64,000 nucleotides of DNA from assembly GCF_023347275.1 (NCBI RefSeq), contig NZ_CP094468.1, positions 1,612,001-1,676,000 on the forward strand. Direction: 5' to 3'. Under the pieces are notes generated by a model. It saw only the letters and a program-made list of their open reading frames with translations, did not search any database and was not told where the DNA came from. The stretch comes from Faecalibacterium sp. I3-3-89 (GTDB taxonomy: Bacteria; Bacillota; Clostridia; Oscillospirales; Ruminococcaceae). Made by a program: the position numbers and the translations under genes. Positions 1-64,000 of this stretch are shown here, in pieces (position 1 is the stretch's first letter; the number at the start of each line of letters is the position of its first letter).

Positions 1-63
1 ATCGACGCCCTCCGGCTTTTTCGGCGCTGCAAAAGCCTCATAGTTGCCACTGGAATAGTACAT
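1..63 (-). CDS. ohyA: Oleate hydratase (5' end only, runs off window)
   Basis: Only the first 21 codons are present. They read [21 protein letters not shown], with an AGGGAGG ribosome-binding site just upstream. This start closely resembles the conserved N-terminus of FAD-dependent oleate hydratases (the old myosin-cross-reactive antigen family), which hydrate unsaturated fatty acids to 10-hydroxy acids. The FAD-binding motif would lie beyond the window edge, so the call rests on the N-terminal signature alone. The gene has its own promoter upstream. Confidence 0.65.
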
Positions 64-122
64 AGAGAAACCTCCCTGTTTCGGTCGCTTTTTCGACATC
101 TCTGTGCCGTCCTTATGGCAAC

Positions 123-151
123 AGTATACCCTGCGCACCCGCCGCGGACAA
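123..151 (-). promoter_or_regulatory. Promoter of the oleate hydratase gene
   Basis: On the minus strand a -35 box TTGTCC (146-151) and a -10 box TATACT (123-128) are separated by 17 bp, about 60 bp upstream of the start codon. Confidence 0.55.
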
Positions 152-207
152 CAAGCAAAACCATCCAGTTGACGCACTTTTCAGCAAACCGCCCCGTTTG
201 CATAAAA

Positions 208-237
208 AATCCGCCCCCAGCGCACCGGGGGCGGAAC
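208..237 (-). terminator. Intrinsic terminator after the GNAT gene
   Basis: CCGCCCCC and GGGGGCGG arms around an 8-nt loop are followed on the minus strand by ATTTTTT. It ends the rnr-GNAT transcript. Confidence 0.8.
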
Positions 238-247
238 AGAAACAGGT

Positions 248-730
248 TCAGAAGGTCAGGCGCATCTGATGCCAGACGACGTCGCCGTGGGTGGAGGCGG
301 ACACGCCCTCGTCCACGAAGCCGAACCGGGCGTAGAAGCCGATGAGCCTCTCCTTGCAGGTGAGCACGACGCCCCTGCGGCCAGCGGCCTTTGCGTCGGC
401 ACAGACCTGCCGCAAAACACGGGACGCACAGCCCTCCCGCCGATGGGCCGGGGCGGTGACGACGCTGAAGATCATCTGCCAGCTGCCCTCCGGCGTGTGG
501 AGATGGGGGTCGTCGTACATCGCGTCGGTGAGGTCGGGCTGGTCGGTGACGAGGCCGTTGACGAAGGCTTTCACCCCGCCGTCCTCCTCCAGCAGCCAGA
601 AATGGTCCGGGTAGACGGCCACCCGCCCGGCGATGCTCTGCCGGGACGCCCCCTCGGCGGGCGGATAGGATGCCGCTTCGATGTCGGCCAGCGTGTCCAC
701 ATCGGTAGGGACTGCATGACGGATGCTCAT
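248..730 (-). CDS. GNAT family N-acetyltransferase
   Basis: 160 aa, the size of a single GNAT domain. The acetyl-CoA pyrophosphate-binding motif is visible near residues 96-106 (HRREGCASRVL), and a C-terminal beta strand with FYARFGF fits motif B. The overall pattern, including the EAASYPP region near the N-terminus, is like arylalkylamine N-acetyltransferase-type GNATs, so a small amine is a plausible acceptor; that is inference. An AGGAGGGG site precedes the ATG, and the gene starts 12 nt after the RNase R stop, so the two are probably co-transcribed. Confidence 0.8.
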   Translation of the reverse strand: MSIRHAVPTDVDTLADIEAASYPPAEGASRQSIAGRVAVYPDHFWLLEEDGGVKAFVNGLVTDQPDLTDAMYDDPHLHTPEGSWQMIFSVVTAPAHRREGCASRVLRQVCADAKAAGRRGVVLTCKERLIGFYARFGFVDEGVSASTHGDVVWHQMRLTF

Positions 731-742
731 GTTTTCCCCTCC

Positions 743-2863
743 TCAGTTCTTGGCGGCAGGGGCGACTTCGAAGTCGATCTTGCCCAGATTGACGTCGGCG
801 CGGACGATGGTGATCATCATCTTGTCGCCGAGGCTCCAGCTCTTGCCGGAGGCGGGGTCGGTCAGACGGACGCCCTCGGTGAGGCTGGTGCCGGAGGGGG
901 TCAGGCTGGAAGCGGGCACGAAGCCCTCCACGCCGTTGTCCAGCTCGATGAAGAGGCCGCGCTGGGTCACGCCGGAGATGGTGCCCTCGTAGCACTCGCC
1001 CAGATGGCGGCGGGCATACTCGGCCTTGTAGCAGTCCTCGGCCTTCCGCTCGATCTGCATGGCGACGACCTCCCGCTCGCTGGACTGCTTGGAGGCGCGC
1101 TCTGCAAAGTCGGTGTAGCGGAGGATCATGGTCTCCTTCTCGGTGCCCTTGAGCAGGTCGGTCATGATGCGGTGGATGGCGAGGTCGGGGTAGCGGCGGA
1201 TGGGGCTGGTGAAGTGGGCGTAGTCCTTCAGCACCAGACCGTAGTGGCCCTTGGGCTTCTCCTCGTAGAAGGCCTTGGACATACAGCGCAGCATCCCGGT
1301 GTTGATGATCTGCTCATACGGCGTGCCCCGCACCCCCTCGAGGATGGCGCTCAGCTCCTTGGGCGTGGGCACCTCCTTGGCGAAGTGGTCGTTGATGCCG
1401 CAGGCCTGCAGCAGGGCGTGGAGACGCTCCAGCTTCTCGGCGTTCGGCTCCTCGTGGACGCGGTAGACGAAGGGGATCTGCTTGACCCGGGCAAAGTGGG
1501 CGGCGCACTGGTTGGCCAGCAGCATGAACTCCTCGATCATGCTCTCGCTCTCGCCGGAGGTGCGCTTCTTGACGTCGATGCAGCGGCCGTTCTCGTCGAG
1601 GATGAGCTTGACCTCGCCGCTCTCGATGTCCATGCAGCCCCGCTCCTTCCGCAGGCGGGCGCGGTGGCCGTACAGCTCCTTCATGGCGGGGAGCTGGTCG
1701 ATGACGTCGGCATACTTCGCCTTGATCTCGGCGTCCGCCGTCCCGGCCAGCAGGGCGTTGATCTCGGCGTAGACGCCCTTGACCCGGCTGCGGATGATGG
1801 ACTTGACGAAGCGGTAATCGGTCAGGTTGCCGTCCTTGTCCAGACGCATCAGGCAGGAGAAGGCCAGACGCAGCTCGTTCTCGTTCAGGCTGCAGATGCC
1901 GTTGGACAGGGCCTTGGGCAGCATGGGCACCACCTGATCGGCGTAGTAGACGCTGGTGGCGCGGCTGAAGGCCTCGTTGTCCAGCTCGGTGCCGGGCTTG
2001 ACGTAGTTGGAGACGTCGGCGATGTGGACGCCCAGCTCGAAGCCGCCGTCAGAGGTGCGGGTCAGGCTGACGGCGTCGTCGATGTCCTTGGTCTCGGCGC
2101 TGTCGATGGTGAAGATGGGCAGGGCGCGCAGGTCCATCCGGCCCTCGCAGTCCTTCTCGGAGATCTCTGCCCCCTCGAACTTCTTGGCCTCCTCCCGGAC
2201 CTTATCCGGGAAGCGGGTGCGGATGTCCTTGGCGTAGAGCAGGGCCTTGGCGCAGCGCTTGGCCTCGTCGGAGCTGCCGAAACGCATGGCGACGCCCACC
2301 CGGTGGTCCTCCTGCCGGTTGCCGCGGTTCAGGATCTCGACGGCCACCTTGTCGCCGTCCTTTGCGCCGCCCTCGCAGTCCCGGGCCAGCGGCATGGTGA
2401 TGGCCGGGCAGTCGTCGGGCACGAAGCGCAGACGACCCTCGACCCGGCGCACCGTGCCCACCAGATCGTTCTTCTCGGTCAGGACGGCGAGGATGGTGCC
2501 CTCGTCGCTGCCCTCCATGCGGGGATGCTCGAATTTCTCCACCAGCACCTCATCGCCGGGCATGGCGCCCTTGGTAAAGCGGCCGGGGATGAAGATGTCG
2601 CTGGTGCCGTCCTCCAGCATGACGAAGGCAAAGTTCTTGCCCAGCTTGACCACCTTGCACAGCAGAGCCTTGTCGGCACGGCCGGAGCGGACGGTGAAAA
2701 ACACGCCCTGACGCTGGCAGACGACGGCCTCCCGCACCAGCTCGTCCAGAGCCTCCATCACCTTGCGGTCTGCGCCGCGCTCGCCGCCGAACTTCTGCTT
2801 CAGCTCCTTGACGGTGCAGGGCTGGTTCTGGATCGCGTGTTCGATCTTATCGCGCATTGACAT
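743..2863 (-). CDS. rnr: Ribonuclease R (3'-5' exoribonuclease)
   Basis: 706 aa, the usual length for RNase R. Order: an N-terminal winged-helix-like segment, cold-shock domains (about 60-220), the catalytic RNB domain with the acidic cluster SAETKDIDDAV (about 255-265), and a C-terminal S1 domain ending near residue 700. RNase R degrades structured RNA processively and takes part in rRNA and tmRNA-tagged mRNA turnover. In many Firmicutes rnr lies near secG, and secG follows here in the upstream position on the same strand. The start is the ATG at 2863, about 10 nt after AGGAG. Confidence 0.95.
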   Translation of the reverse strand: MSMRDKIEHAIQNQPCTVKELKQKFGGERGADRKVMEALDELVREAVVCQRQGVFFTVRSGRADKALLCKVVKLGKNFAFVMLEDGTSDIFIPGRFTKGAMPGDEVLVEKFEHPRMEGSDEGTILAVLTEKNDLVGTVRRVEGRLRFVPDDCPAITMPLARDCEGGAKDGDKVAVEILNRGNRQEDHRVGVAMRFGSSDEAKRCAKALLYAKDIRTRFPDKVREEAKKFEGAEISEKDCEGRMDLRALPIFTIDSAETKDIDDAVSLTRTSDGGFELGVHIADVSNYVKPGTELDNEAFSRATSVYYADQVVPMLPKALSNGICSLNENELRLAFSCLMRLDKDGNLTDYRFVKSIIRSRVKGVYAEINALLAGTADAEIKAKYADVIDQLPAMKELYGHRARLRKERGCMDIESGEVKLILDENGRCIDVKKRTSGESESMIEEFMLLANQCAAHFARVKQIPFVYRVHEEPNAEKLERLHALLQACGINDHFAKEVPTPKELSAILEGVRGTPYEQIINTGMLRCMSKAFYEEKPKGHYGLVLKDYAHFTSPIRRYPDLAIHRIMTDLLKGTEKETMILRYTDFAERASKQSSEREVVAMQIERKAEDCYKAEYARRHLGECYEGTISGVTQRGLFIELDNGVEGFVPASSLTPSGTSLTEGVRLTDPASGKSWSLGDKMMITIVRADVNLGKIDFEVAPAAKN

Positions 2864-2942
2864 AGATTTTCTTTCTCCTTAACTACCTTGGCCCGCCCTC
2901 CCACCGGGGCGCGGCTCTTCCCTCTTATCCATACAAACAGAA

Positions 2943-2974
2943 AAACAGCCCCGCTTTCATCACGGGGCTGCGGG
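2943..2974 (-). terminator. Intrinsic terminator after secG
   Basis: CAGCCCCG and CGGGGCTG arms are followed by TTTTTCTG on the minus strand, just after the secG stop. Confidence 0.85.
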
Positions 2975-2981
2975 CGCGTAC

Positions 2982-3230
2982 TCAGGCCAGACGGCTTGCG
3001 AACACGCAGGCCAGAATGGCCACCACAAAGAAGACGACACCGGCGACGCGGGTCACTTTCGCCAGCATCTGATCCGCAGGGGTCAGACGGGTGTTGTTTG
3101 CGCCGTAAGCGCTGCCGTTGATGGCACCGGACAGACCCTGACCGTGGGTGTGCTGCATCAGGGTAAGGGCAAAGATGGCGACCGAGACGACGAGCAGGAT
3201 GACGCCGCCGACGATTTCAATGACTGCCAT
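2982..3230 (-). CDS. secG: Protein translocase subunit SecG
   Basis: 82 aa with two hydrophobic segments (about residues 4-24 and 59-78) joined by a polar loop with the GLSGAINGSA pattern typical of SecG. It is an accessory membrane subunit of the SecYEG channel. The start at 3230 was chosen because AAGGAG lies just upstream; a longer open frame to 3698 overlaps the penicillin-binding protein gene and has no support. A strong terminator separates it from rnr. Confidence 0.9.
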   Translation of the reverse strand: MAVIEIVGGVILLVVSVAIFALTLMQHTHGQGLSGAINGSAYGANNTRLTPADQMLAKVTRVAGVVFFVVAILACVFASRLA

Positions 3231-3331
3231 GGATGAAAACGCTCCTTTTATTATCAATTTTGGGGTACAAACATACAAATACGAGTATATAGTAACATAC
3301 CCCGGCCAAAAAAGCAAGCAAAAACGCAAAA

Positions 3332-4930
3332 TTACCCGTCCTCTCCCGCCGCCAGCGCGTCGCACAGGCGGGCAAAGACCGCGGCGCTGGACATCTCCGG
3401 CTCGGTCTGGGCGTCCTGCATCACCACGATGGTCCAGCGGGGCCTGTCCGCCGGGTAAAAGCCCGCGAACCAGTAATTTTTCAGCTCCTCGCCCTCCCGG
3501 AACTGTCCGGTCTGGGCCGTACCGGTCTTTCCGGCGGCAGTGCCCTCCGCAGGGGCCGCCTGCTGGCCCGTCCCCTCCGCCACGACGCCCGCCAGCAGGC
3601 CTTGCAGCCTCTTTGCCGTCTCTTCGGAAAACACCCGCCGGGCCGAGCCGTGGGCCAGCGGCGCAAGCTCCTCGCCGGTGGCCTCGTCCACGACACACTC
3701 CACGAAAAGGGGGGTGCGGTAGACGCCGCCCGCCGCGATGGCGTTCATCATCCCCGCCGCCTGTAAGGGCGTCGCCAGAAGCTCCCCCTGCCCGAAGCAG
3801 AAGTTGGCGAACTGCCCCTCGTTTTCCAGCGTCTCCGCCTCGGGCAGGACGCCCGCCGAGGCCCGCAGCCCCGCCGCGATGTCCTGCCCCTTCCCGAAGC
3901 CCAGCGCCGCCGCCATCTGCCGGACTCGCTCCGGCCCGAGACGCCGCCCCAGCTCGATGAAGTAGCCGTTGCAGCTCTTTTCCAGCGCGCCGTCCAGCCC
4001 CACAAGGCCGTGGGGCACGCTTCCGGCGCAGCGGTAGACCTGTCCGTTCCGGCTGTCATACCCCGGGCAGTCTCGGACGAAGTCCCCCTCCCCGGCTTCC
4101 AGCGCCACAGCCGCCACCACCGGCTTGAACACCGAGCCGACCGCATAGGCCGAGAGGGCGCGGTTCAGGAGCGGGCTGTCCGGGGCCGTCAGGCTCTCGC
4201 CTACATGGGCCGGGTCGAAGCCGGGCCGGCTGACGCAGGCCCGCACCTTGCCGCTGCCGGCCTCCAGGATCAGGATGCACCCAGCGGCCATGCTCTCTTC
4301 CGCCACCCCCTCTGCGGCCCGCTGGATGCTGCGGGAGAGGGTCAGCCGCACCCCCTGCGCGGCGGCGGGTGCCTTTTCCAGCACCGGCTCACTGCCCCGC
4401 CGCAGACGCCCCTGCGCCGTGACCGCGCACCGGAGGATGTCCTGCCCGCCGGTGGAAAGGATGTCGTCCAGCGCCGCTTCGAGGCCCGCCGCGCCGCGGC
4501 CCTCGCCGTCCAGATAGCCGATGAGATGCTCCGCCAGCGGGGCGGCGGCGTACCGCCGGGGCACAGCATAGCACCGCACGCCCAGCCCCCTCACATCCTG
4601 CGCCACCTCCAGCAGGAAGGGCCGGGAGGCGTTCCGCTCCCGGTAGAGCACCGCCTGCCCGTCGGCGTCCGCGTAGGGGTAGAGCCGCGCATAACTGCCC
4701 TCCCCCGGGAAGCAGAGGGCCAGCCACTGCTCCGAAAGCCCCGTCAGCGGCAGGCCGTCGCAGTCGTAGAAGTTCCCCCGCGCCGCAGGCAGGCGCAGGA
4801 CGGCCTCGCTCTGCGCCGATGCCCGCGCTGCGTATCCGGTGTTCGAGCAGAGCCAGTACAACCGGCAGACCACCGCCGCAAACCCCAGCAGAAGCGCCCC
4901 ATACAGCGCAAGCACCCTCCGGCCCGACAT
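3332..4930 (-). CDS. Penicillin-binding protein, transpeptidase (class B, FtsI/SpoVD-like)
   Basis: 532 aa. One N-terminal membrane anchor (about 5-24), a dimerization-type region, then a penicillin-binding transpeptidase domain with all three motifs: SVFK at 266-269 (acylated serine S266), SCN at 319-321 and KTG at 468-470. It cross-links peptidoglycan outside the membrane. It is shorter than cell-division PBP2b/PBP3 and lacks PASTA repeats, so a monofunctional class B enzyme for elongation or sporulation is most likely. Its ribosome-binding site (AAGGGGG) sits inside a long hairpin that ends 2 nt before the ATG. Confidence 0.88.
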   Translation of the reverse strand: MSGRRVLALYGALLLGFAAVVCRLYWLCSNTGYAARASAQSEAVLRLPAARGNFYDCDGLPLTGLSEQWLALCFPGEGSYARLYPYADADGQAVLYRERNASRPFLLEVAQDVRGLGVRCYAVPRRYAAAPLAEHLIGYLDGEGRGAAGLEAALDDILSTGGQDILRCAVTAQGRLRRGSEPVLEKAPAAAQGVRLTLSRSIQRAAEGVAEESMAAGCILILEAGSGKVRACVSRPGFDPAHVGESLTAPDSPLLNRALSAYAVGSVFKPVVAAVALEAGEGDFVRDCPGYDSRNGQVYRCAGSVPHGLVGLDGALEKSCNGYFIELGRRLGPERVRQMAAALGFGKGQDIAAGLRASAGVLPEAETLENEGQFANFCFGQGELLATPLQAAGMMNAIAAGGVYRTPLFVECVVDEATGEELAPLAHGSARRVFSEETAKRLQGLLAGVVAEGTGQQAAPAEGTAAGKTGTAQTGQFREGEELKNYWFAGFYPADRPRWTIVVMQDAQTEPEMSSAAVFARLCDALAAGEDG

Positions 4931-4932
4931 AA

Positions 4933-4980
4933 AACAGCCCCCTTCCCTGCCCCGTAGTATGGGCAGAAAAGGGGGCTGTT
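4933..4980 (-). promoter_or_regulatory. Long hairpin that sequesters the PBP ribosome-binding site
   Basis: A perfect 12-bp outer stem (4933-4944 with 4969-4980) and a 6-bp inner stem (4947-4952 with 4961-4966). On the minus strand it is followed by TTTT and then the PBP start codon. The purine-rich AAGGGGG that would serve as Shine-Dalgarno is part of the stem. It could act as a terminator, as a translational lock, or both. Confidence 0.7.
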
Positions 4981-4984
4981 ACGC

Positions 4985-5018
4985 AAAAGAGGCAGGGCCT
5001 CCGAAGAGACCCTGCCTC
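4985..5018 (-). terminator. Probable original groEL terminator, left of the island
   Basis: GAGGCAGGG (minus strand) pairs with CCCTGCCTC across a 12-nt loop (4989-4997 with 5010-5018) and is followed by TTTT. It lies just outside the left island boundary, where the transcript leaving groEL would arrive in an island-free chromosome. Confidence 0.7.
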
Positions 5019-5049
5019 AAAAGACATCGGGATGGGATGGGCCTGCGGC

Positions 5050-5065
5050 TTAGTACATGCCGCCC
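5050..5065. repeat. Left attachment site (16-bp direct repeat of the groEL end)
   Basis: TTAGTACATGCCGCCC occurs here and again at 14480-14495, where it encodes the last codons of groEL (Gly-Gly-Met-Tyr-stop). The two copies bracket the integrase-bearing island. Confidence 0.85.
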
Positions 5066-5216
5066 TTCCAAACCACACTTTTGGAGCCGAATCACGCATA
5101 TCCGGAAACGTAGACTTTTGTAGAATTATCAAGGCCACAAGCCGATTTTTCCAGATTCTCCGTTTTTGCACGATCCACGCTTTTCTACGCAAATCTACGC
5201 CACTTACCGGGTGATT

Positions 5217-5250
5217 GGCGTAAGTTTTGGCGTAAGTTTCGGCGTAAGCA
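5217..5250 (+). repeat. Left arm repeats GGCGTAAG (three copies, 12-bp period)
   Basis: GGCGTAAG begins at 5217, 5229 and 5241, exactly 12 bp apart, with an inverted copy (ACGCCACTTAC) just to the left. Matching repeats lie at the other end of the island. Arm-type binding sites of the integrase or excisionase are the likely role. Confidence 0.6.
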
Positions 5251-5272
5251 ATTCCGCTTCATGCGTCGAAAA

Positions 5273-6427
5273 TCACAGGTTGCCGGCGATCTGTTCAAAG
5301 GCTCTTTCAACCGATTCAAAGCTGCTGTGCGTGTAGACATCCAACGTCACACTGGCATTGGAGTGTCCCATCAGGTATTGCAGGCTTTTTACATCCAGCC
5401 CGGCCTGCTGAACATTGGTGCAGAAGGTGTGTCGCAGCACATGAGGTGTAATGCGCGGAACAGGTTTGCTGTACGCCTTCTCAAACTTTCCCTGCACGCC
5501 ACGCATATAGTTTTCCAAGTGCATTGCCACCTTCGGCATTCCGGACTTGTCCAGAAAGAGGAATCCGCTGCAACCATCCACCAGCGCTTCCACTTTCGTG
5601 GACGCTCTTGCTTTTACTACACGCCGCAACGCTGCACAAACGGTATCTGTCATGGGAACATTGCGGATACCGCTTTTTGTTTTCGGCGGTGTGACAAAGT
5701 AGGGCTTTTCAGCCGTCCGGCAAAGCTGCCGCCGGACATGGATACAGTGCCGTTCAAAATCGATATCTGCTCGTGTCAGGCCATACAACTCACTCACACG
5801 CAAGCCGGTTCCCATAAGAATGACGATATCATCATAATAGTTTCCGCCATAGTCTTGAACGAATTGCAGATATTTCTCCTGCTGTTCTCTGGTCAGGGCA
5901 TTGCGCACATAAGCGTCCTTCGGCACAACGTCCGACAGCTTGAACTTGAATGGATTCTTGCGGATGATGTCATCCTCCACCGCCATCTCAAACGCCGGTC
6001 TGACAACGCTTTGCAGGATTCCTATGGTGTTTTGCTTGAAACCGCTGTCATGCAGAAACACGAACCAGCCTTTCGCATCGGACAATTTTACCGTTTTAAT
6101 GGCTTTTTGCCCGAAAGGGTCAGCATGAATCCGCTTGACCGCTGTGTTGTATGACCGAAGTGAATTGGGTTTCAACCCACGTTTCAGGTTCATATAGCGG
6201 TCAACCAGATCAGCCACTGTCATCTCTCCGGCAGCATAGTCGATGCCGTCTGCCAGATCGCGCCACAGTTCTTCCTCTTTTTTCCGCAGCTCTGTCAGGG
6301 ATTTAGCGTAAATACAACGCCGTTTCTTGTGGATATCGGTATAACGATAGTCGTAGGTGCCGTTTGCTCTCTGGCTTTCGCCATCCTTCAAAACACGGCC
6401 CTTGCTATCCTTGCGCTTTTCAGGCAT
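5273..6427 (-). CDS. int: Tyrosine recombinase / integrase
   Basis: 384 aa, Tn916-integrase-like layout. An N-terminal arm-binding region is followed by a SAM-like core-binding domain (about 65-160). The catalytic domain shows the first Arg in GTGLRVSELYGL, the HxLRHTF box, and the C-terminal YLMGHSNASVTLDVY segment with the nucleophilic Tyr. It catalyses site-specific insertion and excision of the island. It lies about 200 bp from the left att site and reads toward it. An AAAGGAG site precedes the ATG. Confidence 0.95.
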   Translation of the reverse strand: MPEKRKDSKGRVLKDGESQRANGTYDYRYTDIHKKRRCIYAKSLTELRKKEEELWRDLADGIDYAAGEMTVADLVDRYMNLKRGLKPNSLRSYNTAVKRIHADPFGQKAIKTVKLSDAKGWFVFLHDSGFKQNTIGILQSVVRPAFEMAVEDDIIRKNPFKFKLSDVVPKDAYVRNALTREQQEKYLQFVQDYGGNYYDDIVILMGTGLRVSELYGLTRADIDFERHCIHVRRQLCRTAEKPYFVTPPKTKSGIRNVPMTDTVCAALRRVVKARASTKVEALVDGCSGFLFLDKSGMPKVAMHLENYMRGVQGKFEKAYSKPVPRITPHVLRHTFCTNVQQAGLDVKSLQYLMGHSNASVTLDVYTHSSFESVERAFEQIAGNL

Positions 6428-6533
6428 TTAGAAGCTCCTTTCTGTGAAAAGCGCATATAGGGGTTAATTTTAGTATACCATACCGACCATGCGATTTCCA
6501 CCGATATCGAATAGAAAAGACGTTGCATCATTC

Positions 6534-6821
6534 TCAAATAGAATACGCCTGCTCGATAAAGTAATCAAACAAGCGGCGCTTGATCAAACGCTTGTTGCCC
6601 ACCCAAAGGACAAATTTGCACTTATCCTCGTTGGTGATCTCACGCAGTTTATTGATGCCAATGCCGGAATAAGCCGCAGCTTCCTCCAGCGTTAAATTGC
6701 TCTTTTCCCAAATCGGAACTTGTCGGGACTTGGTCCCTCCATCTTGCTGATGCAAGACCGTTCCGTCGCTTGAAGTCTCCACCGGGGACTTCATTGCTTC
6801 GCAAACGCGAACTTCCTTCAT
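6534..6821 (-). CDS. xis: Excisionase-like DNA-binding protein
   Basis: 95 aa from the chosen ATG at 6821, which has GGAGG 7 nt upstream; the frame stays open to 6890 but without a ribosome-binding site. The C-terminal 60 residues (PIWEKSNLTLEEAAAYSGI, then IKRRLFDYFIEQ) have the winged-helix pattern of Tn916-Xis-type excisionases. It probably sets integrase direction by bending DNA at the island ends. It lies directly upstream of the integrase on the same strand, as expected for the pair. Confidence 0.75.
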   Translation of the reverse strand: MKEVRVCEAMKSPVETSSDGTVLHQQDGGTKSRQVPIWEKSNLTLEEAAAYSGIGINKLREITNEDKCKFVLWVGNKRLIKRRLFDYFIEQAYSI

Positions 6822-7033
6822 AGGCAGACCTCCAATTCCTTGTAACCGAACGCCTGTAACCGGACAGGAAAACTCTCTTTTTCTGCACACAGGGCATCCG
6901 GTGGGCTTTATACTTTTTCTTCTCTTTTTAAGGTTACATGGTTACAGAAAGCGGAAAACGCAGCGGCCATGCGGCTTTTGCGCCGTAACTGAGCTGTAAC
7001 CGAACCTGTAACTGACCGTGTAACCGCTGTCCA

Positions 7034-8383
7034 TCAGAAGGGAAAACCCAGCTGCTGGGCTTCCGCATCCGTTATTTCGGAGAAATCTTCAGCCCCGGTT
7101 TCGGGGCTGGTTACGCGCTTCCAGCCTTTCTGAACGCCGTACTTCGGGTAACGCTTGGCGGTCTTGTGTGCCTGCCAGCCTTGAATATCGCCGCGCGAAA
7201 TGCCGGTGTTCATGATCTCGCAGATAGCACGGGTCTCCCACTCAGCCGGGATATTGGTGTTGCCTAGCGCCTCCGCATAGAGCTGCTTGGAACACACCCG
7301 GTCACCCGTGTAGTCCTCCAAAAAGGCGTAGATCATGCCCGCCTGTGCATCTTCCTGCATGAAGTCCTGCTGATGGGCTTGCAGGGTTTCCTGCATGGCG
7401 GGGCTGAACGCCAGCTTGTAGTTGCCGCTGTTGTAGATGGTCATGGCTTCTGCCCAAAGCTGGTCGATATAGGCGCGAGATTCCTCCTCGTTGTCCAAAA
7501 TGTGGGTCTCAGCCAGTTCCGCATCCACCGGGATGGGGATAAAGCGGCGGTTGCCCGTGCGGTCACGGGGCAAAAAATCCTGCCGATTGGTCGTGCCAGC
7601 AAAGATGCACTGGCGCAGACGGTCAGCAGGATGGGTCTCATAGGGAACTTTATAGGTTTCCTTCTGTTTACTGAGGAAACTCTTGATTTCCTCGATGCTC
7701 TTGGCATTGGCAGTGGCGATCATCTCCGACATTTCAATGATCCAGTGGCCTTGCAGTTTGCGGAACACATTGTCATCGTCCAGCCGCCGCAGGTCATCTG
7801 AGAACCACTCGTCCTTGACCGCCAGCAGCCGAAAAAAGGTGGACTTTCCCGCACCTTGCCCGCCCACCAGACAGAGCATGGTTTCAAATTTACATCCCGG
7901 CTGGAACACCCGCTTGATGGCTCCCAGCAGGAATATCTTCATAGCTTCGCAAGTGTACTCGTCCTCCGCAGCACCGAGAAAGTGGTGCAGGACATGGGCT
8001 ATCCGCCCCGTCCCATCCCATTTCAGGCCGTTCAGGTAGTCTCGGATGGGGTGGTAGCGGTTCTCGTTGGCAACGATGCGGATGGCTGATTCGATCTTCT
8101 TCTCGCTGGAAATACCGTATTTCTCCATTCTCCGCAGGATATACTTCATATCGGTATCGTTCAGGGTCTTGCCGGAGCGAGGCCAGCCCACAGGCTTTAC
8201 GATGTCGATGCGCTCGCTCAACAGGTTTAGCCGGATGGCATCGGCAAGCACATGGTCGTTCTGCAAAATCGTGATACAGTTTTGGATCGTTCGCTGGATC
8301 TCTCCGTTGGAGTGCTTGGCCAGCATTTCCTTCACATCGGCAACAGTTCGGGGAGTGCGTTCTTCGTTGACTTCTTTGCTCAA
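7034..8383 (-). CDS. VapE-family P-loop protein (virulence-associated E)
   Basis: 449 aa. The central domain carries a Walker A motif GGQGAGKS (174-181), then a region with EMSEM and the TTNRQDFLPRDRTGNRRF stretch typical of VapE/D5-like superfamily 3 NTPases. Such proteins usually accompany phage-like or integrative elements and probably act in element replication or replication initiation. The start is a TTG with AGGTG upstream; an ATG a few bases before is out of frame. It lies between the excisionase and relaxase genes. Confidence 0.85.
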   Translation of the reverse strand: MSKEVNEERTPRTVADVKEMLAKHSNGEIQRTIQNCITILQNDHVLADAIRLNLLSERIDIVKPVGWPRSGKTLNDTDMKYILRRMEKYGISSEKKIESAIRIVANENRYHPIRDYLNGLKWDGTGRIAHVLHHFLGAAEDEYTCEAMKIFLLGAIKRVFQPGCKFETMLCLVGGQGAGKSTFFRLLAVKDEWFSDDLRRLDDDNVFRKLQGHWIIEMSEMIATANAKSIEEIKSFLSKQKETYKVPYETHPADRLRQCIFAGTTNRQDFLPRDRTGNRRFIPIPVDAELAETHILDNEEESRAYIDQLWAEAMTIYNSGNYKLAFSPAMQETLQAHQQDFMQEDAQAGMIYAFLEDYTGDRVCSKQLYAEALGNTNIPAEWETRAICEIMNTGISRGDIQGWQAHKTAKRYPKYGVQKGWKRVTSPETGAEDFSEITDAEAQQLGFPF

Positions 8384-8402
8384 TAAACATCACCTCATAC
8401 TA

Positions 8403-9656
8403 TTATTGAAAACGATTTTCTGACTTTTCGGCGGTAGGCGGCGTAGATAGCTTCCGCTGTGCCTGTTCTGCCTGCAAGCGGCTCAGCAGTTGCAGAACGG
8501 AATCCCGTGCTTTCTCCTTGACCTGTTCTTTGCCTTTCTGCCGAACTTCCGGCTTCAGCAGCTTCTCTTGCAGACGTGTAGCGGTGGTCTGCATAGTCTT
8601 GAGGAACTTGTCCAGCACGGTGTCCAACCGATGGGCGGCATACTCTCTCGTGGACTGCGGAGCCTTGCGTTTCGGGGACAGCACCCACTTCTTCGTGTCC
8701 TCGATCATCCGCATATCTTCCGTGCGGGTCTCGGTGCGTACCACGTCCGTCACGACCTCCACCGCCTTGTCGTAGGCCGCAGCTGAAACATCTTCCAGCA
8801 GGGTCTCCATGTCCGAAACTTTCAGGGTCAACTCGTTCAGCTTGCTCTGCTGGGCGGCAAGCTGCTTCTTTTGCTTGGCAAGAATGAAGTCCTGCTTTTC
8901 CAGATATTTGCGGTTTCCGTACTCCGCTTCTTCTTCAAGATCCAGCCCATGCCGCTTGGCGATCTCAAACAGCATCTTTCGGCAGGCGGCATCAAAGGTG
9001 ATCTTGCGGTTGTTCCGGCGGCTGAGGGGCTTGTCCGGGTCGGGCAGCTCGAAGCCCAGTGCTTCCAATGCCTTTTCCTGCTGGGGTGCCACCTCGCCGT
9101 ACTTATTTTCGCAGTCGAACACATGACGCTCGTGGATGTGGGGTGTGCTTTCGTCCAGATGCAATGCCCAGTCCAGTACATGAACGTGTTCGCCATACTT
9201 GACCTTGAACTCCTCAATGAACTCGGTGACGATGTTCAGCAAGTCCTCTGCCGAAGCGTGTTCATCCAGCGTTCCAAGTTGATAGATGGTCTCTTCCGGG
9301 CAGGTCTTGCGGCTGGACAGCAGGTCGGGAATGGAGCGGTTGCGCTCTGTGTGCCGGATCTTGGCGTTGCGCTCGTTCTGGCTTTCGATGAAGGCCGTGT
9401 AGTGGGTCTCGTAGAATTGCCGTTCCACATCCGAGAAGGTCACCGCCAGATCATTCGGGTCGGGTGGAGCGAGAGCCGAACGGAAACCGTGGAAGCAGTC
9501 CCAGTAGATGTTGCCCTTGACTCGTTCCGGGTCGATGTGCTCACTGTTGGCAAGATTGAAACTGCGGTCGTTGTGCTTGGGGTTGTAAGTGCCGTGGGTT
9601 CCGGCTCGTCCGTTGTGTCGTGTTAATTTCAGATAGACATCCCTCTTTTCCTGTAT
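8403..9656 (-). pseudogene. mobA: MobA/MobL-family relaxase, start codon apparently lost
   Basis: Coding similarity runs from about 9656 to 8403 (about 417 aa). The N-terminus reads QEKRDVYLKLTRHNGRAG, the conserved start of this relaxase family, followed by the metal-binding HVHVLDWALHLDE-to-TPHIHE stretch and a C-terminal coiled coil. At the expected start (9654-9656) the codon is ATA rather than ATG, and the frame closes at a TGA further upstream. The first conventional start is the GTG at 9443, which would remove 72 conserved residues. Relaxases nick oriT and lead the strand in conjugative mobilization. Either ATA is used, a rare start, or the gene is dead. Confidence 0.75.
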
Positions 9657-10116
9657 TTTTTGTGTACGGCCACTCGTGCGATCAAATCACAGGAGTGATA
9701 CAATTCTTCTAAGCAACGGGTCTCGCATTTCAAGACCGTGTCTTGAAATCTTCTCTCGGAATCAAGAGGTAATCCTTTCGGAAAAGGATTTATGTGTTTG
9801 TTATACTGCAAAGAAAGTGGCCTACCGCTCCTTCCCTCAGTGGGAGATCATGGCGTTTGTCGCTTTCTGCTTAGAAGAGTTTGCTTTCGCTCTGCAAGAA
9901 AAGTATAACAGAGAAACTCATAGTCGAACAGGAACTGTGAGTTCCTAATTTTCAGTGAAAGTAGGAAGCATCGTTCCCATTTCTTGTTGCATCGCTATTC
10001 TTTCTTTGCGGAAAATCATTAAGATGCTGTATCTCTGCAATTATCATAGCACCTGAAATCACTAAAGTCGTGGGCTTCGCAGGCCTATTATTGGCCCCTA
10101 GGTGAACCCGTTTTGA
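9657..10116. other. Non-coding stretch upstream of the relaxase, candidate oriT
   Basis: I see no convincing gene here. Two perfect inverted repeats stand out: ATTTCAAGAC-CGT-GTCTTGAAAT (9727-9749) and AATCCTTT-CGGA-AAAGGATT (9771-9790). Closely spaced inverted repeats beside a relaxase gene are the usual setting of an origin of transfer. Confidence 0.4.
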
Positions 10117-10457
10117 TTACTTTTTCCTGATTTTGGTATAAGGTTTAGCAGGAGCTTCTTTCATTTCAACAGCTTGCCGGGAGAGTGCGCAGCAGCGGAG
10201 CTGCTGGATCTGCCGCCATTTTGCGCCAGATAATACCCAGTAGGATATGACGCACAGCATCATATCACCGGGGCAAAGGGCTGCGCCCTCTGCACTCTTG
10301 CTCCGGGCAAGCTGTCCTGAAGGACAGCTCGTCCGGAGCAATGTAACGAGAGCCGGAAATTGTTCCGGCTCCCCCATCGCAGATAGACTTACAGTCCATC
10401 TGCGTCAATATGATATAGGTCTCCCATATTCGCCCTCGGCACCCTAGGAGTGGGGAA
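10117..10457 (-). other. Hairpin-rich region, possible short ORF remnant
   Basis: Two strong hairpins lie here: an 18-bp near-perfect stem (10300-10317 with 10322-10339) and a 9-bp perfect stem (10350-10358 with 10363-10371). A minus-strand frame at 10117-10377 would encode 86 aa ending in KPYTKIRKK. It reads through both hairpins and matches no family I recognise. The DNA replaces the missing end of the neighbouring methyltransferase. Confidence 0.35.
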
Positions 10458-11876
10458 TCATCCGGCGGCGGGCTTGCACCGCACCATTTCGGATGCAACT
10501 GGATAGCGAATAAATGTTTGAAACTCATTCAAATCTCTGTATGCTGTTGTAGCTTTTCCATTACGATAGTTTGTATACTTACACTTACCGTTATATGCTT
10601 CTTTCCAGACAAAATAGCAAACGCCACCTGCAACATCTACATTCGGAAAAACATCTAGCGAATTAGAATAATCAACCAATGTTGAAATATGCCTATCTCC
10701 TAGCATTTCCTCTCTGAACTTATCTAGTCCTTTACCTCCGGAGTACCATTTTGCAGGAATAATCAAGCAAATTGCGCCGGGATGTGTAGTTTTGATTGCT
10801 TCGATAAAACGATTATAGATAGGCGTTGCACTTACGCCGGCACCGCCATCACTTATCTGATACGGCGGGTTTCCGATGACATAATCAAACTTCATGCTGG
10901 TACTCCCTTCCTGAATGGTTTCAAAGTTCTGGGTCGTTCCATGGCTGCCCTTGCGCCAGTTTTTCACTTTGCAGGATACCGTGGGCAGCTGCGGCTCTGC
11001 CGCTCCGAACATGGAAAAGAGGTCAAGCTGTTCTGTCTCCGGCTGGGGCTTGCCGCCGGGCACGGACAGGTGCAGGCCGTCCATTTGCCACAGGTTCCAG
11101 CTGATGATGTTGGCGATAGGCTGTAACTCTTCTTTTGTGGGTTTGCGCTGCCAGCGGGCTTGCAGATGCTCTGCATAGGTCAGCAGAAGGTTGACCCGTG
11201 CCAGCAAAAGATTATCTCCCTGATACTCGTAGCCGTAGGTGGACTGCACCGCATGGGTGGCATATTTGCGCCACTCGTCCTCTGTGGCGGCGTTCTCGCT
11301 TACCACCCGCAGCTTGCGGTCCAGAATGCCAATGCGCCGGGGCACCGGGATCATCTCACCGGTGGCGGCATCGTACCGGGATGCAAGAAAAGGGGCTTCG
11401 CCGCAGGTCACCTCCAAGCGGCGGTTCTGCACATACTGCACCCATGCCGGAGTCCTGCCCCCGCAAGCCGGGAACTGCACCGGCGTTTCCACCGTCTGCC
11501 AACCTTGGGGCAGCTCCACCGTGAACTGCCCGGCGCTCTCCTCTGCCCCCAGCCCACGGAACCAGTCGGCATCCAGTGCGTTGTTCATCTTGTTGCAGAC
11601 CCATGCGGGGCTGAACACCTCGCCTTTTTTGCGGGTGCGCTGCTGCTGGGTGTCGGTCTGCTTCATCATCCGGGGCAGCACCACCTCGTAGTGGGTCAGC
11701 CCGAGCTGCTGGGTGGTGATCTGGGATCTATCCGTGACAGGTTCGTACATTACCGTTTGCAGCTCTTCCGGCGGGTCGGTGGCCCAGATGATGTTTTTAC
11801 CGGTGGAGCGGTCTTTTAGAAGTGTATCCAGCACCGCCTGCACTTCCGGTGCGTGAAAGTCGATCAGTTGTTCCAA
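10458..11876 (-). pseudogene. Eco57I-like adenine methyltransferase, C-terminus missing
   Basis: 472 aa. The N-terminal half contains KKGEVFSPAWVCNKMNN, and the amino-methyltransferase catalytic motif NPPY sits in DYVIGNPPYQISD near residue 336. Homology to element-borne type IIG/Eco57I-type methylases stops near residue 465 (FIRYPVASEMVR), after which the frame ends with CKPAAG. Full-length relatives continue for a further target-recognition region, so this copy is truncated and probably inactive. It starts at a TTG and diverges from the XRE gene across an operator-like region. Confidence 0.7.
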
Positions 11877-11944
11877 CGGGGATTCCCTCGCTTTGCCTTA
11901 GCGTTGCGGCGGAAGTAGTATTTTTGTACTAGTTCTGCCTTATA

Positions 11945-12004
11945 CTAGTATTATACAGCTACTTTTTGCCTTGTCTAGTATTGTACAGCCACTTTTCGTC
12001 AAAA
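11945..12004. promoter_or_regulatory. Two 30-bp direct repeats, probable XRE operator
   Basis: CTAGTATTATACAGCTAC (11945) recurs as CTAGTATTGTACAGCCAC (11975), with further TACTAGT words at 11937, 11943 and 12021. They fill the gap between the divergent methyltransferase and XRE genes, which fits autoregulation by the XRE protein. Confidence 0.5.
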
Positions 12005-12049
12005 GTAGGAGCGATTCATATACTAGTAATAAGGAAAGGTGGTCAAGCT

Positions 12050-12352
12050 ATGCTTGGGGAACGATTGGCAGAACTCCGCAAACTGAATAATGACACACAG
12101 CAGACCCTTGCGGACAAGCTTGGTATCTCCGTTTGGTCTATCCGTGCGTGGGAACAGGGAAAGAGCTACCCCTTCAGCAATGTGCTGCTTGCCATCTGCA
12201 AGCTCTACGGCACCTCCGCCGACTACCTGCTGGGCCTGACCGACATCGACCCCTCGGACGAAGCCCGCAAACAGCGCCAGCGCCTGACCGAAGAAGAACA
12301 AAACGAGATGCACCGCTACGAAGAATATTTGCTCTGGAAACGCAAAAAATAA
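12050..12352 (+). CDS. XRE-family transcriptional regulator
   Basis: 100 aa. An N-terminal helix-turn-helix (about 3-60: RLAELRKLNNDTQQTLADKLGISVWSIRAWEQG) is followed by the SADYLLGLTD segment typical of phage-type Cro/CI regulators. The start at 12050 follows AAGGAAAGGTGG; the upstream extension in the same frame has no ribosome-binding site. It probably represses itself and the divergent methyltransferase through the repeated operator between them. Confidence 0.88.
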   Translation: MLGERLAELRKLNNDTQQTLADKLGISVWSIRAWEQGKSYPFSNVLLAICKLYGTSADYLLGLTDIDPSDEARKQRQRLTEEEQNEMHRYEEYLLWKRKK

Positions 12353-12391
12353 GCCGCCCAGCGAGACCGTAAAGGTCGTTGGGCGGCTTAT
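12351..12391 (+). terminator. Intrinsic terminator after the XRE gene
   Basis: A 10-bp GC-rich stem (AAGCCGCCCA with TGGGCGGCTT) overlaps the XRE stop codon and is followed by ATTTG. Confidence 0.7.
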
Positions 12392-12465
12392 TTGCCCTCT
12401 TGACAAATACGTAAAATACGTATACAATAAAACTGTAATCCTGAAAGAAAGGAGGGGCACCCGCC

Positions 12466-12657
12466 ATGCCGATGACTCCCAAGCAAATGATTCGCTTGCT
12501 GGAGCAGAACGGCTTTGTTTTAGTCAGTGCAAATGGGTCACACTATAAGTACCATAACCCAACTACCAACAAAACCACTGTCGTTCCATTTCACGCAAAG
12601 GATCTGAAGCCCGGTACCGAGAAAAACATTCTCAAATTGGCCGGACTCAAAAAGTAA
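12466..12657 (+). CDS. hicA: HicA-type mRNA interferase toxin
   Basis: 63 aa, a normal HicA length. It has the double-stranded-RNA-binding-like fold signature GSHYKYHN with the conserved catalytic His of the SH[YH]KY motif (about residue 27), then TVVPFHAKDLKPGT. HicA cleaves mRNA and is neutralised by HicB, encoded next. A strong AAAGGAGG site precedes the ATG. The pair may stabilise the island. Confidence 0.9.
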   Translation: MPMTPKQMIRLLEQNGFVLVSANGSHYKYHNPTTNKTTVVPFHAKDLKPGTEKNILKLAGLKK

Positions 12658-12797
12658 GAATATGATGATTGTAGACTTCATATTCTGAAACTGCAAAGCA
12701 CTGCATAGACTATTCTACAATTTCCAACCAATAATGTAGGCCTGTTAAGTGAAGGTACATTGATTGTTTGTTGAATTATAAAAGGTGAGGTCACATT

Positions 12798-13175
12798 ATG
12801 AACGCTATTTTCTATCCTGCAATTTTTCACCCGGAAGAAACCGGGTACTCTGTTGAGATTCCCGATATTGAGGGCTGCTTCACCCAAGGCGATACCATGG
12901 ACGAAGCTGTCCGCATGGCACAGGATGCCATCGGCCTTATGCTGGAAGATTGCAAAGTCTGCCCGGAGCCTTCTGTCCCTTCTGCGCTTCACGTTGACCC
13001 GGAAGATTTTGTGGTGATGGTGCCTTTCGATATGGAAGAGTACGAAAAGCGGTACAGACCCGTAAAGAAAACCCTTTCCATTCCCGGCTGGCTCAACGAT
13101 GCCGCCGAATCGGCACACATCAACTTTTCCGGCGTCCTTCAGGATGCGCTGAAAGAGAAACTCCATCTGGCATAA
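12798..13175 (+). CDS. hicB: HicB-type antitoxin
   Basis: 125 aa. The N-terminal HicB fold shows YPAIFHPEETGYSVEIPDIEGCFTQGDTMDEA, and the C-terminal part (IPGWLNDAAESAHINFSGVLQDALKEKL) is a ribbon-helix-helix/HTH-like DNA-binding segment. It should bind HicA and repress the pair. It lies 140 bp after hicA, a wider gap than usual, so it may have its own promoter. GGTGAGG precedes the ATG. Confidence 0.88.
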   Translation: MNAIFYPAIFHPEETGYSVEIPDIEGCFTQGDTMDEAVRMAQDAIGLMLEDCKVCPEPSVPSALHVDPEDFVVMVPFDMEEYEKRYRPVKKTLSIPGWLNDAAESAHINFSGVLQDALKEKLHLA

Positions 13176-13229
13176 TAACAATTTTAATGTTCAACGCAAA
13201 TAAGTACCGTTGGAAAGGAGAAAACGAAT

Positions 13230-14114
13230 ATGGACGTAAATCAATTGATGATACCTGTATATATCAATGAAAAGATAGTTTTGGATATGCTTGCAATCAT
13301 CGAAGATGGCTTTTCTACAGTAAGTCAGGTAAGCTATTCCGATCATAAAGAGAACAGTAATGCTCAAAAAATTGAAGCAGAAGTTTCTACGTCCGCTTCA
13401 ATCTTAAGTAAACTGCTCAAAATCGATCTAAAAGGTGAATTGTCCCATTCTGGAAACTGTGGAGAAACTGAAAACACAACCAAAGAAAAAGTACACACAA
13501 ATGTATCTTTGTTATCCAAATTCCGAGCATTCCTCACAGATGCGAATATCCTAAAATCTGGATTCGACATCTCAAATATGAAAATCGGTGATTTTATTGA
13601 GGTGGAAGGAGAACTTCAAAAAAATCCGCTAATCAATTGTATGGATATTTTTGTGGATATGCTGAGAATGGCTGATATTTTTGCAGAAAAACCTCAGTTA
13701 AACGCAAAGACGCAGGCTAAAGCACAAAAGCAGCAGCAAGATGAAACCATGAAAAAAATCAAATCCTTTGCCAGCGAACTCAAACACAGTGGAACGGTAG
13801 ATTTCATCTTATCTGATTCGGCAGGGACTGTTGTTTTATCTGCTCAAGAACAGTATCTGTCAAATGATAATATTTCCGAAATTCTCGGTGGACATTTCAA
13901 GGTCCTTGGAAAAGTTATTGCAATCTGTGCCGACAAAACAGAAAGCATTGATCTTTTAAGAAAAACAACACTGTCCATTCTCCCACATGATCTTCTCGCT
14001 GATATGTTTTTATGTCTTCAAAATGAAGACATGAAGCAATACAATCTCCCTGAATTAAAGACGGAAATCTCAGGGCCTGCCGTAATTGTTATCCCTGTTG
14101 CCATTTATGCATGA
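13230..14114 (+). CDS. DUF6414-like protein
   Basis: 294 aa, soluble, no signal peptide. The start (LMIPVYINEKIVLDMLAIIEDGFS) and the IGDFIEVEGELQKNP strand resemble the DUF6414 family, found in scattered accessory regions and of unknown function. The middle is Lys/Gln-rich (about 155-180). Base composition is clearly lower in GC than the flanking host genes. GGAAAGGAG precedes the ATG. It is the last clear gene before the right att site, a typical cargo position, so a defence role is possible but unproven. Confidence 0.6.
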   Translation: MDVNQLMIPVYINEKIVLDMLAIIEDGFSTVSQVSYSDHKENSNAQKIEAEVSTSASILSKLLKIDLKGELSHSGNCGETENTTKEKVHTNVSLLSKFRAFLTDANILKSGFDISNMKIGDFIEVEGELQKNPLINCMDIFVDMLRMADIFAEKPQLNAKTQAKAQKQQQDETMKKIKSFASELKHSGTVDFILSDSAGTVVLSAQEQYLSNDNISEILGGHFKVLGKVIAICADKTESIDLLRKTTLSILPHDLLADMFLCLQNEDMKQYNLPELKTEISGPAVIVIPVAIYA

Positions 14115-14383
14115 CGGTAAATATTTTCGGCTTATATCCGTCCATTTATAGAGAACTCCAACGCATCCACAATGGCATTCTCTTTTTCCTTCAGACACTT
14201 GGGTTGTTTGGCATTTTAGGATTTTGGCTTATTGTATCTCTACCTTTGTTCTTCGTCAACAATAAAGCCGCTGACAGTCTGTCTCTCGCAGAATCCACCA
14301 GCAGGCTCACGATTCTTCAATACTCCCAGACGCAAAAAATCGGCACCCGCTTTTCAGCGAGTGCCGATTTTGTTACCCTATAG
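14111..14383 (+). CDS. Doubtful small membrane ORF overlapping the terminator
   Basis: 90 aa if real. Its ATG overlaps the stop of the previous gene (ATGA) and it has one hydrophobic stretch (about 23-48). Its last 15 codons are the arms of an intrinsic terminator, so at least the 3' part is not a true gene. I recognise no family. Confidence 0.2.
   Translation: MTVNIFGLYPSIYRELQRIHNGILFFLQTLGLFGILGFWLIVSLPLFFVNNKAADSLSLAESTSRLTILQYSQTQKIGTRFSASADFVTL
14334..14371. terminator. Bidirectional terminator at the right end of the island
   Basis: AAATCGGCAC and GTGCCGATTT arms around a 14-nt loop, with an A-run on the left and a T-rich tail on the right. It can end the island's rightward transcripts and also catch groEL transcripts that enter the island. 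Confidence 0.75.
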
Positions 14384-14398
14384 TGCGCTTTGATTTTT

Positions 14399-14427
14399 GG
14401 CGTAAGTGGCGTAAGTTTGGCGTAAAT
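14399..14427 (+). repeat. Right arm repeats GGCGTAAGT (three copies)
   Basis: Copies start at 14399, 14408 and 14419 (the last as GGCGTAAAT). They match the left-end repeats, as expected of integrase arm sites. Confidence 0.6.
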
Positions 14428-14479
14428 CCGCTTTTGCACGCTCCAAAAATCAAGGATTCATGCGGTTTTTAGGCTGTTA

Positions 14480-16135
<1,656 letters not shown>

Positions 16136-16174
16136 TTATAAAAGCTTGATGATCCAGTGATGAGGGAAAGACGC

Positions 16175-16459
16175 TTACTCCACGATGGCCAGGATGTCGG
16201 CCTGACGCACGATGGTGCACTCTTCGCCGTCCACCTTGACCTCGGTGCCGGAGTATTTGCTGGTGAGCACCTTATCGCCCACCTTGACGGTCATCTTGAC
16301 TTCCTTGCCGTCCACGACACCGCCGGGGCCGACGGCCACGACCTGTGCCACCTGCGGCTTCTCCTTGGCGCTGCCGGTCAGGATGAGGCCGCCCTTGGTG
16401 GTCTCCTCGACCTCAACAGTCTTGATAACAACACGGTCTGCAAGAGGAATGATCTTCAT
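16175..16459 (-). CDS. groES: Co-chaperonin GroES
   Basis: 94 aa, typical length. It starts MKIIPLADRVVIK; the mobile loop that binds GroEL is at about residues 17-32 (EETTKGGLILTGSAKE). The heptameric lid of the GroEL chamber. First gene of the operon, downstream of a sigma-A promoter and CIRCE. Confidence 0.97.
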   Translation of the reverse strand: MKIIPLADRVVIKTVEVEETTKGGLILTGSAKEKPQVAQVVAVGPGGVVDGKEVKMTVKVGDKVLTSKYSGTEVKVDGEECTIVRQADILAIVE

Positions 16460-16529
16460 CGTTCTTGCCCTCCTATTATAAAATAAAAGTGAAACTTTTT
16501 CATGGCCCGGGGCTTCCTCCTCCGGGTGT

Positions 16530-16556
16530 TTAGCACTCCATTTCCCTGAGTGCTAA
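16530..16556. promoter_or_regulatory. CIRCE operator (HrcA binding site)
   Basis: A perfect TTAGCACTC-N9-GAGTGCTAA inverted repeat upstream of groES. HrcA binds this element and represses groESL until heat shock. Confidence 0.97.
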
Positions 16557-16560
16557 GTGT

Positions 16561-16589
16561 ATTGTACTCATCTCAGGCAGAAAAATCAA
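16561..16589 (-). promoter_or_regulatory. groESL promoter
   Basis: On the minus strand TTGATT (16584-16589) and TACAAT (16561-16566) are 17 bp apart, directly upstream of CIRCE, so bound HrcA would block the transcription start. Confidence 0.7.
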
Positions 16590-16626
16590 GGGTTTTTGCA
16601 AATTTCTTTGTTAATATTTTATGACA

Positions 16627-16654
16627 GCAAAAAAGCGCCCCCGGCAGGGCGCTT
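16627..16654 (-). terminator. Intrinsic terminator after the lipid kinase gene
   Basis: AAGCGCCC and GGGCGCTT arms with a 6-nt loop, followed by a T-run on the minus strand. Confidence 0.85.
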
Positions 16655-16668
16655 CGCAGTCTTTCCGT

Positions 16669-17649
16669 TTATACGCTGGCACGCTGAGCCATGAACCGCT
16701 CGTAGGCGGGCTTTGGCAGCAGGACGTGCCCCGCCAGCGGCCTGAGCCGGGCGGTGATGGCCTCGCAGGGGGCGCACTCGCCGTCCGCCGTCGCCACGAT
16801 GGGGCCTCGCCCATCCGCAGGGCGCAGGGAGACGCACTTGGCCCGGCGGTAGAGGAAGTAAGGCTTCGCCTGCTCGGTCAGCGCACCATCCCGGAAGTGC
16901 TTCCCGCCCTTGTACATCCCCAGCAGCCGGGCGATGGTCAGTCGGCCCACCCTGCGGATGATAAAGACGTCCAGCCAGCCGTCGTCGGGCCGGGCCTCTG
17001 GCGCGGCGTAGAAGCCGCCGCCGTAGGTGCGGCCATTGCAGACCGCGCACATCAGGCAGTCCACCGTCAGCTCCTCGCCGTCGATGGTGAACGCCACCTT
17101 CCGGCCGATGTGGCCGCAGAGCTGCCTGACGATGGAGAGGGCGTAGGCCATCTCGCCGCCGCAGAAGGGGATGCGCCGGAACTGGGGGATGCCGTAGGCC
17201 ACCTGTGCGTCCAGCCCGGCGGCGCAGATGGTGGCCGAGAGGCCGAGGTCGGTCTCCATCAAATCAATGTCCACCGCCCCGCCCGCGAATTGCGCGTCAA
17301 GGTCGCTGAACTCCTCCCTCGTGCCGTAGGTGCGGAGGAAATCGTTGCCGCTGCCGAAGGGCAGACACCCCACGGCGGCAAGGGCGCACCCATTGGCACC
17401 CGTCAGCGCCTCATTGAAGGTGCCGTCACCGCCCGCCGTCCAGATGCGCACCGGCTCGCCCTCGGCCTCGGCGGTGTGTGCCGCCTCCGCAGCCAGCGCA
17501 CGGGCATGGCCCGCGTACTGGGTCACGACGACCTGCAGCTTTTCCGGCGGGATGCCCGCCCGTCCGGCGGCGGCATGGATGGCCGGGGTCAGCCCGGTGG
17601 TGCAGTCCCGCTTGCCTGCGGTGGGGTTGAGCAAAAACAGATAGCGCAT
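16669..17649 (-). CDS. Diacylglycerol/lipid kinase family protein
   Basis: 326 aa. The N-terminal domain starts LFLLNPTAGK and carries the ATP-binding WTAGGDGTFNEAL motif (about residues 71-83) of the DAGK catalytic domain, followed by LPFGSGNDFLR and the C-terminal YegS-like beta-sandwich. It likely phosphorylates diacylglycerol or a related lipid at the membrane surface. Single gene; AGGAGGAAG precedes the ATG. Confidence 0.88.
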   Translation of the reverse strand: MRYLFLLNPTAGKRDCTTGLTPAIHAAAGRAGIPPEKLQVVVTQYAGHARALAAEAAHTAEAEGEPVRIWTAGGDGTFNEALTGANGCALAAVGCLPFGSGNDFLRTYGTREEFSDLDAQFAGGAVDIDLMETDLGLSATICAAGLDAQVAYGIPQFRRIPFCGGEMAYALSIVRQLCGHIGRKVAFTIDGEELTVDCLMCAVCNGRTYGGGFYAAPEARPDDGWLDVFIIRRVGRLTIARLLGMYKGGKHFRDGALTEQAKPYFLYRRAKCVSLRPADGRGPIVATADGECAPCEAITARLRPLAGHVLLPKPAYERFMAQRASV

Positions 17650-17717
17650 TCGGCTTCCTCCTCTGGTGATTCCTGCCCTCTATCATAGCGGAAAACCAGA
17701 GCAGATGCAAGAGCTTT

Positions 17718-20021
17718 TCACCTGACGCCCGCCGTCTGCGTCTCCTCCACCACGATGGTGCCGTCGGCGGTGCAGTCTGCCGTCCAGCGCTGGCCGAGGC
17801 TCACGCTGCCGGAGGCGATCTGGTCGGCGAAGGCCTGCTCCACGGCACGGTCCACCTGTCGGCGCAGCTCCCGCGCCCCGTAGGGCGAGCGGGCCTTTGC
17901 AGCCAGCGCTGGGCCGACCCGAGCTGTGTGGGTGAGCTGGTAGCCGCTGCGGGCCGCACGCTCTTCCAGCTGGCCCAGCAGCTTTTCGGCGATGGAGCAG
18001 AGGCTCTGCTCCTCCAGCGGGTGGAAGACGATCAGCTCATCCAGCCGCCCCACCAGCTCGGGCCGGAACCACTTTTTCGCCTCGGCGACGGCGGCCTCCG
18101 ACTGCTTTTCAAAGGCGGCCTCGCTGCCCGCCCCAAAGCCCAGCGGTGCGCTCTGCCCCGCGAGGAACCGTGCCCCGAGGTTGGACGTCAGCAGGACGAT
18201 GGTGTTCCGGAAATCGGCCTTCCGGCCCATGGAGTCGGTGAGCTGGCCGTCCTCCAGCATCTGCAGCAGGATGTTCTGGATGTCGGGGTGGGCCTTTTCG
18301 ATCTCGTCGAAGAGGACGACGCTGTAGGGGCGGCGGCGGACGGCCTCGGTGAGCTGACCGCCCTCGTCGTGGCCCAGATAGCCCGGAGGTGCACCCAGCA
18401 GACGGGCCACCGTGTGCTGCTCCTGATACTCCGACATATCGAACTTGAGCAGGGCTTTCCCGCTGCCGAACCAGCTCTCGGCCAGCGCCTTTGCCAGCGC
18501 CGTCTTGCCCACGCCGGTCGGCCCGAGGAAGAGCAGCGCCCCGATGGGCCTGCCCGGCTCGCCCAGTCCCGTTCGGCTGCGCCGGATGGCTCCGGCCACC
18601 GCCGCCACGGCCCGGCTCTGTCCCACCACCTCGGCGTTCAGCCGCTCCTCGAGGCGGGCCAGACGCTCCCGCTCCTTTTCGCTCACCCGCTCGGCGGGCA
18701 CGCCGCTGGCCTGCGCCACCACCCGGGCGATCTCCTTCCGGCTCAGGACGGGGTCCTTCTCCCCCTCCCGCTCGGCCCGGATGCGCACCGCTGCGCAGGC
18801 CTCGTCCACAAGGTCGATGGCCTTGTCCGGCAGGCAGCGCCCCGGCAGGTACCGCACCGAAAGCTCCACCGCCTCCCGCAGGGCCTCATTGGGCAGGCGG
18901 ACGCCGTGGTAGCGCTCGTAGCGGGGGGCCAACCCTTCCAGAATCTCCACCGCCTGCTTCGGGGTCGGCTCTTCGATCTGCACCCGCCCGAAGCGGCGCT
19001 CGAGGGCGGCGTCCTTCTGGATGTGGGTGCGGAACTCCTGATTCGTCGTCGCACCGATGAGCTGCAGCTCGCCCCGGGCCAGCACCGGCTTTAAGATGCT
19101 GGCCGCGTCGATGGCCCCCTCTGCCGCGCCTGCGCCCACGATGGTGTGGAACTCATCCACAAAGAGGATGGCGCTGCCGTCCCGGACAAGCTCTTCCAGC
19201 AGGTTCTTGAACCGCTCCTCGAAGTCGCCCCGGTACTTGGTGCCCGCCACGAGGCTGGCCATATCCAGCGCCAACAGCCGACGGCCCTGTAGCATCCGGG
19301 GCACCTGCTTGTCGGCGATGCGCTGGGCCAGACCCTCGGCCAGCGCGGTCTTGCCCACGCCCGGCTCACCCACGAGGCAGGGGTTATTTTTCTGGCGGCG
19401 GCATAGTATCTCTACCATCCGGTCCAGCTCCTTTTCCCGGCAGAACACCGGGTCCAGCTCACCGTCCGCCGCCCGGCGGGTCAGGTCGCGGCAGTATTTG
19501 TCGCTGGCCCGGCTCCCTCGCGGCATAGGCGGGGACGTCCGGGGCTGGATGGGCAGGATGAACTGCCCCGAGAGCTGGCGGCACTCACGCACCGCCTCGG
19601 TGAGCTGGACGCCCATCGAAGCCAGCATGACCCCGGCGGCGCAGTCGGCGTCTTCCAGCATGGCGCAGAGCAGGTGCTCCGGCTCGGCCCGGCTCAGGTG
19701 GGCGTTCTGCGCCCCGATGACGGCGTAGTCCATCGCCCGGCGCAGGTCTGCCGCCATGTCGCCCCGAGCCAGCCGGAGGGCCGTGCCGCTCCGCCCGGCG
19801 GAAAGCTGCCGCCGCACCTCCAGCTCCGAGATGTTCTTCCCGGCCAGAAAACGGGCCGCCGGGCCGCCGTCTGATTGCAGCATCGCCCACAGCAGATGGC
19901 CGGTGTCCGCCTTTTTGCAGCCCAGCCCTCCGGCCAGCTCCACCGCCTTGTCCAGCAGCTGCCCCGCCTCCCGGGAAAACCCCTTGTACCGTCCTTTGCC
20001 GAATGCATCCCAAATGCTCAT
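17718..20021 (-). CDS. clpC: ClpC-type AAA+ unfoldase (two ATPase modules)
   Basis: 767 aa from the ATG at 20021, which has AGGAG 8 nt upstream; an in-frame ATG at 20045 sits too close to its own AGGAG. An N-terminal Clp-N repeat domain (about 1-140) is followed by the first AAA+ module (Walker A GEPGVGKTALAEGLA), a middle linker and the second AAA+ module (Walker A GPTGVGKTALAKALA, sensor LTSNLGARFLAG). It unfolds proteins for ClpP or acts as a disaggregase. CtsR, McsA and McsB, the usual clpC partners, are absent nearby, so regulation differs from Bacillus or the partners are elsewhere. Confidence 0.88.
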   Translation of the reverse strand: MSIWDAFGKGRYKGFSREAGQLLDKAVELAGGLGCKKADTGHLLWAMLQSDGGPAARFLAGKNISELEVRRQLSAGRSGTALRLARGDMAADLRRAMDYAVIGAQNAHLSRAEPEHLLCAMLEDADCAAGVMLASMGVQLTEAVRECRQLSGQFILPIQPRTSPPMPRGSRASDKYCRDLTRRAADGELDPVFCREKELDRMVEILCRRQKNNPCLVGEPGVGKTALAEGLAQRIADKQVPRMLQGRRLLALDMASLVAGTKYRGDFEERFKNLLEELVRDGSAILFVDEFHTIVGAGAAEGAIDAASILKPVLARGELQLIGATTNQEFRTHIQKDAALERRFGRVQIEEPTPKQAVEILEGLAPRYERYHGVRLPNEALREAVELSVRYLPGRCLPDKAIDLVDEACAAVRIRAEREGEKDPVLSRKEIARVVAQASGVPAERVSEKERERLARLEERLNAEVVGQSRAVAAVAGAIRRSRTGLGEPGRPIGALLFLGPTGVGKTALAKALAESWFGSGKALLKFDMSEYQEQHTVARLLGAPPGYLGHDEGGQLTEAVRRRPYSVVLFDEIEKAHPDIQNILLQMLEDGQLTDSMGRKADFRNTIVLLTSNLGARFLAGQSAPLGFGAGSEAAFEKQSEAAVAEAKKWFRPELVGRLDELIVFHPLEEQSLCSIAEKLLGQLEERAARSGYQLTHTARVGPALAAKARSPYGARELRRQVDRAVEQAFADQIASGSVSLGQRWTADCTADGTIVVEETQTAGVR

Positions 20022-20146
20022 TTGCGTGGCTCCTATCTTCTGCATGGCTCCTGTCTTCTGTATTGCCCTGTTGCATCAAAGAACAGTATAGCCCCGCCCG
20101 CCGGAAAAAAATCAGAAGTTTGTGTCACACCGGCCCCAAAGCAAAA

Positions 20147-20176
20147 CAAAAAAGCCATCTGAGCGAATCAGATGGC
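20147..20176 (-). terminator. tRNA-Gln terminator
   Basis: A 9-bp stem, GCCATCTGA (20154-20162) with TCAGATGGC (20168-20176), followed on the minus strand by TTTTTTG. Confidence 0.85.
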
Positions 20177-20180
20177 TTCT

Positions 20181-20254
20181 TGGTTGGGGATGAGAGAATC
20201 GAACTCCCACAAGTAGAGTCAGAGTCTACCGCACTACCACTATGCAAATCCCCA
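20181..20254 (-). tRNA. tRNA-Gln (anticodon CTG), CCA encoded
   Basis: Read on the minus strand: 7-bp acceptor stem TGGGGAT/ATCCCCA, a short D arm, a 5-bp anticodon stem GTAGA/TCTAC with loop CTCTGAC giving anticodon CTG, and a T arm GGGAG-TTCGATT-CTCTC. Discriminator A and a genomic CCA follow at 20184-20181. It reads CAG glutamine codons, which are frequent in this GC-rich genome. Confidence 0.93.
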
Positions 20255-20298
20255 TTATTCGGTTTTGTCTCGCGGCGTCGAGCCGGTCAACGTGTGCT

Positions 20299-20327
20299 AT
20301 TATACCCGCCTCCGGGCGCTTTGTCAA
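20299..20327 (-). promoter_or_regulatory. Consensus promoter of tRNA-Gln
   Basis: TTGACA (20322-20327) and TATAAT (20299-20304) with a 17-bp spacer, a perfect sigma-A promoter on the minus strand. Confidence 0.9.
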
Positions 20328-20531
20328 GCGGAAATCTGAAAAAATTTGCGGATTTTGGGAAACAGACGCACTTCCGAGATAATTTTTCGTCCTTTGCACC
20401 CGGAGGCGGCGGTCTCTTTTTGCGTCATCCAGAATCTGGCATTTTCCGCGTCCTCTGCACCATATAATAAAGTAAACTATGTTATTCTGCCTTTATTTTA
20501 TGGTACACAAACTTCAAAAGGAGGACGCCTT

Positions 20532-20816
20532 ATGCTGCAAGCCCATCCCAAGACCGCCCAGACGCTGCTTTCGCCCCGCATCCCCCGCGACAGCGAGCAC
20601 GAGCGCTATGACCCCGAGCTGGAGGAAGAGCTGAAAGAGTGCCTGTTCTGCCTGCGGCGGAACGCGATGATGTTCGACCTCGAGGTGGACTCCGACCTCA
20701 TCGAACAGCGCATCTACGAGCGGCAGGCCCTTTTGTGCCGCTACCGCTACCTGCTGGCCCGCGCCCGGGAGCTGGGGCTGCACACCATCCTGAAAAAGTA
20801 TCAGCCTCTGGGCTAA
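20532..20816 (+). CDS. Small DUF2508-like protein
   Basis: 94 aa, soluble, highly charged and mostly helical (ELEEELKECLFCLRRNAMMFDLEVDSDLIEQRIYERQALLCRYRYLLARARELG). The pattern of a helix, a D..LI..R/YER stretch and a second helix resembles the small DUF2508/YaaL family of unknown function. AAAAGGAGG precedes the ATG. It is followed directly by the SCIFF promoter, so it is probably a separate unit. Confidence 0.55.
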   Translation: MLQAHPKTAQTLLSPRIPRDSEHERYDPELEEELKECLFCLRRNAMMFDLEVDSDLIEQRIYERQALLCRYRYLLARARELGLHTILKKYQPLG

Positions 20817-20834
20817 AAAACGCCGCGCGGAATC

Positions 20835-20863
20835 TTGACAGAATCCCCACATCGTGTTATCAT
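20835..20863 (+). promoter_or_regulatory. Promoter of the SCIFF peptide gene
   Basis: TTGACA (20835-20840) and TATCAT (20858-20863) with a 17-bp spacer, about 70 bp before the SCIFF start. Confidence 0.85.
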
Positions 20864-20930
20864 ACATAAAGATAACACTGTATACAGAGCGCTGTATGCA
20901 AAACTTTGGAGCTTAGAGAGGTTTTCAATT

Positions 20931-21077
20931 ATGGAACGTATTAAGACTATCGCTACTCGTGACCTGACCAAGAGCGTCGTGACCGGCGGCTGCGGCGAGT
21001 GCCAGACTTCCTGCCAGTCTGCCTGCAAGACCTCCTGCGGCGTCGCAAACCAGCAGTGCGAGAACAGCAATAAGTAA
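20931..21077 (+). CDS. scfA: SCIFF ranthipeptide precursor (six cysteines in forty-five)
   Basis: 48 aa. The N-terminal leader MERIKTIATRDLTKSVV is followed by a core with Cys at 21, 24, 28, 32, 36 and 43, the diagnostic six-cysteine pattern of SCIFF. The radical SAM enzyme encoded next installs thioether cross-links from Cys to non-alpha carbons. SCIFF is near-universal in Clostridia; its function is not settled, with links to quorum sensing and population behaviour in some species. A terminator between precursor and enzyme favours excess precursor. Confidence 0.97.
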   Translation: MERIKTIATRDLTKSVVTGGCGECQTSCQSACKTSCGVANQQCENSNK

Positions 21078-21091
21078 TCATTGCAGACCCT

Positions 21092-21121
21092 ATGCCGCCT
21101 TTGCAGGGCGGCATTTTTTTA
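21092..21121 (+). terminator. Terminator between the SCIFF precursor and maturase
   Basis: ATGCCGCC (21092-21099) pairs with GGCGGCAT (21107-21114), followed by a run of seven to eight T. It should be leaky, as no clear promoter follows before the maturase. Confidence 0.85.
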
Positions 21122-21146
21122 TGGCAACAATAGATTGGAGAATGAA

Positions 21147-22598
21147 ATGGTACACCAGTATCAACTGAACGGATATAACATCGTGCTGGACACCTGCAGT
21201 GGCTCGGTGCACGTCGTGGACGACGTGGCCTACGACGTCATTGCGATGTACAAAGAGCACTCTGCCGACGAGATCGTGGCCGCTCTGCTGGCCAAGTACG
21301 GCTCCCGCCCCGACGTCACCGAGGCCGACCTGCGCCAGTGCCTCGAGGATGTGGCCTCTCTGGAGTCCGCAGGCAAGCTGTGGGCACCCGACGTCTACGA
21401 GAACATGGCCTTCGACTTCAAGAACCGCCAGACGGTGGTGAAGGCTCTCTGCCTCCACGTCGCCCACACCTGCAACCTCAACTGCTCCTACTGCTTCGCC
21501 TCCCAGGGCCGCTATCAGGGCGACCGCGCCCTGATGAGCTTCGAGGTGGGCAAGCGGGCCATGGACTTCCTCATCGAGAACTCCGGCACCCGCCGCAACC
21601 TCGAGGTCGATTTCTTCGGCGGCGAGCCGCTGATGAACTTCGACATGGTCAAGAAGCTGGTGGCCTACTGCCGCGAGCAGGAAAAGATCCACAACAAGAA
21701 CTTCCGCTTCACCATGACCACCAACGGCGTGCTCATCGACGACGACGTCATCGACTTCTGCAACAAGGAGTGCCACAACGTCGTCCTGAGCCTCGACGGC
21801 CGCAAGGAGGTCCACGACCGCTTCCGCAAGGACTACGCCGGCCATGGCAGCTATGACACCATCGTCCCGAAATTTCAGGAGTTCGTGAAAAAGCGCGGCG
21901 ACAAGAACTATTATATGCGCGGCACCTACACCCACTACAACACCGACTTCACCAACGACATCTTCCACATGGCCGACCTCGGCTTCACCGAGCTGAGCAT
22001 GGAGCCTGTGGTCTCGAAGCCCACCGACCCCAGCGCCCTCACCGCCGAGGACCTGCCCATCCTGAAGGAGCAGTACGAGATCCTGGCCAAAGAGATGATC
22101 AAGCGCGACCGCGAGGGCCGGGGCTTCACCTTCTACCACTACATGATCGACCTCACCGGCGGCCCCTGCATCTACAAGCGCATCTCCGGCTGCGGCTCCG
22201 GCACCGAGTACATGGCCGTTACCCCGTGGGGCGACCTCTACCCCTGCCACCAGTTCGTCGGCGACCCCAAGTACCTGATGGGCGACATCTGGAAGGGCGT
22301 CACCAACACCGCCGTGCGGGATGAGTTCAAGCACTGCAACGCCTACGCCCGCCCGGAGTGCAAGGACTGCTGGGCCAAGCTCTACTGCTCCGGCGGCTGC
22401 GCGGCCAACGCCTACCACGCCACCGGCAGCATCACCGGCGTCTACGAGTACGGCTGTGAGCTGTTCAAAAAGCGCATCGAGTGCGCCATCATGATCAAGG
22501 TCGCCGAAAATCAGGAGCTTGCCGCGCAGGGCATCGAGGTGCCCATCGAGCTGGGCACCACCTGCAACGCCTGCGCAGACGGCGAAGCCTGCGAATAA
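21147..22598 (+). CDS. scfB: SCIFF peptide maturase (radical SAM, SPASM domain)
   Basis: 483 aa. An N-terminal RiPP-recognition-like domain (about 1-90) binds the leader. The radical SAM core has CNLNCSYC (Cys for the SAM [4Fe-4S] cluster, about residue 110) and DFFGGEPL. The C-terminal SPASM region is Cys-rich, ending with CKDCWAKLYCSGGCAANAYHATG and later Cys for two auxiliary clusters. It forms the thioether links in the peptide encoded just upstream. The ATG at 21147 was chosen for the GGAG site and the conserved HQYQLNGYNIVLD start. Confidence 0.97.
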   Translation: MVHQYQLNGYNIVLDTCSGSVHVVDDVAYDVIAMYKEHSADEIVAALLAKYGSRPDVTEADLRQCLEDVASLESAGKLWAPDVYENMAFDFKNRQTVVKALCLHVAHTCNLNCSYCFASQGRYQGDRALMSFEVGKRAMDFLIENSGTRRNLEVDFFGGEPLMNFDMVKKLVAYCREQEKIHNKNFRFTMTTNGVLIDDDVIDFCNKECHNVVLSLDGRKEVHDRFRKDYAGHGSYDTIVPKFQEFVKKRGDKNYYMRGTYTHYNTDFTNDIFHMADLGFTELSMEPVVSKPTDPSALTAEDLPILKEQYEILAKEMIKRDREGRGFTFYHYMIDLTGGPCIYKRISGCGSGTEYMAVTPWGDLYPCHQFVGDPKYLMGDIWKGVTNTAVRDEFKHCNAYARPECKDCWAKLYCSGGCAANAYHATGSITGVYEYGCELFKKRIECAIMIKVAENQELAAQGIEVPIELGTTCNACADGEACE

Positions 22599-22604
22599 GC
22601 GCCT

Positions 22605-24017
22605 ATGGACACTCCCATCGTTGATTTTGTCCGCCGCTACGCCCAGCAGCGCACCACCCGGATGCATATGCCGGGCCACAAGGGCCGCGGCCCGCTGGGC
22701 TGTGAGGCGCTGGACATCACCGAAATTGCGGGCGCGGACGAGCTGTACGAGGCCGAAGGCATCATCGCCCGGAGCGAGGCCAACGCCGCGCAGCTCTTCG
22801 GCACCGCCCGCACCTGTTACAGCACCGAGGGCAGCAGCCAGTGCATCCGGGCCATGCTCCACCTTGCGCTCCAGATGCAGCCTGCGGGGGCATCCCGCCC
22901 CGTCCTGCTGGCGGCGCGGAACGCCCACAAGGCCCTGCTCTACGCAGCCGCCCTGCTGGACTTCGACATCCAGTGGCTCTGGCCCGCGCCGGACGCCGCC
23001 GGGGCGCTCTGCACCTGCCCTGTGGAGCCGGAGGCCCTCGCCTGCGCATTGGACGGGCTGACCGCCGAGGGCCGTACCCCCTTCGGCGTCTACCTCACCA
23101 GCCCGGACTATCTGGGCTTCGTGCAGGACATCGCCGGGCTGGCGGCGGTCTGCCACGCCCACGGCGTCCCCCTTCTGGTGGACAACGCCCACGGGGCCTA
23201 CCTCCACTTTCTGAAGGAGGGCAGCCGCCACCCCATCCAGCTGGGTGCCGACCTCTGCTGTGACTCGGCCCACAAGACCCTGCCCGTCCTCACCGGCGGG
23301 GCCTATCTCCACCTCGGGCCGTCGGTGCAGGCCGACGAAGCTGCTGTGCGCAATGCGCTGGCCCTCTTCGGCTCCACCAGCCCGTCCTACCTCATCTTAC
23401 AGTCGCTGGACGCCGCCAATGCGCGGCTGGCAGGCGACTTCCGGGAGAAGCTGGCCCTCTGCCGCTGGCGTCTGGGGATGCTCTGCCGGGAGCTGGATGC
23501 CTTCCGGCCCGGGCTGGCCCTCCCCCTCACCGGGGCGCACCGTGAGCCGCTCAAGCTGACGCTGGACGCCGCCGTGCTGGGCCTCTCGGGCCAGCAGCTG
23601 GCGCAGGCTTTGCGGGAGCAGGGCGTGGAGTGCGAGTATGCCGACCCCCGCTATCTGGTGCTGATGCCCTCTCCTGAGAGTTCTGCCGAGGACTTCGCCC
23701 GTCTCCAGAAAGCGCTCCACGCTCTCTGTGCCGAAGCATCTTCCTCTGCGCCCGCTTCGGACAGCGACGCCGCCGCCTTTGCGGCTCTGGCTGAGGCGCT
23801 TCAGGCGCAGCCCCGCCCCGCCGCCATCCGGGAGGCCGTCCTCGCCCCACAGGAGATGGTGCCCGCTGCTGAGGCTGTGGGCCGCATCTGCGCCGCACCG
23901 GCGGTCTCCTGTCCGCCCGCTGTTCCCATCGTGGTCAGCGGCGAAGTCATCCCGGCGCAGGCTCTCCCCCTCTTTGCCCGCTATGGCATCGGGCGGGTGG
24001 CCGTCGTAAAAAATTGA
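22605..24017 (+). CDS. Orn/Lys/Arg decarboxylase-family PLP enzyme
   Basis: 470 aa. The start resembles B. subtilis YaaO/SpeA-type decarboxylases (RMHMPGHKGRG), and the PLP lysine lies in DSAHKTLPVLTG (about residue 223). The major domain covers about 1-330 and a C-terminal small domain follows, with an Ala/Ser-rich linker around 385-410. It decarboxylates a basic amino acid such as lysine, arginine or ornithine; which one cannot be read from sequence. It begins 6 nt after scfB and is probably co-transcribed with it, a common neighbour in Clostridia. A second family member sits at 34697. Confidence 0.85.
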   Translation: MDTPIVDFVRRYAQQRTTRMHMPGHKGRGPLGCEALDITEIAGADELYEAEGIIARSEANAAQLFGTARTCYSTEGSSQCIRAMLHLALQMQPAGASRPVLLAARNAHKALLYAAALLDFDIQWLWPAPDAAGALCTCPVEPEALACALDGLTAEGRTPFGVYLTSPDYLGFVQDIAGLAAVCHAHGVPLLVDNAHGAYLHFLKEGSRHPIQLGADLCCDSAHKTLPVLTGGAYLHLGPSVQADEAAVRNALALFGSTSPSYLILQSLDAANARLAGDFREKLALCRWRLGMLCRELDAFRPGLALPLTGAHREPLKLTLDAAVLGLSGQQLAQALREQGVECEYADPRYLVLMPSPESSAEDFARLQKALHALCAEASSSAPASDSDAAAFAALAEALQAQPRPAAIREAVLAPQEMVPAAEAVGRICAAPAVSCPPAVPIVVSGEVIPAQALPLFARYGIGRVAVVKN

Positions 24018-24021
24018 CTCC

Positions 24022-24053
24022 AAAAGGCCGGGCGGCTGTCTGCCCGGCCTTTT
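24022..24053 (+). terminator. Terminator of the SCIFF-decarboxylase operon
   Basis: A 12-bp stem, AAAAGGCCGGGC with GCCCGGCCTTTT, around an 8-nt loop. Confidence 0.85.
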
Positions 24054-24098
24054 GTGTCCCCCAAGTGTTAAAAATCGGCTAAGAACCCCGCATTTTCC

Positions 24099-24127
24099 TT
24101 GACAATCCTCTCCGGTTCTGGTTTAAT
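24099..24127 (+). promoter_or_regulatory. Promoter of the decarboxylase beta-subunit leader
   Basis: TTGACA (24099-24104) and TTTAAT (24122-24127) with a 17-bp spacer. Confidence 0.8.
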
Positions 24128-24134
24128 AGTCTGG

Positions 24135-24271
24135 ATAAAAGGGAGTAAAGGGCATCCCGCCTTATGGGGGTGCTGCATGACAGCGTCAGCACGGCAGAAA
24201 TGCCCGATGTCATGCGTTCGCTTGAGACTTTTGTCACAGTATCTGGTGCTGTGGCCGAAGTCTCTTTTTTT
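24135..24271 (+). promoter_or_regulatory. Structured 5' leader ending in a terminator (candidate riboswitch)
   Basis: A junction-like fold: P1 GGGCAT/ATGCCC (24150-24155 with 24200-24205) encloses a CCC/GGG hairpin and P3 GTGCTG/CAGCAC (24170-24175 with 24187-24192). Then comes a terminator: GAGACTT (24224-24230) pairs with AAGTCTC (24258-24264), with inner CACAG/CTGTG and seven T (24265-24271). It lies between a consensus promoter and a Na+-pump gene. I do not recognise it as a known riboswitch class. Confidence 0.6.
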
Positions 24272-24307
24272 CGTCATTGCACCGCAAATTTCAAAGGAGG
24301 CAATGAC

Positions 24308-25438
24308 ATGGAATTCTGGAATGCATTCGCCAGTCTGTTCTCTAATTTCGGGAACCTGACGTGGCAGATGGTGGTAATGTGGGGCATCGGCGCGCTCCTC
24401 ATCTACCTTGCCATCGCAAAAAAAATGGAGCCGAGCCTGCTTCTTCCGATGGGCTTCGGCGCCATCCTCGTCAACCTGCCCTTGTCGGGCGCGATCACAC
24501 AGGGCGACACCGTCGGCCCCATCTCGGCTCTGTTTGAGGCGGGAATGTCCAACGAGCTGTTTCCCCTGCTGCTCTTCATCGGCATCGGCGCGATGATCGA
24601 TTTCGGCCCGCTGCTGGAAAAGCCGTGGCTGATGCTCTTCGGCGCGGCGGCACAGTTCGGTATCTTCTTCACCCTCTTCCTCGCAGGCTTCTTCTTCGAT
24701 TTGAAGGACGCAGCCTCCATCGCCGTCATCGGTGCGGCAGACGGCCCCACGGCCATCTTTGTGGCAAACACCCTCAACTCCCAGTACCTCGGCGCCATCA
24801 TGGTGGCGGCCTACAGCTACATGGCGCTGGTCCCCATCGTCCAGCCGCCGGTCATCAAGCTGCTGACCACCCAGAAGGAGCGCCGCATCCGGATGGCCTA
24901 CCAGAAGGGCAGCGTCAGCCAGCTGACCAAGATCCTCTTCCCCATCGTCGTGACCATCATCGCAGGGCTTGTGGCCCCGGCCAGCGTGGCGCTGGTGGGC
25001 TTCTTGATGTTCGGCAACCTGCTGCGGGAGTGCGGCGTGCTGAACGCCCTGAGCGAGACGGCCCAGAACATCCTCGCCAACCTCATCACCATCGTGCTGG
25101 GCCTGACCGTGGCCGGGCAGATGACGGCAGACAAGTTCGTCCGGCCCGACACCCTGCTCATCCTTGCGCTGGGCCTCGTGGCCTTCGTCTTTGACACCGC
25201 CGGCGGCGTCCTCTTCGCCAAGCTGATCAACCTCTTCCTCCCGGCAGACAAGAAGCTCAACCCCATGATCGGCGCAGCGGGCATCTCGGCCTTCCCCATG
25301 AGCGGCCGCGTCGTCAACCGCATGGGCCTCGAGGAGGACAACCAGAATTTCCTGCTGATGTACTCCATCAGCGTCAACGTCTCGGGCCAGATCGCCTCCG
25401 TCATCGCAGGCGGACTGATCCTGACCCTGATGAGCTAA
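24308..25438 (+). CDS. oadB: Na+-translocating decarboxylase beta subunit (OadB/MmdB-like)
   Basis: 376 aa, about 9-11 hydrophobic segments. It has the family motifs GIGAMIDFGPLL, AADGPTAIF (the ion-pathway Asp) and the C-terminal NPMIGAAGISAFPMSGRVV. In the complex this membrane subunit couples decarboxylation of carboxybiotin to Na+ export. The start at 24308 follows AAAGGAGG; the upstream frame extension lies in the leader RNA. The alpha (carboxyltransferase) and biotin-carrier subunits are not nearby, so it must join subunits encoded elsewhere. The substrate could be oxaloacetate, methylmalonyl-CoA or glutaconyl-CoA. Confidence 0.92.
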   Translation: MEFWNAFASLFSNFGNLTWQMVVMWGIGALLIYLAIAKKMEPSLLLPMGFGAILVNLPLSGAITQGDTVGPISALFEAGMSNELFPLLLFIGIGAMIDFGPLLEKPWLMLFGAAAQFGIFFTLFLAGFFFDLKDAASIAVIGAADGPTAIFVANTLNSQYLGAIMVAAYSYMALVPIVQPPVIKLLTTQKERRIRMAYQKGSVSQLTKILFPIVVTIIAGLVAPASVALVGFLMFGNLLRECGVLNALSETAQNILANLITIVLGLTVAGQMTADKFVRPDTLLILALGLVAFVFDTAGGVLFAKLINLFLPADKKLNPMIGAAGISAFPMSGRVVNRMGLEEDNQNFLLMYSISVNVSGQIASVIAGGLILTLMS

Positions 25439-25451
25439 AGGAGGGACTGAA

Positions 25452-25580
25452 ATGCTTCATCTTACTTCCTGGATGACCACCCTGCCCATCATGGTCATCG
25501 GAATGCTGGGCATCGTGCTCGTCATCGGCGTCATCGTTCTGGCCGTGATGCTGCTGAACCGGCTGACCGGGCGGAAATGA
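25452..25580 (+). CDS. Tiny membrane protein, OadG-like candidate
   Basis: 42 aa: MLHLTSWMTTLPIMVIGM, then a hydrophobic span (about 12-36) ending in LLNRLTGRK. It starts 13 nt after the beta subunit with AAAGGAGG. Position, size and the single membrane span fit a reduced gamma-type subunit (OadG/MmdE-like) that anchors or stabilises the pump. The sequence itself is too short for a firm family call. Confidence 0.6.
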   Translation: MLHLTSWMTTLPIMVIGMLGIVLVIGVIVLAVMLLNRLTGRK

Positions 25581-25605
25581 CCCCCCATCCCTGATGCGAT
25601 AATAC

Positions 25606-25651
25606 AAAAAGCCTCCGGCTGCACCCAGTGTGCAGAGCCGGAGGCTTTTTT
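25606..25651. terminator. Bidirectional terminator between the pump genes and glpK
   Basis: GCCTCCGGCT (25611-25620) pairs with AGCCGGAGGC (25636-25645), with five A on the left and six T on the right, so it serves both converging genes. Confidence 0.9.
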
Positions 25652-25656
25652 CGTTC

Positions 25657-27985
<2,329 letters not shown>

Positions 27986-27990
27986 GATAA

Positions 27991-28096
27991 ACCTCAACAA
28001 ACAAAACCTCTCCGTCTGCTTTACGTCCGTTGATGCAGCGTCTCCCCCTTGTCCGGGGAGGCGGCATCGCGCAAACGATGACGGAGAGGTTTTTCT
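27991..28096. repeat. Interspersed palindromic repeat, AACCTCTCCGTC family, copy 1
   Basis: The ends are inverted (AAAACCTCTCCGTC on the left, GACGGAGAGGTTTTT on the right) and an inner CTCCCCC/GGGGAG stem lies at the centre. Related units occur at 43962-44099 and 46255-46500. Confidence 0.6.
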
Positions 28097-28099
28097 CAA

Positions 28100-29383
28100 T
28101 TACATAGCCTGTTCCAGTGCAGCGGGCACCCGCTCCACCTTCTCGATGTCTGCGCCAAGGCCGCGCAGCTTCTCGACGATGTTCTCATAGCCGCGCTCGA
28201 TGTGGCCGATCTCCTCGATCTCGCTGGTGCCGTCAGCCATCAGGGCCGCGACCACCATCGCTGCACCGGCACGCAGGTCGGAGGCGCGCAGCGGGGCGGG
28301 AGAAAGCTTCTCGACGCCCTCAAACACGGCCACCTGACCGTCCACCTGCACGTTCGCGCCCATCTTGCGCAGCTCGTCCACATAGCGGAAACGGTTGTCC
28401 CAGACGCTCTCGGTGACGGTGGAAGTCCCCTTCGCCACGCTGAGCAGGACGCCCATCAGGGGCTGCATATCGGTGGGGAAGCCCGGGTGGGGCATGGTGT
28501 TGATCTTGAGGGGCAGGATGTCGCCGGTGCGGCGGACCCGCACAGCATCGTCAAATTCCTCCACCTCGACCCCCGCACGCCGGAGCTTTGCGGTGATCGG
28601 CTCGAGGTGCTTGGGGGTGACGTTCTTCACCAGCACATCGCCGGCGGTGGCTGCGGCGGCCACCATGTAGCTGCCGGCCTCGATCTGGTCGGGGATGATG
28701 CTGTAGGTGCAGCCGTGCATCCGCTCGACGCCGCGCACCTTGATGACGTCGGTGCCTGCGCCGCGCACGTCTGCGCCGCACATATTCAGGAAGTTGGCCA
28801 GATCGACGACATGGGGCTCCTTGGCGCAGTTCTCGAGGATGGTCTGGCCCTTTGCCATCACGGCAGAGAGCATCCCGTTCATGGTCGCGCCGACGCTCAC
28901 CTTATCGAAGAAGATGTGTGCGCCGTTCAGCTCCTCGGCGTGGACGGTGATCATGCCGTAGTCCACGCTGTCGTCTGCGCCCAGTGCGCTGAACACCTTG
29001 AGGTGCTGGTCGATGGGGCGGGGGCCGAGGTTGCAACCGCCGGGCATGGCCACCTGTGCCTTGCCGAACCGGGACAGCAGCGCACCGAGGAAGTAATAGC
29101 TGGCGCGCATCTGGCGGGACAGGTCATCCGGGACGTTGGTGCCGGTCAGGTGGGTGGTGTCGATCTCGTAGGTGTTCTTGTTCAGCATCCGCACCTTCGC
29201 GCCCAGCACGCTCAGGATCTTCAGGCTCACCGCCACATCGCTGATGTCCGGCAGATTCTCGATGACGCAGACGTCTGCTGCCAGGATCGTAGCGGGCAGG
29301 ATGCCCACAGCCGCATTCTTCGCGCCGGAGATGATGACTTCGCCGTGCAGGGGCTTACCGCCCGTAATAACAAACTTTTCCAA
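28100..29383 (-). CDS. murA: UDP-N-acetylglucosamine 1-carboxyvinyltransferase
   Basis: 427 aa from a TTG start at 29383 with AAGGAG 9 nt upstream, giving the standard N-terminus LEKFVITGGKPLHGEVIISGAKNAAVGI. The mobile-loop residues around the catalytic position (near residue 115, PGGCNLGPRPIDQHL) read Cys as in fosfomycin-sensitive MurA, and the C-terminal DLRAGAAMVVAALMADG is typical. First committed step of peptidoglycan synthesis. The longer frame to 29482 lacks a ribosome-binding site. Confidence 0.95.
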   Translation of the reverse strand: MEKFVITGGKPLHGEVIISGAKNAAVGILPATILAADVCVIENLPDISDVAVSLKILSVLGAKVRMLNKNTYEIDTTHLTGTNVPDDLSRQMRASYYFLGALLSRFGKAQVAMPGGCNLGPRPIDQHLKVFSALGADDSVDYGMITVHAEELNGAHIFFDKVSVGATMNGMLSAVMAKGQTILENCAKEPHVVDLANFLNMCGADVRGAGTDVIKVRGVERMHGCTYSIIPDQIEAGSYMVAAAATAGDVLVKNVTPKHLEPITAKLRRAGVEVEEFDDAVRVRRTGDILPLKINTMPHPGFPTDMQPLMGVLLSVAKGTSTVTESVWDNRFRYVDELRKMGANVQVDGQVAVFEGVEKLSPAPLRASDLRAGAAMVVAALMADGTSEIEEIGHIERGYENIVEKLRGLGADIEKVERVPAALEQAM

Positions 29384-29635
29384 TTTTATGATCTCCTTGT
29401 CACAAGCCCGCTCCCCGCAGGCCCCCAAAGGTGAATTACTCAAGGTGCTTATTCCTTCTCGCTGTACAAAGCTCACAACCAATCGGTATACTTACAGCTA
29501 TCTTATTATACACAACTTCCAGCAAAAAGCAAAGCCCCAATGCACGCTCCTCGATTATTTTCTGTTTTGCCCAGTTTCTTTTCGAATATCCTTCGATTTT
29601 GTCTCTTTTTAAGAAAAATTTTACAAAAGCGCCGC

Positions 29636-31642
29636 TCACCACACGCTGTCGTCGCAGCGGGTCTCCTTGATCCAGCCCAGCTGATAGGCCCGGACCAGCT
29701 GCTTGAGGTCGTGGACCTTCTCCCGCAGCACCTCGCCCTCGTCCGTCTCCTCCACGAGGATGCGGTGGTTCTCCGTCTCGAGGATGTTCTTCTGGGAAAG
29801 GATGTCGAGGTTCTCATTCACGGCCTTTTCGGCGCTCTCGAAGGGCTGGTGGGTACGCAGGGACATGGTGCGGCTGGAATAGACCAGCGTGTAGCCCGCA
29901 ATGCCGGTCTTCTCGTGGTAGGCACGGCAGAAGCCGCCGTCGATGACCACGAGGCGTCCGCCGCCCTTGATGGGGCTTTCGCCCTTCTTCTCCTGCACGG
30001 GGACATGGCCGTTGACGATGTGGCTGGTGCCGGGCAGTCCGAACTCCGCGAGGATGCTGCGGCAGACGGCCTCTTCGTTGTACCATGTATAATAAGGGTC
30101 CTTCACCTCGGTGTGGGTCGAAGGGTCGGAGACGTACAGCCGCTCGAAGGTGGTCATGGCGCTGCGGCCGTACAGGGGCGAGAGCTTGCCGCACCACAGA
30201 TACCACAGGAAATCCTGTCCGCTCTGGCGGGCGGCGCTGCCCTCGGGGGCGAAATAGCCCCGGCGGGCGCGCTCGTCGCAGTAGTCCATGAGGGCGCGGC
30301 CCGAGTAGGCGTGGCCCTCGAACCGCTCCACGGCGAACGTCCCCTTCTTGGTCATGGGCACCGCGCCGTGGTAGAGCAGGTTGCCGTTCTCGATGTGGTA
30401 GACGCTGCCCTTGGCATAGAGGAACTCGACGTGCTGTTGCAATTTCTCACTCTGACGGAAGGACTGCACCAGCTTCTGGAGCACCACCTTCTCATCGCTG
30501 TTGAGGGCGGTGGGGTCGGCAGGGTCTACCGTGGGGAAGGAGGTGTCCCGCAGGGGGTACTCCCTGCCTCCCACTACGACGGTGCCCTTCTCCCAGTCGA
30601 TGCGGCGCAAATAGTCGCGGTCCGCCATCTTGAAGTCGGGGTTGCGGTCGATGACCTGACACTCCAGCTTGAGCATCAGGATGGTGATGGCCTTGTGCAT
30701 GACGGCGCAGCGGTGGAGCATCCCGGGGGTGTAGGGGCCGCGGGCGGCGTCGGTGTGGGGCATCCAGATGGTCAGGTCATCCTCGCCGTAGAACTGCTCC
30801 GCCATCCGCTGCAGATGGCGGAGGTTGATGCCGTAGCAGTCCTCCACCATGCCGTGATTGTGGTAGGCGAGGGTCGTTTTCAGGACGGTGCAGATGCAGA
30901 TGGGGCTGCCCGCCGCAGCGCCCATCCAGACCACATCGTGGTTGCCCCACTGGATGTCCACATCGTGGTGGCGCATCAGCAGGTCGAGGATGACGTCCGG
31001 CCGGGGGCCGCGGTCGAACAGGTCGCCCACGATGTGGAGCTTGTCCACCGCCAGCCGCTTGATCAGCTCGCAGAGGCGGACGATGAACTTATCGGCGCGG
31101 CCATTTTCGATGATGCTGCCGACGATCTGGCCGTAGTAGAGGTCCTTGTCGTGGTCCTCGAAGTGGGCGTGGAGCAGCTCATCCAGAATGTAGCCGCAGC
31201 TGGAGGGCAGGCAGGCCCGGACGTGCTCCCGGGTGTGTTTGGAGGAGACGAGACGGCAGATGTTGATGAGGCGGAGCAGGGTCTCGCTGTACCACTGTTC
31301 CAGCGCCTCCTCGTCGGCGCAGCGCTGCTTGAGCTGGGGCAGCTTCTCGTTCGGGTAATAAATGAGGGTCGCCAGCTCGGCGCGGGTATCCTCCGGCACC
31401 GCATCCCCCAGCACGATGTCCACCTTCTCCCGGATGACGCCGGAGGCGGAGTTCAGGATATGTACGAACGCCTCGTTCTCGCCGTGCAGGTCACTCATGA
31501 AGTGTTCGGTGCCCTTGGGCAGCTTGAGCAGCGCCTGCGTGCTGATGATCTCGCTGGCAGCCGCTGCCTGCGAGGGATAGTCCCGGGCCAGAAGGCTCAG
31601 ATATTTCAGGTTGTCCCGGATCTCTTCGTTTTCTGTGCGCAT
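29636..31642 (-). CDS. fbp: Fructose-1,6-bisphosphatase, class III
   Basis: 668 aa, the usual size of the Firmicutes-type (class III) enzyme. It carries the calcineurin-like metallophosphatase motifs HFMSDLHGENEAF, GDLFDRGPRPD and WGNHDVVWMG, and the conserved start NLKYLSLLARDYPSQAAAASEII. It releases phosphate from fructose-1,6-bisphosphate in gluconeogenesis. The start at 31642 has TGGAGG 5 nt upstream. A perfect 15-bp palindrome lies in the 5' leader (31669-31683). Confidence 0.95.
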   Translation of the reverse strand: MRTENEEIRDNLKYLSLLARDYPSQAAAASEIISTQALLKLPKGTEHFMSDLHGENEAFVHILNSASGVIREKVDIVLGDAVPEDTRAELATLIYYPNEKLPQLKQRCADEEALEQWYSETLLRLINICRLVSSKHTREHVRACLPSSCGYILDELLHAHFEDHDKDLYYGQIVGSIIENGRADKFIVRLCELIKRLAVDKLHIVGDLFDRGPRPDVILDLLMRHHDVDIQWGNHDVVWMGAAAGSPICICTVLKTTLAYHNHGMVEDCYGINLRHLQRMAEQFYGEDDLTIWMPHTDAARGPYTPGMLHRCAVMHKAITILMLKLECQVIDRNPDFKMADRDYLRRIDWEKGTVVVGGREYPLRDTSFPTVDPADPTALNSDEKVVLQKLVQSFRQSEKLQQHVEFLYAKGSVYHIENGNLLYHGAVPMTKKGTFAVERFEGHAYSGRALMDYCDERARRGYFAPEGSAARQSGQDFLWYLWCGKLSPLYGRSAMTTFERLYVSDPSTHTEVKDPYYTWYNEEAVCRSILAEFGLPGTSHIVNGHVPVQEKKGESPIKGGGRLVVIDGGFCRAYHEKTGIAGYTLVYSSRTMSLRTHQPFESAEKAVNENLDILSQKNILETENHRILVEETDEGEVLREKVHDLKQLVRAYQLGWIKETRCDDSVW

Positions 31643-31668
31643 GGTTTCCTCCAGATCATGTAGTATTC

Positions 31669-31683
31669 TTGCATGACATGCAA
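31669..31683. promoter_or_regulatory. Palindrome in the fbp leader
   Basis: TTGCATG-A-CATGCAA on the plus strand, a perfect 7+1+7 palindrome between the TATACT (-10-like) box at about 31694 and the fbp start. It looks like a repressor operator; the regulator is unknown. Confidence 0.4.
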
Positions 31684-31775
31684 TATTCATTCTTAGTATA
31701 CCACTTTCGGGGGCAAAAATGATATAATAGCCCCGGATAATTTATTATGATTCTTTCTCATAGGAGTTGGACGAT

Positions 31776-32696
31776 ATGCCTAAAATTCTTTCCGTGACGC
31801 CTCCGGCCTCCTGCACCCTCTGCCCCCGCCGCTGCCGCGCCGACCGCGCAGCCGGGCAGGTGGGCTTCTGCGGGGCGGGCCGCACCCTGAAAGCCGCCCG
31901 CGCGGCCCTGCATTTCTGGGAGGAGCCGTGCATCAGCGGCACCCGGGGCAGCGGCACGGTGTTTTTCTCGGGCTGCACCCTCAAGTGCTGCTTCTGCCAG
32001 AATTACCCCATCAGCGCCGAGGGGCTGGGCAGGGAGATCACGCCCGAGCATCTGGCCGAGATCTTTCTCGATCTGCAGCGGCAGGGCGCACACAACATCA
32101 ACCTCGTCACCCCCGGCCAGTGGCGGCCATGGATCATCGCCGCGCTGGACCTCGCCCGGGCCGGGGGGTTGCATCTGCCCATCGTCTGCAACACCGGCGG
32201 CTACGAGACGGTGGAGAGCGTGGAGGCGTGGCGCGGCTCCATCGACATCTGGCTGGCCGACCTGAAATATGCATCCTCTTCCCTCTCCGCCGAGCTTTCC
32301 GCTGCGCCGGACTACTTCGCACAGGCCAAGCCCGCCATCGAGGCCATGATGGCGCAGGCGGGCCACCCGGTGTTCGACGGCGAGGGCATATTGCAGAAAG
32401 GCGTCATCCTCCGCCACCTGGCCCTGCCCGGCCACATCGACGACAGCTTCGCCGTCCTCGACCAGATGGCCGCGTGGAATCAGGCCGACCCCGGCTGCTT
32501 CATCCCCAGCGTCATGAGCCAGTACACCCCCTTCTACAAGGCCGCAGACCACGGCATCGGGCGGCGCATCACCACCTACGAGTACCGCCGGGTGGTCAAC
32601 CGGGCCATGGACTTGGGGCTGACGGACGGCTATATGCAGCAGAAGAGCAGCGCCCGGGAAGAGTATACCCCGAGTTTTGACCTGACGGGCATTTGA
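31776..32696 (+). CDS. Radical SAM protein, PflA-like
   Basis: 306 aa. The N-terminus has a Cys-rich patch (CTLCPRRC, then GFC) followed by the radical SAM motif CTLKCCFCQNYPIS (about residue 68-80). The C-terminal half has GVILRHLALPGH and SVMSQYTPFYKA, as in the family annotated as pyruvate formate-lyase activating enzyme-like (YgiQ/MJ0804-type AmmeMemoRadiSam relatives). The substrate is unknown; a formate-lyase partner is not nearby. The ATG at 31776 has AGGAG upstream; a TTG 9 nt earlier is too close to that site. Confidence 0.8.
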   Translation: MPKILSVTPPASCTLCPRRCRADRAAGQVGFCGAGRTLKAARAALHFWEEPCISGTRGSGTVFFSGCTLKCCFCQNYPISAEGLGREITPEHLAEIFLDLQRQGAHNINLVTPGQWRPWIIAALDLARAGGLHLPIVCNTGGYETVESVEAWRGSIDIWLADLKYASSSLSAELSAAPDYFAQAKPAIEAMMAQAGHPVFDGEGILQKGVILRHLALPGHIDDSFAVLDQMAAWNQADPGCFIPSVMSQYTPFYKAADHGIGRRITTYEYRRVVNRAMDLGLTDGYMQQKSSAREEYTPSFDLTGI

Positions 32697-32754
32697 TTTC
32701 GTCATGATACACAAAAATCCCGCCAAATTTTCTCTCGCGGTGTCTTTCTTTTCC

Positions 32755-32783
32755 TTGCAAAACGCTTCCGAAAGCACTATAAT
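32755..32783 (+). promoter_or_regulatory. kdgK promoter
   Basis: TTGCAA (32755-32760) and TATAAT (32778-32783) with a 17-bp spacer. Confidence 0.8.
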
Positions 32784-32906
32784 GGATACAACGATGTGCG
32801 TCATTCAGGGTCTGGCTGCCCTGTTGAGCGCCAAACGTCCCCCGCCTCGAAATGGTATAGGCGAGGCCGGGGGCCAATGCCCGAGAAGAGCAACAGGAGG
32901 ACCGTT

Positions 32907-33995
32907 ATGGAACATTTCAACCCCATTCTGGGCCATGAGACCACCGGACAAAAGTTTATCACCTGCGGCGAGATCATGCTGCGTCTGACCCCGCCGAACT
33001 ACGAAAAGCTCCGCATGGCGTCGAATTTCGAGGCCAGCTACGGCGGCAGTGAGGCCAACATCGCCCTTGCGCTGGCAAACCTCGGCGTGGACAGCACCTT
33101 CTTCAGCGTCGTGCCGAACAACAGCCTCGGCAAGAGCGCCGTGCGCTGGCTGCGCTCCAACGACGTCCACTGCACCCCCATGATCCTCACCGAGCCGAAT
33201 GAGACCCCCTCCAACCGTCTGGGTACTTACTACCTCGAGACCGGCTACGGCATCCGCCCCTCCAAGGTCATCTACGACCGCAAGCACAGCGCTATCACCG
33301 AGTACGATTTCTCTCAGGTCGATCTGGACGCCCTGCTGGAGGGCTTCGACTGGCTGCACCTGAGCGGCATCACCCCGGCTCTGGCCCCCAACTGCCGCGG
33401 CCTCATCATCGATATGCTCAAGGTCGCCAAGAAGAAGGGCCTGACCGTCAGCTTCGACGGCAACTTCCGCTCCACCCTCTGGACGTGGGAGGAGGCCCGC
33501 GATTTCTGTACCGAGTGCCTGCCCTATGTGGACGTGCTGCTGGGCATCGAGCCGTACCACCTCTGGAAGGACGAGAACGACCACTCCAAGGGCGACTGGA
33601 AGGACGGCGTGCCCCTGCAGCCCAGCTATGAGCAGCAGGACGAGATCTTCCAGCACTTCATCGAGCGCTACCCCAACCTCACCTGCATCGCCCGCCACGT
33701 CCGCTACGCCCACAGCGGCAGCGAGAACAGCCTGAAGGCCTTTATGTGGTACGACGGCCACACCTTCGAGAGCAAGCTGTTCACCTTCAACATCCTCGAC
33801 CGGGTGGGCGGCGGCGACGCCTTTGCCAGCGGCCTCATCTACGCCATGCTCCATGACTACAAGGCCATGGACATGATCAACTTTGCGGTGGCCAGCAGCG
33901 CCATCAAGCACACCATCCACGGCGATGCCAACATCACCGACGATGTCAGCACCATCCGCAACCTCATGAACATGAACTACGACATCAAGCGCTGA
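32907..33995 (+). CDS. kdgK: 2-dehydro-3-deoxygluconokinase (PfkB family)
   Basis: 362 aa, PfkB/ribokinase fold. The start GQKFITCGEIMLRLTPP and GGSEANIALALANLG are typical of KDG kinases, and the anion-hole/catalytic motif VGGGDAFASGLIYA lies near residue 298. It phosphorylates 2-keto-3-deoxygluconate in uronate breakdown. An insertion around residues 205-240 (PYHLWKDENDHSKGDWKDG) is seen in a Clostridial subgroup, so substrate assignment is probable but not certain. CAGGAGG precedes the ATG. Confidence 0.85.
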   Translation: MEHFNPILGHETTGQKFITCGEIMLRLTPPNYEKLRMASNFEASYGGSEANIALALANLGVDSTFFSVVPNNSLGKSAVRWLRSNDVHCTPMILTEPNETPSNRLGTYYLETGYGIRPSKVIYDRKHSAITEYDFSQVDLDALLEGFDWLHLSGITPALAPNCRGLIIDMLKVAKKKGLTVSFDGNFRSTLWTWEEARDFCTECLPYVDVLLGIEPYHLWKDENDHSKGDWKDGVPLQPSYEQQDEIFQHFIERYPNLTCIARHVRYAHSGSENSLKAFMWYDGHTFESKLFTFNILDRVGGGDAFASGLIYAMLHDYKAMDMINFAVASSAIKHTIHGDANITDDVSTIRNLMNMNYDIKR

Positions 33996-34016
33996 CGCCC
34001 CGGCGCAGGATGGCTG

Positions 34017-34063
34017 CAAAACGGCTCTGGTACGCCCAAAAAGCGTATCAGGGCCGTTTTTTG
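34017..34063 (+). terminator. kdgK terminator
   Basis: AACGGCTCTGGTACGC pairs with GCGTATCAGGGCCGTT (two mismatches/wobbles), followed by TTTTTT. Confidence 0.8.
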
Positions 34064-34139
34064 CTGCATCAGCACTCCCCGCCGGGATGTGATAAGTATG
34101 ACTTATCCGAAATATTTCCCGGCTCTTCCTGCCAGAACA

Positions 34140-34168
34140 TTGACAAATCTTTTTCTCCATGATAAAAT
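34140..34168 (+). promoter_or_regulatory. Promoter of the polyamine-operon leader RNA
   Basis: TTGACA (34140-34145) and TAAAAT (34163-34168) with a 17-bp spacer, about 530 bp before the first gene. Confidence 0.85.
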
Positions 34169-34174
34169 ACAGAC

Positions 34175-34651
34175 GATTTTGAGAGACGAAGCGTGTCGAA
34201 GTCTTTTGAAAGCAATTAACCTTGGACCGCCCATGGGGGCTAGGTGCACCGGAAGATCCGACTTTTCCGCTGCGCCCTAAGGCCATACGGACAGCCGGGT
34301 CCACTGCCGACCGGCGGCGTGAGCCGCCATTATTGATTGAGTTACTGCGCTCCCGCAGATCACTGCGTCGGAGCGCCTGCCGCAGAGCAGATCTTATCCT
34401 GCGGCTAAGCTCTATATTTTATAAGTTGGTTCCTTTACAACCATGAAATTGCGCAAAAAGCGTGCGCAGACTTGTGAAACGGTCAATAAGAGTAGTAAAA
34501 GTGTAATTGCTATATAGACTCTCGTCATCCCGTCCTTTTGAATCATGCTGCGATACTGCTCCGGTGTTCTGCCCGGGGAATTTATCCGCGCATTCAAACG
34601 GTTTTTCAAAGCGCAAGTCTGCACTCCGCGTGCAGGGCTTGCGCTTTTTTG
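34175..34651 (+). ncRNA. Structured leader or small RNA upstream of the polyamine operon
   Basis: No reading frame fits. Perfect or near-perfect hairpins follow in order: TGGACC/GGTCCA enclosing a long GGCTAGG-type stem (about 34222-34310), GGCGGC-GTGA-GCCGCC (34313-34328), GCGCTCC with inner CGCAG/CTGCG closing at GGAGCGC (about 34349-34377), GCCGCAG/CTGCGGC (about 34379-34405), and TGCGCA/TGCGCA (about 34452-34470). It ends in a terminator at 34609-34650, 46 bp before the decarboxylase start. It could be a riboswitch-type attenuator or an independent RNA. I do not recognise the class. Confidence 0.6.
34609..34650 (+). terminator. Terminator between the leader RNA and speA
   Basis: AAGCGCAAG (34609-34617) pairs with CTTGCGCTT (34638-34646), with inner CTGCAC/GTGCAG, then six T. 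It precedes the speA ribosome-binding site, as in transcriptional attenuators. Confidence 0.85.
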
Positions 34652-34696
34652 TTTGTCCGCATGGTGGTAACAGGAATCAGGGACGGAGGAAAAAAC

Positions 34697-36166
34697 ATGA
34701 GTGAGAACCGTACAAGGTTCCGGCTGGACCAGCGCCGCGCACCCATCTACGAGGCGCTGGAACAGTTCCGGCAGATGCGGGTGGTGCCCTTCGACGTGCC
34801 CGGCCACAAGCGCGGGCGGGGCAACCCCGAGCTGACGGCCTTTCTGGGCCAGCAGTGCGTGGGCGTGGACGTCAATAGCATGAAACCGCTGGACAATCTC
34901 TGCCACCCGGTATCGGTCATCCGGGAGGCGGAGGAGCTGGCCGCCGACGCTTTCGGCGCGGCCCACGCCTTCCTGATGGTGGGCGGCACCACCAGCTCGG
35001 TGCAGAGCATGGTGCTGACAGTCTGCAAGCGGGGCGATGAGATCATCCTGCCCCGCAACGTCCACCGCAGCGTGCTGAACGCTCTGGTGCTCTGCGGCGC
35101 GGTGCCGGTCTACGTCAACCCCGAGGTGGACAAGCGCCTTGGCATCTCGCTGGGCATGAAGCGGGAGCAGGTGGAAAAGGCCATCAAAGAGCATCCGAAT
35201 GCCGTGGCCGTGCTGGTGAACAACCCCACCTACTACGGCATCTGCTCCGACCTGCGCGCTATCGTCAAGATGGCCCACGACGCCGGGATGCTCTGCCTCG
35301 CCGACGAGGCCCACGGCACCCACTTCTACTTCGGCGGCGGCAGCCTGCCCGTCTCTGCCATGGCGGCGGGCGCGGACATGGCCTCCGTCTCGATGCACAA
35401 GAGCGGCGGCAGCCTGACCCAGTCGAGCCTGCTGCTCATCGGCCCCAACGTCCACCCCGGCTATGTGCGCCAGATCATCAACCTGACCCAGACCACCTCC
35501 GGCAGCTATCTGCTGATGTCCAGCCTTGACATCTCCCGCCGCAACCTCGCGCTGCGGGGCCGTCAGGTGTTCCATCAGGTGGCCGACATGGCCGAGTACG
35601 CCCGGGAGGAGATCAACGCCGTGGGCGGCTACTACGCCTTCGGCAAGGAGCTTTGCAACGGCAACTCGGTCTTCGACTTCGACACCACCAAGCTCAGCGT
35701 CCACACGCTGGACATCGGCCTCGCCGGCATCGAGGTCTACGACATCCTGCGGGATGAGTACGACATCCAGATCGAGTTCGGCGACATCGGCAACATCCTC
35801 GCCTACCTCTCCATCGGCGACCGCCCGCAGGAGATCGAGCGTCTGGTGAGTGCGCTGGCCGAGATCAAGCGCCGCTACCACACCGACGGCGCGGGCCTGC
35901 TGAGCCAGGAGTACATCGACCCCGTGGTCGCCGCCAGCCCGCAGGAGGCCTTCTACGCCCCCAAAAAGAGCCTGCCCCTCCGGGAGACCGAGGGGATGGT
36001 GTGCAGCGAGTTCGTCATGTGCTACCCCCCGGGCATCCCCATCCTTGCCCCCGGCGAGCGCATCACCAAGGAGATACTGAACTATATCGAGTACGCCAAG
36101 GCCAAAGGCTGCAGCATGACCGGCCCGGAAGACCCGGACATCCTGCACCTGAATGTTCTGGCATAA
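34697..36166 (+). CDS. speA: Arginine decarboxylase (SpeA-like, fold I PLP enzyme)
   Basis: 489 aa, like the Bacillus SpeA type. The start has VVPFDVPGHKRGRGN; the PLP lysine is in SMHKSGGSLTQSS (about residue 235) and DEAHGTHFYFG contains the PLP-binding Asp. Agmatinase in the same operon argues that the product is agmatine from arginine rather than cadaverine or putrescine directly. First gene of the operon, with GGAGGAAAAA before the ATG. Confidence 0.88.
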   Translation: MSENRTRFRLDQRRAPIYEALEQFRQMRVVPFDVPGHKRGRGNPELTAFLGQQCVGVDVNSMKPLDNLCHPVSVIREAEELAADAFGAAHAFLMVGGTTSSVQSMVLTVCKRGDEIILPRNVHRSVLNALVLCGAVPVYVNPEVDKRLGISLGMKREQVEKAIKEHPNAVAVLVNNPTYYGICSDLRAIVKMAHDAGMLCLADEAHGTHFYFGGGSLPVSAMAAGADMASVSMHKSGGSLTQSSLLLIGPNVHPGYVRQIINLTQTTSGSYLLMSSLDISRRNLALRGRQVFHQVADMAEYAREEINAVGGYYAFGKELCNGNSVFDFDTTKLSVHTLDIGLAGIEVYDILRDEYDIQIEFGDIGNILAYLSIGDRPQEIERLVSALAEIKRRYHTDGAGLLSQEYIDPVVAASPQEAFYAPKKSLPLRETEGMVCSEFVMCYPPGIPILAPGERITKEILNYIEYAKAKGCSMTGPEDPDILHLNVLA

Positions 36167-36176
36167 GGAGAAGCAG

Positions 36177-37037
36177 ATGGAGTTTTGGTTTTCGGAATTT
36201 CACACCCCGGACGTCAAGCACAGCATCCGGGTCAACAAACAGCTCTACTCCAAGCAGAGCGACTACCAGCGCATCGATATTTTTGAGACGCCCGAGTTTG
36301 GCCGGGTGCTGACGCTGGACGGCAACGTCATGCTCACCGAGCGGGACGAGTTCATCTACGACGAGATGATCGTCCACGTCCCGATGGCCGTCCACCGGGA
36401 GGCCAAGGACATCCTCGTCATCGGCGCAGGCGACGGCGGCGTGGTGCGGGAGCTGACCCGCTACGACCGGGTCGAGCGCATCGACCTCGTGGAGATGGAC
36501 CCGCAGGTCGTGGAGGCCTGCCGCGCCTATCTGCCCGGCAACGCCTGCCGGATGGATGACCGCCGGGTGCACATCTACTTCGAGAACGCCCTGAAGTACA
36601 TCCGCCGCTGCGAGGCTGACTACGACCTCATTATCGTGGACTCCTCCGACCCCTTCGGCCCCTCTGAGGGCCTGTTCACCCGGGAGTTCTACGGCAGCTG
36701 CTTCAATGCCCTGCGAGAGGACGGCATCATGGTCAACCAGCAGGGCAGCCCCTTCTACACCGAGGACGCCAGCGCCATGCAGCGCAGCCACAAGCGCATC
36801 GCGTCCACCTTCCCGGTCAGCCGGGTCTATCAGGCCCATATCCCGACCTTCGCCGCCGGTTACTGGCTCTTCGGCTTTGCCAGCAAGAAATACCACCCCA
36901 TCGACGACCTCGACGCCGACGCATGGAAGGCGCTGAACCTGCGCACCCGCTACTACACCACCCGGCTCCACGTCGGAGCCTTCTATCTGCCGGCATTCCT
37001 CGAGGAGATGCTGCGCGAAGTGGAGGAACCCAAATGA
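36177..37037 (+). CDS. speE: Spermidine synthase-family aminopropyltransferase
   Basis: 286 aa, standard length. The start MEFWFSEFHTPDVKHSIRVNKQLYSKQSDYQRIDIFET, the S-adenosyl-binding IGAGDGGVVRE (about 82-92) and the catalytic VDSSDPFGP (about 155-163) are all present. The family transfers an aminopropyl group from decarboxylated SAM to putrescine. No SAM decarboxylase (speD) is in the window. TAAGGAG precedes the ATG; its stop overlaps the next start. Confidence 0.93.
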   Translation: MEFWFSEFHTPDVKHSIRVNKQLYSKQSDYQRIDIFETPEFGRVLTLDGNVMLTERDEFIYDEMIVHVPMAVHREAKDILVIGAGDGGVVRELTRYDRVERIDLVEMDPQVVEACRAYLPGNACRMDDRRVHIYFENALKYIRRCEADYDLIIVDSSDPFGPSEGLFTREFYGSCFNALREDGIMVNQQGSPFYTEDASAMQRSHKRIASTFPVSRVYQAHIPTFAAGYWLFGFASKKYHPIDDLDADAWKALNLRTRYYTTRLHVGAFYLPAFLEEMLREVEEPK

Positions 37038-37912
37038 TCTCACCCAATGTTGAAACCTTCATCGGCTGCGACAGCAGCTACCGCGCCGCCGACATCGTGC
37101 TCTACGGCGCCCCCTTCGACTCCACCACCAGCTACCGCCCCGGCGCACGGTTCGGCCCGTCGGCCATCCGGCACGAGAGCTTCGGCCTCGAGACCTACAG
37201 CCCCTACCAGAACGCCGACCTCACCGACTTCGACGTCTTCGACAGCGGCGACCTCGAGCTTTGCTTCGGCTCCAGCGAGGCAGCCCTCGCCGACATCGAG
37301 GCCCGGGCGGCGGAGATCCTGAAGGACGGCAAGCTGCCCCTCCTGCTGGGCGGCGAGCATCTGGTGACGCTGGGCGCTGTGCGGGCCGTGGCGCAGAAAT
37401 ACCCCGGCCTCCACATCATCCACTTCGACGCCCACGCCGACCTGCGGGACGACTACCTCGGCGCGAAGCTGAGCCACGCCTGCGTCCTCCGCCGCTGCCA
37501 CGAGCTGGTGGGCGACGGACACATCCACCAGTTCTGCATCCGCAGCGGCGAGCGGGCCGAGTTCGAGTTCGCCGCCCAGCACACCGAGATGCACAAGTTC
37601 GACTTCACCGGCCTTGCCGAGCTGACCGAGCAGCTCTGCGCCACCAAAGAGCCGGTCTACCTCACCATCGACCTCGACTGTCTCGACCCCTCCTGCTTCC
37701 CCGGCACCGGCACCCCCGAGGCCGGCGGCGTGAGCTTCCTGCAGCTGCTGGACGCCATCCGCACCGTGGCCAAGGCCAACATCGTAGGCGCGGACCTCAA
37801 CGAGCTGGCCCCCATGCTGGACATCTCCGGCGTCTCCACGGCCACGGCCTGCAAGGTGCTGCGGGAGCTGCTCATCGCGCTGGACAAGGGCTGGCCCGGC
37901 TTCCAGACCTGA
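37034..37912 (+). CDS. speB: Agmatinase (ureohydrolase)
   Basis: 292 aa. Manganese ligands occur in GGEHLVT (His), FDAHADLRDDY and IDLDCLDPSCFPGTGTPEAGG, the agmatinase/arginase pattern. It hydrolyses agmatine to putrescine and urea. Its ATG overlaps the speE stop (ATGA), so translation is coupled. With SpeA it completes the arginine-to-putrescine route. Confidence 0.93.
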   Translation: MISPNVETFIGCDSSYRAADIVLYGAPFDSTTSYRPGARFGPSAIRHESFGLETYSPYQNADLTDFDVFDSGDLELCFGSSEAALADIEARAAEILKDGKLPLLLGGEHLVTLGAVRAVAQKYPGLHIIHFDAHADLRDDYLGAKLSHACVLRRCHELVGDGHIHQFCIRSGERAEFEFAAQHTEMHKFDFTGLAELTEQLCATKEPVYLTIDLDCLDPSCFPGTGTPEAGGVSFLQLLDAIRTVAKANIVGADLNELAPMLDISGVSTATACKVLRELLIALDKGWPGFQT

Positions 37913-37950
37913 CGAAGGAATGAATATTTTGACATAAAGGAGAAACCATC

Positions 37951-39209
<1,259 letters not shown>

Positions 39210-39210
<1 letters not shown>

Positions 39211-40424
39211 TGCGGGTGCTCGATACACGCCCGCCCTTCGCCGGGCTGGCAAACCTCTCCGAAGCGGCCCTCGCTTCCCTGCCCACCCCCTGCTACCTGC
39301 TGGACGAGGCCCAGCTGCGCCGCAACGGCGAGATCCTGCTGGGCGTCCAGCAGCGGACGGGCTGCAAGATGCTGCTGGCCCAGAAGGCCTTCTCCAACTT
39401 CGACCTCTACCCCCTCCTCGCGCCCTATCTGGCGGGCACGGAGGCCAGCGGCCTCTACGAGAGCCGTCTGGGCAGGGAGGAGCTGCCCCAGAAGGAGAAC
39501 CACGTCTTCTGCGCCGCCTACCGGGTGGACGAGTTCGCCGAGCTGCTCCACTACGCCGACCACATCGTCTTCAACTCCCCCGCCCAGCTGGCAAAGTTCG
39601 GCCCGGCGGCAAAGGCTGCGGGCAAGAGCGTGGGCCTGCGCATCAACCCCGAGTGCTCGACGCAGGAGGGCCACGCCATCTATGACCCCTGCGCCCCGGG
39701 CAGCCGCCTCGGCACCACCCGCGCCCAGTGGGATGCCGCGCTGGAAAAGCAGCCGGGCCTCTCTTCCCTGCTGGACGGCCTCCACTTCCACACCCTCTGT
39801 GAGCAGGACGCCGACGCGCTGGCCCTGACGCTGGACGCGGTCGAGGCGAAGTTCGGCAGCCTGCTGCCGGGCCTGAAGTGGCTCAACTTCGGCGGCGGAC
39901 ACCACATCACCCGCCCGGGCTATGCCCTTCCGACGCTGGAAGCCTGCATCACCCGGATGCAGGAGAAGTACGGTGTACAGGTCTATCTCGAGCCGGGCGA
40001 GGCGTGGGCGCTGAACGCGGGCTATCTCGTCACCACGGTGCTGGACACCCTGCACAACGGCAGCACCAGCCTCGCCATCCTCGATATGTCCGCCGCCTGC
40101 CACACCCCGGACGTCATCGAGATGCCCTACCGCCCGCCTCTGCTGGGCGCAGGGGAGCCGGGCGAAAAGAGCGTCACCGTCCGCCTCGGCGGGCCGACCT
40201 GCCTCGCAGGCGATGTCGTGGGAGACTACAGCTTCGACGCCCCCCTGACCGAGGGCGACAGGCTCCTTTTCGGCGATATGGCCATCTACACCACCTGCAA
40301 GAACAATACCTTCAACGGGATGCCTCTGCCACCCATCTGGACGCTGACCGAGGACGGCACCTGCCGGGAGCTGGTGCGGTTCGGCTACAACGACTTCAAG
40401 ATGCGGCTGGGACACCGCGCATAA
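39210..40424 (+). CDS. nspC: Carboxynorspermidine/carboxyspermidine decarboxylase
   Basis: 404 aa, alanine-racemase fold III PLP enzyme. It starts with TPCYLLDEAQL, has the PLP lysine in LLAQKAFSNF (about residue 55), GGGHHITRPGY, and the EPGEAWALNAGY and DMSAACHTPDVIEMPYRPP stretches typical of NspC. It decarboxylates the product of the preceding dehydrogenase to spermidine or norspermidine. Its ATG overlaps the previous stop (TGATG). Confidence 0.93.
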
Positions 40425-40430
40425 AACGAA

Positions 40431-40462
40431 AGCCATCGGCTGTCTGGGCCGATGGCTTTTTT
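40431..40462. terminator. Terminator between the polyamine operon and the AGCS gene
   Basis: AGCCATCGGC (40431-40440) pairs with GCCGATGGCT (40448-40457), then TTTTTT. It sits between converging genes. Confidence 0.85.
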
Positions 40463-40464
40463 AG

Positions 40465-41853
40465 TTACTTGAGCTTCTTTTTTGCTTCGTACTCCCGCAA
40501 GGCGGTCAGGGCCTCGCCGGACAGGGGGTAGAGGGCCAGCATATTGAAGATGGTCATGAGGCCGATGCCCACATCGCCGAGGTCCCACACCACGGTGTAG
40601 GCCTCCATGCCGCCCACCACCAGCATCACCAGCGCCAGCACCTTGTAGGCCGTCTGCCAGAGCCAGCGGTCGCCGAAGAGGTAGGCCACATTGCAGCGGG
40701 CGTAGTAGAGGATGCCGAGGAAGGTGGAGAAGCTGAACAGCGCCAGTGTCACCGCGATGAACACCACGCCGAAGCCGCCCAGATGATACTCCATGGCCGC
40801 CTGCAAAAGGTCCATGCCCTGCCGCCCGCCGGTAACGCTCTCGGGGGCCAGCAACATGACGAAGGCTGTGCAGCTGCAGATGACGATGGTGTCGATGAGG
40901 ACGCCCAGCGCCTGCACGAGGCCCATCTTCACCGGGTCGTCACACTCTGCGGCTGCGGCGGCACAGGGGGCCGAGCCGGAGCCGGCCTCGTTGGAGAAGA
41001 GGCCCCGCTTGATGCCGTTCATCACCACTGCACCGAAGCCGCCGCCCACGGCCTGCCGCAGGCCGAAGGCCTCCGAGAAGATGCGGGCAAAAACGCCGGG
41101 CAGCTGGGGCAGGTGGGTGAGGATGATCCAGAGGGTCATGACGAAGTAGCAGCCCGCCATGATGGGGACGATGACGTCAAGGCTCCTGACGGTGGCCTCC
41201 TTCCGCAGGACGATGACCGCCGCCAGCGCCGTCAGCACCAGCGTCGTCGTCAGGGGCGGGATGGCGAAGGCGTTCTGAAACGCCTCGCTCACCGAGTTGC
41301 TGACGACCTGACTGATGCCGCACCAGCAGATGAGTCCCGACACCGCGAACAGGCAGGCCGTCACCGAGCGGCGGAGCTTTTTCCCCCGCCTGCGCTCGGC
41401 GAGGGTGTGGATGTAGTAGGCCGGGCCGCCCCGCCAGCCGCCGTAGAGGGGGTCGGGCTGCTTATATTTCTGGGCCAGTGCAGACTCCACGAAGGAGGTG
41501 GACGCCCCCAGCAGGGCCGTCACCCACATCCAGAACACCGCGCCTGCGCCGCCCACAGACACCGCCGCCACGACGCCCACCAGATTGCCCATGCCCACCC
41601 GGGTGGCTGTGGACACCACCAGCGTCTGGAAGGACGAGAGGCCCTTGCCCTTGTCGTTCTTTTCGCAGACCGCCGCCAGCATATCCCGGAACAAACGCAC
41701 CGGCAGCAGGCGGGTGCGGAGGGTGAAGAACACCCCCGCCGTCAGCAGCAGGATGACCATAAAGGAGAGCGTGAGGGTCACGCTCCCCAGATGCAGGGTG
41801 AGCAGGTCGCCCCACAGCAGGCGGTAGACGCCCTCGATGAGTTGAATCAGCAC
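40465..41853 (-). CDS. AGCS-family sodium:amino acid symporter
   Basis: 462 aa with about 10-11 membrane segments. Family signatures are visible: GMGNLVGVVAAVSVGGAGAVFWMW, LAQKYKQPDPLYGGWRGGPAYYI and GLFSNEAGSGSAPCAAAAAE. It imports alanine or glycine, or possibly glutamine, with Na+. The start is GTG at 41853 with GGGAGG upstream; an ATG 6 nt before is out of frame and opens a three-codon ORF. A TTTACA-N17-TATAAT promoter lies just upstream (minus strand). Confidence 0.9.
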   Translation of the reverse strand: MLIQLIEGVYRLLWGDLLTLHLGSVTLTLSFMVILLLTAGVFFTLRTRLLPVRLFRDMLAAVCEKNDKGKGLSSFQTLVVSTATRVGMGNLVGVVAAVSVGGAGAVFWMWVTALLGASTSFVESALAQKYKQPDPLYGGWRGGPAYYIHTLAERRRGKKLRRSVTACLFAVSGLICWCGISQVVSNSVSEAFQNAFAIPPLTTTLVLTALAAVIVLRKEATVRSLDVIVPIMAGCYFVMTLWIILTHLPQLPGVFARIFSEAFGLRQAVGGGFGAVVMNGIKRGLFSNEAGSGSAPCAAAAAECDDPVKMGLVQALGVLIDTIVICSCTAFVMLLAPESVTGGRQGMDLLQAAMEYHLGGFGVVFIAVTLALFSFSTFLGILYYARCNVAYLFGDRWLWQTAYKVLALVMLVVGGMEAYTVVWDLGDVGIGLMTIFNMLALYPLSGEALTALREYEAKKKLK

Positions 41854-41955
41854 AGCATTTCCTCCCAGTGCTTCCTATTGTGAAATTGTCGCCTCCCTAT
41901 TATAGTATATTTTGTTCGATTTGTAAATCACTGTCATGAAGTTCAGGAGAAAAAA

Positions 41956-42071
41956 GCAACGACGACGACCGCCGCCAGCGGCGGAAACAGGGAGGAGTTG
42001 TTGGGGCCGCGGCCAGCAGGATGCGAGGCCCGCACCAAGGGCCGAAGCAGACGCTGGGAGCCGCAACCCGG
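41956..42071 (+). repeat. Dispersed 110-bp repeat, copy A
   Basis: Shares long identical blocks (CGACCGCCGCCAGCGGCGG, GCGGCCAGCAGGATGC, CGAAGCAGACGCTGGG, GCCGCAACCCGG) with 46362-46468. The copies differ by a few substitutions and a short indel. It lies in the gap between the AGCS and ABC-ATPase genes. Confidence 0.8.
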
Positions 42072-42126
42072 GTTCCTTATAAAATCAAAAAGCTCCCCCT
42101 TGCGGAGGAGCTTGGTGTGGAGCTTA

Positions 42127-42921
42127 TCAGGACAGGATCATCCGGTCGTTGGCGAACTCGCCTCCGCTGGCGATCTGGAACTTTGCCAGCAGATCGGAGA
42201 CCTGCAGATTCTTCTTCTCGTCGCCCGAGACGTCGTAGATGATGTGGCCCTCGTGCATCATGATGAGGCGGTTGCCGTACTTGATGGCATCCTTCATGTT
42301 GTGGGTGATCATCATGGTGGTCAGGTGGTTCTCCTCGACGATCTTGGCCGAGAGGGTCAGCACCTTCAGGGCCGTCTTGGGGTCGAGGGCGGCGGTGTGC
42401 TCGTCCAGCAGCAGGAGCTTGGGCTTGTTCATCGTCGCCATCAGGAGGGTCAGCGCCTGACGCTGGCCGCCGGACAGCAGGCCCACGCGGGCGGTCAGCC
42501 GGTTCTCAAGGCCCAGATCGAGGCTCTTCAGCAGCTCGCGGTACTGCTCCCGCTCGGCCTTGGTGATGCCGATGCGGAGGGTGCGGGGCTTGCCGCGGCG
42601 GGCCGCAAGGGCGAGGTTCTCCTCGATCTGCATGGTGGCGGCAGTGCCGGTCATGGGGTCCTGAAAGACGCGGCCGATGTAGGCGGCGCGCTGATGCTCG
42701 CTCAGGCGGGTGACGTCCACGCCGTCGATGACGATCTTGCCGCAGTCCACGGGCCAGACACCGGCCACAGCGTTCAGCATGGTGGACTTGCCCGCGCCGT
42801 TGCCGCCGATGACGGTGACGAAGTCGCCCTCGTTCAGCTTCAGGTTCAGGCCGTTCAGGGCCGTCTTCTGATTGACCGTGCCCGCATTGAAGGTCTTGGA
42901 AACATTCTGGATCTCAAGCAT
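42127..42921 (-). CDS. ABC transporter ATP-binding protein (TrpX-type system)
   Basis: 264 aa. Walker A GGNGAGKST (about 38-46), the ABC signature LLSGGQRQALTL and Walker B LLLLDEHTAALDP are intact. It belongs with the permease and periplasmic-type binding protein encoded upstream, a set usually annotated for tryptophan/tyrosine or other aromatic or purine-like substrates. Its start overlaps the permease 3' end by 8 nt. Confidence 0.9.
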   Translation of the reverse strand: MLEIQNVSKTFNAGTVNQKTALNGLNLKLNEGDFVTVIGGNGAGKSTMLNAVAGVWPVDCGKIVIDGVDVTRLSEHQRAAYIGRVFQDPMTGTAATMQIEENLALAARRGKPRTLRIGITKAEREQYRELLKSLDLGLENRLTARVGLLSGGQRQALTLLMATMNKPKLLLLDEHTAALDPKTALKVLTLSAKIVEENHLTTMMITHNMKDAIKYGNRLIMMHEGHIIYDVSGDEKKNLQVSDLLAKFQIASGGEFANDRMILS

Positions 42922-43861
42922 TTTTTGCGCCCTCCTTGTTTGCCTTCTTGGCCGCAGGCTTCGAGAAATACTTGCCCTTCCAGTACGGCACAGCGAGGAA
43001 GATGGCCACGACGGATGCGCTCAGGAGCTTCAGCAGGTTTGCGTCGAAGCCGAGGGTCAGCACCAGCTGGATGACGATGTAGTAGATGATGGCGCCCAGC
43101 GAGACGGACATCATCTTGAGGGCAAAGTTGTGGAAGATGCGGCCAAACACCGCCTCGCCGATGATGACGGCGGCCAGACCGATGACGATGGCGCCGCGGC
43201 CCATGCCGACATCGGCAAAGCCCTGATACTGGCTCAGGAGAGCGCCGGACAGGGCCACCAGCGCATTGGAGACGGCCAGACCCAGCACGATGTTGAAGTT
43301 GGTGTTGATGCCCTGTGCACGGGACATGGCGGGGTTGGAGCCGGTGGCGCGGATGGCGCAGCCCAGCTCGGTGCCGAAGAACCAGTACAGCACGCCGATG
43401 ACCACAGCCGTCACGAGGATGACCATGATGATGGGGTTGTGGAGGGCAAACTCCTTGACCCAGCGCAGGGAGATGAGCAGGCCGTACTTGTCCACGTTGA
43501 TGGACTGGTTGGCCTTGCCCATGATCTTCAGGTTGATGGAGTAGAGGGCCAGCTGGGTCAGGATGCCGGAAAGGATGGCCGGGATGCCCATGAAGGTGTG
43601 GAGCAGGCCGGTGACGAGGCCGGTGGCAAGGCCCGCCAGCACAGCCACGAGGAGCGACACCCAGACGTTCTGCCCCGACAGCAGGCACATGACGCAGACT
43701 GCGCCGCCGGTGCCGAAGGAGCCGTCCACGGTCAGGTCGGCCACATCAAGGATGCGGTAGGTGAGGTAAACGCCGATGGCCATGATGCCCCAGATCAGGC
43801 CCTGTGCGCACGCACCCGGCAGAGCGCCGGGCAGGTTCGCCAGTCTTGCAAGCAGTTCCAA
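42914..43861 (-). CDS. ABC transporter permease (TrpX-type system)
   Basis: 315 aa with about 8-9 membrane segments, in the BPD_transp_2 family. The start LARLANLPGALPGACAQGLIWGIMAIGVYLTYRILDVADLTVDGSFGTGGAV is characteristic of the partner of DUF534-type binding proteins. A hairpin and an interspersed repeat separate it from the binding-protein gene, which would lower permease expression relative to the receptor. Confidence 0.9.
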   Translation of the reverse strand: MELLARLANLPGALPGACAQGLIWGIMAIGVYLTYRILDVADLTVDGSFGTGGAVCVMCLLSGQNVWVSLLVAVLAGLATGLVTGLLHTFMGIPAILSGILTQLALYSINLKIMGKANQSINVDKYGLLISLRWVKEFALHNPIIMVILVTAVVIGVLYWFFGTELGCAIRATGSNPAMSRAQGINTNFNIVLGLAVSNALVALSGALLSQYQGFADVGMGRGAIVIGLAAVIIGEAVFGRIFHNFALKMMSVSLGAIIYYIVIQLVLTLGFDANLLKLLSASVVAIFLAVPYWKGKYFSKPAAKKANKEGAKNA

Positions 43862-43913
43862 AATGATTCCTCCTGTAAATTACACTTTTTTTATTTTCCC
43901 GCTTGATACGGGA

Positions 43914-43948
43914 AAGCGGAGAAAGGCGGGAAAATGCCCTTCTCCGCT
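43914..43948 (-). terminator. Intercistronic hairpin between binding-protein and permease genes
   Basis: AGCGGAGAAAGGC pairs with GCCCTTCTCCGCT. There is no clear T-run, so it is more likely an mRNA-stability or partial-termination element. Confidence 0.5.
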
Positions 43949-43961
43949 ATATTATGGTTCA

Positions 43962-44099
43962 ACCTCTCAGTCTCGCTTCGCTCGACAGCTCCCCTACCGA
44001 GGGGAGCCTCTGGCGAAGAGATGAAGTTTTCCGTCCTGCCAAAGCCTCCCCTCGATAGGGGAGGTGGCACGGCGCAGCCGTGCCGGAGAGGTTGTTCCT
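43962..44099. repeat. Interspersed palindromic repeat, AACCTCTC family, copy 2
   Basis: Begins CAACCTCTCAGTC and ends GGAGAGGTTGT, with inner CTCCCCT/AGGGGAG stems. Same family as 27991-28096 and 46255-46500. Confidence 0.6.
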
Positions 44100-44101
44100 C
44101 T

Positions 44102-45130
44102 TTACCCCTCGATCGCCTCGTATCCCTCGGGGGCGGTCAGGCCCAGATCGTCGCAGACGGCCTTGTTGTACTTCTTGGTCACGTCGGTGTACTCGATGGG
44201 CATGGTGGAGATGTCGGCCTCGCCCTTCAGGATCTTGACGGCCATCTCGCCGGTGGTGTAGCCCAGATCGTAGTAGCTGATGGACAGGGTCGCCACGCCG
44301 CAGCCGGCGCAGATGCCCTCCTCACCGGCGAAGACGGGCTTCTTGGCGGGGCGGCAGATGCCGTCCACGATGCCGGTGTTGGCGGCGACGGTGTTGTCGG
44401 TGGGGACATACAGGGCGTCGTTCTCGTCAGCGGCCTTCTGGCAGACGGAGGACAGGTCGTTGGAGTCGGAGAAGGCGTACTGGGTCGCGGTGACGCCCTT
44501 GGCCTCCAGATACTTCTGGACCTCATCCACCTGATACTGGCTGTTGGCCTCTGCGGAGCAGTACAGCAGGCCCACCTTCTTGGCCTCGGGCATCCACTCC
44601 ACGATCATATCGGCCTGCTGATCCAGCGGGGCGAGGTCGGAGGTGCCGGAGATGTTGCCGCCCACCGTGCCGGAGAAGTCGCTCAGGCCCAGCGCCACGC
44701 CATACTCAGTGACGGAGGTGCCCAGCACGGGGATCTCGTTGGTGGCAGACTGTGCCGCCTGCAGGGCGGGGGTGGCGTTTGCCATGATGAGGTCCACGCC
44801 TGCGGAGACGAAGCCGTTGGCGATGGTGGCGCAGGTAGCGGAATCACCCTGTGCGTTCTGGAAGTCGAACTTCACATTGTCGCCGAACTCTGCGGTCAGA
44901 GCGTCCTCAAAGCCCTGCGTTGCAGCGTCCAGCGCGGCGTGCTGCACCAGCTGGCAGATGCCGACGGTGTAGCTGTCGCCGGAAGCGGCAGCAGAGCCTG
45001 CTGCGGCAGAACTTGCCACAGAAGAAGCCGCTGCGGAGGAGGCAGAAGAGCCGCCGCAGGCGGTCAGGGCAGCAGCAGCGCCGCAGACAGCGGCGGCAGC
45101 CAGAAACGAACGACGAGTGATTTTACGCAT
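44102..45130 (-). CDS. ABC transporter substrate-binding lipoprotein (DUF534/TrpX-like)
   Basis: 342 aa. A lipoprotein signal peptide ends in LTACGGSS (lipidated Cys about residue 25), followed by an Ala/Ser linker. The mature part starts YTVGICQLVQHAALDAATQGFEDALTAEFG, typical of TrpX-like receptors, with NATPALQAAQSATNEIPVLGTSVTEYG. First gene of the operon; promoter TTGCCA-N17-TATACT at 45229-45257. The 5' leader contains two hairpins, AGCAGAG-ATCG-CTCTGCT and GCGGC/GCCGC. Confidence 0.9.
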   Translation of the reverse strand: MRKITRRSFLAAAAVCGAAAALTACGGSSASSAAASSVASSAAAGSAAASGDSYTVGICQLVQHAALDAATQGFEDALTAEFGDNVKFDFQNAQGDSATCATIANGFVSAGVDLIMANATPALQAAQSATNEIPVLGTSVTEYGVALGLSDFSGTVGGNISGTSDLAPLDQQADMIVEWMPEAKKVGLLYCSAEANSQYQVDEVQKYLEAKGVTATQYAFSDSNDLSSVCQKAADENDALYVPTDNTVAANTGIVDGICRPAKKPVFAGEEGICAGCGVATLSISYYDLGYTTGEMAVKILKGEADISTMPIEYTDVTKKYNKAVCDDLGLTAPEGYEAIEG

Positions 45131-45228
45131 AATGATTACTCCCTCATTTTTCGCTCACGCGGCCACAGGATGCCGCGCAAACACGCATTTCAATGTCCAG
45201 CAGAGCGATCTCTGCTTTACACTCGTGA

Positions 45229-45257
45229 AGTATAGCACGATTTCCCTCCGTTGGCAA
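45229..45257 (-). promoter_or_regulatory. Promoter of the ABC transporter operon
   Basis: TTGCCA (45252-45257) and TATACT (45229-45234) on the minus strand with a 17-bp spacer, about 100 bp before the binding-protein start. Confidence 0.75.
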
Positions 45258-45299
45258 CGCTCTTTCGGCCCTAATTATCGATTAGAGTGCATCTATCCA

Positions 45300-46025
45300 T
45301 CACTTTTTTCGATAGGCATTTCTTCTCTGCTGATACTCCGTCAGTTTTTGCAGTGCTTCGTCCAGCCAGACGAGGTTTGCTTCCAGCTGCGGCAGGTAGG
45401 CCTGCCCGTAGTCGAACCGGAAATAGAGGGCCTGCCAGAGCTTCGCCTGCATCCGGCGGCGCAGCGGCGGCTCGAGGGCAGCGTCCAGCGGCTCCACCAC
45501 GTCCTCCAGCTCCATGCAGGTCTGTGCCCAGCGGACGTCGGTCTTTTCCCGGGCGGGCACATCGTAGCGGGCCAGATAGTCCTCCACCCGCGCCGCAAAG
45601 ACCGTTCCCCCGCAGCCGGTGGGCTGCAAAAAGTAGCGCACCTCCCCTTCCCGGCTGATCTCCTGCGCCAGCGGGTAGAGGGCGCAGACCAGCGGCTCGG
45701 CGTCGTGGATGGCGCAGTGGTCTTCGGTGAGGAAGGGGCAGTTGTTCCGCTCCTCCTTCACGGGGGCCAGCCGCAGCACCGGCAGATGGCTCACCGGCCC
45801 GATGGACGCCCGGCAGAAGGCCCGGGCCACGGTCTGGGGCGGCAGGCGGAGGCGGGCCGCGATGCGCCAGAGGTCGAAGCCCGACAGCACGATGTCCTCC
45901 CGCCCCCGGCAGCAGTCGCCGCAGCCTGCGCAGGCGAAGGAAAACGCCTCGTCCCGCCCCAGCAGCGGGGCCGTGCGGGCAAAATCGACCCGTCCGCAGA
46001 GGTCGAGCTGTGAATCCTTGAGCAT
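45300..46025 (-). CDS. YkgJ-family cysteine-cluster protein
   Basis: 241 aa. The N-terminal CAGCGDCCRGREDIVLSGFDLWRIA has the CxxCxxCC cluster, and later Cys residues (NNCPFLTEDHCAIHDAEPLVCALYP) complete the Fe/Zn-binding set of the YkgJ (UPF0153) family. Function is unknown; a metal-bound redox or chaperone role is suspected. ACAGGAGAG precedes the ATG. Directly upstream lies a cluster of TTGGCCAAGTGAC-type motifs. Confidence 0.85.
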   Translation of the reverse strand: MLKDSQLDLCGRVDFARTAPLLGRDEAFSFACAGCGDCCRGREDIVLSGFDLWRIAARLRLPPQTVARAFCRASIGPVSHLPVLRLAPVKEERNNCPFLTEDHCAIHDAEPLVCALYPLAQEISREGEVRYFLQPTGCGGTVFAARVEDYLARYDVPAREKTDVRWAQTCMELEDVVEPLDAALEPPLRRRMQAKLWQALYFRFDYGQAYLPQLEANLVWLDEALQKLTEYQQRRNAYRKK

Positions 46026-46057
46026 ATGATCTCTCCTGTATACTGTGGTGAATTATA

Positions 46058-46227
46058 TGGCCAAGTGACCATTTAATAATATAGATACGTTATATTTCCC
46101 CAGTTGGTCCGTTTGGCCAAGTGACATGGATTGGCCAAGTGACCCACTTGGTCAGCTATGCTCAGTTGGCCACCTTGGCCAAGTGGATATTTCGACATAG
46201 CAACGATGGAAAAGTGTCACTTGGTCA
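46058..46227. repeat. Cluster of TTGGCCAAGTGAC motifs
   Basis: Copies at 46058-46070 (tggccaagtgacc), 46113-46125, 46131-46143 and 46175-46186 (ttggccaagtgg); inverted variants at 46145-46154 (cacttggtca) and 46216-46227 (gtcacttggtca); a half site at 46166-46172. The stretch is AT-richer than its surroundings and non-coding. It precedes the YkgJ-type gene. Confidence 0.8.
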
Positions 46228-46254
46228 GATAACCTGCGTGGCTCGGAGGGGGGA

Positions 46255-46500
46255 AGGAAAACCTCTCCGTCAGCGCTGAAGCGCTGACACCTCCCCTATC
46301 GAGGGGAGGCCTTGGCATTCCGCAAAGCTTTCCCTCTTCGCCAGAGGCTCCCCTACTAGGGGCAACGGCGACGACCGCCGCCAGCGGCGGAAACAGGGAG
46401 GAGCTGTTGGGGCAGCGGCCAGCAGGATGCAAGCGACAGCGAAGCAGACGCTGGGTGCCGCAACCCGGCCTTGGCGCGGAGCGCCTGAGAGGTTGTACGA
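46255..46500. repeat. Composite interspersed repeat, AACCTCTC family, copy 3
   Basis: Begins AAAACCTCTCCGTC and ends CTGAGAGGTTGT, with CTCCCCTATCGAGGGGAG inside. It contains the second copy of the 110-bp repeat (46362-46468), as if one repeat family had inserted in the other. Confidence 0.6.
46362..46468 (+). repeat. Dispersed 110-bp repeat, copy B
   Basis: Partner of 41956-42071, in the same orientation. Confidence 0.8.
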
Positions 46501-46527
46501 AGGACAGCCTTTCCGAAAGCCTCTCCC

Positions 46528-47167
46528 TCACTCAAACCTCTTCGCCGGTATCACGATAGCCCCGAACAGCGAGGCGATATACACCACCAGCACCGCGCCC
46601 CACACCTGCCAGCCGGTAGCGCGCTCGAACAGGACAGCCCCCGCCGTGCAGGGCGGCACCAGCACCAGCGACGCCATCGACCAGACCCGGAACGCCCGCA
46701 GGATATGCTTCCAGTTGCGGTTGTTGTAGTACACCCCCGGGATGTGGATGTGGAACGCACCCTGTGCAAAGTTGCAGATGCGGTTTTCGTCGTAGTAGCG
46801 GGGCAGGGTCTCGGCCATCCAGAACATGGCATATGCCCCGTAGACGACGCCAAAAACCACACCGATGATGAGCAGAGCCAGCGCTCCCTCGATGTCGGCC
46901 AGTCCCGCCGCCCAGACGGCCAGCGCTCCGGCGACGCCCAGCACGCAGCAGATGACATACACCGGCAGATACTTCTTCGTCCGCGCCTGACGGCGCTCCG
47001 GCGGCTCTGCCGAAAAGGTCAGCGCCTTGCGGATAAGCTCCTCCGTCTCCTCGCGGGTGAAGCGCCGCTCCTCCTCTACCCTGCGGCCCTGCAAAAGCTC
47101 GGCCACCGTCGCGTTCAGCTGCTCGGCCAGCGGCACCAGCAGCGAGATGTCGGGCACGCTCTGCCCC
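46528..47167 (-). pseudogene. XRE-HTH membrane protein, C-terminal part (gene split by insertion)
   Basis: The open frame starts in the middle of a helix-turn-helix: the reading (E)TGQSVPDISLLVPLAEQLNATVAELLQGRR is the end of an XRE domain. It continues with a basic linker and three to four membrane segments (about residues 65-200 of the fragment). The missing N-terminal 44 residues lie at 48023-48153 in the same orientation, on the other side of an 850-bp element. The original protein was probably an XRE regulator fused to a membrane domain, a type common in Faecalibacterium. Confidence 0.8.
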
Positions 47168-47476
47168 GTTTCCCTTAATTAAAGATACCACTTATTAAGT
47201 TGTAACCCACGCTTACAATACTTTGACATGATATTTCACAAAAAGCTTTTCTATAACTTATTCAATGTCACAAAATTCAAAGCCACGCTTTATAAACTCT
47301 TGATTGCTATTACGGTTAACGATATAATTAGCTTGGACGAATCAATGAGTACGGTTCTCCATGCCGAACGGTTTCGTGAAGCATCAACCTCAGCGTAAAC
47401 GAGCTTTCATAGTGACTAAGCCACATAGCATAGCTGCTTCCTATGAATAGTTTCACGCACAAAAAGGAGATTTCTC

Positions 47477-47566
47477 ATGGAAACTGAATACCTTGGTAAT
47501 GCGTATTTAGCCGATGTGACAATCAATTTGGATAAAGGGCACATATTCGAAGCGGAGGTTCTATGA
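47477..47566 (+). CDS. 29-aa ORF inside the inverted-repeat element
   Basis: METEYLGNAYLADVTINLD, then KGHIFEAEVL. A strong AAAAAGGAG site lies 9 nt upstream, better than at the longer ORF that follows. Its stop overlaps the start of another tiny frame (ATGA at 47563). I recognise no family; it may be the start of a frameshifted gene. Confidence 0.35.
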   Translation: METEYLGNAYLADVTINLDKGHIFEAEVL

Positions 47567-47600
47567 AAGACTATACTGAATGGATAATAGAAGTACTGAT

Positions 47601-47873
47601 ATGATGAACGATGCGATTGACCTTTGCTCCTGTTATGAGCCTATTTGTGAACCACCTGTCAATTTACTCGAAGAATGGCAGGATTCGGAGTACGCGGGTC
47701 CCGAACCTACTCTTGAGAACACGTCTTACTATGTTAAAGAGCCAGACGGTACGCTCTATTTTTACTGTGGCAACACCAAAATCAAAATGACCGAACATTT
47801 CGCAGAAAATGGAAAATCAGTCGGCACACTGCTGGAAGATGTGATTCAGTATTCAGCTAACCGATGCGCCTGA
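47601..47873 (+). CDS. Small acidic protein inside the inverted-repeat element
   Basis: 90 aa from the ATG at 47601, or 97 aa from an upstream in-frame start at 47580. The N-terminal half is acidic and Pro-rich, and the C-terminus (YFYCGNTKIKMTEHFAENGKSVGTLLEDVIQYSAN) looks like the small strand-helix proteins that accompany Clostridial transposons. No function assigned. No clear ribosome-binding site; it may be coupled to the short frames just upstream. Confidence 0.45.
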   Translation: MMNDAIDLCSCYEPICEPPVNLLEEWQDSEYAGPEPTLENTSYYVKEPDGTLYFYCGNTKIKMTEHFAENGKSVGTLLEDVIQYSANRCA

Positions 47874-48006
47874 TGATAAAAACGAATTGAATCCAGCCCA
47901 CACTTACGGTATAATGGAAGCAGAAGTATTGTAAGCGTGGGCTGTTTCTTTTAAGAAGGAGGCTCTACTATGAAACAGCCTAACAATACGATGATAACCA
48001 ATATCT

Positions 48007-48153
48007 TTAAGTGAGGGATTCTCCCCGCTCCCACTTGCTGACGGCCTTGTCGGACACATACAGCGTCGCGGCAAGCTCCTTCTGGGTCATCCCCTTTTCC
48101 CTGCGCAGCTGAGCCAGAAAGCGGCCAAATGCGGCTTTGTCCAGTTCGTACAT
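48007..48153 (-). pseudogene. XRE-HTH membrane protein, N-terminal part
   Basis: 48 codons: MYELDKAAFGRFLAQLRREK, then GMTQKELAATLYVSDKAVSKWERG. This is a complete XRE start that breaks at the last helix; the final codons and stop come from the inserted element. GGAGGCAG precedes the ATG. Joined to 46528-47167 it would rebuild one regulator gene. Confidence 0.8.
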
Positions 48154-48432
48154 ATCTTCTGCCTCCTTGCGGGCGTCTGCCGCCCTTTTCTGGCCTTATT
48201 GTACCGGGCCGCATCCTCCCGCGCAACCGACGGGCGGTAGAATCATCGCTCCTCCGTCTCTTTTATAAAGAAAAAACGCCGCACGGTCTCCCGCGCAGCG
48301 CTTCGTATCGTATCGCTTCCCGCCGCAGCCGCCCGAAAGGCCGAGCAACTCGGTAAAATAGCCTTTCAGGCCCGGACAGGCGGCCTGCTCGATCAGGCAC
48401 GCCCGCCGGGACGGCGCGGGAGCGTCTTATAT
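48154..48432. other. Intergenic stretch, nothing recognised
   Basis: A GC-rich, partly repetitive stretch. A minus-strand frame with Arg-rich codons runs through it (about 48400 to 48256), but it has no ribosome-binding site and no recognisable family. A TTTATAAAAGAG box near 48260 could hold the promoter of the split HTH gene. Confidence 0.3.
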
Positions 48433-48960
48433 TCAGGCTTCGAAGACCTTCCTGACCGAAGGGCTGGCCTCGATGATGCGGACCAGCAGGACGCCCAGCA
48501 CGGTGCAGCTGATCAGCTCGCCGATGCCCACGGAGATGCCGTTGGTGATGCAGGCCAGCCAGAGGGGTGCGCTGGAAGCGGGGTCCGGGAACATCACCGC
48601 GATCTCGATGCCGATGATGACGGCGTTGAAGACCACCGGGGGCAGCGAGGCTGCGACGGCCAGACCCTTGAAGCGGATGTTCCGCAGCTTGTAGGTCACG
48701 AGGCAGGCCAGCAGGGTGGCCAGCGTGCCGAAGATGACGTCCACGATGGTGGAGCCGAGCAGGTTTGCGAGGAAGCAGCCCAGCACCACGCCGAAGATGT
48801 ACTCTGCGCCGAACACCGGCAGCAGGCAGAGGGCCTCGGCCACACGCACCTGCACCGCGCCGTAAGAGAACGGCTGCAGCGCCATGCAGAGCACGACGTA
48901 GAGGGCTGCGACCATGCCGCAGCGGGCCAGTTTACGGACAGAAAGATTCTGATTCTTCAT
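48433..48960 (-). CDS. queT: QueT-family queuosine-precursor transporter (ECF S component)
   Basis: 175 aa with five to six hydrophobic segments. The start LARCGMVAALYVVLCMALQPFSYGAVQVRVAEALCLLPVFGAEYIFGVVLGC is characteristic of QueT (DUF988). It imports a queuosine precursor (preQ1 or preQ0) using a shared energy-coupling module encoded elsewhere. A preQ1-III riboswitch overlaps its ribosome-binding site, which confirms the substrate class. Confidence 0.93.
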   Translation of the reverse strand: MKNQNLSVRKLARCGMVAALYVVLCMALQPFSYGAVQVRVAEALCLLPVFGAEYIFGVVLGCFLANLLGSTIVDVIFGTLATLLACLVTYKLRNIRFKGLAVAASLPPVVFNAVIIGIEIAVMFPDPASSAPLWLACITNGISVGIGELISCTVLGVLLVRIIEASPSVRKVFEA

Positions 48961-48967
48961 ACTATAA

Positions 48968-49069
48968 CTCCAGCGGTTTGATTTTGACCGCGCAGGGACC
49001 GCCAGCCCCTGTGGGTGTGGCCCGGCATGGTTCGAGACACGCCGGGGAGCCTAAAATCCTAAGTTGCTC
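48968..49069 (-). promoter_or_regulatory. preQ1-III riboswitch controlling queT
   Basis: Read on the minus strand: GAGCAACTTAGGATTTTAGG followed by GCTC closes the aptamer helix. Next come the extended CCCGGC/GCCGGG hairpin and then the ACCCACAGGGG and GCGGTC elements. The 3' end (AAACCGCTGGAG) contains the queT Shine-Dalgarno sequence. As I recall it, this closely follows the Faecalibacterium preQ1-III aptamer. Binding should hide the ribosome-binding site. Confidence 0.85.
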
Positions 49070-49104
49070 TTTGAGACACCGTGCCCGCAGGCACAACCTG
49101 AGTA

Positions 49105-49133
49105 ATTATATCATAGTTTGGGCCGGGATGCAA
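49105..49133 (-). promoter_or_regulatory. queT promoter
   Basis: TTGCAT (49128-49133) and TATAAT (49105-49110) on the minus strand with a 17-bp spacer, about 35 bp before the riboswitch. Confidence 0.75.
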
Positions 49134-49142
49134 CGGCTGCAC

Positions 49143-49172
49143 GAAAAAAGACTGCCGCACAGCAGCAGTCTT
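49143..49172 (-). terminator. degV terminator
   Basis: AAGACTGC (minus strand) pairs with GCAGTCTT, followed by TTTTCG. Confidence 0.8.
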
Positions 49173-49182
49173 CCAGCGTGGC

Positions 49183-50055
49183 TCAGCCCCGGGGCTTGCC
49201 CACATAGACCAGCGCAAGGGTGTCGGGGCCGGTGTTGGCCGAGACGACGCCGCCCAGATCAAAGGTGGTGAGGGGGGCTTTGCCGAACGCCCTGCGGCAG
49301 GCCTTTTCCAGCTCCACGGCCTGCGGGATGGAGGTGTGGCCGATCATATAGTCGAAGTCCTCCACGCCCTCGGTGCGCTTTTTGCACAGGTCGATCATGG
49401 CGGGTATGACCTTGTCGTCGCCGCGCACCTTGCTCTCCACCTTGGTCTTGCCGTCGATGAGGGTGATGATGGGGCGGATGCCCATCAGCTCGCCCATGAC
49501 GGCGGCAGCGGCGGAGATGCGGCCGCTCTTCTTCATCTGCTTGAGGCTGTAGGGTCCGAGGATGACCTCCATCTTGTTCATCTGTGCCTCGAACTCGCCG
49601 ATGACGTGACGAAGCTCTGCGCCGTTCTGCAGCTTGCGGGCCATCTCGCAGACATACCAGCCGAACACCATCGAGTAGGTGTGGGGGTCCAGCAGGTGGA
49701 TGTTCAGGTGGTGCTCCGGGCGCTCCTCCCGCAGCATCCCCTGCGCCATGACGGCGTTGTTGTAGGTGGAGGAGCCGGAGCGGTTGATGGGCACATGGAT
49801 GACGTCGGTGTAGCCCTCGTCCACATACTGGCAGTACTTCTCACAGAACTGGATGGGGGTGATGGCAGCCGTGGAGGGGATGCCCTTAGCGGCCCGCATC
49901 TTGTCGTAGAACTCCTCGGGGGTGTATTTCTCGCGCTCCACAATATCCTCGTCGTCCAGCAGGATATGGAAGCCCATGATGTCGATGCCGTATTTTTCGG
50001 CCAGCTCCTGCGGGATGTCGCAGGAGGAGTCGGTCAGAATCGCAATTTTGCTCAT
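49183..50055 (-). CDS. degV: DegV-family fatty-acid-binding protein
   Basis: 290 aa. The start MSKIAILTDSSCDIPQELAEKYGIDIMG and the PINRSGSSTYNNAVMA region (fatty-acid carboxylate contact Ser) are typical of DegV/FakB. Such proteins present exogenous fatty acid to the kinase FakA. No fakA is adjacent. The ATG at 50055 was chosen for GAGGG upstream; it lies 8 nt after the trmL stop, so both share a transcript. Confidence 0.9.
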   Translation of the reverse strand: MSKIAILTDSSCDIPQELAEKYGIDIMGFHILLDDEDIVEREKYTPEEFYDKMRAAKGIPSTAAITPIQFCEKYCQYVDEGYTDVIHVPINRSGSSTYNNAVMAQGMLREERPEHHLNIHLLDPHTYSMVFGWYVCEMARKLQNGAELRHVIGEFEAQMNKMEVILGPYSLKQMKKSGRISAAAAVMGELMGIRPIITLIDGKTKVESKVRGDDKVIPAMIDLCKKRTEGVEDFDYMIGHTSIPQAVELEKACRRAFGKAPLTTFDLGGVVSANTGPDTLALVYVGKPRG

Positions 50056-50063
50056 AGTATCCC

Positions 50064-50570
50064 TCATTTCCATTCATAATCTCGCAGATGGCCGTGGTCC
50101 AGCAGCTCCGGAAAATCCCACTGGCGCAGCACCTCGTACACACCCACAGCGACGCTGTTGGACAGGTTCAGGCTGCGGCAGGTGTCCCGCATGGGCATCC
50201 GGATGCAGTGCTCCTGATTGGCTGCCAGCAGCGCTTCCGGCAGCCCGGCGTCCTCCCGGCCAAACACGAGGTAGGCCCCGTCCGGGTAGACGACGTCGGT
50301 GTAGCGCTGGGGCGCTTTGGTCGTAAAGTAGTAGAACGGCCCGGCGTTTCGGGCGAAGAAGTCGTCCAGACCATCATAATAGCTGATGTCCAGATAGTGC
50401 CAGTAGTCCAGCCCGGCGTGCTTGAGCTTCCGGTCGTCGATGGCAAAGCCCATCGGCCCCACCAGATGGAGGCGGCAGGCCGTGCAGGCGCAGGTGCGGG
50501 CCACGTTGCCGGTGTTCTGCGGGATGCGCGGCTCCACCAGCACGATGTTCAGGGTCGGTTTTTCGCTCAT
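50064..50570 (-). CDS. trmL: tRNA (cytidine/uridine-34-2'-O)-methyltransferase, SPOUT family
   Basis: 168 aa, typical TrmL length. The conserved start is LNIVLVEPRIPQNTGNVARTC; YLVFGREDAGLP and the knot-forming RMPMRDTCRSLNLSNSVAVGVYE are the SAM-binding SPOUT motifs. It methylates the wobble ribose of leucine tRNAs. It sits between pdxY and degV, 10 nt after pdxY. Confidence 0.95.
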   Translation of the reverse strand: MSEKPTLNIVLVEPRIPQNTGNVARTCACTACRLHLVGPMGFAIDDRKLKHAGLDYWHYLDISYYDGLDDFFARNAGPFYYFTTKAPQRYTDVVYPDGAYLVFGREDAGLPEALLAANQEHCIRMPMRDTCRSLNLSNSVAVGVYEVLRQWDFPELLDHGHLRDYEWK

Positions 50571-50580
50571 ATCCGCCGCC

Positions 50581-51414
50581 TCACTCTTCCCGCAGCGGGC
50601 ACAGCCGGGGCAGCAGAGGCTCGAACCAGACGCCGAAGCGGGTGTCCTGATCATAGGGCGTCTTCTGGATGGCCAGCGCCACAAATTCTGCTGCATTGTC
50701 TGCCGCCGCGCTCAGGGCGTTGCCCTGAATCAGCGAGCCGATGAGCACCGCGCCGTAGAGGTCGCCCGTGCCGGGGAAATTGCGGGCGATGTGCAGCTTT
50801 TTGACCACGAAGCGTTCGCGGCCCGCACCGGCGCAGGCAATGTACTTGTCCAGCTGTAAGCCCGTGACCACCACGTTGGGGGCCAGCGCCGCCGCCAGCT
50901 CGTCGGCCAGCGCCTGTGCGCCCGCCTCGTCCAGCGGGTCGGGCAGGGGCTTTTCCAGCAGCAGCCCGGCCTCGGTGGCGTTGGGCAGGATAAGGTCGGC
51001 CCGGCGGCAGAGCTGCCGCATCCGGTCGATGAAGGCCGGGGTGACGGTGGTGTAGGCCCTGCCGTTATCCCCCATCACGGGGTCTACCACCTTGTAGGCC
51101 GAGGGCCAGAGGTCGAAGGCCTTCTCGGCCAGCGCGGCCTGCGCCTCGCCCCCGAGGTAGCCAGTGTAGATGCAGTCAAAGCTCAGCCCCAGCTCCCGGT
51201 AGTGCTCCAGCGCGGCCTCCCCGTAGGCATAGCCGTCCAGACGAGCCGGAGCGCCAAAGCCGCCGGTGTGGGTGGAGAGCATTACCGTGGGCAGGGCCAC
51301 CGGCTGGATGCCCATGACGCTGAGCACCGGCAGGATGACCGCCAGACTACAGCGCCCCACGCCGGAAAGGTCGTGGATACAGAGAACTTTTTTCGGTTCT
51401 GTTATCTTCAGCAA
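50581..51414 (-). CDS. pdxY: Pyridoxamine/pyridoxal kinase (PdxY/PdxK type)
   Basis: 277 aa from a TTG start at 51414, 8 nt after AAGGAGG. Ribokinase fold: VLCIHDLSGVGRCSLAVILPVLSVMGIQ at the start, VVDPVMGDNGRAY, ILPNATEAGLL and the C-terminal GTGDLYGAVL anion hole. It phosphorylates B6 vitamers to PLP precursors, a useful function beside several PLP enzymes encoded in the window. A longer frame to 51468 lacks a ribosome-binding site. First gene of pdxY-trmL-degV. Confidence 0.92.
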   Translation of the reverse strand: MLKITEPKKVLCIHDLSGVGRCSLAVILPVLSVMGIQPVALPTVMLSTHTGGFGAPARLDGYAYGEAALEHYRELGLSFDCIYTGYLGGEAQAALAEKAFDLWPSAYKVVDPVMGDNGRAYTTVTPAFIDRMRQLCRRADLILPNATEAGLLLEKPLPDPLDEAGAQALADELAAALAPNVVVTGLQLDKYIACAGAGRERFVVKKLHIARNFPGTGDLYGAVLIGSLIQGNALSAAADNAAEFVALAIQKTPYDQDTRFGVWFEPLLPRLCPLREE

Positions 51415-51599
51415 AAAAGAAACCTCCTTCGCAGGATATGCCTTTTCCCATAAGCCGGGCCAGCCCACAGCCAGCCCAGTTTATCAGAATATGATACAGT
51501 ATACCACATTTTCCTGCACAAAAAAAGCGTATAGTGAATCCTTTGGTGGAAATACTAGCCTCACCGCCCAAAATTTCCGATTCGAAAGGAGTTTCTCCC

Positions 51600-51809
51600 A
51601 TGAAAAACGAACACGCAAGCTCCACCGCCCCGCTCCTGCTCGGCATGGCCGCCGGGGCCGCACTGGGTGCTGCCGGCGTCATGGCCACCAACACCAGCCA
51701 GCGCCAGATGCGCCGCACCGCCCGCAAGCTGGCGAAGGGCGCCGAACACGCCGTGAGCCAGCTGGACAAGATGGTGGATGATTTCGTCGAGCGCCGGATG
51801 GACGGCTGA
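51600..51809 (+). CDS. Small membrane-anchored protein
   Basis: 69 aa. An N-terminal hydrophobic Ala/Gly-rich span (about residues 10-30) is followed by a basic amphipathic helix (RQMRRTARKLAKGAEHAVSQLDKMVDDFVERR). The plan resembles YtxH-like small stress or membrane-associated proteins, but similarity is too weak for a name. GAAAGGAG precedes the ATG. Confidence 0.6.
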   Translation: MKNEHASSTAPLLLGMAAGAALGAAGVMATNTSQRQMRRTARKLAKGAEHAVSQLDKMVDDFVERRMDG

Positions 51810-51821
51810 CCGGGCCGATAC

Positions 51822-51867
51822 AACAGCACCCCGGCTTTCCCTTTTTAAGGGAGGCCGGGGTGCTGCT
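51822..51867 (+). terminator. Hairpin terminator after the small membrane gene
   Basis: CAGCACCCCGGC pairs with GCCGGGGTGCTG around a T-rich loop. The T-run is weak. Confidence 0.55.
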
Positions 51868-51906
51868 GTCTGTCGGGGCAGAAGGCTTTGCGCCGTGCCG
51901 CCGATT

Positions 51907-52892
51907 TTATTTCAGATATGCTTCCGCGCTCTTGCGGATCTCTGCTTCCACCTTCTCGGCGGCTTCCTTATTCTCTGCGCTGACGGAGATATAGGTCTTG
52001 AGCTTCGGCTCGGTGCCGGAGGGGCGCACCACGATAGAGCAGTTGTCTTCCAGCAGGAACTTGAGCACGTCGGACTTGGGCAGGCCGTCCAGACCCGGCG
52101 CGTAGTCCAGCAGCTTGACGACCTTCCTGCCGCCAAACTCCTTGATGCCGCCCCGGAATGCCTGCATGATGTCCTGCATCTTGGCAAAACCGGCGCTGCC
52201 GTCGAACTCATAGCTGTGCAGGGTGTTCAGGCAGTAGCCGTAGGTCTTGTACAGCTCCTCCAGCTTGTCCAACAGGCTGATGCCCTTGGTGGCATAGTAG
52301 CTGAACATCTCGCAGATCATATACGCACCGTCCACGCCATCCTTATCGCGGACGTAGGAGCCGGTCAGATAGCCATAGCTTTCCTCAAAGCCGAACACAT
52401 AGCTGTCTGCCTTTCCCTGCTGTTCCAACTTGCCGATCTGCTCCCCGATGAACTTGAAGCCGGTCAGCACGTTGATGGTGCGCAGGCCATAGTGGGTGGC
52501 GATCTGCTCGCCCATGTCCATGGTGACGATGGTCTTGACCATGACCGGGTCGGCGGGCATCTTACCGTGCTTGGCGCGCTGGCTGCAAACGTAGTCCAGC
52601 AGCAGCATACCCGTCTGGTTGCCGGTCAGCAGCTCGTACTCCCCTGCCTTGTTCTTGACGGCGATGCCCACACGGTCACAGTCGGGGTCAGTCGCCAGCA
52701 GCAGGTCGGCGTTGCACTTTTTGGCATACTCCATGCCCAGTGCCATGGCTTCCTTGATCTCCGGGTTGGGGTACGGGCAGGTCGGGAAGTTTCCGTCCGG
52801 CTGCTCCTGCTCCTTGACCACCGTGATGTTGGTGTAGCCCATCTCCTTCAGGGTGCGGGTCACAGGCTTCAGGCCAGTGCCGTTCAGCGGGC
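51907..52892 (-). pseudogene. pgcA: Phosphoglucomutase/phosphomannomutase, N-terminal half lost
   Basis: About 328 codons of phospho-sugar mutase remain, from SPLNGTGLKPVTRTLKEMGY to the C-terminus. The metal-binding loop LLATDPDCDRVG, the sugar-binding GFEESYGYL and the phosphate-binding VVRPSGTEPKLK are present. The N-terminal domain with the phosphorylated serine loop (TASHNP-type) is missing, so it cannot be active. Family members are about 560-580 aa. The frame continues upstream into unrelated sequence to 53058. The break marks the left edge of the mobile region. Confidence 0.85.
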
Positions 52893-53058
52893 TATTCACA
52901 GAATCACAGATTGCAAGGTCACAATACTTGACCATCATCTGCTCAGAAATCTTCCAATACTTCCGAATTGGTGCAGACCATTTAGCTCGCATCCACTCAT
53001 GTCCGGCCGATGTCAAGTCTTGGACAACATTTTTCACAAATAAATTTGAAAAAAGCAA
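52893..53058 (-). other. Foreign 55-codon extension fused to the mutase remnant
   Basis: The open frame upstream of the mutase reads NVVQDLTSAGHEWMRAKWSA, then PIRKYWKISEQMMVKYCDLAICDSVN. It is not part of the mutase family. It looks like the end of another gene captured at the junction; I cannot name it. Confidence 0.4.
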
Positions 53059-53066
53059 AAAAAAAT

Positions 53067-53120
53067 AAGCCCTACAAGGTTTTCAGTCAGTATCGAACCG
53101 ATCTGAGCCTTGTAGGGCTT
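53067..53120. repeat. Terminal hairpin of recombinase cassette 1
   Basis: AAGCCCTACAAGG (53067-53079) pairs perfectly with CCTTGTAGGGCTT (53108-53120). An A-run on the left gives a U-tract for minus-strand transcripts, so it can terminate the operon. A near copy lies at 61826-61880. Confidence 0.8.
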
Positions 53121-53147
53121 TACAGTTTACTCTATATGCTTTTTATC

Positions 53148-54143
53148 TTAGACCGCCTGCAGCGGGGTATTTTCCATCACTTTCTTAAATTCCTCTACTG
53201 TCATTCCAGCATCTTCCGCTGCTTCTTCAATCGTCACACGGCCTTTTCTTACCTGTTTAACCAGCATCCGCATCTCACCAATGTTGATGCCTTCTTCTCT
53301 GCCTTCGGCCTTTACGCCCTGACTAAGGTTGCACATAACAAGCACCTCCCTTTCCAGTTCTTCGTTCATTGCAACGCCAAATTCTTCTTCAAGAATTTTC
53401 TTTTTCTCAGTAGCTGCTCTGGAAGAAGAGAGCAACACATCCATAAATTTCACAATACCTGTATAGTTTTCCGTATCCGGTTCTCCCAGACAAATCGTTA
53501 CAACACTCATTAAATCGTAGTTTTCCGATTTTTCAACAGCGTTTCCAATCAACTGCTCTGGTCGGATAGAATAACGAATCAGAGTGTTTTGGAACTCCTT
53601 GGTTGGGTGTGTACAAACCCAGATAGAGTACACTTTTCGGATTTTCCCATACTCCGAGTTCGTGAATATCGGGCCATGCTGTGCGGAGATCATCCTGCTG
53701 CAATAATAGATTGCTCGCTTTGTCAACGGGTATCCCGGATTAAAAGCCGTCTGCGCTTCCACATTGATAATAAGACGTATCACATCTTTCCGTGCAGTAG
53801 AACCTTCTAACGCCGGTGCAATTGCATCGAACCGGACATCATAATTGACGGTTCCTTCCGTCAACGTAGAATCCTCATTATTGCTTCCGACAATTACGTC
53901 AGAAGTTTTTTGGGGTCTGTTTGTATCATCAACATGAACGCCAACCGTGCCCACTTCCGGCGTTCCTTCGATATACTTCTCTGCAATTTCGTCTACGGAA
54001 CAGGCACTGTACTCATTCACACAGTTCTTCATAATCTGTGCCAGAATCTGTTTGTTGGCAAGCAGCTTCTTGGCAGCCTTATCATAACTCGAATCATATT
54101 CCGTCTGCGTTATCGCATGAGCAAGCTGATTTTCCATCGGCAT
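53148..54143 (-). CDS. Rpn-family PD-(D/E)XK recombination-promoting nuclease
   Basis: 331 aa. The nuclease core shows YDVRFDAIAP followed by RLIINVEAQTAF, the Asp and Glu-x-Gln of the PD-(D/E)XK fold in Rpn proteins (often annotated as putative transposase). The C-terminal third is a charged helical region with MAEAGMT-like repeats (VRKGRVTIEEAAEDAGMTVEEF). The family cleaves DNA and is suspected in recombination and phage defence. It is the cargo position of the first recombinase cassette. AAGGAAGTG precedes the ATG. Confidence 0.85.
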   Translation of the reverse strand: MPMENQLAHAITQTEYDSSYDKAAKKLLANKQILAQIMKNCVNEYSACSVDEIAEKYIEGTPEVGTVGVHVDDTNRPQKTSDVIVGSNNEDSTLTEGTVNYDVRFDAIAPALEGSTARKDVIRLIINVEAQTAFNPGYPLTKRAIYYCSRMISAQHGPIFTNSEYGKIRKVYSIWVCTHPTKEFQNTLIRYSIRPEQLIGNAVEKSENYDLMSVVTICLGEPDTENYTGIVKFMDVLLSSSRAATEKKKILEEEFGVAMNEELEREVLVMCNLSQGVKAEGREEGINIGEMRMLVKQVRKGRVTIEEAAEDAGMTVEEFKKVMENTPLQAV

Positions 54144-54345
54144 TCACTTCCTTACAGCAGATTCAAGAGGAGAGTATACTTCCCCTATTGTGCTTTCATC
54201 TTACCATAAAACACTTTGCATATCAAGCTGACAGATGTAAACTTTTCAGCATAGATTTGTCCATATTGCCCACTCTGGTTTAAATTCAATTCAGCATAAT
54301 ATTTCAATAGAGCAACACCTATATTCAAGATCCTTCCCGCCTTGA

Positions 54346-54711
54346 CTAACATTCCCGTTCATCGTTTTCAAGTGAAATGATAACTGCGTTTTTCTCAGCT
54401 TCATATCTTCCTTTAAACTGATGATCCTTTCCTGCGGCTAGTCCATTTGCCTCCAGTAGCGCCTGAATGAACTGTATTCCGTTAATCATCATCCGGCACT
54501 GCCCATCGGTCAACAGCCTGTCTGGAACCTTAAATGACATGGGATGTTCAGCGGTGCACGGAGTAATCGCAATAGACTTCCGATCTTTCCTCTGCAAAAC
54601 ACAAATATAGGTCGGACTCCCAAGGACACGAATAACATCCTTTCCCACATTCATTCTTCGGCTTTCTGCCGGAATCGTCACCATCAGATTCATAATTCGT
54701 CCAGAACTCAT
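54346..54711 (-). CDS. Recombinase-associated accessory protein (121 aa)
   Basis: 121 aa, soluble. Residues about 17-117 (MNVGKDVIRVLGSPTYICVLQRKD to the ISLEND end) form one domain that matches in spacing a domain of the 272-aa neighbour and the recombinase C-terminus. A close copy is at 62716-63105. Its start overlaps the stop of the preceding gene (ATGA). No catalytic motif is visible; a DNA-binding or helper role is inferred from coupling to the recombinase. Confidence 0.7.
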   Translation of the reverse strand: MSSGRIMNLMVTIPAESRRMNVGKDVIRVLGSPTYICVLQRKDRKSIAITPCTAEHPMSFKVPDRLLTDGQCRMMINGIQFIQALLEANGLAAGKDHQFKGRYEAEKNAVIISLENDEREC

Positions 54712-55526
54712 GTCAGCATTCCTTTCTCAACAACCTCACTGCCCGGTCGTTGTACATTTTCAGGCTGTTCCGACAAATCTGGCAAAGGTATATTTTCAGA
54801 TTCTTCACATTGCGGTATCGGTACTGAAATAGTATCTGTTTTCTGTTCAGGCTCATCCAATACAGCAGAGCCCTGATACCCAATAAAATCCTCGAACAGA
54901 TTCATCTGATGACCAGAGATGTAATCATTATAAGATTTCCCGATCCGATCCTTATAGACATCTGGGAAGAACTTTATCTGTTTTTTCTTCATTTCGCCAG
55001 TAAGCGGGTCCGTATATTCCTGTGGCTTCGGTGTGAACATGATTGCTTCTTCCAAATCGAACAACATACAAAGGCCCTGATCAGAATTAGCCACCCGTCC
55101 AAGCACTTTATAGCGGCATTCTCGGTTCCAGTTCATGAGCTTGAAGATATTTTCCACAAATTCCAAAGAGGTAATATCCTTATTCACCCAGTTTGCGTCC
55201 TTCTGCCGTGCCCATTCAACAGACGCGCTGTCTTCTTCCGGACACATAATCAATGCAAGCCGTTTCTTGTTTGGATGCAAAATCGGAAGAACATACTTGA
55301 TTCCTTCAAAAAGCCGGATGCAGGCCATATTAAATTTCATAACGCCATATTTTATGCTCACTGCAGGTTTATTCAGCATGGAAAATTGGGTGCGCGGTGG
55401 AAGCTCATAGCCATCGAATTTTTCGTACTCCAGTTCTCTTTTATGTTCTTTTCGTATCTGCGTTAACTCACGAATCAAGGAGATTTCCCGAACGCTCAGT
55501 TCCTGTTCCCTGCTTTTTTCTTCCAT
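54708..55526 (-). CDS. Recombinase-associated accessory protein (272 aa)
   Basis: 272 aa. An N-terminal helix (about 8-38) is followed by the shared domain (about 61-164) with MKFNMACIRLFEG, LPILHPNKKRLALIMCP, NIFKLMNWNRECRYKVLGR and MLFDLEEA. A Pro/Glu/Ser-rich tail follows (about 220-272). A 274-aa near-copy lies at 63102-63926. Located 13 nt after the large recombinase gene. Family unknown to me; probably a helper of site-specific recombination. Confidence 0.7.
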   Translation of the reverse strand: MEEKSREQELSVREISLIRELTQIRKEHKRELEYEKFDGYELPPRTQFSMLNKPAVSIKYGVMKFNMACIRLFEGIKYVLPILHPNKKRLALIMCPEEDSASVEWARQKDANWVNKDITSLEFVENIFKLMNWNRECRYKVLGRVANSDQGLCMLFDLEEAIMFTPKPQEYTDPLTGEMKKKQIKFFPDVYKDRIGKSYNDYISGHQMNLFEDFIGYQGSAVLDEPEQKTDTISVPIPQCEESENIPLPDLSEQPENVQRPGSEVVEKGMLT

Positions 55527-55539
55527 TTCACAAATCCTC

Positions 55540-57390
55540 CTACATCGACATTAAAAGGTCATCCAGTTCACGTTGAACTTCATTTCTGCTTGGAATTGCA
55601 CCAATCATGGGATTTTCTACGACTTGGCCGGATTCCATCACATCACTGGCCGCAATGCTCTGAACCCACTTGCTCCGATACAGCCGACATTTCAGATTCA
55701 TCGAACGATCCTCAATCTGTTCATACTGATTTTTTCCAATCAAAATCCGGGACTCATCCAATTCAAAAATTAGGAACTTTGCATTTTCCTCTCCACGGCA
55801 GATACCACGACACTGGTAACGACAACTCCACTTCCAGTTCATTGCTTCAAATATCACCCCTGAAAATGCCCTGGATGAAAAGCTGCTGCAAATCTTATCC
55901 TTATTTTCCCAATGTATCGCTGTTGAAGCATCACGATTACTTTTTCGCAGGATTACGACTTGCAGAATCGGATGATAGAGCAGTTCCACATGCTCGCAGT
56001 CGTCCAAGCGGGTATGACACGCTTTGCTGAAACGGATTCCATTTTTTGAGATTGTTATGACCGGGCTACTTTGATTGATAAAGCAAGTGCCTGAAATCGT
56101 CAGATATTCCGATCGAAGGGGCTTTTCCAGCTTTGTTCCAGCCCTCATCTCTGCTATATCATTCAGTTTCGCCACCTCTTCCGGAAGATAGGCCCTCAGA
56201 CAAAGACTGTGAATACTATCAACACTGATGCCACTCCAGTTCGGATGGATGCCCACGAATCCTTTCAATGCTCCCTGCTGGATTACTACAATATCCTGCA
56301 CCCCGCACTTCTTTTTGCTGGATGCCACAAGATGTGCAGCCCGTGCAATTTCCGGTGAAACAATCGCTTCGTGATGTTCTGGAACGTAGGCAGAGCAGCG
56401 ATTTCCGTTATTCTTTGTGACCTTGCCCAACTTGTAGTCCACCACAATGCTCTTCCGAGCTTCCAGATCACCCCAGCGACGTTCGTTTTTCATAATGTTA
56501 GCCACCATCATGCCATTCCACTCTTGCCTGCCGCGCAGGGTGCTGCGCTTCTTCTGTGTCAGGATCATTGCAATCTGTTCGTAATCATAGCCCTGAATAA
56601 ATGCCAGAAAGATAAAACGTACCGTCTTTGCTTCTTCCGGCTCAATCACAAGCTGTCCATCCTTCGTATGCCGATACCCCATCAGGTCAGCCACCGGGTA
56701 CTGACCTGTCATAATACGCTGGTCATACGAAAGGATCATGCGGCGACTCTTATTGCCCGATTCCCAGTCTGCCAAAAGAGCCTGAATGTCAAGACTGTAT
56801 TGACTGCTTGGATTCAGCGTGTAGATATTCTCTGTTTCAAAGTACACACCGATGGGATGTGCAGGATGCATGGTTTTCAAAGCTGCGATCTGTGTCATGC
56901 AATCCGAAAAGTTCCGGGCAAAACGCGAAATGCTGGCACAGATAATCAAATCCATTTTCTGGTCTTTGGCATCTCGCATCATTCGCTTAAATGCATCTCG
57001 TTTCCGCAGTGAAGTACCCGATTTTCCCTCGTCACTGTAAATATCCTGCAGATTCCAGTTTTCCGTTTCTGCAATCTTTTTGGTGTAGTATAGAGTTTGA
57101 TTTTCAATAGAGGAAATCTGTTCTTCGCTAGATGTGCTGACACGAGCATAAACGGCCACACGTTTTAGGTCACTGTCATAAATTGATGGGGTCGGCTTTG
57201 CAGGGCGGAAATAATCTTTTGCAGATTTCTGGCCCTGTTCAGTCTGCTTATGGATTCTGTCGCGGATTTCGGCTTTTCTCTTTTCAGCTTCCAAATGCCT
57301 GCTTTTCCAATCCATTCCATTGGACACAACTTCGATATTTTCTATTGAAATATGTTCTACATTTTTTGAATCATACTGTCCTTCATTCAT
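55540..57390 (-). CDS. Large serine recombinase with C-terminal accessory domain
   Basis: 616 aa. An N-terminal extension (1-75) precedes the resolvase domain: VAVYARVST with nucleophile S85, then SDEGKSGTS and ISRFARN (about 153-160). A recombinase DNA-binding domain follows (about 235-360), with a GALKGFVGIHPNWSG segment where many relatives have a Cys4 zinc ribbon. The last 165 residues carry the domain shared with the two accessory proteins (about 451-552). It should catalyse element excision and integration. Its ATG overlaps the previous stop; a partial copy of its C-terminus lies at 63941-64000. Confidence 0.9.
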   Translation of the reverse strand: MNEGQYDSKNVEHISIENIEVVSNGMDWKSRHLEAEKRKAEIRDRIHKQTEQGQKSAKDYFRPAKPTPSIYDSDLKRVAVYARVSTSSEEQISSIENQTLYYTKKIAETENWNLQDIYSDEGKSGTSLRKRDAFKRMMRDAKDQKMDLIICASISRFARNFSDCMTQIAALKTMHPAHPIGVYFETENIYTLNPSSQYSLDIQALLADWESGNKSRRMILSYDQRIMTGQYPVADLMGYRHTKDGQLVIEPEEAKTVRFIFLAFIQGYDYEQIAMILTQKKRSTLRGRQEWNGMMVANIMKNERRWGDLEARKSIVVDYKLGKVTKNNGNRCSAYVPEHHEAIVSPEIARAAHLVASSKKKCGVQDIVVIQQGALKGFVGIHPNWSGISVDSIHSLCLRAYLPEEVAKLNDIAEMRAGTKLEKPLRSEYLTISGTCFINQSSPVITISKNGIRFSKACHTRLDDCEHVELLYHPILQVVILRKSNRDASTAIHWENKDKICSSFSSRAFSGVIFEAMNWKWSCRYQCRGICRGEENAKFLIFELDESRILIGKNQYEQIEDRSMNLKCRLYRSKWVQSIAASDVMESGQVVENPMIGAIPSRNEVQRELDDLLMSM

Positions 57391-57878
57391 TTTCCATCTG
57401 CCTTTTCCATTTCATGTTCTAGTCGTGCTTTCCATGCAAGATATTCTTTCTTACGGATTGATGTGTATTTTTCGGCTAATTCTTTCAGACTTTGCCGTTG
57501 GTTATCAACATCAAGAATGGTGTCGATTCTCTGGTCATCATCATCCGTAACAATGTCCACTCGCATCGGTATGTCAAACAGATATTTCAACAGGAAACAG
57601 AAATCACAGGTATTCGCCGCAAGGTAGGCTCTTGTTTGCGAGAAAATCAGATTAACTATTCCCTTTTTACAGTCCTGAAGCAGATGTACCATTTCCGGGC
57701 GTTTGTAAATTTCCTTATTCCCTGTGATGTCAATATAGACACCAACCAGCCTTTTATCCACATCATCTCTGAACCTTTCAGCGTAATAGGAACTATGATA
57801 GGCTACTGCTACATCCTTGGAGCGTTCCCACAGTTTTGCAAGTTTCACATAGCCGCCTACTTTATACTTGCGGTCCAT
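57387..57878 (-). CDS. Resolvase-fold protein lacking the catalytic serine
   Basis: 163 aa. The pattern VYIDITGNKEIYKRPEMVHLLQDCKKGIVNLIFSQTRAYLAANTCDF follows a serine-recombinase catalytic domain (compare YxDEGxSG..RPxFxxML.DCK.GxIDLIxxxSxSRFARN), but the nucleophile region reads AVAYHSSYYAERF and the SRFARN arginines are changed. The C-terminal helix (QRQSLKELAEKYTSIRKKEYLAWKARLEHEME) could mediate pairing. It is probably an inactive partner subunit. It overlaps both neighbours. Confidence 0.6.
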   Translation of the reverse strand: MDRKYKVGGYVKLAKLWERSKDVAVAYHSSYYAERFRDDVDKRLVGVYIDITGNKEIYKRPEMVHLLQDCKKGIVNLIFSQTRAYLAANTCDFCFLLKYLFDIPMRVDIVTDDDDQRIDTILDVDNQRQSLKELAEKYTSIRKKEYLAWKARLEHEMEKADGK

Positions 57879-58899
57879 TCATAACACCTTCTTCCGGCTG
57901 AACACTCCAATACCATTTTCGCTTTTTCTGGTAGCAGTGAATTCCCATTTCTGTTTTTACCATTCGTGCCACTCGTTTGCTGATGCCCTCATTGTCCAAA
58001 CGGCAATATATTTCATTTGCGCTCATATCGCCTTTTTCAAGGAAATGCTTGATCCAATAGACGGCTTTCTGCTGCTCAGAATCAAATCTCAGTTCTATAT
58101 CCTGCTGCTGTTTTTCAATAAGTTGCGGCCTGCATTCCATCCATTGAAAGCCTTTTTCGGCAGAAATGGAAAAGTGAATGTCCTCAGCCGTAGGCGCAAG
58201 ACTGTTTTTGATTTGATGTACAATTCTTATATCAGGATTCTCGGTATCCCGTTCCACCTGCAGGACACTTCGTGCTGCTGCCACAACATCAATGCTTCCC
58301 AAACTGCGGTACAACCCTTTGGAACCTTCTTTTTTATTAAGGTGGCCAATCAGAACGATGGCGCAGTCGTAGCCAGCAGCCCACATTCCAAGACGGCGCA
58401 TGAGTTTCCGTGCCCTGCCTGCAATCTGCAAATCCGAATCGCTACCAAGATAAGCCTGAATCGGGTCGATCACAACCAATCGCGGTCGAAATTCAATGAT
58501 TGCCTGACGGATCCCCAAGGTTGTACCATTATAATTGCTGCTGTCATAGTTGTCATTGATGGAGATGAGCCTGACACCCAGTAGTGGAAAAATCTGCTCC
58601 ATGTATTCGCCCACACCAATGTAATCGCGTCCAAAACGAGACAGGTCTTTTACGATAATGGTATCAATCTCGCCACTGCGCACACCATCCATCATTTTCT
58701 GAAAGCCCGGTCTGTCGAAATTGCTGCCTGTGTAACCATCATCCACAAAATCCATCACAGGCAGATTTTGCAGACTCTCTTTGTGGGAAATATACCGCTG
58801 GATCAGTTCTTTCTGGTTTTCGATGCTGTTGCTCTTGTCTTTTCCATCTTTACCCAAATCACCGTCTGCCCTTGAAATGCGCTGATACGCTGCAATCAT
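57862..58899 (-). CDS. Chimeric protein: serine-recombinase N-domain fused to RepA-like ATPase C-part
   Basis: 345 aa. Residues 1-128 are an intact resolvase domain (AAYQRIS with S9, DDGYTGSNFDRPGF, VKDLSRFGRD). From about 129 the sequence is the back half of an AAA_25/RepA-type RecA-fold ATPase: FRPRLVVIDPIQAYLG (Walker B), IVLIGHLNKKEGSKGLYRSLGS and a C-terminal winged-helix-like tail. Walker A and the recombinase DNA-binding domains are missing. The junction is near 58515. It probably arose by deletion between two element genes; function is doubtful. Confidence 0.8.
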   Translation of the reverse strand: MIAAYQRISRADGDLGKDGKDKSNSIENQKELIQRYISHKESLQNLPVMDFVDDGYTGSNFDRPGFQKMMDGVRSGEIDTIIVKDLSRFGRDYIGVGEYMEQIFPLLGVRLISINDNYDSSNYNGTTLGIRQAIIEFRPRLVVIDPIQAYLGSDSDLQIAGRARKLMRRLGMWAAGYDCAIVLIGHLNKKEGSKGLYRSLGSIDVVAAARSVLQVERDTENPDIRIVHQIKNSLAPTAEDIHFSISAEKGFQWMECRPQLIEKQQQDIELRFDSEQQKAVYWIKHFLEKGDMSANEIYCRLDNEGISKRVARMVKTEMGIHCYQKKRKWYWSVQPEEGVMNGPQV

Positions 58900-60245
58900 T
58901 TTCCCGCACTCTCCTTTCCAAGGTCCGCAAACACATCTTGAAATCCAAACACAATGCGAATCCGCTTATCTGCACTCACTTCGATTCTCTGCACAAGGGA
59001 TTTTACCAGCTGAGCATCAAATCCAAAATCATCCAGATGCTCTTCCAAGTTGGAAGTCATATTCAGATATTCTCTAATCTGTTGTTCTACTTCCACCTTT
59101 TTGGCTTCTGCTCTCTGCAGTGCTGCTCGCAGGCCGTCATACTGTTTGGAATAATCTTCCCGAATCAATTGATAATCTTCAGAATCCACCACGCCTGCCA
59201 CATAATCTGCATAAAGCTGTTCTCTTTTCTTTGCCATCTGGCCAACTTTATCCGTCAGGCTCATAATCTCACTTTTTGCACGGTAGACAGGATTCTGCAT
59301 ATCTTCGATTTTTCGCAGCTCTTCCAGAACTTTGCGCTTATCACTAAGCCGAACAATAAACAGATGCAGCTGATCCATTACCAGAGCTTTCAACAACTTT
59401 TCCGTAATCTGGTGTCCGATGCACTTATCATCCGCCTGCCTTGCTCTGCAAATATAGTAACAAACCTTTTTACTTTCTTCTGCTCCATGCGGAAGCCTAT
59501 CAAAATCCATCGATCTGCCGCAGTCTGCACAGAACACCATTCCGGCAAGGTCATTCTGATACTCCGTGCGAATCTGTTCCGATTCAGCTCTTACTGTTTT
59601 GAACACCTTCTGATTCTTCGTCAGAATCTCCTGCACCTTTTCAAAATCATCCCTTGCAATGATGGCTGGATGTGTATTTTTTGCCACATACCACTGCTCT
59701 TTCGACAAGTCACGTTTGTCCTGCCCAGCAAAAAATCTCTGTGTACTTTTATTGTTGATGGTATCCACATAGACGCTTGTACTCACTGGGAGCCAGAACC
59801 CCCTCGCTGTTCAGCTGTTCCGCAATAGCCTTTGCGCTCATGCCTTCCAATTTTCTGCGGTAGATAGAACGAACAACATCTGCTGCGTACTCATCCACCA
59901 CCAACCGGCTTTTGTTCCGTTCATCTTTGCAGTAACCGTACATTGCATACCCGCCGATGAACTCTCCCTTGCGCCGCTTAATGTCCAACTGGCTCCGAAC
60001 CTTAATGGAAATGTCCCTGCAGTAGGAATCGTTCAGCAGATTTTTGAAGGGAACCACGATGCTATCCGAATCACTGCTCTCAGTGTTTGCGTTATCGTAG
60101 TTATCATTGATGGCAATGAACCGAATCCCCATCATTGGGAAAATCTGTTCCAGATACTTTCCCATCTCAATGTAGTTACGGCCAAGTCGAGACAAGTCCT
60201 TGACTATGATGCAGTTGATTTTGCCGGATTTGATGTCCTCCATGC
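58896..60245 (-). pseudogene. Large serine recombinase, N-terminus lost and frameshifted
   Basis: Two frames together read as one recombinase. The segment 60245-59749 has MEDIKSGKINCIIVKDLSRLGRNY through LEGMSAKAIAEQLNSEGVLAPSEYK. The second frame, 59786-58896, has WYVAKNTHPAIIARDDFEKVQEIL, the zinc ribbon (CADCGRSM with later Cys), the coiled coil and the C-terminal strand. The catalytic serine region is absent, and near 59780 there is a frame change plus loss of about 50 residues. The downstream gene overlaps its stop (58896-58899). Confidence 0.85.
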
Positions 60246-60298
60246 GGCTTTTCCGTGGAAGAAAACTATTGTGGAAGGAGCTGAACAGCCATGAGTGA
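60246..60298 (+). pseudogene. C-terminal remnant of an ECF-type sigma factor
   Basis: The last codons read RGRKLLWKELNSHE-stop and overlap the next ATG, the usual arrangement of a sigma gene and its anti-sigma partner. Everything before is replaced by recombinase sequence, so the sigma gene was cut at the junction. Confidence 0.5.
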
Positions 60299-60776
60299 GC
60301 GGACAGAAGTTTCTTTTGATGCAGCGTTGATGATGGCACTCCGTGCAGATGCACAGAAAGAACTGGACGAGCTGCCAAGTCCGGCCCAGCTTAAGGAACG
60401 CTACCCAGACACATCCCGATGGGATGCCCGCCTGCAAGCGGCGTTGCATAAACGCCGCCCTGTGCTGAAACGAGTTCTTATTGCGGTCCTGACGCTGGTA
60501 ATTTTAACTCTCGGCGCGCTTGCAGTAAGTGCAGAGTTCCGCAGGGCAGTCTATACGATGATTCAAAAATTTCTGCCCATTGAGATGCAGCTGACGTATC
60601 AGATGGATGGTGAGCCGTTGGAACAGCTTCCGAATGGATATAGCGACCATTATGTACCGGACGGCTTTGAACGGGATTATGAACAAGGGTATGATAACGA
60701 AATATCCTTTCTTCATGCCTATGTTGATGCCAATGATAAAAGCATCTTTTATTATGTGGACTGTTTGGACGGCTAA
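60291..60776 (+). pseudogene. Anti-sigma/DUF4367-like membrane protein, truncated
   Basis: 161 aa remain. A cytoplasmic N-terminus (MSERTEVSFDAALMMALRAD) is followed by one membrane span (about 63-83: VLIAVLTLVILTLGALAVSA) and an external part that stops after NDKSIFYYVDC. Related proteins continue into a DUF4367-type domain. GGAAGGAG precedes the ATG. The DNA after 60776 belongs to another gene fragment. Confidence 0.55.
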
Positions 60777-61040
60777 TACGAGCAACCCGTCTCAAAGTAA
60801 GAGGTATGCTACTTATGATGTTAATTCTACTTTGTATCCCAGTGATACTTTGGACATTTTCTCTGAGTCGTACAATGCAAACATTTAAAAAACCGCCTCT
60901 GACAGTGCTGCTCTGTTTAATAGTTTGCTTTACATTAACATCTTGCTTTAATACAAAAAATAAAAGTGAATCGGTTCCGGATAATGAACCTGTAAACCAC
61001 CGTTCCATTCACTATGCCATCCCCGGAAGGAGATCACATT
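60777..61040 (+). pseudogene. Fragments of two unrelated genes, including a lipoprotein start
   Basis: A frame ending at 60888 (KRYATYDVNSTLYPSDTLDI, then FSESYNANI) overlaps the ATG at 60870 of a lipoprotein start (LLCLIVCFTLTSCFNTKNKS) that runs into the next gene after about 40 codons. Both look like broken pieces left by recombination. Confidence 0.4.
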
Positions 61041-61442
61041 ATGGATTCTGCGTTTATTCACCAAGCCGCCAACGAACTTGTCCAAAATGCCGGAACTCGC
61101 AACATCAAACAGATCGCGCGCAGTTGCAGCCTGGACATCAGTGAAACATCCCGCATTAAAGATATGTTGGGTTTACTTTCGCTCTATTTTGATAAGCCAT
61201 TGATTCTTATCAATAGCCAGCTGGACAAACAGACGAAGCAGATGGTGTGCGGCTATGCGCTGGGGCATTATCTGGAGCATCAGCTGCTCATGGACTTGCA
61301 TACCCTGGACAAGTTTCTGACCATTAAGGACAAGCACATCCTTCTTTACGAGCATCCCGCCTTCACGAGAAAGACGTTTCTGTCCAAAAACCGCAAGTCT
61401 GATTTTTTCTTCCATTACTTCTCTCCAACCGTCATTCCATAG
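61041..61442 (+). pseudogene. ImmA/IrrE-like metallopeptidase, degenerate
   Basis: 133 aa. The plan (helical N-terminus, then RIKDMLGLLSLYFDKPLILINSQLDKQTKQMVCGYALGHYLEH) matches DUF955/ImmA proteins, but the zinc motif HELGHxLxH reads YALGHYLEH, losing the first His and the catalytic Glu. It then diverges. AAGGAG precedes the ATG. Most likely an inactive remnant of an element regulator protease. Confidence 0.5.
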
Positions 61443-61825
61443 TTTTTATTCTTGTCCTAGGCTTATACACAATCCCAGCAGTTTTTTTCCTTAAATTGTC
61501 ATGCTCGTCTTTCACTATTCACCTTTCCCACTTCATAGCACAACAACAAGCCTGTATACAGATTGCAGCAACAATCTATACGCAGGCTTGTCCTCGTACC
61601 TCCTTATTTTGTTTTCTGCTCTATCAGCTTTCGCTGTGGTGGGTTAAGTATAGAGCGCAACCAGAAGCCATTAACTCCTGAAAACACGCTGGCCGTAACG
61701 CACCATGACAAGCAGAAACAAGTTGAGGTGAAAAGGTCAAGCCGCGCAAACCCGCATGAAATCAGGCTTTTCTCTGGTTGCCCATATGCGGTTGTCAAGT
61801 AAGGAACAAAAATTTTTGTAAAAAA
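61443..61825. other. Intergenic stretch, no gene recognised
   Basis: AT-rich. Short open frames lack ribosome-binding sites. I see nothing functional up to the hairpin at 61826. Confidence 0.4.
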
Positions 61826-61880
61826 AAGCCCTACAAGGCTTTCAATCGGTTCTTACACCAATTTGAGCCTTGTAGGGCTT
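61826..61880. repeat. Terminal hairpin of recombinase cassette 2
   Basis: AAGCCCTACAAGGCT (61826-61840) pairs perfectly with AGCCTTGTAGGGCTT (61866-61880). The loop is also similar to the copy at 53067-53120. Confidence 0.8.
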
Positions 61881-61984
61881 ATCTTCTTATTCATAATTCG
61901 GGGGCTTAACCTGACTACAGAGGGTATTATTCCAGCACACACCAATCGCCCGAACTGAAATACGCCACTCCCACGCACAGCATT

Positions 61985-62215
61985 TTATGGACGAAGACTC
62001 TTTACAAGAGTCTGAAATTCCTGTTCTGTATCCACAAAGTGGTAAGGCGCATACTCACCATACGCTGTTGGCCTGCTGATAGTTACAAGCTGTACTCCCT
62101 TATATCCAACTTCTCTGTTCAATTCTCTTTTTAATTCCACCAGATGCTTCCCATGCGTCGTTTTTAGAGCAAAACAACCATGTGCATTACGATCTTTTGC
62201 TACTAAATAGCACAT
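61985..62215 (-). CDS. Small DUF6718-like protein
   Basis: 76 aa: MCYLVAKDRNAHGCFALKTTHGKHLVELKRELN..., with YGEYAPYHFVDTEQEF near the end. This pattern fits the DUF6718 family of small cytosolic proteins of unknown function in Firmicutes. Last gene of the second cassette; its 5' end overlaps the preceding gene. Confidence 0.55.
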   Translation of the reverse strand: MCYLVAKDRNAHGCFALKTTHGKHLVELKRELNREVGYKGVQLVTISRPTAYGEYAPYHFVDTEQEFQTLVKSLRP

Positions 62216-62387
62216 TATTCAGCACCTCCTTAAATTCATGTTCATTCCGAATCAATCCATTTTCATACTTTTCACGCATTATCTTCCCTGTTTCCACGGG
62301 ATAATTCTTTTTATATTGCTCTTTTTTCGGCATCATGCCGTCATTTAAATTGATGTTTTCCCCTGTCACCAAATCATTTGCCTTCAA
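62187..62387 (-). CDS. Small hypothetical protein
   Basis: 66 aa, charged, no membrane segment (MKANDLVTGENINLNDGMMP, then KKEQYKKNYPVETGKIMREKYENGLIRNEHEFKEVLNNV). It overlaps both the HTH gene before it and the DUF6718-like gene after it, so the three form one transcript. Family not recognised. Confidence 0.5.
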   Translation of the reverse strand: MKANDLVTGENINLNDGMMPKKEQYKKNYPVETGKIMREKYENGLIRNEHEFKEVLNNVLFSSKRS

Positions 62388-62655
62388 TAGTTTTCAATTC
62401 TTCAAGGTAATAGTCACCATGATAGAATTTAGAAACATCCATATCAAGAGCTTCAATTACTCGACACGCCAAGCCAAAAGAAGAAGTCAAAATGTTTCTT
62501 TCCCCAGATTCCAGCCTTTGATATTGACGTAATGTTATTTTTGCGCGATCAGCAACCTCTTGTTGCGTCAGCCTTAATATTTGTCGTTTTTCCGATAAGA
62601 CAGCCGCTGCCGTTGGAATTATCGTTTGAAAGCCATCTAAAATTCCGGCACTCAT
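62374..62655 (-). CDS. XRE-family regulator
   Basis: 93 aa from the ATG at 62655, which has AAGGGAG upstream; an in-frame start at 62682 lies inside the operator. The HTH is SEKRQILRLTQQEVADRAKITLRQYQRLESGERNI (about 22-56). Cargo of the second cassette, with a clear palindromic operator just upstream. Confidence 0.85.
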   Translation of the reverse strand: MSAGILDGFQTIIPTAAAVLSEKRQILRLTQQEVADRAKITLRQYQRLESGERNILTSSFGLACRVIEALDMDVSKFYHGDYYLEELKTIEGK

Positions 62656-62674
62656 AGTATTAGCTCCCTTCATC

Positions 62675-62711
62675 ACGTCCATTTGGACGTATTATACGAC
62701 CAAATGGACGT
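62675..62711. promoter_or_regulatory. Operator of the XRE gene
   Basis: ACGTCCATTTGGACGT (62675-62690) is a near-perfect palindrome. CCATTTGG/CCAAATGG forms an 8+8 inverted repeat over 62679-62707, with ATTATACG between, where a -10 box would lie. Confidence 0.65.
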
Positions 62712-62715
62712 GATG

Positions 62716-63105
62716 TCAAGTTGTACACTTTTGAGGCGAGAGGGCACTTTGTTCATCTTTTTCAAGCGAAATGATAACTGCATTTTTCTCGGCATCATAC
62801 CGTCCTTTAAACTGATGGTCTTTTCCTGCTGCCAGACCATTTGCTTCCAGCAACACCTGAATGAACTGTATTCCGTTAATCATCATCCGACACTGCCCAT
62901 CGGTCAGCAGCCTGTCCGGAACCTTAAAGGACATGGGATGCTCCGCAGCACATGGCGTGATTGCAATAGACTTCCGATCTTTCCTCTGCAAAACGCAGAT
63001 ATAGGCCGGACTTCCAAGAATACGGATAACATCTTTCCCAACATTCATTCTCCGGCTTTCCGCCGGAATTGTCACTCGCAGGTTCATAACTCGTCCAGAA
63101 TTCAT
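62716..63105 (-). CDS. Recombinase-associated accessory protein (129 aa), second copy
   Basis: Near-identical to 54346-54711 over the first 115 residues, then a different tail (EQSALSPQKCTT). Overlaps the preceding gene by the same ATGA. Confidence 0.7.
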   Translation of the reverse strand: MNSGRVMNLRVTIPAESRRMNVGKDVIRILGSPAYICVLQRKDRKSIAITPCAAEHPMSFKVPDRLLTDGQCRMMINGIQFIQVLLEANGLAAGKDHQFKGRYDAEKNAVIISLEKDEQSALSPQKCTT

Positions 63106-63926
63106 GTCGGCATTCCTCTCCCGTCAGACTCATAACTCGATTGCTGCATATTCACAGATTGTTCCGGCAAATGGGGCAGCGCTGTATTTTCCGGTGGTTC
63201 GCTTTTCTGTCTCATTGGTGGCTTCGGCACTGTATTCTCTTCCTGCACAGGCTCATCCAATACCGCAGAGTCCTGATACTCAATGAAGTCTTCAAACATG
63301 TTCATCTGGTGGTCTGCAATATAGTCATTATAAGATTTTCCGATACGGTTCTTATAGGCATCCGGGAAGAATTTCATCTGCTTTTTCTTCATTTCACCAG
63401 TAAGCGGATCCGTATATTCCTGTGGCTTCGGGGTGAACATGATTGCTTCTTCCAAATCGAACAACATACAAAGGCCATGATCCGAGTTCGCTACTCGTCC
63501 GAGTATCTTATAGCGGCATTCTCGGTTCCAACTCATGATTTTGAAGATATTTTCCACAAATTCCAAAGAGGTAATATCCTTATTCACCCAGTTTTCGTCC
63601 TTCTGTCTTGCCCATTCAACAGATGCACTGTCCTCTTCCGGGCACATAATCAGCGCAAGCCGCTTCTTGTTTGGATGCAGAATTGGAAGAACATACTTAA
63701 TTCCTTCAAAAAGCCGGATACAGGCCATATTGAATTTCATAACGCCATATTTTATGCTCACTGCAGGTTTATTCAGCATGGAAAACTGGGTGCGCGGCGG
63801 AAGTTCATAGCCATCGAACTTTTCGTACTCCAGTTCTCTTTTATGTTCTTTCCGTATCTGTGCAAGTTCACGAATCAAGGAGATTTCCCGAACGCTCAGT
63901 TCCTGCGCCCTGCTTTTTTCTTCCAT
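63102..63926 (-). CDS. Recombinase-associated accessory protein (274 aa), second copy
   Basis: Nearly identical to 54708-55526 for about 210 residues (same start EEKSRAQELSVREISLIREL and the same shared domain). The Pro/Glu-rich C-terminal tail is diverged. The intergenic gap to the upstream recombinase is conserved too. Confidence 0.7.
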   Translation of the reverse strand: MEEKSRAQELSVREISLIRELAQIRKEHKRELEYEKFDGYELPPRTQFSMLNKPAVSIKYGVMKFNMACIRLFEGIKYVLPILHPNKKRLALIMCPEEDSASVEWARQKDENWVNKDITSLEFVENIFKIMSWNRECRYKILGRVANSDHGLCMLFDLEEAIMFTPKPQEYTDPLTGEMKKKQMKFFPDAYKNRIGKSYNDYIADHQMNMFEDFIEYQDSAVLDEPVQEENTVPKPPMRQKSEPPENTALPHLPEQSVNMQQSSYESDGRGMPT

Positions 63927-63940
63927 TCTATAAGTTCCTC

Positions 63941-64000
63941 CTACATCGACATCAAAAGATCATCCAGTTCACGTTGAACTTCATTTCTGCTTGGAATTGC
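63941..64000 (-). CDS. Large serine recombinase, C-terminus of a second copy (runs off window)
   Basis: The last 19 codons read AIPSRNEVQRELDDLLMSM and stop, identical to the end of the 616-aa recombinase at 55540. The gene extends beyond the window. Confidence 0.85.
   Translation of the reverse strand, partial: AIPSRNEVQRELDDLLMSM

Follow-up and report, generated by a model that had tools for sequence, protein, structure and literature searches.

A domain common to a large serine recombinase and its co-encoded proteins in phages and integrative elements

Serine integrases are generally described as one-protein enzymes whose direction is reversed by a small factor unrelated to them. The window analysed here, a 64,000-nucleotide stretch of the genome of Faecalibacterium sp. 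I3-3-89 (contig NZ_CP094468.1), encodes a large serine recombinase (LSR) closely followed by two smaller genes, and raises the question of whether such an enzyme may also be built from several co-encoded proteins. An earlier note, made by eye, had claimed that one pattern runs through the C-terminus of the recombinase and the two smaller proteins, that a recombinase domain seemed to have been copied into co-translated helpers, and that this suggested an undescribed multi-part complex.

The recombinase (P0001, 616 aa; 55540–57390, minus strand) contains Resolvase (aa 78–224) and Recombinase (aa 251–352) domains and, near its C-terminus, the domain under study, termed D; it is referred to below as the D-LSR. 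It is followed by two free-standing D proteins, P0002 (272 aa; 54708–55526, minus) and P0003 (121 aa; 54346–54711, minus), and the coordinates and lengths given for all three in the earlier note were correct. Upstream lie P0004, a 163-aa resolvase-like protein with its catalytic Ser and Arg positions replaced (57387–57878, minus), and an ORF that overlaps the start of P0004 and joins the N-terminus of a resolvase to the C-terminus of an AAA_25 ATPase (57862–58899, minus); a 331-aa ORF (53148–54143, minus) lies between the operon and an apparent element end. The genes are tightly packed, with 4 bp of overlap between P0004 and P0001. The proposed co-translation is plausible, based on the 4-bp overlap of P0002 and P0003, the 13-bp spacing of P0001 and P0002, and an AGGAGG, read from the sequence as the P0002 ribosome-binding site, which overlaps the recombinase stop codon (55536–55541, minus).

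One domain in three proteins

A single domain of ∼100–130 aa was confirmed to be common to the LSR C-terminus and the 272-aa and 121-aa proteins. It was placed at about aa 427–555 of P0001 (core 451–552; 55726–56112, minus) using BLASTP and profiles, at about aa 38–169 of P0002 (55020–55415, minus) using BLASTP, profiles and an AlphaFold model, and with its core at about aa 10–117 of P0003 using profiles and a model. BLASTP aligned P0001 405–555 with P0002 14–169 (50.4 bits, 36/160 identical, E = 2e-11), and the part common to these two begins earlier than had been noted, at about residue 427 of P0001 and 38 of P0002. P0003 had no pairwise match to P0002 or P0001 (best E 3.8 and 0.32, respectively) and was brought in by profiles and by matching predicted topology. 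The motifs F..AC.R and IF..MNW..CRY, on which the original comparison by eye had relied, are found in P0001 and P0002 and are absent, letter by letter, from P0003.

In a search of 1204 ORFs, a profile of eight P0003-type proteins (P0003 included) matched P0002 at residues 68–163 (E 9e-9) and P0001 at residues 462–549 (E 6e-6), and its remaining matches at E≤1 were by look of the same family. The reverse profile, built from 21 LSR-type and P0002-type sequences, matched P0003 weakly (E 0.0024, residues 17–62). Intermediates also linked all three proteins in single-sequence searches of these ORFs (e.g. L063_1255, matched at E 1.7e-9, 3.9e-8 and 3.4e-3), the bridging relatives being drawn from 295 genomes sampled within the order. 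Comparison of viral sequence sets with hhalign gave 99.0% for LSR D against P0003-type and 98.8% for P0002-type against P0003-type, whereas none of the 30 column-shuffled controls run for each exceeded 3.9% and 0.6%, respectively; the viral sequences were chosen by the combined D profile, and 45 of 61 non-redundant P0003-type sequences were used, in the controls as well. One apparent relative of P0003, a 1182-aa ORF in L067 (E 5e-4), was rejected as a chance match and was gone with both profiles. Comparison of the two halves of D for internal duplication was null.

The AlphaFold model of P0002 had a pLDDT above 90 across most of D and that of P0003 a mean of 86, and the two modelled regions share one topology: strand, strand, helix, four strands, helix, strand, strand. 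MraZ was the top structural match of both D models, with 90–99 residues aligned. No sequence match to MraZ or AbrB was found among 47 members of the 121-aa type and 42 of the 272-aa type at E 0.01, and homology to MraZ by sequence was rejected (hhalign under 1%). A sliding-clamp fold was likewise rejected, having a low Foldseek probability and being absent from the second structural listing of both models.

Family libraries contained no useful entry for D. P0001 had no Pfam match after residue 352, and P0002 and P0003 had chance-level matches alone in Pfam and NCBIfam (best E 0.029, 0.093 and 0.14) and no PHROG. Among relatives compared with Pfam, 0/47 of the 121-aa type matched at E 0.01, and 2/42 of the 272-aa type matched DUF6128 weakly (best E 0.0012); PADLOC anti-phage defence models assigned 0 families to seven proteins. 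Two phage records labelled Ca. Heliusvirales annotate these genes as hypothetical proteins; the literature searched gave no description of such a module, and the words 'integrase', 'recombinase' and 'invertase' are all absent from the main text of PMC9226167 as available to us. The suggestion that the arrangement was previously undescribed is thus in agreement with the libraries and literature searched.

An unrooted tree was built from 87 D domains of the window and 28 of 80 viral loci. A single label change was enough for each of the LSR, 121-aa and 150-aa types (support 97/86, 100/99 and 100/99, respectively), and the 272-aa type required two, with one also possible. Distances within the roles were correlated over 41 loci (r 0.88, 0.84 and 0.84; 0/2000 permutations as high). 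By these sequence comparisons the roles are old, with the gene set travelling together. The tree does not support copying from the recombinase into its helpers as had been stated, as the roles form separate old groups; because it is unrooted, it does not tell whether D arose inside or outside the recombinase.

A conserved gene set with an intact recombinase and a dead partner

Gene order is conserved as D-LSR / D / (D) / D. A D-LSR lies upstream of the 272-aa type in 70/70 viral and 68/70 genome loci with room, and a small D protein lies downstream in 75/76 viral and 75/78 genome loci with room, in each case among the loci listed. These counts come from the 80 listed of 99 viral relatives and the 80 listed of 125 genome relatives, the genome loci being named ones; recruitment was chiefly through the 272-aa type, and near-copies were kept. 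In a separate order set of 17 loci found through P0002 or P0003, of which 11 have a P0002-type gene, the D-LSR was found in 9/10 and the small D protein in 11/11. Exceptions were four loci with small D proteins and no D-LSR in the stretch examined (L063, L066, L175 and L176) and one with a small D protein beside a non-D LSR (L064). In some loci a third free D protein, about 150 aa long, lies between the 272-aa and 121-aa types, and in G189 an LSR carrying D precedes three free D proteins.

With the window's own genome counted, the 272-aa protein was matched in 18/295 genomes of the order sample and the 121-aa protein in 8/295; the 272-aa type was found in 10/391 class genomes and 4/398 phylum genomes. 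It was also present in 19/50,697 phage records and 1/72,556 plasmid records (Subdoligranulum variabile). Clostridia are numerous among the genome matches, a good share being metagenome-assembled genomes, and these matches also include Anaeroplasma bactoclasticum and a complete chromosome titled Deltaproteobacteria bacterium Smac51. These results support one domain in three co-encoded proteins, a unit maintained across phages and mobile elements.

All four catalytic residues (R, S, R, R) are kept in 72/72 D-LSRs (71 complete viral sequences, near-copies included, and P0001), and PF00239 and PF07508 were each found in 26/26 D-LSRs scanned. By these domains and residues the D-LSR belongs to the large serine recombinases and is predicted to be active, as a variant rather than a canonical member since the zinc ribbon PF13408 was matched in 0/26 at E 0.01. 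The zinc ribbon was present in two canonical LSRs of a carrier phage. Just upstream of the D-LSR, a resolvase-like gene of about 160–250 aa was found in 16/67 viral and 41/66 genome loci (among the loci listed) and 4/9 order-set loci, all with room. Its catalytic serine is missing in 24/24 aligned proteins, P0004 included; P0004 itself had a weak Pfam match (E 0.086), and two of its relatives scanned pass the Resolvase cutoff. This dead gene overlapping the recombinase start, and the third free D protein of some relatives, extend the gene set beyond that of the earlier note.

Element ends and a second operon copy

A glycosyltransferase gene that is intact in another genome (G229) is split in this one into pieces about 77 kb apart, its first 153 residues at G000:C1:1742377–1742835 and a short later piece at 1664891–1665016. 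At the apparent element end in the window (53003–53006), ...GACATCGGCC is joined to GGACATGAGTGG of the glycosyltransferase gene with a probable 2-bp core GG; the junction 53004/53005 reads ...GACATCGGCC/GGACATGAG and the far-side junction ...CCAGATGG/GGAGTG. Both pieces keep the GG of the intact gene, so the core is by look 2 bp. The 112-bp glycosyltransferase remnant (52893–53004, minus) runs on, at its far side, into a phosphomannomutase-like gene. ORF 51907–53058 (minus) is a chimera of the element end, these 112 bp and most of the phosphomannomutase-like gene, of which G229 has a full-length version (568 aa).

The same junction follows the D operon of an IMG/VR contig (L068), and the end motif was not found in the stretch searched downstream of the D operon in L069–L074 or L150. 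A similar end occurs in another glycosyltransferase gene of this genome (G000 1697906), within a run of G. We are less sure that the far junction is an element end, and as polysaccharide genes directly adjoin this junction and make up some of the 77 kb, the stretch is not one intact element. For an element with no canonical LSR nearby (G122/G082), a search for its att site found no clean ends; the two genomes have a 3.9-kb piece in common, at a place that by eye is a mixed hotspot beside tRNA-like sequence, and the D operon lies outside this piece, with no D match in G082.

The whole D operon occurs in two copies (54357–58512 and 62751 onwards, 85.6% identical over 4163 bp). Copy B comprises a 272-aa-type protein (274 aa, 84% identical; 63102–63926, minus), a 121-aa-type protein (129 aa, 92% identical; 62716–63105, minus) and the 3' end of a D-LSR (63941–64000, minus) that continues beyond the window (G000:C1:1675944–1677767, 88% identical). 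In copy B the place of the fused ORF is taken by a separate ORF of 329 aa that by eye resembles an ATPase (L050 4236–5225). Pieces of other serine recombinases were seen between the two copies. A triplet of neighbouring LSR genes in one orientation, the arrangement of the streptococcal triplet integrase modules, lies near copy B beyond the window (L050 8067–9698, 10084–11661 and 11678–13351, all minus), and both D operons and the LSR triplet (G000 1682067–1687351) are inside the 77-kb stretch. The window operon is thus near the apparent end of an integrated element, and the LSR triplet may do the integrating. A terminator-like hairpin, GCCCTACAAGG...CCTTGTAGGGC, was seen to be conserved at 53045–53123, 61820–61880 and L177:3932–4010, two of these three sites being near apparent element ends.

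Proposed roles and alternatives

We put at slightly better than even (about 0.55) the probability that the co-encoded genes are subunits of one site-specific recombination machine of phages and integrative elements. Its direct support is the homology, the gene order, the intact versus lost catalytic residues, the lack of a zinc ribbon match and the apparent element end near the operon; from gene order, correlated role distances and the shared fold we infer a multi-part complex, in line with the original suggestion. The D-LSR would cut and rejoin DNA by the usual serine mechanism, with D (two helices, eight strands; nearest solved structure the DNA-binding MraZ) standing in place of the zinc ribbon and presumably binding DNA. 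Free D proteins would most likely assemble beside or between the recombinase D domains on the attachment sites, shaping the synapse, and would most likely decide site pairing and direction, and the dead resolvase-like protein, where present, would be a probable non-cutting partner of the catalytic domain. More tentatively, the enzyme could be an obligately heteromeric LSR of an active D-LSR, a dead resolvase-like subunit and two or three free D proteins, with catalysis, DNA recognition and direction split over subunits and exchange of D subunits switching between integration and excision.

It is unlikely that the D operon instead acts on the element in a circular form, in partition or, together with ATPase or ParB-like partners, in multimer resolution, leaving integration to canonical LSRs. 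Such a role would fit the AAA_25 match of the fused ORF in copy A and the ATPase-like ORF preceding copy B, the LSR triplets or pairs near the D operon in many loci, and a carrier phage in which a 316-aa protein with no match and a DUF6551/ParB-like protein come after the operon (L149:8988–10885). By eye, a similar pair follows the operon in L202, L211, L241 and L237. Against it stand the position of the window operon near an apparent element end and the recombinase content of carriers. Eleven carriers were searched for all resolvase matches, ten chosen for having no canonical LSR in the stretch examined and one (L251) having one; no other match was found on the D-LSR contig in 6/11 (G708, G710, G711, G712, G713 and G714), with a pseudo-resolvase gene in G708 the sole exception, and others were found in 5/11 (G705, G706, G707, G709 and G715). 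Of seven also searched for tyrosine integrases, four (G708, G710, G711 and G712) had none on that contig, so that in 4/7 neither kind of match was seen there, the G708 pseudo-resolvase aside. In the others the nearest tyrosine integrase lay at a distance of about 10 kb (G714), about 75 kb (G706) or about 150 kb (G713, the Smac51 chromosome); the carrier contigs are mostly partial genomes, so a distant integrase is possible.

That P0002 and P0003 are transcription regulators, a reuse of the domain as autorepressors having no direct part in recombination, seems quite improbable to us: the nearest fold is the transcription factor MraZ and two helix-turn-helix regulators adjoin the operon in the phage examined, but D also forms part of the recombinase, in which no zinc ribbon was found, and free D paralogues sit beside the recombinase in nearly all loci with room. 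We give little credence to a canonical LSR triplet or pair as the integrase with the D operon as an auxiliary set (e.g. directionality factors), even though in L055 (8110–15828) three LSR genes lead with short overlaps directly into D-LSR, D and D in a six-gene string, and triplets of streptococcal ICE serine integrases yield 2–8 bp repeats (PMC4701971, in the part available), the core here looking to be 2 bp; no canonical LSR was found in 4/24 viral and 25/47 genome loci spanning at least 14 kb, their flanks being limited.

The proposed recombination machine can be set beside known systems. Canonical LSRs (phage integrases; PF00239, PF07508 and PF13408) are like the D-LSR in their catalytic and Recombinase domains and four residues, whereas the D-LSR has D, no zinc ribbon match, D paralogues encoded alongside it and, in many cases, a dead partner of resolvase type. 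According to the available part of PMC4701971, the zinc ribbon is missing in 10/42 streptococcal LSRs, and the streptococcal integrase triplets likewise have several LSRs per module and very short core repeats; that part mentions neither D proteins nor a dead partner, while here a D-LSR and D paralogues occur with canonical LSRs nearby or not. Among staphylococcal cassette recombinases, CcrB is the best NCBIfam match of the P0001 N-terminal half, over residues 75–302 only, with scores (CcrB 90.8, CcrC 69.0 and CcrA 54.5 bits) below the equivalog cutoffs of 900, 900 and 700. Among MraZ and SpoVT-AbrB-like DNA-binding proteins, MraZ is the top structural match of both D models, and no sequence match to either family was found.

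That the gene set recurs among gut phages and mobile elements suggests a multi-part recombination machine that has so far gone unrecognised. If true, it would be a widespread kind of LSR with D, D-sharing partners and often a dead catalytic copy, offering a natural system for testing what controls direction and site choice, and would give a likely role to the genes called hypothetical in the two Ca. Heliusvirales gut phage records. Metagenome protein matches also included many fusions of D proteins with glycosyltransferase, topoisomerase and other pieces, which are either real rearrangements or artefacts of assembly or amplification.
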